A DNA stretch of 64,000 nt, from the NCBI GenBank assembly GCA_009869945.1, contig WIXG01000033.1, forward strand, positions 300,221-364,220, in the 5' to 3' direction. Below the pieces are notes generated by a model that was not told the DNA's origin, did no database searches, and saw only the letters and a list, made by a program, of their open reading frames with translations. Made by a program: the position numbers and the translations under genes. This document shows positions 1-64,000 of this stretch, piece after piece (positions within the stretch are counted from its first letter, which is position 1; each line of letters opens with the position of its first letter). Source of the DNA: Mesaphorura yosii (taxonomy: Eukaryota; Arthropoda; Collembola; Poduromorpha; Tullbergiidae).

Positions 1-3000
1 AATAATAAAATTCAATACTCGTCTAGCGTCTTCGTCTTGACTTAGACTTGCTCAGTGCAACAAGTCTCACGTCTCGCCTGTATTATGATAATGTAATTCA
101 GTCTTACACTTACGCTTACGCGTACGCTCAGTCGTCTGTCTAATCAGTCCGCCAGCGTTTGGGTTGCCTATGCGATTCTTTCATCGGACAATCTGAGACA
201 GACAGACGTGAGACTCCAAAGAATCGAATCAGCTTTCTTTCAGCTTTGTGAACTTGACTTGGTCTTGGCCTGGCTTAGTCAGTGCCACGCACTCTTTTCT
301 GGTGAACTCTTGTGTCTCTCGTCGGTACGGATGTAACACGAACGCACAATTAGGAAGTGCCAAAAAAAACTTCACGAAAGCCCAGTTTTTGCGTAAATAA
401 TTGCAGTACGCGGTCAGTCAGGTGCAAAAGCATAGGAACAAAGAAAGGAACCGGCAGCCCAAATCAAGTCATTTAGAGTTCGACATTAATTATCATATTG
501 ACACCATCGTGTGCTGACTGTCTCGTGTTCTGTAATTGTGCAAGATTAATCCACGCCGTGATAACCTGTAGTTTGGATCTAACCCCTATCCCTGCCGTGA
601 ATAAGGATGGAGACGGAAGTCAGACCGGCCGGCCTGCATAGTCAAAAAGAAACTTGCACCTTGCAGTCGTAATTGAGAGCTTAAGACACGAGATTTTAAT
701 TCGGATACGTGCTTGAACGTAAGCTCTCTCATTTTATCACTTTTCTCGGATGCTTGCGACCACTTGTCTCGGTGAGTAACCTGAAGGTCTACAGTCGAGG
801 TCCAGGTTTGAGTTGCATTGCACTTGCAGGTCATTTCTCATTCAGTCAGAATACGTGTTTTAATAATCGGATTAGCTGAAAGAAGCAAGCAATTTCTTCA
901 AATGGAGGAATCCTGGCTAATTAAATGCATAATATGAAATCATGACACGATCTCTCAGTCGGAAGGTCTCACATGAATACTTAATTAGCAAGCAATTGCA
1001 TAAACGGGGCAACTCTTACCTGAAGATTGGTCGCAGTCGCGGTTCATGTACCAGGATTATAATTCAATTGTGGTTATGCATACAGAAGCAGGAGCAGGAC
1101 AAGTCGAAATCCAGGTACAAAAGAGCGTTCCGTCATTTCTAAATTAAGCGTGCAGAAGTGGCAGAAGGATCTTCTTCAATTATCGAGTTTGGTTGCTTGA
1201 GTCACCTTTTCTTCGTAATCAGCTTTGTCGTTGCCGTCGTAGTCAGAGCTGACAATTCGTTATGCGCGCTAACTTGAACAGTTTGCTACAATATCCATGA
1301 AGGAGTAAGTGACTGGAATTAAAAAGCCATAAAATGGAGTCAGCAAATTCAATATTGAAGTTCAAGTTTAAGTGTTCAAGATTTGTATTTAATTCAATTC
1401 CGTGATTCCATTTTGTTTCAAAGCTTCAATTATTGGCATGAAACAAAGGGATTCTTCTTTAAAGAAGGTCCATAAATTCTGTAGATTTGCATATGTGATG
1501 TCAGTTCATGACAATAACGATTAGATTAAACCCAACAGGGAAGAAACACGTTTGTGTGAAGAAAAACGTTCGATCCGGCGATCCGTGATTGATTAAATAA
1601 TTAGCACAGTAATAATATAACAATGAGACTGAATAATAAACTGAATTTAATCCACTATAAAATGTCGTTTTCATATTTTTTTAATGATAAGCGGTATAGT
1701 CAAACGAGACATTACAAATCAAACACGTGTCATTAAATAAAGCAAGCTTGTGGAATTTAGCACATTGATTTCATGAAAAATATCAATTTAAATTCTTCGA
1801 CATAATGCCTTCAATGTGTGGGTCTTGCTACGCTTGAATTCGCACGCCACCGTGCTTTACCAGGCTAATGCTCGATTGTTGTCTGGAATGCTAAACACAA
1901 GCGGCACGCACAAAACCCAGACGGACATAAACTTTAATGTTTCGCATAAATTTTATGGACCACGTACTGCGCTGGCTGCTCCGCTCCTCGAAATTATGAT
2001 GTGGTAGACCGTCGCCAGACCAGACCACATGTGCCACATTGCACGCAGTGGCATGGTGGCATGGTCCGTCTCTTTTAAATTGGACCATCAACGACCATAA
2101 ATTACATGTTGTGCAACCACCAACACTTTAAGCGTCCGCGTCCGCCTGAGCCTGGTCTGGTGTTGTGGCGTACAGGGTTACGAACGAGTACGAGTACGGG
2201 AAAGGTGTGTTTCATGAAGTCATAATAAAGCATTATTAATTGCATCTCGTGCTGTGATCTACTCGCTTGTGGGTCTCAAAATTGAATATTTGTTTTACGT
2301 GCGTGGCCGGATTACAATGGCAATGAGTTTAGGCCGCAGCTGCTTCAATTTTGTTTTGCTTCCCGAAAACGGCTAACGGCATGCACGCATCAGCATAAAA
2401 GTGTTTAGTACGTTGTCAGTCAAGACAATAAAGCATCAGCATGAACTTCATCCTGTCAGTGAATGGCAAACATAAACACTCGACGATTCGAGAGTACTTG
2501 GCTTCGGCAACTCAAGCAGTTTGTACGGCTTACCGGTTGCAAATTGCGAAGCGACAAGGTGGAGGTCCATGAAAGAATTATGAATGCCCATCTTTTATTT
2601 TGTCATCATAAAATCGAAATAATTCACAGTTCGCATAAAAAACCGTTACCAAATCAACGATTTCATAGCGGACCGACTGCTCGTCGAAATGCTGTCTGGC
2701 AGGGTTTTTTGCACGCAAACTGAACTTAAATTTTATGACTTGATCCAGAAACGTAATAACTCCTGCTTAATTTTGTAGAATTTTGATTCAGCCTGCATCA
2801 ACCTCAGGATTTTACTTGATACTTTTTACTTCAGTTTCACGAGACTGCCTTTCTCAGTTTTCTCATCACAAAAATCTAAAACTTGTTTGAAGAATCGTAG
2901 TCTAACAGAATCTTAATCTTTGATGCAACTCTTCAACACCGTCAGCGTTCGTTGACGGCTGCCGCTATCGTGCCCTTACACGTACTCGTAACTCGTATGG

Positions 3001-6000
3001 ACTAGTGCATGATGTGAATAATTTATTAATACCGATTCGATTCTTCTCCCTTCTCACTTGGTGACTTCTTTTCTTGTGTTAATCGTTTCTTTCCACATAC
3101 GGAGGCTCAATTTTTGCATAAAGAATCATTTATTAAATCACCATTAGCTCACCTGCACTGCGTGTGTGCACGGCCCTGACGACTGAGGACCGACAGCATC
3201 AACCTTGATAAGTCTTAATGGCTTTGGCATTAAAGCGTGTTTTATACAGCAAAATGCAAATTACTAAAATCAAGTCAAGTCAGAAGCGAAATCAGTACAG
3301 CCTAGTCTGGTCGTCAGAGATTTCTCGATGCACTGAGCTCTGATTGAGTTGAGACTGAGGGTTCGAAAGGGCGCAGCCACAGCGGTCAATGTAAGGTTGA
3401 TTAAACCTGCAATTATCTTATTTCAAGAAATTATTGCATATGCAAATATCACCAGCAAAAGCCCTTGTTTCAAGTAAAACTTGATCCAGTTTAGTCACTC
3501 CGATTTTATTGACTCGTTTTATGACAAATTGTAATGCAAACTCAGCATATAGCCGGCTTATAATAGTTTATCTCTTCGAAATTCTCGTGCAAATTAACTT
3601 GAATCATAAAAGTGTAGGACAGGAGCAAGATTTATAAAGAAAGAGCTAGACAGAAGGGAGACAGCAAAGAGATACAATCGTCTATTATAAATTGCAAATG
3701 ACAACCCTTCGCTTGAACTTGAGTTTTAGCTTTGGCTTCATTTTCTTCAACAATGGAAAGCATGCAAAAAATTATTGTGCTCGATTCGGGTAAAAAACCG
3801 GACGTTTTTCTCATTAATCCATTATGCCGACTGTGCACTGTGCATTTTACAATGTTTGCATCGTGAATGAAATATTACGCAATCATAAAGCAATCAGTTG
3901 CACTTGCAATACGCAATTCAAGAAGCTGAAACGAATCTCACGTAACAATAATTTCATATTACACTTGTTAAATGCCTCAACAAGACATTTCAATCAATCA
4001 TATTCTCAATTCTCGGCCGCAGCAAGGGAAAATGTAAACTGCTTTTAAACTCGGACTACTGTATGAAGAGTTCACTGCCTGTCTTGAGTTTTGCACTCGT
4101 GATAATGAGAGAAATGTCTAATAAACCTCAGCTCCTGTGTCTGCTTCTGTATCGTCTGCCGTCTTCGTCAGCGTCTTTTTTGGCAGAATGACTAAGCGAA
4201 TAGTTCTTTCCACTTTTTGTCTGCTGCCTTCGCTGCGTATCGCGTTCGCGTTCCTTAAACTCATTCTCTTTGCTTTGAGTTGTCTCTGATGGATTTTCCA
4301 TGCAGCGCGTCTTCAAAACGTAGTAAAAGCTCTCGCATATCAATATTTAGACATTTTGACTGGTTCTGCTTTGATTTCTTGACTTATTACGATTTGATTT
4401 GAGTTTTGCAAAATACGAAATTAGATAAGATCACATGGAATTTGGGGCTGGTTCGAGTACCATGGCGCGAGCGACGTGCAGCAGGCAGAAAGTCCGTCTC
4501 AAGCCAGCCCACGGAGTTCAGTTACTAAGCAGACAACTTGAAACTCCTTGATTACAATTGCGATTCAGAAACCGTCCTCGATTTGCGTTCAAGAGTTCAT
4601 TTTTGACACGTAATTATTTGAACCAACCACTGGTACTGGTAATTAATAACAAGACTCTCTGGTGAACGAAGAGTGCAGATATTCGTAGTTTAAAGCAAGA
4701 GAATTTTAAGTCTAGGCGCGTGCATTGCTGAATGAGGTGATAATGATAGTAGTATAATTCTTGTACAAATACTTGCACGCATTTCCAAAGCAAGACACGA
4801 GCAAATCCACCGTGCATTTCATTTGGGAGAGACACTCAGACGAAGGATAATATTTCAAAACTCATCTTAGCGTAAGAAAACAAATTAAACACGATACACG
4901 AGAAAATGTGTTTTTTACTCCCATTTACAATCAGAGAGAGCCGGTAAAAGGTAAATGAAAAAGGTAAAATACGTACGCACTGGCTGCGATCAGACCGTTT
5001 CCTTTCTTAGACTTTCGCGTACGCGTATCGCGTACGGGCGTTCGCTCCTGCTAATCTTGGAGCTGTCCATAAAAAAAGGAACGCCTACAACATGTGCCGG
5101 CAATGATGATGTGGTGGCAGATAATAAAATCCTAATGAGATGGGCAAACAAGCAGACATTGTAGTAGGCTTCATCAAGATTAGATAATTCGAAATGACGT
5201 CACCGTGCATCTTGCGTTCGGGCACTTCACCAAATCAAAAGCTTATGACTTGCCGACGGGCGACGACGACGGAAAAGAAACAAGTCAATTCAACTCAAAA
5301 CGTCTTCGTCAACGTCTTATTTCAATTAAGTAGCATTACTCTCGCATTATTCAATTGTCTACTCTCAAGTGTCAAGTGGTACAAAAAATTAAGCGGGGAA
5401 TGCTGACAAGATGAGCGATTTTTCCTTCGCGAGGTACCAAAGTACTGCACAACATTTTCGTGAAATCCCAATTCCATAATCCTGCAATAAAATGCGAAGT
5501 GCAAATGCAAAATCAACGCCGGGCCGGCTTTTACCAAATTTGCATTCATAACAAGTTCATTGCAACTAAATCCAAAGTCTGTCAACTTGAATAAAATTTG
5601 CAACTACAAATTACAAGAATTAACGCACGAACAAGGCAAGCCTAGCGAGAGGATTCAACCAGACCTCTTAAGCTGATGATAAGAAGCTTGCTTAGCTGCT
5701 GTGTATTTTCTTATCAGTATCAAGTTTACATTTGCAAGAAATTGCACCAGTTAAGCCGGTAGTTCGTAGTTCCTCTGAATACAAATTAAAATCCTAATTT
5801 TGCTAAATCTCATTGAGCCGATGCTTCAAGTTTTGGTCCACAATTTCAATTTCATACATTCTCGGGGCCGTGACTTCTTTAGTTGATTCGTTCTAAACGC
5901 AAATTCGTCAGCGTTAACTCCTCACTTGATGTTGCAAACCGCAATGCAAATGACTGTATGGATTGTCTCATCGTCATGTCATGCGCAGCTTTGCGCTACG

Positions 6001-9000
6001 TTTTTGTATTGGTAATTATCACCTTATCTGGTTAGCTCATCTTTTTCAATTCTTCCTCTTCTTACTCTTCGATTCTGTTCTCCTTTCCTTTCCTGTACTT
6101 ACAGTCGCAGTCACATTTGCAGACGGTCTGTAATCTGTACCGAGCAGGCCAATCGATGCAAAATTCGTGTGTCGTAGTTTTCGAGTCAGTTCTTTCATTG
6201 TGCGTTACAAATGCGGTGGCAGTTGGCATGAACTTGAAGCCAACCCATCACTTGATAATGGTATTGGTATTCAGTATTGATTATAACATTATTATGAATA
6301 ACATCCAATTATAATCACAATAATCGTAATAATATGCAAAGTAGTTTCATTATGTATTCATGCTCTTTGTTACCGAACACAGTCGCCACGAATTCCTTCT
6401 TCCTTTTTAAATTAAGTGCACTGCACAATTTGTGCGTAGCGTATCCAGATCAGAGCGTCTCGAACACAGTGCCATGCCGAGTTTGTCTGCCAAGTCAACT
6501 CTGTTCTGCCAAAGTTCATCGTGCATGGCACAACGGCACAACTGCGAGCGAGACTGAACGAGATGCCTTATCTCAGATTTCAATTTGTTGCCCTGAGCGA
6601 AGGAGTAGTCTGAAAATCAGTCTTTCTTCTCGCTTCTCCATCCATTTATTAGCATTAGCCGTACGGACATGCGAGCCAAAGTCGAAGGAAGAAAGGCAGG
6701 CATGGCCTTTTATGTGTATCATTAACATCATCTCGGATCACCCTGCTCATTCTTTCCTTAATTATAATTGCATTTCTTTTCGCCTTTGCAACTCACAAAG
6801 TAATTGCTTCATTTGTTTGTTTATTAACCTCTTATGACAGGTTTCGACCATCACCCAAAATGATTCTTGTCTTCTTCGGTCGGCGGTCAGACTGAAAGAA
6901 TAGCCAATTAGTTCGATTTGAAGAGTAAACACGCGAAAAGGGTTCAGAGAGTAACGTGTAATTGGCAAATGTGCCCTTCAGCTACAATTTGCATTGAAAT
7001 CTCGAACGTGCACTGAATATTGGGCCTTTTGTTGGCCTGCATTGTTGGATTGCAGCCTAACAATGGTATTAATAAAGTACAGAGCAAATTGTCTGTCTGC
7101 GCATTTATTCTTTCAATATATGGGCAAAAAATGAAAATTTGCCATGTAATGCTGCTGAAATTGCGGCTCCGTTCTCGTGGTAAGTTCGTTCGTCCGTCGG
7201 GACAGAAAGCAGAGCAAGCAACAGGTTGCCGAGGCCCAGCCTTGATAGAAGAAGGCAGGTCGTGTAAATTACGACAAAGAAGCAGTGACTGTGGTTGCGA
7301 CTGCGTCTGCAACTGCGTCTGCATCATCAAGAAGAGCCGACATTCCAATAATCTTGTTCTTGATCTTCTTTTGTCTTCCATGTGAAAATTCCCAAGATCA
7401 ATTTTTTGCTGAGCAACAAGTTTGTCGTGCCTCGCGCATTGAGAAAAAAGTTGAATCCGGGTTCCAAAAATAGTTCAGCTGCACTGCCGGCACTGCACAG
7501 CAGAAGAGAACACATGATTGAAATTTGTTCTGCTTACACAAGCCAAACCCCCACTTTTATTGTTGTCTTGCCCATTAAGTTACCCTTCATGGTTTTATTG
7601 ACCGCAGACAGAACAGAAATTGCAGTGACAACAGCAATGAATGAAGTACGCGTCTGCGCTCGCGCTCGGCTTCCTTTTCGCACCGCACGTACTGTAGACT
7701 AGACTGGCTGCATCCTTTTTGCAATTTACATGGCAATGCAGTCGGCGGCATCTTCAGAAGAATGCGTTTGCGTTTGAGTCACAGGCATGCAAAAAAGATG
7801 AGACGCTGCGCTGTTTTGATTTTGAGGTTGATGCATGAGACACATTTTTTCTGTGAGTGCACCGCAAGACTCCTTTCTTGTTGTCGTCTGGCTAAGAAAA
7901 GAGCCAATTTCTTAATCGCAATCGGCTGATGTCTAGATTATTAACCCTGACTGTGGCGTTATTGTTTGTTGTGGTTCAGACATCAGAGTTATCGTTCGAT
8001 GATCTAATCGCGACCGCCGCCGACGTGCAACGCGTCATCACGCATCAAGTAATTTGCAATAATGTCGGGCGCCACGCGTTGCAAACAAAAATTGCAACTT
8101 GAAATAAATATTTTTATTTGTGGTTAAAAGCTAAGCCGCACATTCGGACAGATATTCGGCGTTCATGATGAAGACGTTAAACTACTCTCAACTCTCAAGG
8201 CATTCGTCAAGCCAGCTTGCGACTGCTGTGCTTTAAATACGTGATTGTAATTATCAACGTACGCGTTCTGTCGTATTCTGGACACGTACCATAATTTCTT
8301 TTATTGTTGGCACTCTTCAACAAGAAGCAGTTCCTGTACGCGTACGTGTCTGTGCAGAATACGCAACAATACAATTCAGCAATGACAATGAATGACGTGC
8401 TCGGCAGGCTCGACTTAATTCAACAATGAATGCAAGTAAATTACTCAATTATGAAATGAAGGGTTTGCAAAATTATAAACCGGACTGAATTTTTTAGTGT
8501 CCGCTCTCTCTTGACTAGGCTGTTGGCTCAGTTTATGTCTCACGTATCATTATCACATGTAAAAGGCGTGAGCCGTAATTCCAAATATTTGCCTTTGCGC
8601 AGCGTACAGGCAGGCAGTCGCTCGTCCCGTCTTGCAACGAGTAATATTATAATTATGGGTCCTAATGCATAACATTTACGTAAATCTCTGGAATGTAAAC
8701 AAAATGGTAAATCATCGCTTACTTTCTTCGAAATGCGATAAGGATCAAACATGAGCTTCAATTAAGACTGGTCTCGAAACCGCAAAGCAAACAACGCGAT
8801 CTTGATTTTAGATTTGCATGAGGAGACAAAAGTTGTGAACTAGAGCGCACAATGTGCAAACAGCGCATAAAAACTTAATTACGGTCGTACAATTCAAGGA
8901 ATTGAAAATTAAGAGGCAGACGTCCGTTCCACTGCGAACTGAGCTGACTTTTCATGTAGTGCAATTGCTAAAATGAATTATATTCCTAAATAAAATACTG

Positions 9001-10577
9001 TATTCAAATGGCTAACTCAGCATCAGCATTGATTAAGGCTATGTCTCGTCTGTGAACTGACCCCCATTAACATGCAATACAATGCATAAATCTTCCTGCC
9101 TTTGAACCGTGAACGTGTGATTAGCAAGGAACAAATTTCCGCCAGTAAAACATTGAAAATGCCGCTTCAGGATATCAATTCAGGACTTAATAATCTGTTT
9201 CAACAATTTTTATTGCTTCACAGCTTCACACTTACGTTGCGAATATGCGAACGATATGCTCTGACGCTGCGCCGTGAAATGAAGAACCAGTTTAGTTTGT
9301 CTAGCGCCTGTGAACTGAAACTCGACTGAAGCGCTGAGCAGCCAGACAGCAGGTGAAGACGAAGGCGTTTTTTAAATGCAACCGTGGTCGTGGGCTTGGA
9401 ATTTAGTGTAATGGTCATAATTATGTGAAATACGTGAGCCCACAAGCGTGAATAATTACAATATTAATGGTAATCGAATTGCTATGTTTGGAATTGCGCG
9501 CGAGGAATGGGCTTCGTCGGTAATTTCATGCATGTTTCGTCGCGGAACACAGATACGGAGAAGAAGATTCTGCCATCTTCAAGTTCAAGGGAGTAAATGA
9601 ACTGTGCCCTTTAATCTTAGTTTGTATGAGAGCCTGTAATTAATTGCGTACACAGAATCAGTGCTATGCGACTAAAAGTAGAGGAACGTAAGCAACAAGT
9701 GTCTGATTAACTTTTGATTGGTAATTTGCAATTTCACTTACACACACACACATTGTATGTTTACACACAAATTCAGTATCAAATTTCTCACAGCCATTTC
9801 TAAACTTTCAACCCTGTCTTCAATGAAATTTGGGTCCATAAGATTCGCAACCGTAGAACTGGAGGTTGGTCTCATGCCACATGATGAGTGTTTTGTATCG
9901 CCGATCTTTGAAAGTTGAAAAATCCAGACAAGTATTCATATTGCATGCAAGTTTTTAATTAAAATACAACCGGAAAACAATAAAAAAAATGTTTTACTTT
10001 ACACACACCAATTAAAACAACCAATTCGACTGCGCTTTGCCACGTTTTGTCAGTGCATTTGGAGCCTTTGCTCTGACGTCGGAAAGCGACCGCGACGTGC
10101 ATTTATCCAGGAGCATCTTCACTGCTGAGGACTGCGGGGCAAGGGCAAGGGCATCGAGTTGAACGGAAAGGAAATGAGGTTCTAAAGCCTGCACTTTTAC
10201 AACATTTCGCATTATGACCACTTAAACAGCTTCCTTTCACTTTAGTGCGCTTGCCTTGCCTTCGGCTGGTTTTATTCGCCGCTCTGAGCCACACACGCCA
10301 TAATTATAGTACATATATATATTAATTAATGCTGTGGGTCCACGCTTTTAGATTTTACAGCCTCGGTCTCAGCCATGGCCACGGTTTTATTATGCCGAGC
10401 ATTTCCTGGACTTAATTTCTGCGTTCATGGCTGCGGTGCTATAAAGACAAAAATAATCTGGGCATTGATCAGCTAAAATGCACCAGTCTACGTCCATTGT
10501 TTTGTTTATCTCCTTTAACTTGTTTCGCGTAAATGTATAACTTTGATTAGATTTTAATGATCATGCGTTGTTTACAG

Positions 10578-10645
10578 TGAAGCGAGGAGCTGCGGCTGCA
10601 ATACAAACTGGGAGTCTTCGCGCCGGTGCCGGATCCAACTGTGAG
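10578..10645 (+). other. Exon-like GC-rich island
   Basis: A 68-base segment stands out from its AT-rich surroundings. It is preceded by a good splice acceptor (tttacag) and followed by a good donor (GAG|gtaaag). One frame is open and would encode KRGAAAAIQTGSLRAGAG, but no flanking exon that joins it in frame was found. It could be a non-coding or 5'UTR exon of a transcript continuing outside what I can follow, or chance. Confidence 0.2.
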
Positions 10646-13513
10646 GTAAAGTATGCAGAAAAATTATTTGTACTCGGACTGGTTGCTGTATGCTGTTATC
10701 AAGAATATTTGAGATTTGATGAGAAAGTGACTGAACTCAGCATGAACTCTTGTTTCCATATCTTGTACAATTATAATTGGGCAAAGCACGCTGTGCTGTG
10801 CTGCTGGCTGTTCCGTGCCGGTTGAAGTTTCGCCGGTATGAGCTCAAGAGCAAATGTTCTAACAGTTTGTAAAAAGGATAGCCTTGATTAGCAAATATGC
10901 TTATAACCACTTTAGGCTCCAAGACATAATCCATGATTATTAGCCAGGAACTCATTCTGGCTCTTTTAATGCATTCTAGCGCTTGGTGAAAATCGTGAAA
11001 ATGTCGAACAAACCAAAGCCACTCTGTTATTTCTCTTCACTAGGCAGTCGCTGGAACAAATAGAATGATTATCAACTCGTTATACGGTTGTTATCAACGT
11101 ACGTACATATATGCATGGTACGTGTAGTAATAACATAATCCTATTCACATTGTTGTGATTATTGGTCTGGCCTGTGACGAGGAGCACAAAAGAACGTAAC
11201 AAATACAAGCTCAATCTAATCTACTGCATTATTTTTTGCTTCTATGTGTGAATCGCCTCGCAATGTAACTCGCAAAACTGACACTTCATTTTTGTTAAAC
11301 AGCACTGTGCAAATATTTTGATATCAGTCGGACGCATAATGCACAGGTTTTTGTATCCATACATTTACTTCGTAAGAATCGTGGTAAATGCCTATTGTCT
11401 ATTTTTAGCGAGTAAATTAACCCTCATTGTTCCAGATGATTGATGTTTAATTAATTATGTTTGACTCGATGCGATGCGATTCGGAATTGCGCGTTTCAGC
11501 ATTGAGCATTGAGGCTTCGATGTGCGCTACAATGTTAGGGTGAAAGTTAGTGAAAGAATTTACAACGCTATTACAAGTTTTAGCGTACGTATGAACCTGC
11601 GGTACATTAGAAGATCGAAACATACGCAATCATCGTCATCGTCTGTGCTTTGCTCCTTGGAAGGAATGGAGAATCGCCAAATGTTCCACCTAGGGTCTTA
11701 GTGGCTCAGTTGGATGTTTATTGAATGGTCTACTGATACTAATATTTCGTCTACTGGCCTGCTAAGTCCCAAGGTGTGATTTTGAGCAAACGGAAACCGG
11801 AGCACCGAGCCTACCGCCTAGACGAGGACGAACACAACATAACTTGTACTTAGCATTTAACTCTTCCTTGCCCTTTTAGCATTAATGAAATGGCGTTTTT
11901 TCATGTGGAAATCCAAGTGGCCTGAATCCGTTGTAATTTTCAAGAAAGCTGACTTTTAGCCAATATGATCCAAAGATTGTGAATTTGGCTTGTTAAATTG
12001 GAAAGTGAATCAAGTGAGCCAACTTTTTCAAAAGTAGATTCTAATGACAAACGAACGCAGCATGGGACGTCAAGCCTTTGTAATTACTTTTGTAAAACAA
12101 TAGCAATAGCCTTACATTCACACCACTCATTCATGGTTAACGTCAACTCAAGTTTGAATGAAGAAGCAGCCAGCAATGAACAAAACGAAAATTGGATCCG
12201 CAATCCGAAGCTGTTCCGGAACAAAAGCAATAACAACATTAATACAAGAAATAGTTTTTTGCTACCGTGGCCATGGCCATCACCGTCACAGACTCAGGCT
12301 CACAATGACAATTTGGGATTTCTAAGAGAGCATTCTGCATTGACATTGGATCGTGTGCAATGCCCTTGGAAATCCCATATTTCAAGTGACCAAGTCATCT
12401 TTCGCCAGCGACTGCAACGCACGAAAAGCTTCGGTTCTCTTTGTACTTCGGTCATCATCGAATTTCGTTTAAATCCAGACAATCAGACGCTAGACATCAT
12501 GCACGTCGACTTTGCGAAAATAAAGATATTGGCTCAGCACAAGCGAGTTTCGAGTTCAAAGGTTGATAGAATCTAAACAGGCCTTCTTCCTTTGCGAAGT
12601 GCCTGTGTCTGTAATAGGATTTGAAATACGGGAGCCCGAAGAGAGTTTTTGCACAATTTGGTTCTCATACGATAGCATTATTGCAGCGGCTGACTTGAGA
12701 TGTAAGAAAGTTACAAGTTATGACGCACATAAAAATTATCATACAAGATCTGGACTTTCTGGATGCTTCGGCAAGAACCAAGTCGAGTCCTGCGGCAGGG
12801 CAATTGAAGATTGAAGTTCATTCGCGAGATTAAAATGATATAATTTATGTAATTAACCTGAAATCTTGCTTCGTTTTCGCATCACCGACTCCGACTCCTT
12901 GAAACGCTCAACTTTAACTTGGATGCACTGCGTTGAAGCAGTTCTCTTCGATTCAAACAACATCTCAGCGTGTAACTGGCTAAATAAGTTGCTCTTATTC
13001 ACTTTCTGTTAAAAAGGAACATCGTACATCATATCATCAACATCAAAATAACTCTAGACTAAAAAGGCTTAGTGCATAATAAAAACTTATTTCTTAATTA
13101 TACAGCTGGCCTAGCGTTACACAGCAAATGCATTAATTTTATGACGAGTGATTACGAGCTTCAGCTTAGCTTATTAAAATTACAACGTGAGGGATGGTTC
13201 AATTCCCGCAAGTTAGCCTACGCAAAGGGCCCGACGGCCCGAATCCGATGCTTTGTGCGGTGCGGTGCCGCAGTTAACTTAATTTTGGTAAGTGAAACAT
13301 TTACAAAATATCACATTTGATTTAGCAATATACAATTTCATACAACAACATAACTATACGTTACGTGCAATGCAACAACGTTCAAAGGTAAGACTAATCA
13401 AATAAAATTACAACTAGTTTGAAACATAAATCTGTGCTTTAATAATTACAATGTTCCGCTTAGAACTTAAAGCTTAGAACGAAAGCAAACGACATTCATT
13501 CAAGCGCAGCGCC

Positions 13514-13732
13514 ATGAAAAATGCTGACTTGTCGGAACGTTATCTAAAAACGATTGCAGCTACTGATGTTCGATACACTTTGGAGTTAGTGCAAAATCTG
13601 CACATGCTGCCCACAATTAAAAGACATCAGAGAGACATGAATCTGACGAACTTTGCATTTTTCGTACAAATTATATCTGCCATCCGCGGTAGAAGCAAAA
13701 GGGCTACAAGACGTAATGATGAAAAGCAATAA
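13514..13732 (+). CDS. Candidate 72-residue small ORF
   Basis: This is an ATG-started open frame of 72 codons plus stop, with a protein-like composition: MKNADLSERYLKTIAATD at the N terminus, a hydrophobic middle and a very basic tail (RGRSKRATRR). An AATAAA lies at the stop codon and another AATAAA about 65 bases downstream. I do not recognise the sequence, and no splice structure or homologue supports it. Chance is a serious alternative in a 64 kb AT-rich window. Confidence 0.2.
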   Translation: MKNADLSERYLKTIAATDVRYTLELVQNLHMLPTIKRHQRDMNLTNFAFFVQIISAIRGRSKRATRRNDEKQ

Positions 13733-14378
13733 AAGAAGTAATTAAAACTACACCAAAGAACTTATTATCAAAACATTATGAAACTTGAATCAGACTAATA
13801 AAGGAACTACGGAACACAGACTCCACGATCGTGTATCATTATGACGGCAACATTCGCGAAAAAAGTTAAGCAAGGAAGTTAAACTGCAAATGCAAGCATT
13901 TTCAGCCTGCTTGCGAGAAAAGAACTTGGTTATTGAAGTGGGAAATTATGTTGTGTTATCGCAGTTATGTCATTTCGCCAGCGTTGCATCCTTCTTCTCA
14001 TGAAAATTAATGCAAAACTTGTTAACTCGTCCTTCTTCCCCTACTGAGAACATGCGAAACAACATTCCCACCTCTCCTCACATATCAAGTTACAATTCCT
14101 CTTCTCATTCATCATATTCTCTCTCGAGTAATGACGGAATGATCCTCCCCCTGACACCAAGATAGTGTATAAATTATCTAATTAGCAAAGCTGAGGCATG
14201 TAAGCTGCTGCAGTGTGCTTCCCGTTTAGCTACTTGTTGAGGTTAAGATCAAATTAGATGCTAAATAATTTGAAAGACGCGCCTTCTTGTACAATCGTCC
14301 AATTATTGCACTATTTACTCACGCCTTAAGTTAAACTTATCGTTTAGTGCTACTAATAGTTGGTAATGTGCACTCAAA

Positions 14379-14632
14379 ATGAATCTGATCAATAATCCGG
14401 AAGAGATAAGAGATATTGCACAACTTTCAACTTGTGCCCGGGAGAAGTCAGACAAGAGTCTAGTTCAAATGTTCCGGAAGTTGCTGATTTTGTTCAGTTC
14501 CATGAAGCCCTTTCTTCAAAAATATTCCTATTGAAAGACTTCGCTACGCTGTCAGGAGAAAGCAAATACATGAAATTGTTAAAGCCATTGCTAAAAATTG
14601 ATACATGCAAAAGAGGATCTAGATCTAGGTAA
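14379..14632 (+). other. Two overlapping open frames, possible frameshifted small gene
   Basis: An ATG frame at 14379 (MNLINNPEEIRDIAQLST) runs 51 codons to a stop near 14534. A second frame, open from about 14396 to 14632, continues with protein-like sequence (VPEVADFVQFHEALSSKIF, then KYMKLLKPLLKIDTCKR). The second frame ends at a possible donor (TCTAG|gtaaga). A good acceptor 200 bases downstream (ttgaaacag) would add about ten codons and a stop. The pattern would fit a frameshifted or partly modelled small gene converging on PARN. I recognise no family, and the support is composition only. Confidence 0.2.
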
Positions 14633-14969
14633 GATCGGTAAGATGAACAATGGATTTGCTTCTTCTAAACTCAATAATCTATAAAAATTCCAATATGAAT
14701 CTGAGTTTATGCTTTAATTTCAAATCTGAACTGGCTATGTTTGTTGCAATTTGTACAGCCAATACGGCATGTGAGTAAGCAGTGAGTCATTTTAACTTTT
14801 CGTCTGAATAGTTTAGTTTTTCTACGTTCATTGAAACAGGGTGGGGTTTTTGATTGTGGAATTCAGCTGATGTCCATCGGGATTTGGATCCTCCAATAGC
14901 ACAGAAAGGAAACGGGTACGTAAGTACGGTAATTTAGGAAGAGCTAAACAGTTGAAAACTCTGTCTTAC

Positions 14970-17383
14970 TTACTCAGTCTTGGGTCGCTTCTTTTTGTGG
15001 TCGGCAGGTGGAGGAGATTTATCACTCACTAACTTCTTGAAGATATCACCAGCTCTTTCAGGGCTACCGTCGCCTAGCAATGGACGTTTCTTCTCTTCTT
15101 TCTGTAGCTTTTGATAGGTTGAGAATGGTATAATGCGAAAATCTGCACCACACTCAATATTGCCCATTACTAAGGATGCTTGATCTTTATCATTTAATGC
15201 CACGAATAATGATTGCTGATTTCTCCACCACATCTGGATTGTTCCTGAAAGATCAAATAAATTGTTATAATTGAAATAATAAACTGTATGAAGTCAAATC
15301 AATCTATCTTACCGAATGGCTGGAAGATCTGTTGAATACTTTTCGCGGTAGCGTCCTTTGGACAAGTCACGTAAAATACGTGAGACCGAGACGGAGTTAC
15401 TAACAATCATCAAAATATAGAAAACATCCAAGGTTTTGGTATTGATTATGGATAACATTGAAGGTTGCTTACAATCTGTTCCGGAGATATTCAGATAAGT
15501 AATGTCTGACATCCTCATTATAAAAAGTCTGGAAAATACGACACATGCCACTAGTTAAGCCTGTGACACACAGAGACTGATCATTGATCTGAAGTGACTG
15601 CGTACTTGTTTAAAAGTGGCATGATGAGAGGTGATTCTGGTAAGACTAAATTCTTCTTAGGATCGTGGAGGGTTCCTAAATATTGACACATTCCAATGAA
15701 CGAGGCACCAGTGATAAAAGCGTCAAATGCGGCTTCGTGTTTCTTGCGGTCATTCAAGTCAAATCCAACGACATTTTGACCCTCTTCTTTCTTAATTACT
15801 GGAAATCAGAAAATGCTCTGATTAAGAGACCATTTTCATGTAAACACCACTATCCACCTCACCTGGAAGCTTAAAGGGTTCCTGTTGAACACTTTTGCAA
15901 ACGTCAAATAACACAGTCGATGAAATATACTCCTTGAAAGGGTTGCTGCTCGCCATGTATTTCGTGTCTATTAAATTCGGGAATGTTTTCTGGACCAACG
16001 TTTTGAAGTCAGCTAAGTTATCAGGTAATTCTTCAACAAATTGATGCACTGAGTGCGCAATGTCGAGAAGCATGTTGTGTCCCACCACAACCTTGCCCTG
16101 TTTAATCCAAACATATTGACCTTTATCGACACAATGATTACGTCCGAAACCACTCCTCCTCCGTCGAATATTCTTACCGATTCAGATATTTTCCTGATTA
16201 CTTTAGCAAATCCAACACCTTTGCCAATCATATCCATCTCTTGTTGCTTCTTCTCGTCGTTACGAGCCAGCTGTTCACTTTGATTAAGTTTCACAACTCT
16301 TAGAATTCGGCATTTGGTATCGCCTCGACTTGCTTGAGTTTTTGCCTTCGTTTCTGAACCGGAGCCGTTGGATTCTCCGTTGGAAATTTGCGATGACGCT
16401 ATACGATCAATTATATCTTTTGAATCCGTGGTGTCCCCAGTTGAACTAGAACTTTCGTTGCCATCAGTTTGGTCTTCTCTTTCATCTTTCACAACGATAG
16501 TCTCGAAATAGAGCTTCTTCGAATATTTCGGTTTGATGTTGTGAAATATTAATTTCCTTTGAAAAGGCGTTACGTCTTCAATTCTCAGCTCAGTTAAAGT
16601 ACTGCCAAGAAATCTCTTGATTTTTCCACTGTAAAGAACAGCGTTGTCATTCATAAGGAAGTCTTTCATTAAACCATTACACCACAATTCTTTTTAGAAA
16701 ATTGCAACACGTACTTGATACTTTCCATAAATTTCTTCAAATTCTCAGGTACCGGCAGTGCATTTGAATTTTCTTCCGAAGCCAAGTACGTTTGTCTCTT
16801 CTCGAAGTCTTCGCGCATCTTTTCTTCATTTGCATAAGTCAGATACGGGATGCCTGAACAAGGTCAAATCACATTATTTATCATTCGTCCAGTTCGTTTC
16901 TATAAAGCTTGAGTTGTTACAGACCTTCGTAGATTAACTTGTTAAAATCAAATCCACATGAAGCCAAAAAATCTAGCGACGAGCTTTCACATAGAAATCG
17001 AATATTCGGAGCGTTGTTACTGAATCCACGTGGAAATGTGAAAAAATTGTACGCTTGATGACTGAACTCGTTCTTGACCTTGTCGTAGAAGAATGTGCAT
17101 AACCCGAACTGAACCACTAAGAACTGACTTGCGGATTTTCTGACAGCAATGTAACGTTCTTCCATGGTTTCAAAGCAGTTGTCTTTATCGTCAGTGACAT
17201 TCAGTCCGGTCAGCTCACAGTCTATCGCCACGAATATGGACTTGTCGATGCTCTTCTCAATTTCCGGCAGCAGGTCGTCGAAGTCTGAAATCAAAGCAAG
17301 ACAAGGGCGAATAAAATGCGGCTTTCAATGAACTACAACTACTCATGCTTACTTATGCACTTACTCTTTGAAATGACCTCCAT
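14970..17383 (-). CDS. PARN: Poly(A)-specific ribonuclease PARN
   Basis: PARN is a 3'-5' exoribonuclease that removes poly(A) tails and matures small RNAs in the nucleus and cytoplasm. The model has nine coding exons, 604 residues: 17365-17383, 16925-17284, 16715-16853, 16178-16628, 15863-16097, 15606-15798, 15473-15528, 15313-15399 and 14970-15244. The first coding exon is only 19 bases. The DEDDh active site is complete: D28 and E30 (AIDCELTG), D335 (VVVGHNMLLD), H422 and D427 (HEAAFDAFITG). An R3H-like segment (TPFQRKLIFHNI) interrupts the nuclease fold in exon 4, and a C-terminal RRM contains the cap-binding type tryptophans (QMWWRN). The tail ends in a basic KKKRPK stretch. At 604 residues it is close to the vertebrate length (about 640). 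The exon 2 donor (G|gtctgt) is weak but gives the conserved FDFNK...GIPYL junction. Confidence 0.95.
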
Positions 17384-18018
17384 CTTAATGAGTCGTGTTA
17401 CTTGAGTTACTTTCGATGTCAGCAAAAGCTAAATTAATGAATCTAATGAAATTTTACTCTGCTGAAGTTGAATTTCAATTTTGTACGAAATCTTCTTGAA
17501 CAGCCCATAAATCTTAATCCAGGTTCTTGTTTCCTCCTGCATAGAATTGATGTGAAACCAGATCTTCTTGATTACACTCGCAAGGGTTTAACTAAACTTA
17601 ACTCGATCGCTTCGACCTTCGACTAACTGACGGAGTAGTCTGTTATAAAACGACTAAAAACTTTCCCTCTTCATGCAATTTCAATTTCAATTTCAATTCA
17701 CTTTCGTAATTCGTAGTACGATGTACTATGTACTTTTCACTGTTTGAAGTTTGGTGCTTGAATTTCCTTATGTATTGTTATGCACATATTCGCATGAACT
17801 TATAACTTTCTGGCTTTGATTTGATGACGATGATTCATGATTTGTTCGATTGAATCGAAATGAATCACTGATTATGAAAATCGGACGAATTTATTAAGAA
17901 ACTCTGAGACAGGTCTATAAAACGAATCTATACATTCAATTCTGCTGGTCGGCATTATAAAGCGAAACTCAGAATACATGTAAAATGTACAAAGTCAGTT
18001 ACTTTAATGAGAGTGGAA
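17384..18018. other. PARN-PPIL4 intergenic spacer with PPIL4 3'UTR
   Basis: This 635-base spacer lies between the PPIL4 stop and the PARN start, both on the minus strand. It contains a TTTCAA-type short tandem repeat around 17673-17699 and a candidate minus-strand poly(A) signal at 17890-17895. The PARN promoter must lie here or just beyond. No other coding signal is visible. Confidence 0.6.
17890..17895 (-). terminator. Candidate poly(A) signal of PPIL4
   Basis: AATAAA on the minus strand, about 125 bases downstream of the PPIL4 stop codon. It is the first canonical hexamer in that direction and would give a short 3'UTR. Confidence 0.5.
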
Positions 18019-19780
18019 TTAAGCTTTCTCCCCCTTCTTTCTTCGCTTCGGCTTCGACTTTGAATCACTATCCTCAGAATCAGAACTGGAACTGGAGGAA
18101 CCACTCGATGAGCCCGAAGAACTGGAGCTAGACTCCTTTTTTGACTTCGACAATTTTTCCCGTTGGCTTTTCAGGAGATCTTCTCTGAGCAACCGCAAAA
18201 GACGGTCGTCGGCTCTGAAATAAGAATTCATACACTAGCGTTAATATTTAATTGCTCACTTTGTATAACATTAAGTGTGTTGACTTACGACTCTTGGTCA
18301 GGAGTGGGAGTCTTCTTTCGTTTTTGTTCTGAGGCATGGCCTCTTGAGTACCTCGGAGGAGACCGACTCCATTGTTTATTCGCGCTAGAAGCCGCCACTG
18401 GCCCTGTACCTTTAGCGGCCTTAGGATTAAACGTTCGTGGTGCGCCTCCTTTAGGGCCTTTATCATTATCGTTAAAGACTTGAACTCCACGGCCCTTCCC
18501 TTTCCATTTATACTGCGAAACACTTTGGCTGAAATCAACGTGAATTCTTCGGTCATCAATGAGCACGTTGTCCATTTTGAAATACGCGTCTTCACAGGCT
18601 TTGCGATCTTGAAATTCGATGAATGCGTATTGTAACGAGTCACCTGATTTCTGGTCCCGGATCACTTCACAGCTGTGAGCACACATTATAAATATAGGCT
18701 GCAAAATACAGAAAGTAACATAATGGACGACGATTGCTTACCTATTTATCCTCCCAAATCGGCTGAAGATGATTTCGAGGTCGTCATCAGTTGTGACAGG
18801 ATTCAATTTGCATACAAAAAGCACGTTTTCTGGAGGCGCGATATCAGCATCAGGCAAGTCTCCGACCATTTCCAATATTGTGGCACGTGCTTTGGCTTCT
18901 TTCTCCTGAATTATTTCATCCATTTCCTCTAAAGTCCTGCCTTCCTGGTCATCAATTTCTTCATCGGCACCAATTCGTCCGCTCTATGAAGCATTGCAGA
19001 ATGAATTAGGCATGAAAAATATACAATCAAGAAACTCAGGTCTGAGGATTCACTGACTTACATCCAACATTTCTTGCGTGAGTTCTGGAGAACATGGAGG
19101 GATCTCTAAGTTTTTTGGGTCGTCGTACGGGTCGTCCAAAATAACGGTATGCGTTATTCGTATGTCTTGATACGGTCTATGTTCATCGTCGCAAATTGCA
19201 TTATTAAGCTTTTCTAAGACATCAAACCCTTCTACCACTTCACCAAATGCGCAGTGTTCATCATCAAGATAGTCCAAATCCGGGGATAATGTAATGAAAA
19301 ACTGTGATGCCAACATTTGATCACCGCAGTTAACCATGGATATTGTACCCAGCTTCTTGTGCTTGATTCGTGGCACCTTTTCACTCTCGAAGTATCTGGC
19401 TTGCTCTCCGTATAGCAAACTACAATATTAATTCAGAACAGAGTTGGCCATTAGTATTCATTCGGCATGTATGAAATGTCCACACATTTAGTACTGTAAC
19501 CTGTTGACAGAATGTCCACCACGGCCAGTTCCAGTTGGGTCACCAGTTTGCGCAATGAAACCCTTTCGTACAGTGTGAAAGAGACTGAAGTTGTAATACT
19601 TGATTTTGCATAACTTGAGGAAGTTCAAGCAGCCTGGAAATCAGCAAAACGTCAGTCAATTAACTCTACACCTAATCAAAAAATGAGATGTCACGATTAG
19701 CCGGCCTTACTTTTCGGACGTTCCTTGATATACAAATCCACCGTTATATCCCCAAGCGTCGTTTCAATTACCACCGACAT
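18019..19780 (-). CDS. PPIL4: Peptidyl-prolyl isomerase-like 4 (cyclophilin with RRM)
   Basis: PPIL4 is a nuclear spliceosome-associated cyclophilin. Six coding exons give 460 residues: 19711-19780, 19501-19633, 19062-19419, 18742-18983, 18289-18672 and 18019-18214. The N terminus ([17 protein letters not shown]) begins a cyclophilin domain of about 165 residues that contains [20 protein letters not shown] and the [10 protein letters not shown] end typical of this subfamily. The conserved linker [10 protein letters not shown] leads to an RRM at about 240-318 (RNP2 VLFVCKL, RNP1-like YAFIEFQ, then [17 protein letters not shown]). The tail is Ser/Lys-rich, with a long serine run and a [10 protein letters not shown] nuclear-localisation-like end. 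It is slightly shorter than the human protein (492), mainly in the tail. The start is fixed by the conserved N terminus, and ING3 begins 457 bases away on the other strand. Confidence 0.96.
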
Positions 19781-20237
19781 TTTTGAAGTCCAAGCTGATA
19801 AGATCCAAGACTGAGGAAGTATCAAGTTCGAAGTGAAGTCTAGTCCCCAACCAGCTACAAATTCCTTAGCGAAGAGCAGTCGGACATTGAAATCTTAGGC
19901 TCTAGTTGTTGTCAATGTTGACTGCTCGATTGTGAGTACTTCTGAAACAGAGCCAAGAGTCAGCAGGAGCAATCACCGGCAGCTCCAAAATAATAGCAAG
20001 TCGAATACGAACCATTATTCAGTTTTGACGCAGGTACGCGCATTTGCCCAAGGATTCTCATCTTACAGCCTGCGACTAGCATCACCACGCCTTCATAGCA
20101 CTCAATGCACTTTTTACACAGCAACAGCAGGGCAATTTTATCGAAAATTTCAACTAGTTAACTAATTAATTTCAGCTTGTTCGGTCAAGCCCCGGATTTG
20201 AACATAATTAAATTAAACGCCGAAAATCCCAGTCAAG
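19781..20237. promoter_or_regulatory. Shared promoter region of PPIL4 and ING3
   Basis: These 457 bases separate the start codons of two divergent nuclear housekeeping genes, so both promoters must overlap or abut here. No TATA box at a suitable distance is obvious on either side, which fits a dispersed housekeeping promoter. A chance ORF at 19932-20165 is not supported. Confidence 0.55.
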
Positions 20238-21981
20238 ATGTTGTACATGGAAGATTACCTCGAGAGTAAGCCATTACAATTTTCTAAGCAATTTTATAAA
20301 ATCGTATTTCGTAATTGCATTTTATTTTGGGGGGATGAGAAAGCTCTTTTGTGTGTATGTTGCAATTGAAGCAAGAGACTGCGAAGATCTTCGTTGCATG
20401 CAGAACATATTGCATGGGAAGCTTGGTGGCTTTGTTCAAGGTTGAAAATTTTAGCATCAACTAAAATGGTAATTCTTTTATTTTATCAGTGATTGAGCAT
20501 CTCCCACAAGAACTGAAGGATCGATTCACTGAGATTCGAGAATTAGATCTTCAAGTACAGAGTAAGTAATGTAGGACAAGTCAAAAGTGCGCTCTGCTGT
20601 ATGATGTCAACGATTGAGACAAACGAAGCAGCCTTCGGTGACTAATTAGTCAATTCCCTTCCAGATGCAACTGATAAACTTGATGATCGTGTCAAACTCT
20701 TCTTCTCAAATGCGAGGAAAATGAAAATTTCCGATAAGGAAGTAGAGTTCGAAGCAATTAGGAAGGAGTATTACAAGACGCTTGAGGATGCGGGTACATT
20801 GAGACACAATTCAGCGTCGGATTGTGCGTTGAAGCCCAGCAGGCTGTCATACAATTCGCTTTCTTTTAATTACACAGATGAGAAAGTCCATCAAGCAAAT
20901 CAAATGTACGATCTTGTTGACCGGTACCTGAGAAGACTGGACCAAGAACTACACAAATTCAAAATGGAGCTTGAGGCTGATAATGCTGGCATTACTGAAG
21001 TTCTGGAGAAACGTAAGTCAGTGGCAATGTGAGTTGGTGAGAGCCTCTGGATTCATGACAATCTTTCCATGAGTTTAGGATCTCTGGATTTGGATCAAAA
21101 AGAACGCGAAAAAGAAAATCATTTACATCAAAAGGAGAATAGAATAATTCCTGCACTTGCTCACAATCCGTTGGCATCAACATCGGCTCTTGCATCACAA
21201 CAGCTACTAAGTGTCAAATCGGAAAAGAAATCTGAGCGGAAGTCCTCAGTTGATAAAACTGGAAGTGGTGGAATAGCGTACAGTCTAGGCCACATAGGAG
21301 TTGGATCAACTGCAATCGCTGCTGCAGCGTCACAAGCAATTGCTGCAACCCAGCAGGTATTTGTGCGAAAACATTGGCTTTAAGAACATAATGAGCAGCA
21401 GATGCTAATTTGATTGTTTTGCACAGATGCAACAAGGACGACGAACCGCGAGTCTGAAGGCATCGTATGACGCGATTAATTCTGGTCTTCACACGCAAGA
21501 ATTTAGTGTTGGACGGGAACTATTGGCGAACACCGATATTAGCAATGCTGCACAACAGGCATTTGCGGCAACTACCGGAGGTTCAATCAGTGTCGAACAG
21601 AAGCGAAACAAACGCAAATCACAGCACACAGCTCAAAATCAGCAGGAGCTCATGCCACAACTTCCCGAGGAACTTGATGAAGGACTTCCGATGGAAACGT
21701 CGGAAAATCCAGACTGGACTTATGACCCAAGCGAACCCAGATATTGTCTTTGTAATCAAGTTTCGTACGGTGACATGGTTGCTTGTGATAACGAAGATGT
21801 AAGCACTAGATCGACTAGATGCAATGTGTAGGGCAAGTTCCGGATGTTGATTCTTCTTTTTTGTTTTCAGTGTCCAATTGAATGGTTCCACTACCCGTGC
21901 GTGGGAATTACGTCAACTCCGAAAGGCAAATGGTATTGCCCACAATGCTCCGCGTCAATGAAAAGGAGGGGTCGTCGATAA
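20238..21981 (+). CDS. ING3: Inhibitor of growth protein 3
   Basis: ING3 is the histone-mark reader subunit of the NuA4/TIP60 acetyltransferase complex. Seven exons give 374 residues: 20238-20265, 20490-20561, 20665-20793, 20878-21012, 21079-21356, 21427-21798 and 21871-21981. The N-terminal ING helical domain is clear ([53 protein letters not shown]). The middle is Ser/Ala-rich with the family motif [11 protein letters not shown]. The C-terminal PHD finger at about 320-366 has all zinc ligands ([29 protein letters not shown]) and the W of the H3K4me3 aromatic cage. It ends KRRGRR, as in the family. The intron 20794-20877 is 84 bases, in frame and without a stop, so its retention would still give an open protein (see findings). 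Confidence 0.96.
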
Positions 21982-22520
21982 ATTACAAGACTGTTTATGA
22001 ACATACAAGGGGTTTAGCTTGATTGATGGAAAGTTAGCGTAGTTCGTAAGCTAGTTAATTTAGTAATTCAAGGGTCTCTAACTCCACTTGTAAACTCGTG
22101 AGGAGTTTATATTTGCTAGTTTAAATTTCATTTTAGCAACTGTTCACCTGAACTGTAAACTGAAGGTTAATTGACACGCGCCATATGTAATTAATTGTGT
22201 AAGTTTAATTGACGTCAATTTAAAATGACTTCCAATGTAATTGTGCATGGTAAAACTTATTTGCTCATTAATATATATTGTGATAGGTTTGGATGGTGAA
22301 CGGGCAATTAGTATTAAAGATTAGCTAGCTGTAGACTTATGCGATTGTAATCATACGATCAATTGAGCAAAATTGTAATCCAGTTTGGATATTTTTGTAG
22401 AAGTTAATTTACTTCTAAGAAGACTTACAATACAAGAGGAAGGAGGAAGTGAAGGGTGTAATTAAATGACAGTATTCATTCGTAGTGCAAGGAAATATCC
22501 GAAATCTAATAAAGAAGTAG
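21982..22520 (+). other. ING3 3'UTR
   Basis: AT-rich sequence follows the ING3 stop and runs to a canonical AATAAA at 22508-22513 on the same strand, implying a 3'UTR of roughly 540 bases. No open frame with coding character lies inside it. Confidence 0.6.
22508..22513 (+). terminator. Candidate poly(A) signal of ING3
   Basis: AATAAA on the plus strand, 527 bases after the ING3 stop codon. It is the first canonical hexamer after the stop that I can see. Confidence 0.5.
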
Positions 22521-22891
22521 GAAGGAACGCCAGACCATTTTTATTAACGCTTTATCGGATGAGGAAAAATAAACCTATGAACGACTTTCCTGGTCCCGTG
22601 ATTACAGTTGCTGATTGAGCCTTGAACTTTTTCCTCCTCTGCAAGCTCTTAATTAAAAGGATTCGATCCTCCCATTGAGAGATCCCTCTTGGTTCATACG
22701 CGACATGCTTTTCTAATTTCCCAGCTAATGACCGCCACAAGTACGCAACGCGAGAAGGAAGTCCTCAACATTTTGCGGTTTCTTCCCACGTCTTGGCCTC
22801 AGCGTATTCGTTTGCCAACATCTTCTGGACGCGGACTGTCGAATGACGGATGCACGGATGCAATTTTCATTTCCTTTTCCTGACTGAACCT

Positions 22892-22925
22892 TATAAAAAC
22901 GAAGCAAAAGTATCAAATGTCATTA
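22892..22925 (+). promoter_or_regulatory. TATA box and initiator of the small secreted peptide gene
   Basis: TATAAAA at 22892-22898 is followed 30 bases later by an arthropod-type initiator (TCATTA, 22920-22925, predicted start at A22922). This is the canonical TATA-to-start spacing and gives a 5'UTR of about 96 bases before the ATG at 23018. A POU octamer in reverse orientation (ATTTGCAT, 22926-22933) sits immediately downstream of the predicted start site. The housekeeping neighbours lack such a core promoter, which suggests regulated, possibly tissue-specific expression. Confidence 0.6.
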
Positions 22926-23017
22926 ATTTGCATTTCCTTCACTAGCAAAACATTCTTCCTAGCCTTTCAGTCCTCCGGCCTCCTCCTTTCCAACAGCTCC
23001 AAGTCCTAAATTCCAAG

Positions 23018-23675
23018 ATGGCTAAATCAGCGCTGCTGTATTTGACTGCTGCCTTGCTCGTGACGCTGATCTCAATCGACATGGTGCAGTGCGAGTCAAC
23101 CGAGTCGGAGCAGGATTTTAGTTCATTTTCCTCTCTCGCTGACGATGATATGGACGCAGGATGTAAGTCGAATCAAAATCAAAGCGGAGTCTAGATTTTC
23201 ACGTATGCACTTCCGGTAGACTTAAAAATACATGCGAAGATTTATTAAATTATAAATTTGAAAGAACTGTACATTATCACTTATTATTTAGCGTATTTAG
23301 CGATCACAATGCACAGCATTGTGAGACAGCATTCATACAGGTAAAAGGTTGTAAAAGTAGTTCTAAACCTATCGTATCAAAAGTATAAAAGTAAGAATGT
23401 GTTGACACAGGAAGCATCCACACCCAAAAGTTTCTTCAGACGAATCCAAATCCAGACTTATGAAATGAACTTGATGAATTGAAATCGTTCAAGCGTTTGT
23501 GATTGTGATTACAGATGACTTAAGGAGGCGCTCCGAGAGAATGCTGCCGTACCGTAGATTTGCCCGCGCGAAGGTGCCGTCATCAGCTCTCTACAAACCA
23601 AAAAAGAACTTTAGCAAAAATTTCGCAGCAGACACCTTCGGCGCAGCTAAGCAATTGGTCAATGCGAAGAAATGA
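23018..23675 (+). CDS. Small secreted cationic peptide precursor, unrecognised
   Basis: Two exons (23018-23162, 23515-23675) encode 101 residues, and the splice sites are canonical (T|gtaagt, attacag). Residues 1 to about 25 form a clear signal peptide (MAKSALLYLTAALLVTLIS, ending near VQC/ES). An acidic spacer follows (nine D/E in about 26 residues, including ADDDMD). A triple-arginine site (LRRR) introduces a strongly basic C-terminal part of about 50 residues with some fifteen K/R and only two acidic residues (LPYRRFARAKVP, YKPKKNFSKNF, QLVNAKK). No cysteine is left after signal cleavage and no GKR amidation site is seen. An acidic propiece plus linear cationic peptide is the layout of many antimicrobial or neuropeptide-like precursors, but I recognise no family. 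TATA/initiator promoter and AATAAA flank it. Confidence 0.72.
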
Positions 23676-24047
23676 GTCATCATAAGTCAACGCCTCGTCG
23701 ACATGAATCGAGAGTTTATGGTACGTGGCACCCTAGTCCGCCTGACTTTCGACGTGGATGTGACCTTCAACGGGTACGAATGTGAGTGATTAGATTCCGA
23801 TCGTTTATTCCATGTGTACGCTTGTAAAACGACATCGAGTGATTCGGTTAAATGGTCAACGTAGAACGTAGTACGTAGATTGCAGATAATTAGTTATGTT
23901 AATAGTCTAGCCTCGGTTAGAAAGCGTAGCCGTAGCGTAGCGTAGTATCTTATTATTTCCGACCTTATCAAAATTCGTATCGTAAAGTAATCAATCTACC
24001 TCGATCAATTTTCTCTGTAGCGTAGTGTAGTTTGTTAATGAACAACG

Positions 24048-24053
24048 AATAAA
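24048..24053 (+). terminator. Candidate poly(A) signal of the peptide gene
   Basis: AATAAA on the plus strand, about 370 bases downstream of the peptide stop codon. Second-choice hexamer-like sequences follow within 15 bases (acaataaattg). A 28-codon open frame at 23703 lies in the implied 3'UTR and is probably chance. Confidence 0.45.
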
Positions 24054-24079
24054 ATACAATAAATTGCGTGCTTGGCGGA

Positions 24080-24989
24080 ATTTCATACGTGTGATGATTC
24101 CCGTGCTCTAAGAATATACCACGAATTTTGTCGTCAGTATTAAAATATCTTACGTATAGTTTTACTATTTTCACTTTTCATACTTCTATTTACATGAGAA
24201 TTAAAATTTCATTACCTACCCGAATTCAGCTAAAAATTGGTTCTCCTTCTCTCAAATAGTCTAATTAGGTATCAGATGTAAAAATATCAGTTTTCGGAGA
24301 TGAACTCAGTCTCAACCTCATTCAAATTGAATTAGAAACGAACACACAATCCTCTTTAGATAGTGTAAAATGTATAGAAATAGCCGAATCAGCAATAAAC
24401 GGGATCTGGAAGAATCATTATGGCGTTGGCGTATGTGTGTAAATTCGTTTCTCACAAGTTCGGATGTACAAAGGCGAAGATTTTGCTTGAGTTTAGATTT
24501 AAATGACCAAACCCTTGCAGGGCTTGAGCATAGAGGCAAGTGGCAAGAAGAGCGAGGAATGGAGGCTGCATCGGAGATGAATAGACTAATAGAATTGGTG
24601 TATTTATGTGAGAACTAACGATTCTTGCCCTATCCATTATCCTAAATATGAGTTAATGTACAACCTGATTACCTGAACGCGTTAGCAAACGCCAAATACT
24701 AATGGCAGTCACACATAATCACAAACTAAAGTCTAGATTACTTAATCGTCCACTCCGCCTTCGTAAACTTACACAATATAACACAGCATGGCATATTTGA
24801 TTGATTTACAGAGACCAAGATAAGAAAATATATCTAATTTGGAAATACGGTAAGCCTTTCTATACCGTTATACGCATTGATATTATACCAACTCTGTGGT
24901 TTTACGTAGGAACCCAAAATCAGTTATTTCACCGAGCAGGACAACAATGGTTGATAATCCTGGTGGCTTTAATTTTAAGGTGCTAAGTG
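24080..24989. other. Spacer between the peptide gene and USP36, probably USP36 3'UTR
   Basis: AT-rich sequence lies between two convergent genes. I see no supported gene. Part of it must be the 3'UTR of the minus-strand USP36 gene. No strong canonical minus-strand AATAAA was identified near the stop. Confidence 0.4.
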
Positions 24990-27900
24990 CTAATATCGGC
25001 TATCGTGCCTATTGTAATAGCCTCTATTGCCATTACTATTGTTAAACCTATTATTTTGCCAACGGTTCGAGTTAGAATTAAATCCTCCTCTTCTGAAAGA
25101 GTCATTTCGATAGCCGTTGCCGGAGCCTCTATATCCGCCTCCGCCACCGTTGCGACAATTAAAATTGTTGCCCTTGGAAAAATTTGGCGGAGCATATTTT
25201 TCAAAACTGCTAGAATTATTACTTGAAGAGTTCTCGCGTCTTTCATTATTGAAGTGTCGATCATTTGCATCTCCAGAATTTCTTCTCTCGCCGTTACCAA
25301 ATCCATTTCTGCTATTGCCATTAAAACCTCCACTGCCGTTGCTGAGCCCATTTCCATTCGGGCGATTCTGATTTAGCAATGATGAGGATGAACTTGAAGG
25401 GATTAGCATCTTCTCATACTTCTCAACCTGACGGCGACGATCCTCGTACTGCGTAAACTTATTCGTGCCATTTCCGTACTGGTCTCGACCGTCACTACTT
25501 CGTGAACTGGCTGATGACGACCGAGATTTGCAAAATTCGTCTTTCTTACGCTTCTTAGCCTGTACACAATTAGGAAATATGAATGGATTACATTTGTTCA
25601 GCGACATAAGCGACAATTGGTGATAAATGCAAATCTCACATGTCCTGCATCGAATTCTTCATCTTCCAGCTCTTCCCTTGTCTTCTCCCGCTTGCGCACA
25701 GTCTCATCAATTTGGTCAACTGCACTCTTCTGATTATTCCAGCTTCCCAAAGCAGCTGAGGACTTCCTAAAAATTGGGTAGACTCTTTCAGCCGTTGGAG
25801 ATTGTGCAGCGTGGCGGCCGAGATCCGGCTTGCTGAGGTTGCTCTGCTCAACATGTTCAACTGACGCATTAGGAGACTTCGGATCTCTTTCTTCTTTCTC
25901 ATTTATGCCATTGCGCTCGTCGTCATCATCATTTCCTTCATAAGGAACCAGGCTAGAAGAGCTCTCTGTTTTTGTAAGCCCAACTCTCGAGCTTGCCGAT
26001 ATTTCCAATACGGGTTTCTTAACGGGAGACAGAAGTTCTGCTTTCAAAAGCGATTGCGTGTTATCCTCCGTCTTTTCATCGGTGTTACTATTATCAGTCC
26101 CTCCGTTAGGCAACTTCCCGTTGGGCTTGGCAGCTGCTAGGCAGCCGTTCAGCGAAGATATGGTCTTATCGGTCAACAACGATTGTCTTGATCGAGCAGA
26201 TGCTGTCAAGTACGATGAAGTTTGTGGAATATGAGCATCTGGATTCTTCATCTGAATCTTAGTTCCACTGGCATTCAGTTTGGCCCCAGCTTGGTTTTGA
26301 TTATTCAATGTGAATGACACCTTCTCCCTGATATAAAACGAAATTCGTCAATTCGGAAATGAAAAGGAAATACAGTCTCAAGTAGTATTTGTAGATGCTC
26401 ACTTACCTCTTTTCCAGTACATTTATTGGAGTCGCCACCCTATTGATTCCATTCGAAGTTCCAGGTGTTGGAGAATACCAGGCTGATTTGTTTGAGTTTT
26501 CAAGTTTGTCAGCAGCTTTCTTGAACGGATTCAGAAACTTAGGCCTGCCCTGGTTGTCACTGCTGGAATTTCCATTAGTTAACGGGCCAGACCCAATTCC
26601 ATTCGTCTTATCCGAATTGGTAGTAAGGAGCTTGCTCAAGTTGCTGGAACTATTCACACTCAACGGTGAAGGCTTCATTGAACTCAACGGCGAAGCATTG
26701 TTTTTGTTGTTAGAATAGTGCGCATTGAAGCAGCTGGAGGGTTTCTCAAAATTTCCTGAATCCAATTCGTATATGATAACGTAGGCATCCGAATGGATAG
26801 CTTGTTGTGGAGGAACGGAGCGGACGTAGCTGTCATCAAATTGATACCAATTGCCATTGGCAGCCTGAGCAATTGCAGTGTAATGTCCACAGTTGGGAGA
26901 GGAACCCATGTGAGTGATGAGTGATGTCAGTCGATATTTCACATCCTAAAAGTGATAAAAAATAAGTTGGATAACTTATATTCAACTAAATAACGAACAT
27001 AAAATTCAAAGCCATACCTTATGATTTCCTTGTAGCAAAGACTTGTGCAGAAATCTGGTCAAGTTTAAGATTTTATTGCAGAGAATGGATCTGGTAATTT
27101 TCATGCCAGAAGGATTGAATCTCTTCAACTGAAGACATAATGCTATGGGTGGAACTTCCAAAGAAAATTGCTTTGTGGCTGCACTACACATCCGACATTT
27201 CTCGCACTTGTAGTCATTGTTGTCCAGCCTGAAAGAAACAAGGAGTATAAGAAGCATAAATTTATTCGCCCGGACGTAACATTACAGAAATCTGGTATAA
27301 TCACGTACGTTTCCTTCCTGAAATGATTTGCAATTGCATCCTCCAAAGAAGTCACATGTCGTACATCCAACTGAAGCTCCGCAAGTGGTTGGAACGTAGT
27401 AGAAACAGTAAAGCATCGTATGCAAGTCACTAATTGAATAAAGAGAACATTAGCAGGTTGTCTTTACTATTGAACTTTTATCACAGAACAGTCTTTCGCC
27501 CTAACCTTCAGTTCTTATATACCCTCCGAATATTTGTCCAATTGGGGTAGTTTCTTTTGAACGAACGTCCATTTTTAAAGCATTCGCTGTTGTTAGATAC
27601 GAACGTTCCATAGATTCCAGGAGGTATCTCAAGAACTCATGCGCATCTTCTTGACGGCCTGGTGTGAAATGCTTGCATATACCTAGTGTAGAAAATTAGT
27701 ATTCGATTAGGATTTAGGATTAGTCAGTATGTTCCGAAAGTAACAAGCTGACATTACTGGCACGATAAACTACGAGTCAAGAGTCAACCTTCAAAAGTGA
27801 GATAGAACTTAGAACTTACCTTTAAGTCTTTGGTGGATACGAAATGGTCGAATGCTTTGGCTCTGATGTTGTGAAAGGGACTCCTCCAGCGTACTATACA

Positions 27901-29226
27901 TTGCGCAAACAGTGCATGGGTTTCCTGTAAATTCTGCAAAGGACAGGAGACAATTTTATTAACATGATAACATGACGTGAAGTCTAGCAACAACTTGGAT
28001 TTTGGATACTTACGGCCTCCTGAAAGTCCTTTGCATTTCATTCTATGATCCGCATCTCGACGTAACCAGTTCACGAAGGACGGAATATGAAACACTGCTT
28101 GCAAAGTTGCATTCATATAACATGAGTTTCCCATGTTTGTGAAGCCGCAGCCCACAGGCATTCTTTCCCTCCAACCTGGTTGGATTTTTTCCCGAGGATA
28201 AAGCACGACTCGGGGCTGAGGTAACTGAGGAATTTTGCCATTTGGTGAATTGATGTTGTTTTGATTTATTGATGGCTGTGCAGGTGACAGAATCTTGGCT
28301 GGTGACTGTGATATGCTGTTTCCATTAATATTAGTTGGTCGAGAAACTCCGTTGGTGATTCCATTATTGTTGTTTGGACTAGGTGAAACTCTGGAAGCGG
28401 AATTTAGTGACGAAAGTGGCGATTGAATTGTATTCGTTGGCGGCAGTGTATCAACATCTGTGTCAGCTGAAATATCTTTCATTTTTCTTAACTTCTTATC
28501 GGTTTTCTGATTTGACAATTTCTGGGTATTTTGATTGGGTAAAAGCTTTTCAGACTCGTCCGAATTTAGTGAACTCAATCTTCTAACCAGTAAATTTTGT
28601 AGCTTGTTTTTCCTTTTGTCGAGGTTCTTTTTCTTCTTCTTCTTGGCTTTTGTCTCTTCAAGCTCTTGGATCAGGCTTGGTTGAAGACGAGCCGATGATG
28701 GAATTGAGGTAGAAGATAGCGAAGAACCTCCCAAAGAGTCTACTCCAGAATCAACATCTTCGTTCTTTGCATCGCAGCTTGGCAGATTTCCAAGTAGATT
28801 TTCAGTTGAATTCCTTTTACCTCTTCTGTGCTTAAAGTCGATTTCCTTACACTCATCAACTGCTTCAGAATCAAATCCTAATTTATAAGTTGAATTGAGA
28901 CACTCGTACTTCGCTTTCACTTGATTGATGAATATATTGCTGTCATCAACCTCCTCCAAATCAATCTTGATTTCTGCAGGATTCCAATTATTGGTACTAC
29001 CAAAGATACTGTCTTGATTGGAATCAGTTGAACATGCCGACGACTTGTCAGATAGGTTCTTGCACGCTGAAAGCTGTCTCTTGAGCTTATTTAATCTCTT
29101 CCGTTCCTTCCGTCGAAAGTTTTTGCTACTGCTTCCTGGATTACTTTCTTCGAACTTCTTCTGCGCTTGTAACAACGTAGACTGAAGTTTCGCACTTATT
29201 AGATCAACGCCAGATACTGAATGCAT
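24990..29226 (-). CDS. USP36: Ubiquitin-specific protease 36 (scrawny-type)
   Basis: This is a nucleolar/nuclear cysteine deubiquitinase of the USP36/USP42 group. Eight coding exons give 1210 residues: 28014-29226, 27820-27933, 27506-27682, 27309-27429, 27018-27228, 26407-26945, 25640-26327 and 24990-25559. A 363-residue Lys/Ser-rich N-terminal region precedes the USP domain at about 364-672. The catalytic Cys is about 369 ([14 protein letters not shown]), the [10 protein letters not shown] box is in exon 3, the zinc-ribbon CxxC pairs are CIRC and CEKC, the catalytic His is about 633 (GHYTAI), and FDDSYV follows. The long tail includes the family's [15 protein letters not shown] motif and then ends in a 190-residue Asn/Gly/Arg-rich segment. 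The start at 29226 is inferred: an acceptor at 29232 joins a non-coding first exon (29310 to at least 29348). Without that splice the frame would open at 29244. Confidence 0.93.
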
Positions 29227-29309
29227 TTCATCTGCAAGCAGCATAGAAACACCGTAGTTAAGAATTCATCATCTTCATGTTTGATGGGAGTATGCCATAT
29301 TTTACTTAC

Positions 29310-29348
29310 TTTTGTCTTGATGATTTTTCCAAAGCGTTCATCACGCAT
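29310..29348 (-). other. 5'UTR exon of USP36 with two upstream ORFs
   Basis: A strong donor (AAAA|gtaagt, exon edge 29310) pairs with the acceptor cttgcag before the USP36 coding exon. None of its frames joins USP36 in frame with an ATG, so it is best read as leader. Two upstream ATGs (29348 and 29341) open short frames. The second ends at a TGA that lies one base before the predicted USP36 ATG, and the first overlaps the start. This would be expected to damp translation of the main ORF. Confidence 0.4.
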
Positions 29349-30322
29349 TAAAAAAATCAAGGGAAGTTAGAAATGCACGCTCCTGTCTCTTCAGTTTCCG
29401 AAAATCAGTCTTGTCACACGCCAATGGTAGACGTAACCCCCAAATGTAGATTTTTCACAAGATAAAGTTAGGAGCGAATGCTCCTCCAGCTCCACCGCAG
29501 AAATTTCACCAGTCCACTATACAACTTTTACTCCATACTTTTTCTTTATTGAGGAAATTACGAGTTATTGAACAGCAGCCAGCTCCAGCAGTGCGACGAC
29601 GAACCCTTGCTCTTGATCGGGCAGACCGATCCAACGCACAAGGAGCTCCTTTCCACCGACACGTTAGCTTTTCACACAGTTAGAAGGCTTTTCACTGAAA
29701 ACTAGCCAACCACTATCATAAATCACTTAACTAAATACGCCAAAGTTCTTAAATTGAACCCGTACACTAATTATCATCAAATTTGACCAAACGAGCGGGC
29801 CTTTCTGCACAATGTGTATGGGTTTGGGTTTTTACTGGTTCGAAACCAACGAGGTCAGTCCGTCTCGTTTCTTTTTGTCTTTGCAGTGCATTCTTGCTTG
29901 GTATTTCATAATGCATCCACAGTCCACAGATCATCGCAACATGTAGTAGATCCACACTGGATATGATGGCATGGCGTTTCGTATAAGGTTAACGTAGTGC
30001 GAAAACCTTGTCGCGTCGCAACTCGCAACGCAAGCTCCTTGCTTCGAGTCTCGACGATCTCACATAATAGATTCGTCTGGCATGGGCGACATGAGATTGT
30101 GCAGTCCCGCTTGCAGTGCAGTCAGCATTCAGCATACTTTGCACTGAGCCTCTCATCCTTGGGATAAATTCATCTCTCTTGAATTGTGTTATCGGCGACT
30201 CACCTCCCAAACAAAACATTCACAGTTCATGAAGACCTCGTTAAGATTTCACTAATTGCCGTAATTACCTAGACTGCTGTTCGTTCCGGCGGGCGTGATA
30301 AGGTGTGCTTTCTCTCGGACCA
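29349..30322. promoter_or_regulatory. Divergent promoter region of USP36 and CSN1
   Basis: About 1 kb separates the two head-to-head genes. No coding feature is supported, and overlapping short ORFs occur on both strands. It must contain the promoters of both genes. The portion just before CSN1 (about 30280-30300, ttccggcgggcgtg) is more GC-rich than the rest. Confidence 0.5.
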
Positions 30323-32279
30323 ATGATCAGGATGCCTGGATCCGACTACAATGCAGTTGAGCCCATGCAAATTGACATTGCCCCGGAAGAGAACGACAAC
30401 AATGCCGAAGATCAGGCGTTCGTGGTCGAAAGCCCATCGTTGGTGAGTTTATGCGTACAAATTATTTCGTTCACCATTGTCATTTGATGCTAAACAAACC
30501 AATGCATTCTACACACAGGACTTGGAAAGCTACATAAACAACTACAGCGGAATGGCGAAACTTCTTCGCCTCCTTCACATTGCAGATCACTGTCCGCCGC
30601 TAAGAATTGAAGCTTTGAAGATGGCAATAAACCATATCCAAGGAACTTATAATGTCAGCATGTATCAACAACTGCACAAGAAGCTGAGGGACGCTCTCGC
30701 GTAAGTTTAGAACCCTTGCACTAAGTGAGATTTTGGCATGATTTCGTATAATAAAGAAATGTTTCCAAACATAGGAGCTGTCCGTTACCAGATGTGACAG
30801 GTGGTAGCGGCGCCGCACCAGCAGATGTACCCCAGCTTGACCAGCAATGGATAGAACAGAAATCGAAGAAAGCAACGTTGAAGTTAGAAAAATTGGATGC
30901 TGACTTGAAAAATTACAAGTCCAATTCAATTAAGGAAAGCATTCGACGCGGACATGACGATTTAGCGGAACATTATTTAGAAATAGGAGACTTAACGAAT
31001 GCATTGAAGGGTTTCTCGAGAGCCAGAGACTATTGTACATCAGCAAAACACGTCATCAACATGTGCCTAAATGTTATCAAAGTAAGATCAGAATCAATAC
31101 TTTCTTTTTCGCTTAGATTACGGGATTTAATGGCATTGTTCGTTCTAGGTTTCAGTTTATCTTCAGAATTGGAGTCAAGTCATGAACTTTGTAGCAAAGG
31201 CTGAGAATACGCCTGACGCGACTGATGTAGGAAAGGTAAACCGATGAATGATGGTTCTACGTAGCTCTTTCGATGTTGGATCTAATTGCCCTTTTAAAAA
31301 TGTGCAGACTAGCGGCAAAGATAACAGTTTGACCATTGCCACAAGACTCCGGTGCGCAGCTGGTCTTGCGGAGCTAGCCAGCAGAAAGTACAAATCTGCT
31401 GCGAAATACTTTCTTCAAGCAAATTTCGATCATTGTGATTTTGCCGACATGATTTCTCCGAACAATGTAGCTGTTTATGGAGGTCTCTGCGCCCTAGCTA
31501 CATTTGATCGAGATGAGCTTCAGAAAAATGTCATCTCAAGCAGGTAATGCGAATTTTGCCCTCGTTATCATTCACCAATCTCAGCAGTGCATTTGAGCTC
31601 ATGTAATCTTTGCCTTCTAGCTCTTTTAAACTGTTTTTGGAGCTGGAGCCACAAATTCGCGATATTATTTTTAAATTTTACGAGTCGAAATACGCGTCAT
31701 GTCTTCGGTCGCTTGATGAGATGAAGGTAAGCTTTTAATTACTGATCTCTTGCCCCTTGAACTAATTTCAGCCTTTCATTCTGTTCTAGGATAATCTACT
31801 CCTAGATATTTATCTTGCACCTCACGTAAGAAAACTCTACGGTCAATTGCGAAACCGGGGAATTATTCAATACTTCAGTCCGTATGCGTCTGCCGACCTG
31901 AATAAAATGGCAACGAGTTTCAATACAACTGTTCCAGCATTAGAGAATGAACTAACAACACTGATTCTGGACGGTCAAATTCAGGCGAGGATAGACTCGC
32001 ACAATAAAATCTTGTACGCGAAGAGTCACGATCAACGGAGCGTCACATTTGAGAAATCTTTAAAAATGGGTGAAAACTATGAGAGGCGAACTAAATTATT
32101 GATGCTTCGGGCAGCGCTAGTGAAGAATCAAATACTGATAAAGGTGAGGTCCTTCAGGGTTGGTTTTAGTTTTAGGTAATTAAATTCACACAAAGGCTTT
32201 GCTTTTTTATCAGAATCCTCAGAAGGAAAACCAAAACGACACTCCAGGAAACAGCAACACCCGAAGCCAGCGTGAATAA
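30323..32279 (+). CDS. CSN1: COP9 signalosome complex subunit 1
   Basis: CSN1 (GPS1) is the largest PCI subunit of the COP9 signalosome, which removes NEDD8 from cullins. Eight exons give 485 residues: 30323-30442, 30519-30700, 30775-31081, 31149-31235, 31308-31543, 31621-31726, 31790-32143 and 32214-32279. The family hallmarks appear in order: [90 protein letters not shown], then the PCI/winged-helix part with [17 protein letters not shown] and [11 protein letters not shown]. The C terminus is the short polar tail typical of the family. A second in-frame ATG at 30332 is an equally good start, matching MPGSDY. The stop codon is embedded in an AATAAA at 32275-32280. Confidence 0.97.
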
Positions 32280-32440
32280 AGTCGGCAGCCGTTGTTTCGA
32301 CAGGCAGTCGAGGCAATTTTCTATTTAATTCAACTTGGGTTATTTCAATTTTATTCATTCTAGATGTAAAATTCAAATGAGTTTAGTGCAAATCGTCGAT
32401 TTTCCATTTAAAAATGAGTCTGGCATGGAGCGAAAAGTCA

Positions 32441-32446
32441 AATAAA
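32441..32446 (+). terminator. Candidate poly(A) signal of CSN1
   Basis: AATAAA about 160 bases after the CSN1 stop. A second AATAAA overlaps the stop codon itself (32275-32280) and is less likely to be used, because cleavage there would leave almost no 3'UTR. A minus-strand AATAAA at 32477-32482 belongs to the convergent cyclase gene. Confidence 0.45.
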
Positions 32447-32476
32447 TGACACATTTGAAATCAGAATCGATTCGAG

Positions 32477-32482
32477 TTTATT
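32477..32482 (-). terminator. Candidate poly(A) signal of the guanylate cyclase gene
   Basis: AATAAA on the minus strand, 586 bases beyond the cyclase stop codon at 33068. It lies only 31 bases from the plus-strand CSN1 signal, so the two convergent transcripts would meet or overlap at their 3' ends. Confidence 0.4.
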
Positions 32483-33067
32483 TGTCACCCTTTCTTTTCG
32501 ACATTCGACTGATACGTTTGAAAAATAAGTACGATTACGAGTCTCATCACTTTAAAGATAGTCACCATTTCTTGCTGTATCAGGTACAAATACAAACCAC
32601 ATAGTTTTACAAAGGGCACGACAGCGGAATAAATATGATCATTTTCTGTTGATATTAATTACGAACACGATAACCTTAGCCTATGAAATCCACGTACAAC
32701 GAAGCATTTAAATGAGTATAGTTGGCACACAGTAAATCATAACCTTAAATGTACTTATTTTATGGTTTATGATCTAGGCTCTCATGTTGCTTTGCTTTGC
32801 GTTTTCAAGATCACAAATCACAACAATTTCATTACGTGCGACGTGCTGCTAAAATAAATTCCTATTCTTCTAGACTAGAACAGTGACAGCAACAGCACGC
32901 GGCACGCGCCCGTCGAAGCTTATGCAATCGTAATTATAACACAGTGCGATATTCATCAGGAATCGGACAATACTTCCAAAGAGTAAATCCTGGAAAGAAA
33001 TGTCCGTTCATTTATCACAACAGATTTGACTAGAATCACCTTACACTAAGCTTTCATGGCTTTCACC
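32483..33067 (-). other. Guanylate cyclase 3'UTR region
   Basis: AT-rich sequence lies between the two converging genes. The part next to 33068 is the 3'UTR of the cyclase on the minus strand. A plus-strand open frame from 33056 is antisense shadow of the cyclase last exon. Confidence 0.45.
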
Positions 33068-36000
33068 CTACACAACACTTTCGCTCTCAAATTCCAAATG
33101 CTTTGGCTTATGATTCTCGTGACAAAGGCGTGCGGACGCGGAATTCTGGAGAATTGGTTTGTGATCATCAATTTCATGCGTATGTTTGCTATAATTGGGA
33201 TTGGTGAGAGTATTATCTTCATTTTGATTGATTACGACAATGGAATTTGCATCTTGGGCCTTGCCACCACCCTCAAGCGTTGTGTTCCCATTTACAATGT
33301 TGTGAAACCATTTACGAATGGGATTGTGACTGTGGCTTTGGTTTTTCTCCGTTGAAAGCTTCTTTATATTGACTGGAGATTTTTTGTTCGCCAATTTGGG
33401 CGTCCTTAGTCTCACTTTACTCTTCCTGCCGCCCAAATCAGCGTTGATATCATTTTCGAAAGTGCTGCTTTCATTTTTCATTTCATCTGTGCTGACATCG
33501 TCCTCCTGCACCGCCAGGATCTCACTTTCTTCGTCATCATCATCGTCATCGTACGAATCAATGTCAATCAGGCCCTGGCCTTGACTGTGTTGCTGCCGGC
33601 GATTATTTGGGGGTATTTTACCAGCATTGCGGTCTCGCAAAAGTAGTGCGGAAGATTCGCCTTCATCTTGTGCGCTATTTAACCCGCGCTGATTTGGTCC
33701 TTTGCAATGGTTGCGGACACAGTCGCCATCGCTGTCGCTCGTTAGCAATTGAGTCCCGTCAGTTATGTCGAGAGATCTCGAGAGTTTTCTTGACTTTGTC
33801 ACGGGACGAGATTGGGAGGTCTCGCTCTTGGCTAATTTATCCAACGATCTGTAGCCCCGAACTCCACCGGCATTGACCAAGGAGATTTTCTTATTTCTTG
33901 GGAACATTGCTAGCCTTTTGCCAACGTTTCCTCCAGCCCCTGTTGCGGATGGAGATTGCGGTACAGACTGAGATTGTTTTGGTTCCTCAGCCGTTGGAGT
34001 ATTTGTACTGATAATTTGCGCGACCACTTTAACTGGGGAACTCCCAGGAGTGCTTGGATCCGAAGGAGGCTCAATTGTGACTGCGCATTCACTTCGGATG
34101 CTCATTGGGCGCAGATTTTGAGAGCTTTTATTATTGGCATTTATCTCGTCATTGTCACCAGTCGTACTCACACTTCCGCTTCTCCTTCGCCCTTTGCTGT
34201 ACTTCATTCGCAAGGGAGGGCTCTCCTGACCTGAATTTGATAGTGTTTCTTGATTGACAGTATTGTTACTCGTGCTATTGTTAACGGTCAACTGTGCGTT
34301 CTTAAGCGAAACTGCCAGCATCGCCGGGTCGAAGCTGGGACGACGCAGGTAGGCCGAGGATCCTTTGGCGGCCGCAAGCAATGAGTTTCCTCCACCAGGA
34401 CCACTGTGACCTGCGCAAAATGAGCCCTGTCGGGACACGTTAACGCTTCCAGTGACTTTTGGTGACGCTCGTCTGCGAAAACTGGACTGCTCTCCAAGTC
34501 CTAAGGAGAATAAGTTTACAAGGAAATAGTCAAACGGTCTTCCATATCAAAATTGATTGCTTGGCATTGTTTTGCGTGAAACACAGCGAATGCGAGACCC
34601 AACCATACGCACAATACAGCATTAATGCAACATAATTTGCATATTTATTATAGGCAACTCAAAATAAATTCAGCGTAGAAAAGCAAAATAAAGTATCTAG
34701 TGACAAAAATATAAAATTATTTACATAATTGTACACATTGTCATCATGAGTATTTAGCTCGCTAGCAGATTCGAAAGTCTAAATTGAATTCCGCAAAAAG
34801 TATTACAAGAAGCAATAAAAATCGCGAAGCATTCGAAGATTTGTAGGACGTGTCTACGGATTGGTCCAACCGAAACTAATGTTCAGCTGAAACTACTGTT
34901 CAACTATATGCTAAAGAACGTAACAAGTACAAACACAATTGGCGTTAGAAGTTGCTAATAAGCGTAAAAGCTAACTCAATAAATTCTTGTCAAAGGATTG
35001 TAAATAGCGGCAAATTAAGTGTGCTGCGATAATTGGCGGTTTAAAGTAGCAGTAGAAGAGTCTGACAGTAGTCGGATTTTACCTCCAGGAGGTCTGCAGA
35101 ATAGCGGCTGCTTATTGAGATCACTTGTTTCGGTCTGATTCTTTGGTCTTATGGCACCTTCTTTAGTTCCTACCAGCCAATGTGTTAGCACGTTTCCTTT
35201 TCCTTTCAGATGCACATAACCCCTGCAATTTCAAGAACAGGTTAATGAATCCCTGCATTTCGGACGCTATAAGCAAGCCCGAATATCCAGTTCCCACCTT
35301 TCTTTAACGACATAGCCATTTATTTTGTCCAGTGCCTCTTTACATTCATTACTGATGTGAATCTTGAGAGCTTCTCCGTTGGACTCCATCCTGGAAGCGG
35401 TGTTTACCTGTTGAATGAACGAAGGAGAACATCGCGCGTATTGAGTTTGTGCTTTGATCGTTTGATCTCAATCCGATTCAATAGTTAACGAACCGTATCA
35501 CCAAATAAGCAATATCTGGGCATCGTGATCCCGACCACGCCGGCACATACGGGTCCAGAATGAATTCCGATTCTATAAAAAGATTCATTCATTCTCACAC
35601 ACGGGACACACATGAGGGCAGATTATGACCTTACCTCAGGCTAAGAGTATCATTTGGTCTGTGTGCGATTTTAAAATGCTGAACTTCGTTCAAGAGGTCC
35701 AGGGCCATGGAGGCTATTTCACCAGCATGACGGCTCCCATTTGGAATCGGCAGACCGGAAACCTGTCATCGACACCACATTACATCTTAGTATGGCCCAC
35801 GAGTCGAATTCAGTGAAACGTCCCTCTACTTACCACCATGTACGCGTCTCCAATCGTCTCAACTTTGTACACATCGTACCCACTAATAATACAGTCAAAG
35901 AGTGTGTAGAGATCATTCAGGAAGTTTACAACCTGCAAAAGATGGACTCGGTAAATTAATTACAGTGTGGGTGTGGAATTGTATTGAATTCGCTGGTGCG

Positions 36001-39000
36001 GTGCGGTGTGCTTCGCTGATTAGAAATTCCATAATATCTAATATCTATCGCATCTGGTTCTGGTTTCGTGGTTTCTGGACATTACCTCCAAACCTTGGTC
36101 CAACATTCCTGCTTTCTCCACTCCTTGGACCACGGAATCTCACTCACACTCACGTCATCAACAAGCTAAGCCAAGCCAGTTCGCCAACCAGCCTCAGCCT
36201 GTACCGGCCTGTGGGCTTGTCTTCATGATTTCATGTCATTTCCATTAGTATGTTTATAGTAAGAATTCATTCTCTCGAAAGTAATGCCGTGGCTCATGAA
36301 AACAATGAGTCTGTGTAGGATTAACATCAAAATAACCTTCACATCGCACCACACATTGCTCGGGACGATAGGGGAAGCATGACTAGAATTCGAAATCCTA
36401 ATACTTTAATCTGGAAAGTCAAGTGAAACGTGAAATGAAATGAAGAGACAAATTAAGGGGCATAATAGAGCGAGTATGCATTGAGGCGGGTGAGGCCTAA
36501 CAAAAAGCAAGAGAAAGCGGGCGGTAGAATTCGGCAAAACAATAAACAACGAAACTATCGCATTCTACGATCGTAACTGGCTGATGGTATCCGTATCATG
36601 TGTAGAACGCAGTAGTAATCTAGTAATAGAAATTGATGTCAATCCCTGCAAAGAGGATCGGATATCTCTTCACACTGATTAATTTTAATCAGTGTCACTT
36701 TTAATCAAGAAATTCCCCTAAGAGCAACGCGACGCAACCGATGGGACAAAAAACGCAAATACTGTAAGGAATCCAGAATCAAGTTTCACATAATAATACA
36801 AGAATCGGATTTCAATTTATCAAGCAGCACAGTCCTGGAAATGCCACTCCATTCTAATGTCAATGCATTCTTCCTGATTTCATAGAGGTAGAAGTGAACA
36901 TTGTTATTGTTTTAGAGTACCGAGTGAATCTGTGTGTACAACGGCGCGAATTCTCAAGAGTAATTAAGGACTTATATCACTTCGAATTTGCTTTAGTGAA
37001 ACTCGAGAGCCAAGCACCAGCACATTGCGCACATGGGAATGAGTCGTCCCTTCAAAAGTACTTACTTGAAGTGGCGTGCTTTCCGCTGACATGGACGTGA
37101 ATCCAACAATGTCCGAGAAGTAGATTGTTACCTCTTCAAATTGCTCGGGCTCGATCGCGTCGCCCATCGTAAGCCTTTGTGCGACTGGCCTACATACATT
37201 GGAAAGAAAGAAAAAAATATGGATTCAATTTTGTTTGGGTTCCTTCAGTTCGTTCAATCATTAACTTTTATTGTAATTCATTAGTCGAAGCCGGCCACAA
37301 AGTTGGCAAATTGTGCGTGTTCGTGCGCCAACAGTGAACGTGTACGGAAAAGATGAGTGAGCGATTTATCATTGTCATTTCCACACAATAGGTTCCTAAT
37401 AAATATTTTCGCGACACGCCATCAACGTAGACGTCTAAAGTTGATGTTACAAACATGCACTTGCACTCTCGTTTCGTGGAGCATATGCACAAAATAAAAA
37501 ATTACTCACATTGGCAACATTCTGTGGAGAAGATCTTCAGTCTTTTTCTTTTCTTGGATTAACATGCCCGTCCTTTCATTCACCAAGTCTTCGAGGTTAT
37601 TTGCATACTTTTCCATCATGCCAATCATTTGATCCATGATGTTTGGAGTCCTGAAACATGTTCAACAATGAAAATGCATTAACAACCGGTACGGTATGGC
37701 TTGACGCTTGGTGAGATGATGACGTTCTTGGTACATCTTTTATACACAATTGCTTGAATTGATTGCGAATGCACAGCACGTACGCAGCACGTAAGGCGGG
37801 GCAGTAAGCGTAAGCCTACGATACACCAGAGTTCAATACTCTGCTAATGGAGAAAGTTCTTTCTCAGCACAAATAGCAAAAAACTTCTCATCCAGAAAAA
37901 GTAAAACCAAAATTGATCAAACTCTTTCCTTGTAATTTATATTACCATAAATTATTACAATAATACGAAGAAGAGCAGAGTCGTGGCCGACGTTATCGTT
38001 AGGCCGAGTTTAATAGTTCGGGGAGGAGGAACTGCAGTGCATAAATAAGGACACCAGGACACGATTCCAGGATTGCAGCAAGAGCAAGTTACGATTTCGA
38101 CAATGGTGAAAGTACACAGTAGAGAAGAGAAAAAGTTTCGCACGAGCCCGCACACGCCGTACATCAGGAAACATTATTACGCGATTATTTCACGATTTTA
38201 TATTTTTATAGCATATTCTCTTCACTTTTTACTGGTGCAACTTACATGCCCTCCTTCAGTGGCTTCAGTCTTTCGCGAATAGTACGGAAAGTAGGTCGAG
38301 CTTCAGGGAGTTCGTCCCAGGACTCTGTCATCACTGAAATCACAAACTCCGGACACTGACTAGGACACTCGTCCAGATAACTGACCTGCGGGCGAAAGGG
38401 TGGCACGACTGGTAGCCGAACTCGCTCGATGATCTCTGCAATTAAGTCATTACATGAATAAATTGACAAATGAGAATGCGGGTCTCTTGTAAATGTTGCT
38501 TGTGTCATGAATTCAAATTTCATTCGATTCGAACTCCTGACTACCAACTCTATTCTACTCTCATAAACCAGAATTCAATTCTACATGTAAAGTAATAAAC
38601 GAACGCGATTTCACAGAACTTGGAAATAAGACAGATAAAAGATCGTCTTGATTGAAAACTCTGACATGCATGGGAATACGGGCGCAAGAAATCTCTTTGA
38701 CAGGCACGTGGTACGAAAATCGCATCACACGCTGTCGAGATTCGTAGAGATTCTCACCTTGTGGATCCATGTCACATATTCCATAAGGACCTTTCCTCCC
38801 ATAAATCTCGTAGAGTATAATACCAAACGCGTACACGTCTGCTTTCTGAGTGCCAATCCACATTCCTTTCTCCCTCAGCAGCTCAGGTGCTCTCCACAGC
38901 AGGTTTTGGTAGTACGAATGCTTTGCTGTCGGATCGAGCACGCCGACGTTTGCCGCATTGCGAAGTTCATACAATCCGAAATCAGTTAATTGAAGAACCC

Positions 39001-42000
39001 AACGTGACGTGATGACCTTTAAACAGAACCAACATCATTCAATTTTTAATATTACTAAATCTTGAAATAGAAAACAACACGACGCGCAAGTAAGCGATAT
39101 TCTATCTTCATTTCTTCAACAGAGTTGTCGTGGTCAGTGTCGGAGAGGAGAAAAATATCAGTTCTTATTCATCAGGTCCGTTTGTTCTAATTTCCTCATT
39201 TCAGCTAATTGAAGTTGTTAATAATTAAATAATAATAATAATATTAAGGAAATTAAACTCACACAATTGGAACTCTTGAGGTTTCCATGAATTTCCAAGT
39301 CCGACTCGTGCAGGTAAATCATTCCCTGCGTTAATGGAAAATGTCAGCCATGTGCCACGCCATTCCATTCTACTTTAAAACACTATCAAATGTACGTACC
39401 TTTATCAGATCATGGATCAGTGACGCAATGAAAGTGTGATCCAGGCGAATATCTTCGTTTTCAACAACATCCTACACATGACAGCAGATAGAAATCATAA
39501 TTTTAGTACAAACAGAAAAGGAGCAGATGATTTCGTTATCGGAAAGGAGCGCACAGGATAAAGGATATGAGATTAAGGCCTGGGAGAAAAGTCAAGAGGA
39601 TAAAAGCTGAAGAAGTTCCTTTCTTATTTACAGAGAAAGGCAGCAATGCGTTGAGTGTTTACTTGTAATATTTTATTGGCATCATTAAACATTTACTCGA
39701 GTTCTCGTTCTTTATTATGACAGGATGAAGTTTATTATTGCATTGAGAAATTAAGTCCAGCTGCACGAGCAAGCAAAACCATCCGTGCGTCCATCGGGGC
39801 GTGCAAGGCGAAAGGGAGAACCAATTTTTGGCACAAAAAAAAGAACGTGAAGAGATTATTTCAAACAAATAAAGTCAATAAGCCCTAAGCCAAGAGGGCT
39901 TCGAGAAAACGCTGGTATTAGATAAACTTTCACCTTTTGCTTCATACACGGACTAAGTCAATAGAGCAATAAGCAATATAGAAGACACTTAAAGAAGCTA
40001 TTAGAATTATTGCTGCAGTGTTAGAAAGTCAGTCTTCATACTCTCTGCGTCTTCGTGCACTTTTTTTATCGAATCAATGCACGTAAGCGAATCTATCCCG
40101 AAGAACCTTGACCAAATTGCAGCTGCAGTATGAGATTACAAGTTTGGAATAGGCTCGGCAAAATTAAACAAGACAGCGAAACAATTTTAGAACAAAAATG
40201 CCTTAACCTTTTGGATTAAATTAAATAGCTGGTTAGCTAGAACCGGCAAATTCCAAATTGAATGACGGGGATTTTTTCCCGTACAAGTGGGCAGTGATTG
40301 GTGGTAAATGGGATAAAATTCTTTAAAATTTCATAATAAACTCCAAGTTGAATTGAACCCAAATCAACCAGACTCGTGCAAAGTGTGCAAGAAAAGCAAA
40401 TCGAATTTACGGTGCCTTTTCTTTTTTTCAACGGCGTTCGTACAGCCCCGTGGTCATCCCCCATTTTGGCCTCTATTTTTCGATTCCCTTCGCAATATGA
40501 CTCACGAAAATACTGGGCTGGAACGGACTAAAGTCAAATGCAATTATTGGCCATGATGAACTATAAATTCATGAGCGCGTGACCAAAGAAATTCTAGCCG
40601 GAACATTCTTCGGATTCGTCGTGAAAGACTCATGTCATAAACTCATTTCTTTTTTCCCTCAACAAACATGAGCGCGTCGTATACAGGTAGCTTGTCGGAA
40701 GTAACGTTCAATGATCATATTTCTTGATTTTGTAGAACGCAACTAAAAGAGAACTAACGTCAGTCATCTTTGATGAATGTTGGTGAAAATTGTGTAAGAA
40801 GAATTTAGGAATTCAGATTTGAAAGTAATTCCAAATTTTCACAAATCCAATCGTTAAGCGGTGTGATCTACATTGAAAAGAAAACATCAAGAGGACGCGT
40901 ACGGGTAAAATCGATAGCTAAATGAAATTTTGATTCAGAGGCGAATGAATCAAAGGAGCTCAGGCCAAGAATGCCTTCATTTCTGGCAAGAGAATAATCT
41001 AGGCTTTGAAATTCTATGATCTAATTTTTATTATGGCCTCTATTCCGCATCCGCATTAGACCTCATTCGTATTTACGATCTGCCTCATTGCATTGCGCTA
41101 CGTACCCTCTTGCGCATTATTTTCATTGATACGTCGTCACCCGCGTGTTATGGTTATGATTATGATTGTTGTCACTGCCACTGTCAGTGTCAAGCAGGCA
41201 TGCCAATGCCATACGTGATTTAAAGTGAATGAAGTGCATCACAGATCATAAACCATAGACACACATCACAGATCATAGTTTAGTTGGAATCACAGGAGGA
41301 AATTCTGGAAAATGCCCACGGTGCCTCTGCAAACCAGCGCGCAAAGTCTAAGGCCCTTACTTTAAGGCAGCAACAACTACGACTATTCGACTATGAATAG
41401 ACTGTTAGTACCAATATAACTTCATTATTGTGCTATTGTGTTACCCAACAAAGCGTAATATGAGTGAACCAACACCATCACGAGACCGATAGGCGGCGGA
41501 GGGCAATAATAATCATATCGTACTCATGAAGTGCGAAGCGAAGTCTGCGAAGTATGGTGAAAGTGGATCATGCGGACAGAAAGCCTTGCTTTCCCTTTCC
41601 TTTGCCTTGTCTTGGAGAAATTCCAGTATAATAATGCATCGAAGAAATTTTATATCACTTTGCACTGCCACTCTTTTCGCGTGTCTTATTAGATCAAAAT
41701 AAAAATAAAGGCGAACATAATAATACAACTAAACTAAGTTTGACACTCGCGTGGCGTGGCACGTATCGCGTGAAGCAGGCTTGGAGCATGAAGGAGGTGA
41801 AGGAGGACGAAATGGATAGGGCGTAATGTAATAAAAGGCAGGATAAAATATAAACGTGGAACATAAAACGAGGTTTGCTTTCTCACAAACGCGGTATACG
41901 AAGCGAGCCAGAAAGAGTAAACGAAACAATGCAGCAGCGGTGCCGTGCAACGTACCGAAAGTGATCCTTTCCCGCAATAATCGTAGACAAGTTGTATCTG

Positions 42001-45000
42001 AAACGCTGTATACAGTGTGTGTATTAGAAGACCGTCCATAGCAAATTTTTTTTCTTCACCTTAAGCCGAGTTCTTATACACGTCATTAAATACCATGAAG
42101 TGAAAATTTGAATCGGAAGTCTGATTTGGCTTAAATATGGTATGAACTCGGCTTAATTTGCTTTGCTAAACGGTCTTCTAAAACGCACACTGTAGACAAA
42201 GTATTATTTACTTAATTTATTACTAATTTGAGCATTACAACGAAAAAAGCAAAGTTTCCAGCCGGGATTAAAATCCTTCACGTGGCACTCCCTGTTGTAT
42301 TGCAGTGCGAACTTTCTTGAAGTCCGAGCAAGTGTTTGTTTGGCTTTCGGTTTTCATTCTACGACAGTTAAGTTTTTGCTAACCGCTCAGTTCTAATCAC
42401 AACTCCAGGCTAACTCAATTAAAAGTACCTAATTATAAGTGGGTATTAATAAAAGATGGGTAAGCGCAAGTTCCACGCACAGAAGATTGTCAGATATTTG
42501 CAACCAAGCTTATTGAAACTGGAGGACTCCGTCCATGACGAACTAAGTTCTTACTAATCAGTATGGAAGTCGATCACGACATTAATTTCAGAAAACAGGA
42601 GAATTAAACGTATTGTTCTGAAATATGTCATCCGATCACTCCATGACAAAAGATCACGATTAATTGACATGTTTAATGCAGACAGACAATCGGGTAACGA
42701 TGAAGAGAATGGTGTGAATGATGCGGATGGTGATGCAATGGAGGAGGACTCTGTGGAACCGAAAGTAAGGTTTCAGGTTATTCATCCTGATTCATGCTAA
42801 GCATTGACTATTTTATGTTGAATCTTTTTGATCAGGTGTATACAAATTCCACATTGAATGTTCATTATTCCAAGTCAGCATCTGGAGTTTATCGCTGCCT
42901 GGCTGCAGAATGCAATTACACAATGACAGTCAGAAGATCAGTTAAGTCGCACTGTCGTAAATGCTATCCCGATCTGAGAGCAGCCAGCACCGGTATGCGT
43001 AAGAGGAAAAGTCTTCGTAAGCCAGTCTTATACCAATCGCAAAGTGTTAAGCAAAGATTAGCTGCCGCCGAAGCTGAGGAGGAAGGAAGAAAATCCGGGA
43101 AGCCACCAACATATGCGTGCAAGTTTTTGTTGTGTAAAGCAACATTTTATACCCGTCTGAATCTTCAAAAGCATGAATATGGTCATAAAGAGTAAGCCAG
43201 AGTCCAAATCTTGAAACTTAATTTATTCTTTTTGCTCGCAGAACTAATGGCAGACTTTCAACCTACCTCAAGAGTTTACCACAAAAACTACAGCACAAAC
43301 CTGAATTAAACACCCAAAAAAGCAATTTCGTCGGAAGGTATTCTTGAAAAATTACAGGAGGGTCTGCAACAAGTGTTCTAGAAAGTAATTTCAGTGAAAT
43401 CAACCTATTACGTCTACTTCGTTCTCATTGTGGAAAAACTGACAACAATTGGCCTTCTTCGATATATTAAAAACGTCATCCGACGAAGGCAATAAAGATC
43501 TATGTTGGCAAGAAGTGCATTCGCGGTGGGAAGACCCACGATGTGGAAGCTGACCATGAACACAGAAGCTCCAGTGCCATATTTCATGAATGCCTTAGTG
43601 GAGATATGGTTGCATTTGAAGTTGCACGACATTATCATGGAACTAGAGAAGCTATGGAGGCGGAAGAGGCATGTTGGCAGGTGAGCGGAAGCCAGCAGTC
43701 AGACTATAATTTCACTAATTTCAGCCCTATAATTTCAGTTTGCTCAATTTCAGCCCTATAATTTCAGTTTGCTCAATTTCAGCTAGTCGGTGAGTTACGT
43801 GAAGTAGCAGAAGATGATCCCACCGAAGTTCAGTGGAAGTGGATTAACAATAGAAGTGAGCAGTTAGCCATGTCAAAATTCACCACTGAACGCCGTGATC
43901 AAGCTTACTAGTTAGCGGTTACCAACCACGCATAATTTGTATTAAGGAAGGATGTGTTCTAATTCACAATCTCCACGGTCGTAAAAATGCTAAGGATTTC
44001 TATGGCAAGCTTCACCTTCATGAAAACGATATTGCGCCTTTCAGTATCTAACTACTTGAACTGGTTGAACTACTTAATATTGTTGTTTGTCTTCTACCTC
44101 CTAATCGAATTCCAAGCTTTGTTTATCTTATACTTCGACTTTGCTTTTTCGGTTGCACATTCTCAAACTCGTAATAAATTAAACCATGAAATAATAATCA
44201 CCATACCTTGAATTACGGCACCATGAAATGAATTAATGTTTGGATGCACAATTTCCCGCATGTAGCGCATCTCCTTCATTGTTTGTCTTGAGATTACGTG
44301 CTTCTTGATAAGTTTCAGCTCCTTCACTCGAACCACTGCGCCTGCACATGGGAATCAAGACACGTACGTTAAATTAGAAAATGGCACCGCAAAGTTGTAA
44401 ATGTAAACATTTAGATTCGGCATTGAGTTCAGTATTGTAAGTACCTTTGAAATGCGCTGTGGTACAATAGACTTGGCCGTAAGATCCAGCGCTCACGAGA
44501 CTCATCTGTATAGAAAGTAGAAATGTTTCATTAGTTGGTGATTATCAAAGTAAATATTTTCATTCACGCAGTAATGAACAGTGACTCGACAACGATTGTT
44601 CGCTTCAAGAGCGATTACAGGATAGAAGAGAATTTCGCAAGCTCAGATGCCGAAATCCGTTCCCAGAATGCAACTCACTCACGCGTGAGGCATTGGCACA
44701 TGCTCTCTTGCACCAACCGGTTTCATTAATGCGTTAATTACATTACGAAATCCAATTAATATCCAGCCAGCCCGACTTACCCTTGACTGCGTATGTTCGC
44801 CGAAAGGTTGTTGAAGCTGCAAATCGTCTCTGTCAATTTTCCAAAGGAGGCCAGCGATTTCCTGCTCGATTTTCCATTTACGGTATAGGCTAATCGCGCC
44901 GCCAACCACGACCACAAGCACAAACCCGAGGAGGCCAGCAGTAATTGTCGAGGTGGACAAGTGACTAGACTGTGGGCAGTACTCGTTTCGGAAACCGCAT

Positions 45001-48000
45001 TTCGGGGCGTCGGACGGCACTCGCCCATTCAGCCAGTCAATTTGAACACCGTGATATAACTTCATTTTCTGTACACAGACGTATGTGTCAAAAAAAGGTA
45101 GACTGAGTGATCTTTGCTCACTGAGTGCTTACCGGCAATGTAAAATTTGCTTGTGTTGGCGGGTGAAAGTTGGCCACTGGAATCATGAACGAGTGACATG
45201 AGAAGGTTTGTTGACCGGTGCTCGGCGTTAACGACGCGAAGAAGGGACTGGTTGGCTCCCACGTGTAGTTGTCTGGCTTGAATGCAATCACCGTGTAGTT
45301 ACCCTCAGAGTCTCCGTTGGCGTCAATTGAAATGGTTGCGCCAGTAATACCTGTTGAGAGAGAACAAAGAGGACAATGTCATTCACATTCTGCCCACTGC
45401 CACGCCCACATTTCCCTGGAAAGCCCAACGTAACAAAGGAAAGTAGATCAAGAAGCGTCAATCCCTTCCTTAAGAAACTCGACTCGACGTTTCCTGGATT
45501 TTGTGTCAAAACCAAATCTTATCACAAAGAAATCTAAGAATCATAACAGCCGCTGTGAGCTGGGCATTGGAGAATATCAAACTTTATGTCTTTTCATAAA
45601 ACCAAACACGGGAGCCGGTGAAAGTGGAGTGAAAGCAGCGGCTGCTTATTGCACAGCTGGGCAAGTCGAGTTAAAAGTCGTAAACTACAAGCAAGTACGA
45701 ACATAACTCGGTCTACTCGGTGCTGCAGTATATGCTTCATAACTTAAAATACGATCTTGTTAATTCACATTTGCAGTCATGGCCGTAAAGGTTTCTCAAA
45801 AGTATTCTGACTTCATCAAACTGCTCAGCCAGAGCACAGCAACGCATGGCGCATGGAGTTCAGTCAACCGTAAAATTCATTGTCTGCCTTTTACTTTACG
45901 CGTCGTCGTCCCGAACCCGAGCCACTCACACTTTCAGCTTCAATAATTAATACTGCTTAGCATTAGCATACAGAAATGAGAATTCATAAAGTTTGACGAA
46001 ACGAGAAATGCGAACGCTAACAAGTTGACAAAACTCTCAAACTTTTCCGGCATGACGTATAATAATAGCTTTCCCTTCTCAGAATTCTTCTCGCTTCAGC
46101 AGGCGCCGTGGTGTGTCGTCGTCGCCGGCAGGGAAGTACGCAATTGAATAAATGAATACGACATGATTACTGCGAGATTGCGACACGACATGAGTGCATG
46201 CTCTACGCAAAATGTGGCGGCGCGTCGTGTGGAGCACAATAGAAAACTCATAAATAGTTGACTAACTATTATTCTTCCCTTTTCCCCACCTTTCACACGC
46301 AAAGCAAAGCCAGCCGGGCAGCCAACTGCAAATGCGAATTGTGGCTCAACAAGCCCGAGAGAATTATTTAGAACAAAAAGAAAGATAACACCCTACAAAG
46401 GCCGCAGCTCAGCTCAGACTTCTTGCTTGCCTCGCCATCTCATTTATTATTGAGGTCAGCCTTGCTTTATGACCGAACACATGAGGACAAGCTGGTCAGT
46501 CGTAAAGACTAGTCACAACTCACAACCAAGCTTATGTTTGAGCTTGATTTCATTTGTTTATGCAACGATAAAAAATTAATAACTGCGACAGTCACAGCAC
46601 TGCCGGATGATGAATGGGTCATTCATAAATACGTAAAAACTAATCTAAAGCCCGTGGGCTCGTTTGTCACAAACAACCGGACTGAATAAAAGCTTACTTT
46701 CATAATTCTTCATCCCGATGATAGTTTTAAATATTCCCCGTCCATCCCTCGCCAGTTTCTGGATATCCGACGTCCGATTTGTCTCCAGCCACATTTTGTC
46801 CAGTGCTTTCGCATACAGCATGACGGAGTCGTACAAGTTGGCAGCGTAAATCGAAACGTGCTTAATCCATGTGCCTTCGAATTTACTGGCTATAAAGTTG
46901 AACGGATGCTTTCGGCTGTACTCGTTGACTTTCTTTGAGAAGGTGTCGTAAATTTTGTGGTCCGGCGGCGTGGGAGCCACGACGAGAAGCGAGCGTGCTG
47001 TGCTTTCTTCGAAATTTGACAGGTCGATACAGTTGCGATTGTTGAGAAGCTCGTCGATTTCTGCGAATTGAGAAGTGGAAACAAACAGAAATGAAATTCA
47101 TACATTTGAAATCAACTTTTGTTACAAGAAAAATGATGTTGCTTCATTTCGCAAGGAAGCAAGCTTTACCAGGAATACGAGTAACCTTTTTCCACGAGGA
47201 GTACCGGGGTTAAAATGAATTGCGGATGATTCTGAGAAAGCTTTGCCGAGCCACACCGATTCCCGGTGAGCCTGCTGGCTCTCATGATCGTGGATCATTG
47301 TTATGTACTCAGTTTTCGCCTTTCGCCGTTCCCTCTTTATATTGTAATTTTGTAACGCTTTCACAATCTTTGTGTTTCTTTTAAAAGGGATTTGATGCCT
47401 GAGCCGTGGGTTTACCTTTTTCCGGGCACTTACCGTAATCAACCTTGGCTGGCAGAGAAAAGAAAGACTACGTGCAAGATGAACTGGCCTAATGCACACA
47501 AAATTGGGATCGCAGTCGCGCGATACGGTACGACATGGCATAGTACGGCAAAAGAAGGATTTTCGCAACAAGACGACAATGCGCAATGAGACGAAGATAA
47601 GATTACCGAAACAAGGTAGCAACGACGCGAATGGCGACATGGAAAAATTGTCCGTGGACTTTGATACTACTCCTTTCTTTAAAGATTAAAGTGAAAGTGG
47701 GCTTTACTTTCACTTCACCTTTCCATTTACTATTTCATTCATTTCTATTTCATTACACGGATGAGACGAAGTAAAAACGCATTACAAATTCAAGACGGGT
47801 TTGCTTGCAGTTTGTGTCTGCAGTGCAATCGAGCAAAAATGTCTCGCGTCGCAATTGCCTGCAAAAATGTTTGCCTCTTTTCTTTGTTCGCTGTGTTCGC
47901 CTGTACTTGGACTTGTTTGGATTTTATCTAAATATTGTACGTACATGCTTCACAGTAATCCGAGTTGACACTAATGCAAATACTGGATTCCGGGAAAACT

Positions 48001-51000
48001 TTGCACGCAGTGTGCAATGTGGGCAAAGCACAACGGTAAACATTATGTCAACTTGATTCAAGTGCCAACATAATTCTGGGTACGAAATAAAATATTCAGG
48101 CAACAGCGAGAAACTTTCATGCCTGATAAAAGCAACCGTCGGGAAGTTCAGCTAATTAAATAAAGGTCCAATCCCATTCACTTCCAATGATTGGACACAC
48201 GCGCCCATTGTCGTCGAATCTCACTCGGCATCAGAAACATAATGTCGGACTTCAGTTGATACTTCAGTCGATACTGCGAAGCGTGGAGAAATTGGGTCAA
48301 TGGGAATTTCTTGTATCTTCAATTTTCAATGACACTGACGCTATGAAAAACTTCTAAACTATGCGAATGTAAATGCAAAGTAAGTCTTCTCCTCCCAATG
48401 TATGCTTGCTCAAAGGAGATAACAGATAAAGGTTTTTCGTCGCACGATCCGCAAAAAGTTTCCAAAGGCTCCTTTTACACTTCTTGAAGCACTCATGCTC
48501 AATTTACTCGTAGTCATGCTCCTGTAATGTAATGCAAGGGAAGGCAGCGGAAGAGATTCTACTTGAAAAGTTGAAAAATTTCTAGTCAAATTTTGTTTGA
48601 AAAGTTAGACCGGATTATCATGGGAAGGAAAAGTTCTGATTGAGTGGAGTGTTCAACGGTAACGAAATGCGATTCGCAAAATAAAATGATTTGGCGTACA
48701 TGTACGTAAAAGTTCCGCATAAAAGAAGCCCAAGGAGTACAGTACATTATTTCTCCTTCGTTGTATCGCAAGGTAGCCGAAGATGGAAATCGAAATAATG
48801 CTACCAATCATTTCCACTTGTTTATATTTTCAGGCACGTGGCAATGACAGCCAGGAATTAAGCATTCTGCCTTCAATTTGAAATAACGCTAATGGACTAT
48901 TTATCAAAAGCGAAAAAATGATTCTTGAGACCTTGGAATATCAATCAAAATATGCGGTAGATGATAATCCTGTCCAAAACTTGGGCTTGCCCCGGATTTA
49001 CTACGATTTGGACCATTTTCAGATCCGAAATAAGAATTGTGATTTCGAATGTGATTCACAATTACAAGGACAAGAACAGCTACAGCGCAAAACCATTACC
49101 AATATTATCAGATTTGGGTTAGGTTTCTGTTTCTTCAATGAAACTGCAAGGCCGGCGCAAATGCACTCCGTAAGTGCACTGCTTAATAATGCGCAACTGT
49201 TTTAAACTTGCGACTCGCGTGTCTTACATCAATTAGGTTCGCTTGGGTGAGAAAGAGGAGCAGCAACAGTGACAGACCACACAATCGTAGAAACTCAATG
49301 GCCCAAAAATGGCAATGGCATCACCACTTCCTTCGTTTCCTTTTCTTTAAGCGTTCCATTTCAAAGTGGCCACGGCAGTGAAAGCCGTCAAATGAACCGA
49401 GGAGAAAATCTCCTGCCTCGTAATTCCGTAATGTGCTGGTGCTTGGTTCAATTCAGCAGGGGGAAACTGTTTTAGTTTTTGTGGCCCAATAAGCTTGTCT
49501 TTTAATACTTTCTCTCTTTCTCACTTTCTTTGTACTGTATTGCTCGACTGCTTGTGCATGAAGCATGTTGTGTGTGCGTGGTTTTGCTGTATGTGGTTAA
49601 AGGTCCTCGCGCAGTTGTTTCACACTTAACCACTAATGAGACTATTATACAACAAAGTTGTGCCACACATTTTTATACGTCCGCGTCACTACACTTCTAC
49701 GGCTACAGCTTCAGCTTTCAGCGTCAGCCTCGCGTTGTTATAAAATGAAATATAAAGACGTAAGATGAAGCAGTAGAGAAGCTTTGCAGCATTAGAAGTA
49801 GGTTTAATGGCCGCCATATGTAGCAGGAGCAATAAACGCGTTTATTTATAACATAATTCTGAGGAAGGCATACGAAAGGAAATGTTTCATGACTACGACA
49901 CGCTGCTGTCATATAATGAATGTAAAAGTACTGGAAATGAACACTGGAAACGACTTTTAAACGCAGCGCATGATAAATGTGTTTATGGAGGCATGAATTT
50001 ATTGCTTTCGCTTTCTCTAAATGCGTAGAACAAAAACGGTCGCGACATGCGAAATGAATCGTGAATTGACGCAGCTGACTGAACTAATTACAAAGAAAGT
50101 GGGACAGAACAAAAAAAAACACTTGAGACTTACTCCACAAATACGCGAAGGCCAGGCGTCTGTCGTATGTATTCATGTCGATAAATATCACAATGAATTC
50201 TCCATTCTCAAACATCTTCAGCGTCTGCATCGTGAGTGTCATCTCCACCAAGTATTTCGCCTCGCCGATGAACACATAAACTGCAAAGTGCAAAACAGTT
50301 TTAATTATGGTCCTAAAATGTTCGGGATGAGTATTTTTTGTAAAACGAGCCCGGCCGCCGCTTTTGTTGCGTGTTCGTTGTTTGTCTTTGTCTTTGTATT
50401 ACAAATCAGTTACGAAAGCAAACATTTCCTGCCTGCTGTGCTTTGTGTGCAAATATTTGCGATACGGACGGCAGTTTCTTAGTATTTGCTTTGCGCCCGG
50501 ACTCTTATTAATAATTATTAAGTACTTTGTTCCGGAATGAACTCCGAGCCACCTCAACTTTCTTCGGAAGTCTTGTCGTTATTGCTCTTCTTCAAATGAG
50601 AAATTTTGAGAATAAGAGAGTCGAAATCTCTCACACTCGAACCCACTTCAAACTAAGTCCGGAAACTTCAACTTCCATGCTGGAAGCATGACTTCGTATT
50701 TGTGTAGCTGGCTGGCGGGGGTTTATGTCTCGAAACAAATGAAGCTTTTATTACTAATTAAAATTATTAGAATTTGCTGTTTGTTTGATGTATACACAGC
50801 GGGTACGCGCACGGGTGGAATACTTACCTGCTACCTGTACCTGCGCTTTGAAGTACCAATTCACTTCAGTCGAAATTCGCAAGTACTCAAGGCACTCAAG
50901 ATTGAAGATCATCACGATATTAAATTCTATATTTATCGAGATGCGCATGCTGATGCTTGTAAGAGCTTGGGCAGCAACAGAATTTGGATTCAGAATGCCA

Positions 51001-54000
51001 GCGCTCTACTTAATGAAATATTTGTGAAATATTCGTGTAACCGAACGCCGAATGTAGTACCTGTGCTTAACTATAATCAGTCAGGATTGACTTTTTAAAA
51101 AAATTTATTAGAAGGACATCAACTACTTCTCAGTCAGACCTTCCCTAAAGGCGTGAGTCGAGAGCGATGGTCGTTCTGATGAAAATGGTAAAAAAAAGTC
51201 AAAATCGTATCACGTTAAGGACACCAGCAAATAAATTCATTTCCGTTGTATTCTCAACAACAGACGGAAAGCATGCTGGAATCTTGGAACCAGGGCTCAA
51301 GGCCACCACCAGCATGACAAAAATTATCAGTACTAGGATTTATCATTTGCTAGGTCGGCCAGTGGGACTGAAATGAAGAATCCGACCGTAAACACGATAA
51401 ATGATAGAGCAATTCTCAGAATACCAGCTTCTGATTTTCAGCAAACCAAAGCCGTTAATTAAAAATCAAGTCGGCAGTTTCACTATGGCAAGGTGAATAA
51501 TACGCAAAGCTAGATAATGTCGAACAATATGTTAAAGACGCCGCTTTTAGTGCGTTATTAATCTGTATCTGTATTGCAAGAAAGCAGGTCCAACTTCGCA
51601 TTTCACGTACCGTGACTGGTGAAAAAAGTAGAAGCAGTAGAAAGAAAATAGTGACATAAGAATTTATGGCCATCATTGCTCAATAAGGCACTCAAACTCT
51701 AACTGCGTATAAGGCGTGTACTATTAACTGTATTAACTTTTAGTGCTTGCGGTGTACAGGATTCTTATCCACCGCATTTCGAGGCATGCCACTTGTTCTG
51801 CATTCTGCGGCCACGGTTAATAAAAAATTCCATTTGCGGCTTTGTAAATGAAGGTCAGCTTCTTCATTCAGGGATTGTTGTCGACATCACGGCGCATGGA
51901 GACACGAAAGAATGTTGTTGGCTATTAACATTTATCGTCCGTCCTATCTTAATGCTCAGTCCAGTCTGGTACAACGCATTAACCTTCGGCATGGGCATGG
52001 CGCGGCACGTGCTTGTTTACTTTAATTGAAAATTAATAACGCAGAACCAAATACTAAAACTGAAGAAAAGTGGTTTAGAGTGGTACTTACTTCTTGTCAT
52101 ATTCTTGGTCTTTTGAATAATCTCAAACATGGTCTCATTGGAAGTAAACTCGGTCACCCCATTCACGTGAATATCATTTTGTAGGGCCAGCGTCTCCAGT
52201 GAGTCGGCAACTGCCTTGTACTGCGGTGTGAGTGCGTAATTTTCAAAAGTCTTTACAAAATTCTGTACAACGATGGAGAATGTCTTCCAATTATAGTGGG
52301 TCATGAGTGAAAGCACGGATTTCACAACCTAGAATAGCATAAGTGAAATGGCTTAAATAATGCAGTTAATAAATGGCATGGCGTAAAACGTCAAATGTGT
52401 AACGTACTTGAGAGTCTGGTGCTTCAGTCCGGGCGAAAGTCGGAAACTTCTTTTTATCCGAAACGGCTCCGTCAGCACATCTCTGCAACAAGCATCAAAG
52501 AAATGCAAAGATCAGCGTATTAAATGAAAGTACCGTGCCGCGCGCAGTCGTCGGTCGTCTATTGAATTTCATGTGTGCGTAATTTCATGGGTCGAGAGTA
52601 TGTGACCATGATTACTTCTTTGAACTTTCCCTTTTGAATTTTACTTTGGCTTTACAAACTGAATTAAAAATCTCAATCTCAAAATTGGGTGACTAAAGAG
52701 ATTAAAATATCTTAACTTTGCTAGTACAAAACCCACAATTGCTTAATCTAAATTATTTACGCACAAAATGAATGAATCTGCCGAAAAGCTCGATTATTTA
52801 TAGGCTGCAGAATGAAAAAGGCAAAGGCGAATCTTTCCTAATCATAAATTGTGAAAGGATCGAGAGAAGAATGCTTTTCATGTAAGATAAAAGATGCAAT
52901 ATAATTTATGTACGCTTGCGAGAAAAACTCATCTTCGTGCCGTCCTTACAGGAGCAGCCTGAAGCTCACCAGACTGAAACGCAATTCCTTCAACGACTCA
53001 GACGCGTAAGGTATAGCGCGCAGAAAACACGCTTTGCTTTTATCTTCTTTCATTTTCTATTTGCGTGTTTTCAATTTCAAAAACAGCAAAGGTGAAAGAA
53101 AGTCATGCTTTTGTGCGCGATTGCCCTGAAACATGTTTTGGAATGGAGTTCATTGTAAATATTCAATCTTCAAATAATAAAGTATCAAAGAAATGCAAAT
53201 GCTACTTCCTATTATTTATCCTTTTGTAGACTACATGAAGAATGAAGATGCAACAACTGAAACAACTCTGGGAAAAGACAGATCAAACAAAACAAACGAC
53301 TTTATTGCGAATTGTGAAATAGAATCCGCGAATGAGATGTCGGGCTCCAAAAATTTCCACTACACGACGGAGCACGAAAACCAGCGAGCAGGCTTTGAAT
53401 TTAATCGAATTGAAATTAACGAACATCAAAACTCACTCACAAATCCCAGAGAATGTTGTTATTCTTTTCTTATTACTTCCACACACCGCATCACGGCATA
53501 GATCATTATTGACACGAAACACGAAGAGCTCGTGTGCATGCAATTGTCACAGGACAAGATGGATTTTTATATGCATTAAAGTCACAAGCCATGCCACGCG
53601 GCTCAGGAAAAGACAAAATGCAGCGGGCAAGGTAAAGGTAACATTGAAGAGGACAGTACAGACGAAGAAGAGCAGGCCCAATTTCCTGTTGCGTCATTAT
53701 TTCCAGAAATGACACGCGCTACGCTGCGCGCGTGGCAATGTGATGGCATTTATTTTGACTTGACATTATTTTGTACTTTGTATTTTCTTTTTCGCTATCT
53801 GACATTTTCCTCATGAAGGATTTTTTTACACTGTGCCTGTGTAAATATTCATGAGAAATTGGAATGGGGATAGGAGGAAAGGATGCAACCCTCCGTATTG
53901 GATTCCACGACACGACGGTGAAAATTTATTCAGAATTCGTCACGGAAATTCCTGATTTCAGAATCCCCGTGCGTGAAAGTTTCCGAGAATTTGATATTTG

Positions 54001-55082
54001 TACCTCTTCTTCCTTAATTAAACAACCGAGCTTTTGCAATATTTTTAAACTCCCTTTCGCAAGTTTGAATAATTGAATGCTAATTACAACAAAGTTGGGC
54101 ATTTGAGAGACAAAACTTCCACTTTGCAGGTTCTCAACTCTGAAAGCCTAAATAAGATCTGTTAATACTACCCGGTACTATGAATAAAGTTTATTCTTGT
54201 TAATAACGCAGGTGGGAACAAAAATTCATTTACTTACGTATGAAATCATAGTTCGATTCCAGGCAGCTGCCACGGTTGCTTCAACATTACATGAGAATTC
54301 TGGCCCAAAAAACGCAGTCACGTCATCACAAAGCATGTCAGTCAGAATTTTGGTTCCTTTAATTGTATCACCCTGCAATTAAGAATGTGAACGCATAAGT
54401 TCCTTCTCTTGCCTTCATTCGGCAGCGGGCAATAAGTGCGCTTATTTTACTCACCTCAGTATCATTCCATCGTAAATTTATTTTAACACCAGGAAGGAGA
54501 TCAGTACTATTATTAATCTCTTCAATCGCGTACGTCATCGCTCCAGAAATTGAGATGCCTTGCCGTCCAGAAACATCGCCTTTGACGGCCGGCAGATAAC
54601 CGACGTCCAACTCTCTTATAAGCTCATTGCCTGCAGCATCATAATTACATAATTACGCGCTGCCTTTGGTCTCAACAATGCTTGCTTCTGTCGTACTTAC
54701 CGAAGCACACAGTGAACGATGCGAATAATGCTCCCAAAATAATCAGCTTGGTCATTTTCCATAAATTACCACTACAATTACTACAACTACTCCTGGAACC
54801 AATACATTTCATGCTTATTTTCATGGGTGCAGGTTCACAGATAACATTTTCTCCTCGGGCGAGAGTCTCTGTCTCTTCATTCACGTCCACGCAATTAGTC
54901 AACTTCCATTTTTTCTTTCTGCTGCTGCTTCTTTGTTTCCTCCTCACAACCTTGTACATGTAATCACTATTAGGCCGGTGAGTTAATGGTTCTGACGATA
55001 ATAAACGACGAGCACGAGCGGGATAATGTAGCTGCGGTGGCGTTGGTGGTGGCTTTAGAAAGTCTTCTTCCTCGGGCTTCAT
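33068..55082 (-). CDS. Gyc76C: Receptor guanylate cyclase, Gyc76C-like
   Basis: This is a single-pass membrane receptor making cGMP from GTP. The model has 24 exons and 1701 residues: 54701-55082, 54455-54630, 54238-54372, 52408-52482, 52091-52328, 50134-50280, 46698-47060, 45133-45350, 44781-45068, 44445-44505, 44207-44341, 41956-42005, 39400-39471, 39263-39325, 38758-39016, 38246-38435, 37510-37650, 37066-37189, 35834-35932, 35635-35762, 35494-35572, 35298-35407, 35083-35222 and 33068-34500; all phases agree. The ligand-binding ectodomain ([19 protein letters not shown]) spans about 130-615. The transmembrane segment is at 619-640. A kinase-homology pseudokinase follows ([12 protein letters not shown] kept, no HRD). 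Next are a coiled coil and then the cyclase at about 998-1200 ([40 protein letters not shown]) with guanylate-type Glu and Cys. The 477-residue tail ends ESESVV, a PDZ-type ligand. The signal peptide begins at an internal Met (54755), a likely alternative start. Confidence 0.95.
36672..36695. repeat. Perfect 11-bp inverted repeat
   Basis: ACACTGATTAA and its exact reverse complement TTAATCAGTGT are separated by two bases. The site lies in the cyclase intron between exons 18 and 19 (35933-37065). It could be a dimeric homeodomain-type site (TTAAT cores) or a short hairpin. No function is shown. Confidence 0.7.
39472..41955. other. Intron of the cyclase gene, nothing recognised
   Basis: This 2.5 kb intron lies between exons 13 and 12 of the minus-strand cyclase. 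I see no nested gene or repeat of note. Short ORFs at 40237-40556 and 41513-42041 overlap on both strands and are not supported. Confidence 0.6.
42009..42195. mobile_element. MITE-like imperfect inverted repeat
   Basis: The outer arm at 42011-42033 (TACAGTGTGTGTATTAGAAG then ACCGT) is repeated in inverted orientation at about 42170-42193 with only two or three mismatches. An inner arm TTAAGCCGAGTTC at about 42061-42073 is inverted at about 42143-42156. The result is a roughly 187-base palindromic element with a short unpaired centre, too small to code for a transposase. It sits in the cyclase intron directly against the 3' splice site of exon 12 (AG at 42006-42007 on the minus strand), so the arm overlaps the splice-acceptor tract. 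A MITE is the simplest reading. A hairpin RNA is an alternative. Confidence 0.5.
42456..43195 (+). CDS. Nested C2H2 zinc-finger protein, unrecognised
   Basis: This gene lies inside a cyclase intron on the opposite strand. Three exons give 188 residues: 42456-42459 (ATG plus one base), 42562-42764 and 42836-43195. The splice sites are canonical (ATGG|gtaagc, actaatcag, AAA|gtaagg, tttgatcag) and phases agree. The N terminus is basic and helical ([19 protein letters not shown]), followed by an acidic linker ([19 protein letters not shown]). Two zinc-finger motifs come next: [14 protein letters not shown]...SHCRKCYP (Cys-x4-Cys, then His and Cys) and [13 protein letters not shown]...QKHEYGH (C2H2). 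A basic KRKSLRK stretch and an Ala/Glu helix sit between them. If the first intron is kept, the same ATG encodes only [16 protein letters not shown] plus 17 residues. I recognise no family. DNA or RNA binding is inferred from the fingers only. Confidence 0.6.
43192..43241 (+). other. Optional 50-base intron at the zinc-finger gene end
   Basis: The stop of the zinc-finger ORF (TAA 43193-43195) is itself part of a strong donor, AAAGA|gtaagc. A strong acceptor, ctttttgctcgcag, ends at 43241. Splicing would remove the stop and extend the protein in frame by about 35 residues ([19 protein letters not shown] and on) to a TGA near 43350. This may be an alternative C terminus. Confidence 0.35.
43358..43911 (+). 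pseudogene. Broken coding stretch downstream of the zinc-finger gene
   Basis: After an acceptor (aaattacag, ends 43357) one frame stays protein-like to 43680: [19 protein letters not shown], an in-frame TAA at 43468-43470, then [32 protein letters not shown] and EEACWQ. A good donor (CAG|gtgagc) joins in phase to 43783-43911 ([41 protein letters not shown], stop). Composition and in-phase splicing argue for former coding sequence, but the internal stop and the lack of a start suggest decay or a missed exon boundary. It may be the 3' part of the zinc-finger gene. An AATAAA at 43491-43496 could end that gene first. I recognise no family. Confidence 0.4.
43718..43782 (+). repeat. Perfect 29-bp tandem duplication containing splice-acceptor motifs
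   Basis: The unit at 43718-43746 (ATTTCAGCCCTATAATTTCA and nine more bases) is repeated without mismatch at 43747-43775 and followed by a seven-base partial copy ending in ATTTCAG at 43782. Each unit holds two TTTCAG acceptor-like motifs, and the last partial copy supplies the acceptor used in the model of the downstream exon. Confidence 0.85.
47061..50133. other. Largest cyclase intron, no supported gene
   Basis: This is a 3.1 kb intron between exons 7 and 6. Overlapping ORFs on both strands (for example 47122-47640 minus against 47392-47689 plus) indicate chance frames. A 95-codon plus-strand ORF at 48918-49205 has ordinary composition but no further support. A hairpin-forming inverted repeat is at 47689-47715. 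Confidence 0.5.
47689..47715. repeat. Short perfect hairpin
   Basis: AAGTGAAAGT at 47689-47698 and its reverse complement ACTTTCACTT at 47706-47715 are separated by a seven-base loop. It lies inside a cyclase intron. No function is indicated. Confidence 0.6.
50281..52090. other. Cyclase intron, nothing supported
   Basis: This 1.8 kb intron lies between exons 6 and 5. A plus-strand ORF of 136 codons (50688-51098) overlaps minus-strand ORFs and shows no domain. Exons 5 and 6 join seamlessly (NMTR-IYVFIGE), so no missing cyclase exon is required here. Confidence 0.55.
52483..54237. other. Cyclase intron, nothing firmly supported
   Basis: This 1.75 kb intron lies between exons 4 and 3. A plus-strand ATG frame at 53193-53501 (102 codons, [16 protein letters not shown] at the N terminus) looks mildly protein-like. 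It overlaps other ORFs, has no spliced partner and is not called. Confidence 0.5.
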
Positions 55083-56054
55083 GATATTCGAGATTCGACG
55101 GCTACTGACGTCTTCGTCTTTGTGTGTTCAGACGATGGAGGCGAGCAGATGGAGAAGGAGGCATGAAGTGAAGACTTGATGAAGTAATTATTATTAATAT
55201 TTTGATATTACTTTTAAAGGTCAAGTCATGTTCAGCGCGTGGATAATGGAGACTATGACTTACTTTGTTCTTGGTCTTGTGTTGGTGGTCGTGCTGCTCT
55301 CGTTTTCGTGTCGCGGGAGCAGCGGGGCTTATTCATAATGTATGCAGCGTATTATTCACAAATGAGATTAAAATACACATTGGGGTCCTGGCGCTTGGCT
55401 TGGTGGCGTAATTTGTTTCTTGAACACTGTGCGCAGGAAAATATTATCCTCATCACGTAATGTGTGGGATTAAGACGCACTCGCCGATTCGCGTGTCTTG
55501 TCTTCAGCTGTATTCAGCCCGTATGACTTACGACTTATTACTCTATATACACGTTTTGACCGACGACTAGATCTTCTTCCTTCCTTAAATGGGATTTTAT
55601 TTATAGAACCTCCATTTTGCAGGCTGGAAGCAGTCAACAGCACCAGCATACAAAGTACACACTAAACAAACGTTCATCACAATTCACTTCATGTTCGGTT
55701 CATTTCATCATTCACGCATCGCCATCGCATAGATTATGTGTCAGGTTCCAATTCTTTATTCTTGCGCTCCACGGTGCTTGCTTTGCGATGGTGTCTTTAT
55801 CTTATCACAGGAGGCTGACGCTGACGACGAGCAACAACGTTGTTACGTCTTGCTGGATGCTTAAGTAAAAGTAAACACCTCTACACTAAGTTCACACTGC
55901 ACTAAATTGGGGATCACTAATCACCGCTCACCGGGCTCGGCTCGGCTCAGGTTCAAGCTTTATAACAAGTTTTAAGCACAATTGACTTCCTTTTATCCGT
56001 AAATACTGTCGGTAAACAGCAAGCAGCTTAGCGTCTCACGCCTGACTTGAATTG
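55083..56054. promoter_or_regulatory. Divergent upstream region of the cyclase and microprotein genes
   Basis: About 970 bases lie between the cyclase start (minus) and the microprotein start (plus). An in-frame stop on the minus strand lies about 45 bases upstream of the first cyclase Met, so that Met is the most upstream possible start in this exon. No gene is supported in this stretch. A weak TATA-like sequence (ttataac) is at about 55960. Confidence 0.4.
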
Positions 56055-56337
56055 ATGAATAGCGAATTCTTTGCCTGTGAGGTACAGCAGAAATACGAAG
56101 ACGAAAAGACGGTGATCGTGGGTAATCACAGTTCACCGATAATTATCGTCGTAAACACTCGCGTTTAAAGTCATGAGCTATTTATGTAACAAGTGCCTTC
56201 CAGAAGATAATTTATATTTATGGTTTTATGGTATTTGTGCAGGAAGCACTCCCAGCAGCGTCAGCGACTATGAAGACGCGGAAGCTGAATTTCTGGAGAG
56301 ACTGAAGTTGCAGCGCACGACTCTTCCAAGCTTATAA
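56055..56337 (+). CDS. Two-exon 53-residue microprotein, unrecognised
   Basis: Exon 1 (56055-56121) begins with ATG and reads MNSEFFACEVQQKYEDEKTV, ending at a donor (GTGG|gtaatc). Exon 2 (56243-56337) follows a good acceptor (tatttgtgcag) and reads GSTPSSVSDYEDAEAEFLER, then LKLQRTTLPSL and TAA. Phases match, giving 53 residues with acidic character, no signal peptide, no transmembrane segment and a likely C-terminal helix. The exon 2 sequence is much more protein-like than nearby chance frames. The exons could also be the end of a longer plus-strand gene whose earlier exons I did not find. The gene lies divergently 970 bases from the guanylate cyclase start. Function unknown. Confidence 0.45.
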
Positions 56338-59300
56338 CTTAATATTATAAAATGTCACGCGTTCTAAATCTCACACGCGAATATCATGAAAACATAATCG
56401 TCATCATCCGGAGTCGGTGCGGGGCTTTTGACTTGACACTGGCTGACACAGTGACAGATTTGTGCTGCTGTTTCGTGGCGTGCCGTGCCGAGTAGTTAAG
56501 CTTATTTCAAAAGTTTGACGGCGAGACTAGTCACAAATCACTCTGGGGAGTTTATTTTCGTTGCAACTGTTTACACTTCATAAGTTTGCAAACATTCCGT
56601 GCTCTCGTGCGGACGACCGTTAGACTGACACCATCCGGACTCCTGCGTGCTGTTTGATATGATATTTGACGACGGGAACGTTTTGACAGAAATTCGCAGA
56701 ATGTGATGCAAAATATTAAGTGATTTGACTTGCAAGTTTGAAGTTTGAAATTCCTTGACTGAGGGAATTCAGGTCAGCAAGTCAGCGTGCCAGCTGAGTG
56801 TCGCCTCGCAGGAGTTCTCGTGCTTGTTCTGGACCTATGAAAAGTAAAATATGCACATTAGCGCATATTAATTGTGGGCAAAGTCATTTTCGATTGAAGT
56901 GAGCCAACATTCACAATTGAAGTTGGAACATTTTGAAATCATTTGCAATTTCAATTTATTCGTAAAAACAAACCATACACACACTTGTACGACCAGGATT
57001 CAGTCGGTTCGGTTTCGGTTTCTAAGTTACACTAACCAGTAAGCGTAACTATGCTACCGTCCTTATTAAATTAGCGCAGGATCACTGCACTCTCGCCGCT
57101 ATGCTACCCACACGTCACACAACTACTTCCACGTTTTACCCGAAGTCAACAACACAGTGCCGTGCAGCTTCTTGAATCTTGACTGCCTTTGATTGATTGA
57201 GCGTTCAAATTGATTAACTTCAGAAGGTTTCGTATAAAAATTAAGGAGAGTACTTTTCAGTTAATATTAAAGAGATTAATTCACCGAGTGAGCGCAATGA
57301 ACCTGAACTGCCTCGTTTCATTTGAGAACTTGATTTTATTCATCAAACATCAAAGTTGTACCGTGTGACTGGCCCCAATACAACAAGTATGGCCGTCCAC
57401 GTAATTTCATTTAATTGGCCTAATCCATCATATCACATCACATCACATTACGCAGAGCTGAACCAGGAAAATCTGGCTTGGATTAACTTGCAAAGATGCC
57501 ATTACCTAACACAGATGCACCTACTTCTGTATTGCTCATTGCTGAATTAAAAGTAAGTCAGGTAATGGCGTTGCTCGAATTCATTCAGCATTTATTCTGA
57601 CAACCATGAAGCTGACCAAACTGAAACGACGAATCGATTTGACGCAATAAGTTTTCAGGTATTTTAATTATTCTAATTCAGACATGGGTCGCAATGAGAT
57701 CGTTGTCAATGAGTCTGGATCTCAGTTTCAACACGGCTTCGAGTCAGAGATTGGAACTCAAGAAATCTGGTGTACTGATGACCTTGGCTTGCTTTAAATT
57801 CTCCGTCTACTGACACTGGCACTGTCTGTTTACTATTTAAACATTCAAAAACAAAGTGAAACAAACAAAACTGAAGATAATCTCTTAAGGTGCTTAGGCT
57901 GTCTAGTTATTTGTACACAGAGCCAGATTCTGGTCTTGGCCTGGTCATGAAACGCAAAGAATCAATCGCAGTCGCATTCGTAAAAGAGCAAGCGACTCAA
58001 TTATAATTACAAAGCCCACGTAAAATGCGAAGGGTAAAAGTTGATTCAGCATGCATCCAGAACATGATGAGTTTGCAAAACGCGTATCGTACTATGGAAT
58101 AGCAATAGAGCGAACATGCTTATTTGAGCAGCAGAGCAGATGAACACAACTCCAACTTAGAACGGAAGTCGATTTTACGTTCAGTTTCATCCGGAAAGCA
58201 AACCAAAGCGTACCACGTGTTCGTATCGCATACAGTAGTGGCAGTGTCGTGGATTGATTCTAATTTCCAGCCAAGCCAAACCACAAACCATGAACCATCA
58301 ATCACCGCCTTCAAAATTGCAAATCCCGGCCGAGCCGCCGAAGAACTGCGCATCAATAATAAACTAAACCTTTCTTGAAATAGTTCGAAAAGCAATCAAA
58401 ATACAGACTCCGACTTCTCGCAAAAGAATTTGTAATTCCAGTTCGCATAACATTTCCGTCTACTTTCGTATTCCTTTCGCAAGAATTTTTCTCGTATGTT
58501 TATCTTCACTTGAACAAGTAAGTAAACATGTTCAACCAGTGTTGTTAGCATTAGCGTTAGCCTAGTCCAAGAATTTGTGAAACACTTTTGACTTGACCCA
58601 ATATTGACTTGAAGTTGGGCGAGAGAGTAAATTTTTGTGCAAAAATTCCAAGCCTAATAGAACCACCCGTGATAGTGCACCGGTGTCGAGTAAAGGAATA
58701 GAAATCGCAGTGGTACATGACAAGGTGGAGCGCAGCCGAGTCCTCGTTCCCAGTACACGTAAGACAAGGCATTCATCTTTGTTGAACTTGATATGCTTGC
58801 ATTCATCTTTTTCTATTTGTGCCCAGTGCTCACTTTAGAGTCGAGTCGGGATTGAGCACAGGCACGTACTGCAAGCGCAGGCCGAGCTTGCCGAAACAGT
58901 TTAAGTCGCATACATGCATTATTTATGTCGTAAGTTAAGATTAACAAGAATACCAAGAATTACTTCAACCTTTCCTGCCCACAAGCGTGTAAGAGCCAAG
59001 TGACTACGACTGCACTAGTTCAAGACAATCACGACAAAAATGGAAGAAATATAAAACGGTCTTGTTAAACACCGTGACGTAAGATCGAGGCTTCAAGTCA
59101 AGAAGCAGAATGATTATGTAATATCAACACTAACGTCGTAATTCTCGTAATTATGATAATATTCCATATTATTCGTCAAGCCAGCCAAGAAGAGGATCAA
59201 AGAACAAGACACATTATCGTGTTACGTGCCCTACTCTGAATCTGCCCCAACTATTTTTAGACAGATCAATCTCAATCGCCTATCGTGTATCGCCTCTGAC

Positions 59301-60518
59301 TCTTCGGACCTCGAACGAATTTTTTCCTTCCAAGCTCCAAAGCAAAGACCTTTCGTAAATCCCTGACCATATGACTTATGACTTCTGTTTGCCCACTTTG
59401 CCGTGCTGTGCTAAATATTTATCCACTCGGCGTACGGCGGTATTGAATGAAGTTATTTTCGTAGCTTGGGGTACATCATATGTTGTTGTAGCGACCGGTC
59501 TGTCTAAGCTCTTGATCTGGAAGGATTCATCTAGATCATGTTTCATCCGCCGAGACGCGCGACGGACGCGACTCGACGTGCTAATTCTAAGCTTCTGTTT
59601 GTTGAAAGCAAAGCGCAAAGCAAAGCAAAGGAATCACGTACAATTCCTTTGATCATGGGTTACTTAACTTATACGTGTAAACTCAGAGCTGGAGCACGTT
59701 GGACTTGGAGTTAGCACCAATTAATTAAGTTTACGCTATGAAATTCGTACTAACAACAGCTGCAGCAGTGAATTTACGGGCAAGAAAGGACAACTACGGT
59801 ACTAGACTCTATAATGCAGTTGTGCTGACACCGCCCGTCACATGGTGCATGTGGCATGGCATGGGCGCCAGGGGCACTGCACAAAAGAATTTATAATTTA
59901 CACCTTCATCGCCATCGCATGCCTACTACTAGAAGGTTTAAGTGACTCGTCTCTGAGTCGAGTGAAAGGCTGAGAATTATGGCGAGGATGCAACTTCTGT
60001 GAGAAAGGTTCAGGATTAGAATTTCAGATGAGGAGTGATTTGTGGAATATTTATACGTATTAAATTAAACATTCAGGCAGGCCAACACCAGAACTTACAA
60101 AAGTGAAGGTCAATTGTTAATAAATTTAGCAGGCGTGTGCAACCAGTCGTCAGTTCGCGTTTGCTGCTGGAATTGGAATCTGTCTCACGGCCTGCTGTGC
60201 TTGCTGCCGCTGTGTACTGTTCAGGAGCCAGAGCAAATTATCAACAGTGAGAAATGGAACAAGAAGCTACAACCACAGCCAGCAATTGTGCCTTGGTTTA
60301 ATAGACAAGTAAATAAACACGGAGCCTATTATTAGCTGTTCCACGCTGCTTAACTTAACTGTGCTAATCACAGACACTATCAATCGCAACCCAGTTGGCT
60401 CACATGATATGCATACCTGGAAAAGTAAAAGATTTCCATCATCCAAGAGGTCCAATAAATAAAATCATCCATTGTACCAAAGTAAGAGTCGCAGCTCATG
60501 AACATTTTGGCGATTGAA

Positions 60519-60611
60519 AACAATTTGGAACGATTTCTCGGAAACAATTCACTCGGAACAATTTACCGGGAAGAATTTACTTGGAACAATTTATCTGCGG
60601 ATAATTCTATC
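60519..60611 (+). repeat. Degenerate 14-15-bp tandem repeat, about six copies
   Basis: A unit close to GGAACAATTTACTC recurs six times with a few changes: GGAACGATTTCTC, GGAAACAATTCACTC, GGAACAATTTACCG, GGAAGAATTTACTT, GGAACAATTTATCTG and a last decayed copy. No open frame of interest crosses it. It could be a minisatellite or a cluster of binding sites. Confidence 0.7.
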
Positions 60612-62201
60612 GTAACCGAAGATTTGAATCTTAACAGCCACACAGTGCTATCAAAGCTTGAGCTTTCGTAGGATCGGCAAAGCGTCCTGATTCCTCACAG
60701 CAATTTTCGGGAGCAGGTGAAATGCAAATGCAGCGATGTACGGCTGCACGCCCAATGATTTAGAAAGTTCGCACGCGGACGTACGGTTCAATAGGGAGAA
60801 ACTTTGTTTTTGTAAACAAATCGTGTTACACATTTCATCTCGTTTGGTAAGCCTTGAGTGATTTTCCATGAATAAATTACCAAGTAGCATTTGGCAATTT
60901 CTGCTTTCGGCCATCTGCACCTGAATAATATGTTCGTGGCATTTTAAAATCAGTCCTTCGGAAACTCAATTATCAATTCTCATGCGGTGATGACCCTAGA
61001 CTTTGTTACAAAAGTGACAATTCGCCAAAGTGATTTCGACGAGGGGAGGAAATGCCATTGGAGAAGTTGAAGGAAACGAACAATAAACAATGAAAGTTCA
61101 AATGAACTGTTTTTTTAAATGTACGCTTACTCAAGCTACTCAAGCAAACGGCTACTAAATCTTTGCAATTACGGAGTTATTAGCATGTTTTTTTGAAAGT
61201 CTTAGAATTCAGGCGCAAATTAGCCATACCAAATTGAAAAATCAATCGATCTACTCCAAAGCTTACGACCACTGCACTACCATGAACAAGGTGAACTCGC
61301 CCTCGCGTGCAAAGTGCGAATGTGAACCGTTGTTAGTTGTGTGGTGTCATTGTCATTTTTCTTGTGTTATATTTGGTTTGTGCTCACGAGTTACAGGTCG
61401 GAGTTATGTGACTGATATACCATATTAATAAGTAAGACTAATAACCCCAGCGCAAGCACCAGCACCAAAAACAGCACCAACTCGACTCCAAGACACACTT
61501 AATAACTTGGCAGATGGAGATGTGACTGACTGCGACTGTGACACGGCTATTGCATTACCACAAATTTAGTATCGGCATACCATAAACGAAATGACAGCTT
61601 CAAAGCAGTAAAGATACAAGCCAAGTCTCCTGTTGACGTTGACGAATAGGAGACAGAAATGAGCATGAACGTATCATTAGCAAACAATATCCGAGTACAG
61701 CAACAGCAACGGCAACACCATCACTGTGTGCGTACATGATTATGTTCATTATAACAGAATTAAAGTGACGTATTCACTGCTAACGCCCTGTCATGCAAAT
61801 GCAAATTCTTACTTTTATCTCGGCCTTGCCTGGCGAAAACTCGTACTAGTTGTGAATTGCATTGGTGTACCGACTAACAATTGCATTGAGAAAAGTAAGA
61901 TTCAGCGTTCAATGCAGTGGCAGCAGTCCTATTATTGTCAATTGTTACGAACAGATTACGCTTAGGGCAAGACGTTTCCTACTATCCTGAAGAACTTTTG
62001 ATAGAAGCGAAATACGAGTTTCACCCAATATAACTCCAGAAAAGCTGCCAGTTCGACTTCGAGCTCCCGACTTTCGTCCATGCAGCCAGTCACTCAAATT
62101 GTGTCTAATCACCTGATTGGGCGGCATGAATTGCTAATCAATGATGCAGGACTTCGCATACCACAAATCAGAACTAAGAAATTAACTCAGAAACACAATC
62201 T

Positions 62202-62215
62202 TACCGGTACCGGTA
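62202..62215. repeat. 14-bp perfect palindrome with two overlapping CCGG sites
   Basis: TACCGGTACCGGTA reads the same on both strands and contains two ACCGGT cores. ACCGGT-type cores are bound by Grainyhead/CP2 factors, so a double site is conceivable, but nothing else here supports that. Confidence 0.6.
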
Positions 62216-63717
62216 GTGTTTAATCCAATGTTCCTTTTCAATTTGCTTTTGCTATTCAATTGTTTTTGTTTCTCACGTCTTACGCTTTAGAAGTTCTCTA
62301 GATGTTTGTCACAAACGACACTAGGAAATTAGACAAGAGCTGTTTGCAATGATATGGAAGATTTGAAATTAAAGAATCTTCAGATTGTTCCAAAAACACT
62401 TATTGTTGACTGTGTCGCGATAATGTCAGGTCGGAGGATCCCAGTCACTAGTCACGTATGATAGCCACCATCAAGTTCACAATCACAGAATGCTATTTCT
62501 CAAAAGCTTGGTTGTGGATTTGCGGTACTGGCACACAGCACAACCATGAATCGGAAGAATACCGATCAGCGTCCAGTGAGACTCGAACCACGTGTACGTG
62601 TGTTCAATTCAAAACAAGCCAAGCGACTGATGAGCCAAAACATATTTTGCACCAACACAACGGCATCAGCAGCAGTCAGCCTGTTGCCAGCATCGAATGA
62701 AATCAAGTCAGTCAGTCAAAGTGTTGGAAGTTGCCAGCTACCTAGTTAGCACGAAGTGAAGAGTTTCTGGCTGGCTCTTGGTGCCTGGTGCGTAGCACAG
62801 CATCACACTTGTACTAGCGACAGTGGCAGCGTTCTGTCGCGTCGTCGCACGGAAAGAGAAGCGAAAAGCGAATGTGAATGGGAGAGGAACAAAAGAATTT
62901 ATAGTGACGACAAGACAAGTTAGCTAATAGCAATAGGGAAACTTCAAGCTTGTTAGCTAAGTATTTTGAGTGACACTTTGAAGAACACTCAATTACTGCA
63001 CTGCCGCAGTCAGTCACAGCTCGAACGAACGCAATACAATTCAACGCGCTGCGGTGCACTAAACGAGCACTGCTTTTGCTGTCGTGTCGGTGGCGTGCGA
63101 CCGTCTCATCATTATATAACTCCTCCACTGCACAGCTCAGCCTAAATTGGAAGAACCCAATTTGAAAAATGTTATTAAGAGCCGCAGTATTGGCAGGCAG
63201 TGCGGGCAATGATGGCGATATGATGCTTGACGCATGCTACCGAGTAAAACGTAAAACGGAATTAATAATTCAGACGCATAGTGTAATGCGACACATGAGC
63301 GTTTGTATTTCGTAATAGTAATGAATTAGGTTCAGTGTTCAGTTGGTAGCTGCAGCGTGAGCTCGGCCGATGTAAAGTAAAATTTGCCAGCCAAACATAC
63401 AATGAACGAACGCTGACGCTAATCACGTTATCGGGCCAAGCGCTAAGCTTAGCATAGCACGATGCCTGGCGTGACTCGCACTCTGTTAAATATGCGAGCA
63501 GGCTCTTATCATTAGTCTATGGGCTCAGGCTCAGGTAAAGTAAACAAAAAATCTATTACAAAGAGGCAAGCAAGCGGGTGGTTATGATTAAAACGTGTAG
63601 GATTGACATCACTCGACTGAAAATGTCAACAAGTGTGGAGTGACGAGTGACCGTGGTGCACAGTGGGGTATTCACGAGAATTTGGTGCGCTGTGCATTTT
63701 AGCATATGAAAAAGTTC

Positions 63718-63942
63718 CAACTTTGGAAGCCAATAACTGGCTTCCGGATGGACATAAAAATCCTTGAAAATAATAATTTAATAATTATAATTATAATTAT
63801 TATTACTTATTATTACTTGATTAATTATAATCAATTAATTATAAATAATAAATAATAAAAAAATATTAATAATAATAATAATTTCTGCTCTTTGACAGTT
63901 TTTTTCGGATTTTTATGCCGGGATTATATGACAACTTTGGAA
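63718..63942. repeat. AT-rich simple repeat block flanked by 11-bp direct repeats
   Basis: An AT-only simple repeat of ATT/TAA units (63769-63883) is enclosed by identical direct repeats CAACTTTGGAA at 63718-63728 and 63932-63942. Just inside the left repeat is a perfect 8-bp hairpin (GGAAGCCA, loop ATAAC, TGGCTTCC; 63725-63745). The layout could be an insertion with target duplication or an AT-rich satellite. No coding sequence is inside. Confidence 0.5.
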
Positions 63943-64000
63943 CCTTCGTTCTCCCACGTCCCACAAAACCGCACCTTCGGACCTGTGCCATCGTGTAGTA

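What the first reader, a model, noticed from the sequence alone, without database searches (positions are those of the whole stretch)
42456..43911. Unrecognised zinc-finger locus nested antisense inside the guanylate cyclase gene
The cyclase intron between exons 11 and 12 carries a plus-strand spliced gene (188 residues, two zinc fingers, basic helix plus acidic linker) followed by a further 550 bases of protein-like but interrupted coding sequence. Seen: canonical splice sites, matching phases, finger Cys/His spacing. Known: C2H2 fingers bind nucleic acid. Inferred: a lineage-specific or transposon-derived gene. The first coding exon would be only ATG plus one base.
Basis: partly seen in the sequence, partly recalled or inferred. 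Interest (0 to 1): 0.7.

Follow-up and report, generated by a model that had tools for sequence, protein, structure and literature searches.

The report
Decayed intron-dwelling zinc-finger nuclease element
A stretch inside one intron of a signalling gene is a broken copy of a gene family scattered through this animal's genome that seems to encode a zinc-finger DNA-cutting enzyme; its copies sit backwards inside introns of other genes wherever the host could be recognised, and look like the remains of an unusual mobile element.

Summary
42456-44051 is one four-exon gene, now broken, of a dispersed family with at least 36 places in this 93-Mb animal genome. Those encode a domain whose two AlphaFold models resemble GIY-YIG homing endonucleases; sequence profiles and a PDB fold search do not show this. 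A strand test is striking: of open frames beside 26 copies, 0 of 132 on the gene's own strand match Pfam, while 150 on the opposite strand match 56 families. Thirteen of 29 copies lie antisense between Pfam-recognised pieces of apparently one host gene. The window copy is bracketed by ~55-nt inverted repeats inside the cyclase intron, as is a copy in a CaMKII intron (0 of 3000 shuffles each). Best reading: a decayed, inverted-repeat-bounded mobile element with a zinc-finger/GIY-YIG-like nuclease gene. Mobility and nuclease activity are inferred.

The parts
41998..44206 (-). Host intron of the kinase-like (by recall guanylate cyclase) gene, GT..AG, 2209 nt, that holds the element
   Evidence: Donor after ..AATTCAAG, acceptor TTTCAG before ATACAACTTG; flanking pieces match kinase profiles
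42202..42255 (+). Left inverted repeat arm of the element
   Evidence: 47 of 54 aligned positions complementary to 44138-44196; 0 of 3000 shuffles reach the score
42456..42764 (+). Exon A: MGKRKF..I..YL.P start motif, then acidic linker; one in-frame stop at 42555
   Evidence: Start motif shared with copies on C57, C49 and others; donor GTAAGG
42836..43191 (+). Exon B: two zinc fingers, fully open
   Evidence: Profile match 115.8 bits; donor GTAAGC
42896..42964 (+). Finger 1, C-x4-C-x12-H-x3-C
   Evidence: Pattern in translation; coordinates counted by hand
43118..43186 (+). Finger 2, C-x4-C-x12-H-x4-H
   Evidence: Pattern in translation; coordinates counted by hand
43242..43680 (+). Exon C: linker and GIY-YIG-like domain; broken by stops at 43345 and 43468 and by a frame change
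   Evidence: Profile matches 43412-43486 (one frame) and 43474-43680 (another frame); stops
43681..43782 (+). Own intron of the gene, containing an exact 29-nt tandem duplication with several TTTCAG hexamers
43783..44051 (+). Exon D: end of the nuclease-like domain and Cys/His knuckle; stops at 43909 and 43933 and a frame change
   Evidence: Profile matches 43780-43950 and 43929-44033
44138..44196 (+). Right inverted repeat arm; outer edge 10 nt from the host 5' splice site

Best explanation
The locus is a decayed copy of a mobile element about 2.0 kb long (42202-44196) bounded by inverted repeats. Its single four-exon gene encoded a protein with an N-terminal short motif, two zinc fingers, a GIY-YIG-like nuclease domain and a C-terminal Cys/His knuckle. 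Shown: a dispersed family, conserved exon order, inverted repeats in two copies, location antisense to host coding pieces wherever these were recognised, and lesions in this copy. Inferred: the fingers bind DNA (or the element's ends), the nuclease cuts target and/or element DNA, and copies spread this way. Copies that survived are those in introns in the orientation that does not interfere with host splicing. The window copy is dead as a full-length protein.
For: At least 36 distinct places at E<=0.001 on 33 contigs (my count over). Modules B, C and D follow each other on one strand in 23 of 26 stretches. Codon differences from the closest copy (C82, 139 kb) are mostly synonymous: pN/pS 0.34/0.76, 0.32/0.81 and 0.21/0.52 for B, C and D, so the frames were under selection for most of their history. 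Two AF2 models from different subfamilies (pLDDT 89 and 88) share a three-strand topology. Of the 50 BFVD hits shown for each, 17 of 30 and 23 of 36 named entries are GIY-YIG, Seg-like, intron-associated or homing endonucleases or their modules; the rest are uncharacterised or, once in each list, MSV199. Inverted repeats: window 47 of 54, CaMKII copy 85 of 110, 0 of 3000 shuffles each (scores 32 and 28, shuffle maxima 29 and 22); 650 mismatched arm pairs reach at most 22. Strand test: 0 of 132 frames against 56 families from 150 frames.
Against: Inverted repeats were found in only 2 of 29 copies tested, and no target-site duplication was recognised. The repeat arms have no second match in the genome. 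Fold matches are weak: no BFVD hit has E<=0.001 (best 0.023 and 0.09), and Foldseek against PDB lists no GIY-YIG among the 50 hits shown (best hit PurS, E 0.21). Sequence profiles do not call GIY-YIG: Pfam, NCBIfam and PHROGs give nothing; the one genome match of Pfam GIY-YIG belongs to another family; hhalign to the genome's LEM-3 relative has P 0.026 and probability 1.9 and is reached by 5 of 60 shuffles, and to the second nuclease-like family by 16 of 60. DNA searches with three copies as queries found nothing above 76% identity, so recent movement is not seen. No expression data.
Confidence: 0.6

Rival explanations
1. An ordinary lineage-specific gene family that spread by DNA duplication and birth-and-death, for example zinc-finger regulators with a domesticated nuclease domain, whose copies were moved passively into introns; the window copy is a pseudogene.
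For: Four of 26 stretches have matched parts of B, C and D without stop or frame break (C43, C4, C11, C15), though C15 has a stop just past its exon C match; selection on codons; no near-identical copies with three query copies; no target-site duplication.
Against: Dispersal to many contigs, antisense to host coding pieces in all 21 copies where Pfam shows a host, is not expected of segmental duplication. Inverted repeats bracket two copies.
Confidence: 0.2
2. A passenger family copied in trans by retrotransposons that keep introns. Penelope-type elements are reported to copy intron-bearing genes, perhaps through an antisense template.
For: The intron between exons C and D is at the same place in the copies looked at (14 listed), which speaks against ordinary processed retrocopies. 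Penelope elements in a rotifer spread an intron-bearing gene (PMC3846280, passages read). A second dispersed GIY-YIG-like family exists here.
Against: No Pfam family, hence no reverse transcriptase, on the gene's strand in 132 flanking frames. Inverted repeats bracket two copies. A Penelope source in this genome was not sought.
Confidence: 0.1
3. An autonomous introner: the element itself created the introns it sits in, its ends providing or adjoining the splice sites.
For: Right repeat edge 10 nt (window) and 18 nt (CaMKII copy) from the 5' splice site. Element plus a 200-nt palindrome leave only about 22 nt of other sequence in the window intron (counted). Five delimited introns of 1701-2209 nt exceed the gene by 331-613 nt. 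Fixed orientation.
Against: No shared sequence stands out at the intron ends of five copies (20 pairs; the best, C57-C406 on the donor side, is reached by 2 of 200 shuffles), and no duplication at splice junctions is evident. In the CaMKII copy about 80 nt remain, enough for an older short intron.
Confidence: 0.08
4. A still functional, truncated two-finger gene as modelled by the reader.
For: Exon B is fully open, and a splice path around the stop at 42555 exists that gives 178 residues.
Against: The first exon would be 4 nt; relatives use the same ATG as a long exon and continue where the model stops.
Confidence: 0.03

Closest known systems
GIY-YIG homing endonucleases of phages and group I introns (I-TevI and Seg type)
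   Same: Predicted fold of the domain; combination with a zinc finger in I-TevI (recalled); residence in introns
   Different: Nuclear, GT..AG introns, antisense, multi-exon gene; sequence similarity not detectable
Penelope-like elements
   Same: GIY-YIG endonuclease in animal mobile elements, and ability to carry introns (PMC3846280, passages read)
   Different: No reverse transcriptase found in the gene or on its strand beside 26 copies; inverted repeats in two copies instead of pseudo-LTRs
LEM-3/ANKLE1 GIY-YIG proteins
   Same: Animal GIY-YIG of similar size; this genome has a match at C1:866947-867505
   Different: Ankyrin and LEM domains in the family (PMC1564403, passages read); profile link not significant
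Plant EFFECTOR OF TRANSCRIPTION proteins
   Same: Cys/His zinc- and DNA-binding repeats plus a GIY-YIG domain (PMC6585611, passages read)
   Different: Three genes in Arabidopsis (same passages); different repeat type
Introners
   Same: Mobile elements found as introns, some with terminal inverted repeats (PMC9860276 and PMC7789003, passages read)
   Different: Known introner families have median lengths of 30-654 nt (PMC9860276); here about 2 kb with a gene on the opposite strand, and an intron-creating role is unproven

Membership tests
GIY-YIG nuclease superfamily | Fold: three-stranded antiparallel sheet with flanking helices | tested here: met
   Two models with strands at about 2-10, 34-40 and 70-80 and helices between; named viral-library hits are mostly GIY-YIG or homing endonucleases, but none reaches E 0.001, and the PDB library showed none in its first 50
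GIY-YIG nuclease superfamily | Tyrosines of the GIY and YIG boxes, then His, Glu and Asn at the catalytic places | tested here: met
   Y26, Y58, V59, G60, H76, E113 and N139 invariant in 5 of 5 rows of A3; in 11 rows of A1, exon C only, Y36, V37 and H54 are invariant and G38 and E91 at least 90%. Assignment to catalytic roles is recalled; the Arg position is unclear
GIY-YIG nuclease superfamily | Detectable sequence-profile relationship | tested here: not met
GIY-YIG nuclease superfamily | DNA cleavage | not testable with these tools
   Needs an assay
TIR DNA transposon | Terminal inverted repeats | tested here: met
   Met for the window copy and one other; 2 of 29 copies
TIR DNA transposon | Target-site duplication | tested here: inconclusive
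   None recognised outside the two pairs of arms; copies are old
TIR DNA transposon | DDE transposase | tested here: not met
   No such Pfam family in the gene pieces scanned or in 132 sense-strand flank frames
Penelope-like element | Reverse transcriptase joined to GIY-YIG endonuclease | tested here: not met
Introner | Element ends coincide with or adjoin splice sites, and introns are new | tested here: inconclusive
   Edges 10 and 18 nt from the donor; intron age not testable
C2H2-type zinc finger proteins | Cys/His spacing of the fingers | tested here: met
   (second finger C2H2, first C2HC); Pfam scores stay below cut-off

The most novel reading that the evidence does not exclude
A new kind of eukaryotic mobile element: inverted-repeat DNA elements whose only enzyme is a zinc-finger GIY-YIG nuclease, inserted exclusively into spliceosomal introns on the strand opposite to the host gene, effectively a nuclear intron-homing element and perhaps an autonomous introner.
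Probability: 0.3. Interest if true: 0.85.

Novelty: new variant of a known kind. Interest (0 to 1): 0.62.

Why it matters
If the reading holds, a GIY-YIG nuclease would serve as the mobilising enzyme of inverted-repeat elements in an animal nucleus, and a whole family would live antisense in introns. That would give a concrete, coding counterpart to the non-coding introners and a direct way to ask whether nucleases can target or create spliceosomal introns. It also shows how a broken mobile gene can pass for a new nested gene.

Tried and rejected
Rejected: the 4-nt first exon; a self-contained two-finger protein; membership by sequence in the LEM-3 or GIY-YIG Pfam families. Searches that led nowhere: IMG/VR and prokaryote genomes, one protein query each (22 and 31 pattern matches, none confirmed); Rfam (0 matches in the window); tRNAs (0); PDB by profile (two chance-level hits). 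Shared sequence at intron ends was looked for in five copies and did not stand out. A second dispersed nuclease-like family (36 match rows) was examined as a comparison in six loci. One copy (L053) has a myosin-tail exon on its own strand and one (L052) a Ras-like exon on the other; the hosts of the rest were not established by Pfam, and none of six has inverted repeats. So antisense placement is not a universal rule of this genome. The species could not be identified. Eight paper searches listed nothing that describes this family; the library holds only open PMC papers.

Counting notes: 26 stretches were merged from loci; three more copies (C181, C50, C18) were fetched, giving 29 of at least 36. 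In the strand test six of 156 antisense frames were left out to meet the limit of 150, and only 25 of the 56 families were listed. The three later copies were not in the strand test. Eight of 29 copies have no secure host match: C82 (249 kb), C11 and C49 were scanned only in the batch, C12, C110 and C4 singly without result, C198 gave a weak match (E 0.0065), C50 was not scanned. Several single host matches used E<=0.01 and lie below Pfam's cut-off (for example the upstream kinase piece, innexin, ZP, CaMKII upstream piece). Host pieces were cut by me at presumed exon ends. Modules missing: C187 lacks C, C23 lacks D, C45 (282 kb) lacks B. Rows of A1, A2, A3 and A6 were chosen because those exons are open; several come from copies broken elsewhere.

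Full report
What was checked. The window is G000:C33:300221-364220 of a 93-Mb, 1127-contig genome. Host genes beside other copies include an innexin-like one (Pfam E 9e-5 and 4e-4), so it is probably a protostome animal; the species is not known.

The gene. Searches of the same genome found relatives in many places: 32 match rows for the finger exon, 38 for the downstream segment and 32 for a second subfamily member's nuclease-like exon, plus two further places by DNA. Counting distinct places at E<=0.001 gives at least 36, on 33 contigs. In 23 of 26 stretches the finger module (B), the nuclease-like module (C) and the end module (D) follow each other on one strand. Upstream, some copies share a start motif M-[SAG]-KR-x-F...I..Y[FL] (clearest on C57 and C49); the window ATG at 42456 belongs to it. 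The window gene is therefore exon A 42456-42764, B 42836-43191, C 43242-43680 and D 43783-44051.

The copy is broken. In-frame stops lie at 42555 (A), at 43345 and 43468 (C, with the domain split over two frames), and at 43909 and 43933 (D, followed by a frame change). Exon B is intact. Of 26 stretches, 4 have matched parts of B, C and D without stop or frame break, and one of these four, C15, has a stop just beyond its exon C match. Compared with the closest copy (C82 at 139 kb), nonsynonymous differences are far fewer than synonymous ones: pN 0.34, 0.32 and 0.21 against pS 0.76, 0.81 and 0.52. So the protein was maintained for most of the divergence and decay came late.

The protein. Exon C alone gives a confident AF2 model (pLDDT 89), and a model from the other subfamily agrees (pLDDT 88). 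In the viral structure library, of the 50 hits shown for each model, 17 of 30 and 23 of 36 named entries are GIY-YIG, Seg-like, intron-associated or homing endonucleases or their modules; the other named entries are uncharacterised or MSV199; the best E-values are only 0.023 and 0.09. The PDB search showed no GIY-YIG in its first 50 rows. Invariant positions in five joined rows include Tyr, Tyr-Val-Gly, His, Glu and Asn, the order expected of GIY-YIG (recalled; the superfamily review PMC1564403 was read in passages only). Sequence profiles do not reach it: Pfam, NCBIfam and PHROGs are silent, the only genome match of Pfam GIY-YIG lies in a second family, and hhalign to the genome's own LEM-3 relative is matched by 5 of 60 shuffles. 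I therefore say 'GIY-YIG-like by predicted fold and motif', not 'member by sequence'.

Where the copies live. Open frames of at least 58 aa beside the 26 copies were split by strand. On the strand of the family gene 0 of 132 match any Pfam family at E<=1e-4; on the opposite strand 150 of 156 frames were scanned and 56 families matched. Copy by copy, at E<=0.01, Pfam finds pieces of what appears to be one host gene on both sides, antisense, in 13 of 29: kinase-like (window), carboxylesterase-like (C82), CNOT1, Gbeta, ion channel, CaMKII, Ig protein, myosin head, EGF/LDL-receptor-like, CH/bMERB protein, PH_19 protein, ligand-gated channel and innexin. In 8 more it finds a host piece on one side, also antisense (WD40, HDAC, LRR, TMC, Arf, bHLH, DEP and ZP). 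In 8 of 29 no secure host match was found or sought. So 21 of 21 recognised hosts are antisense; the sense strand of the three copies fetched last was not scanned. In the myosin copy the two host pieces, cut at the presumed splice sites, are adjacent in the Pfam model (39-95 and 95-136). Five introns delimited by splice-site choice are 1701-2209 nt long, with 151-458 nt between the gene and the splice sites.

Element ends. The window intron contains an inverted repeat, 42202-42255 and 44138-44196, that brackets the gene: 47 of 54 aligned positions match; score 32, 0 of 3000 shuffles reach it (maximum 29); with stricter scoring 54 against a maximum of 28 in 200 shuffles. Its outer right edge is 10 nt from the host 5' splice site. 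The copy in the CaMKII intron (C114, 181 kb) has a longer one, 85 of 110 positions, score 28, 0 of 3000 shuffles (maximum 22), 18 nt from the donor and about 62 nt from the acceptor. As a control, 650 pairs of arms from different copies score at most 22. The other 27 copies show none, as expected if unselected ends decayed, but this is also the main weakness. No target-site duplication was recognised, and the window arms have no other match in the genome.

Reading. The simplest account of dispersal as intron-bearing copies, of inverted-repeat ends in two copies and of a nuclease-like enzyme is an old mobile element. The antisense rule may be selective: a sense copy would expose splice and polyadenylation signals to the host transcript. 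Or it may be built into the insertion. Because so little of the window intron remains outside the element and a neighbouring palindrome (about 22 nt), an introner-like origin cannot be excluded, but the CaMKII copy leaves about 80 nt, enough for an older short intron. A comparison family of other GIY-YIG-like genes (36 match rows) includes a copy on the same strand as a myosin-tail exon and has no inverted repeats in six copies looked at.

Literature. Penelope elements can spread an intron-bearing gene (PMC3846280, passages). Plant ET proteins join zinc-binding repeats to GIY-YIG (PMC6585611, passages). Known introner families have median lengths of 30-654 nt (PMC9860276, passages). The eight paper searches listed nothing that matches this family; the library is incomplete.

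Verdict. Interest is moderate to high for the family and low for this broken copy on its own.

Noticed in passing
window 41999-42203: About 200 nt of near-perfect palindrome (-78 kcal/mol as RNA) abutting the 3' splice site of the next cyclase exon; no other copy found in the genome.
   Followed up: partly
window 43717-43774: Exact 29-nt tandem duplication inside the gene's own intron that multiplies TTTCAG acceptor-like hexamers.
   Followed up: no
L051-L056; 36 match rows: A second dispersed family with a Penelope-like GIY-YIG motif (by eye; one copy is a sub-threshold Pfam GIY-YIG match); one of six copies lies on the same strand as a host myosin-tail exon.
   Followed up: partly
L042, L051 (C512 about 40.0-44.2 kb): One LRR-gene region seems to hold two copies of the zinc-finger/GIY-YIG-like family and one of the second family, all apparently antisense (orientation judged by eye).
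   Followed up: no
L045 (C1:866700-867800): Clear LEM-3-type GIY-YIG match of this genome.
   Followed up: partly
L010 and L059: In two copies (C187, C18) module D follows module B closely and no module C was found.
   Followed up: no
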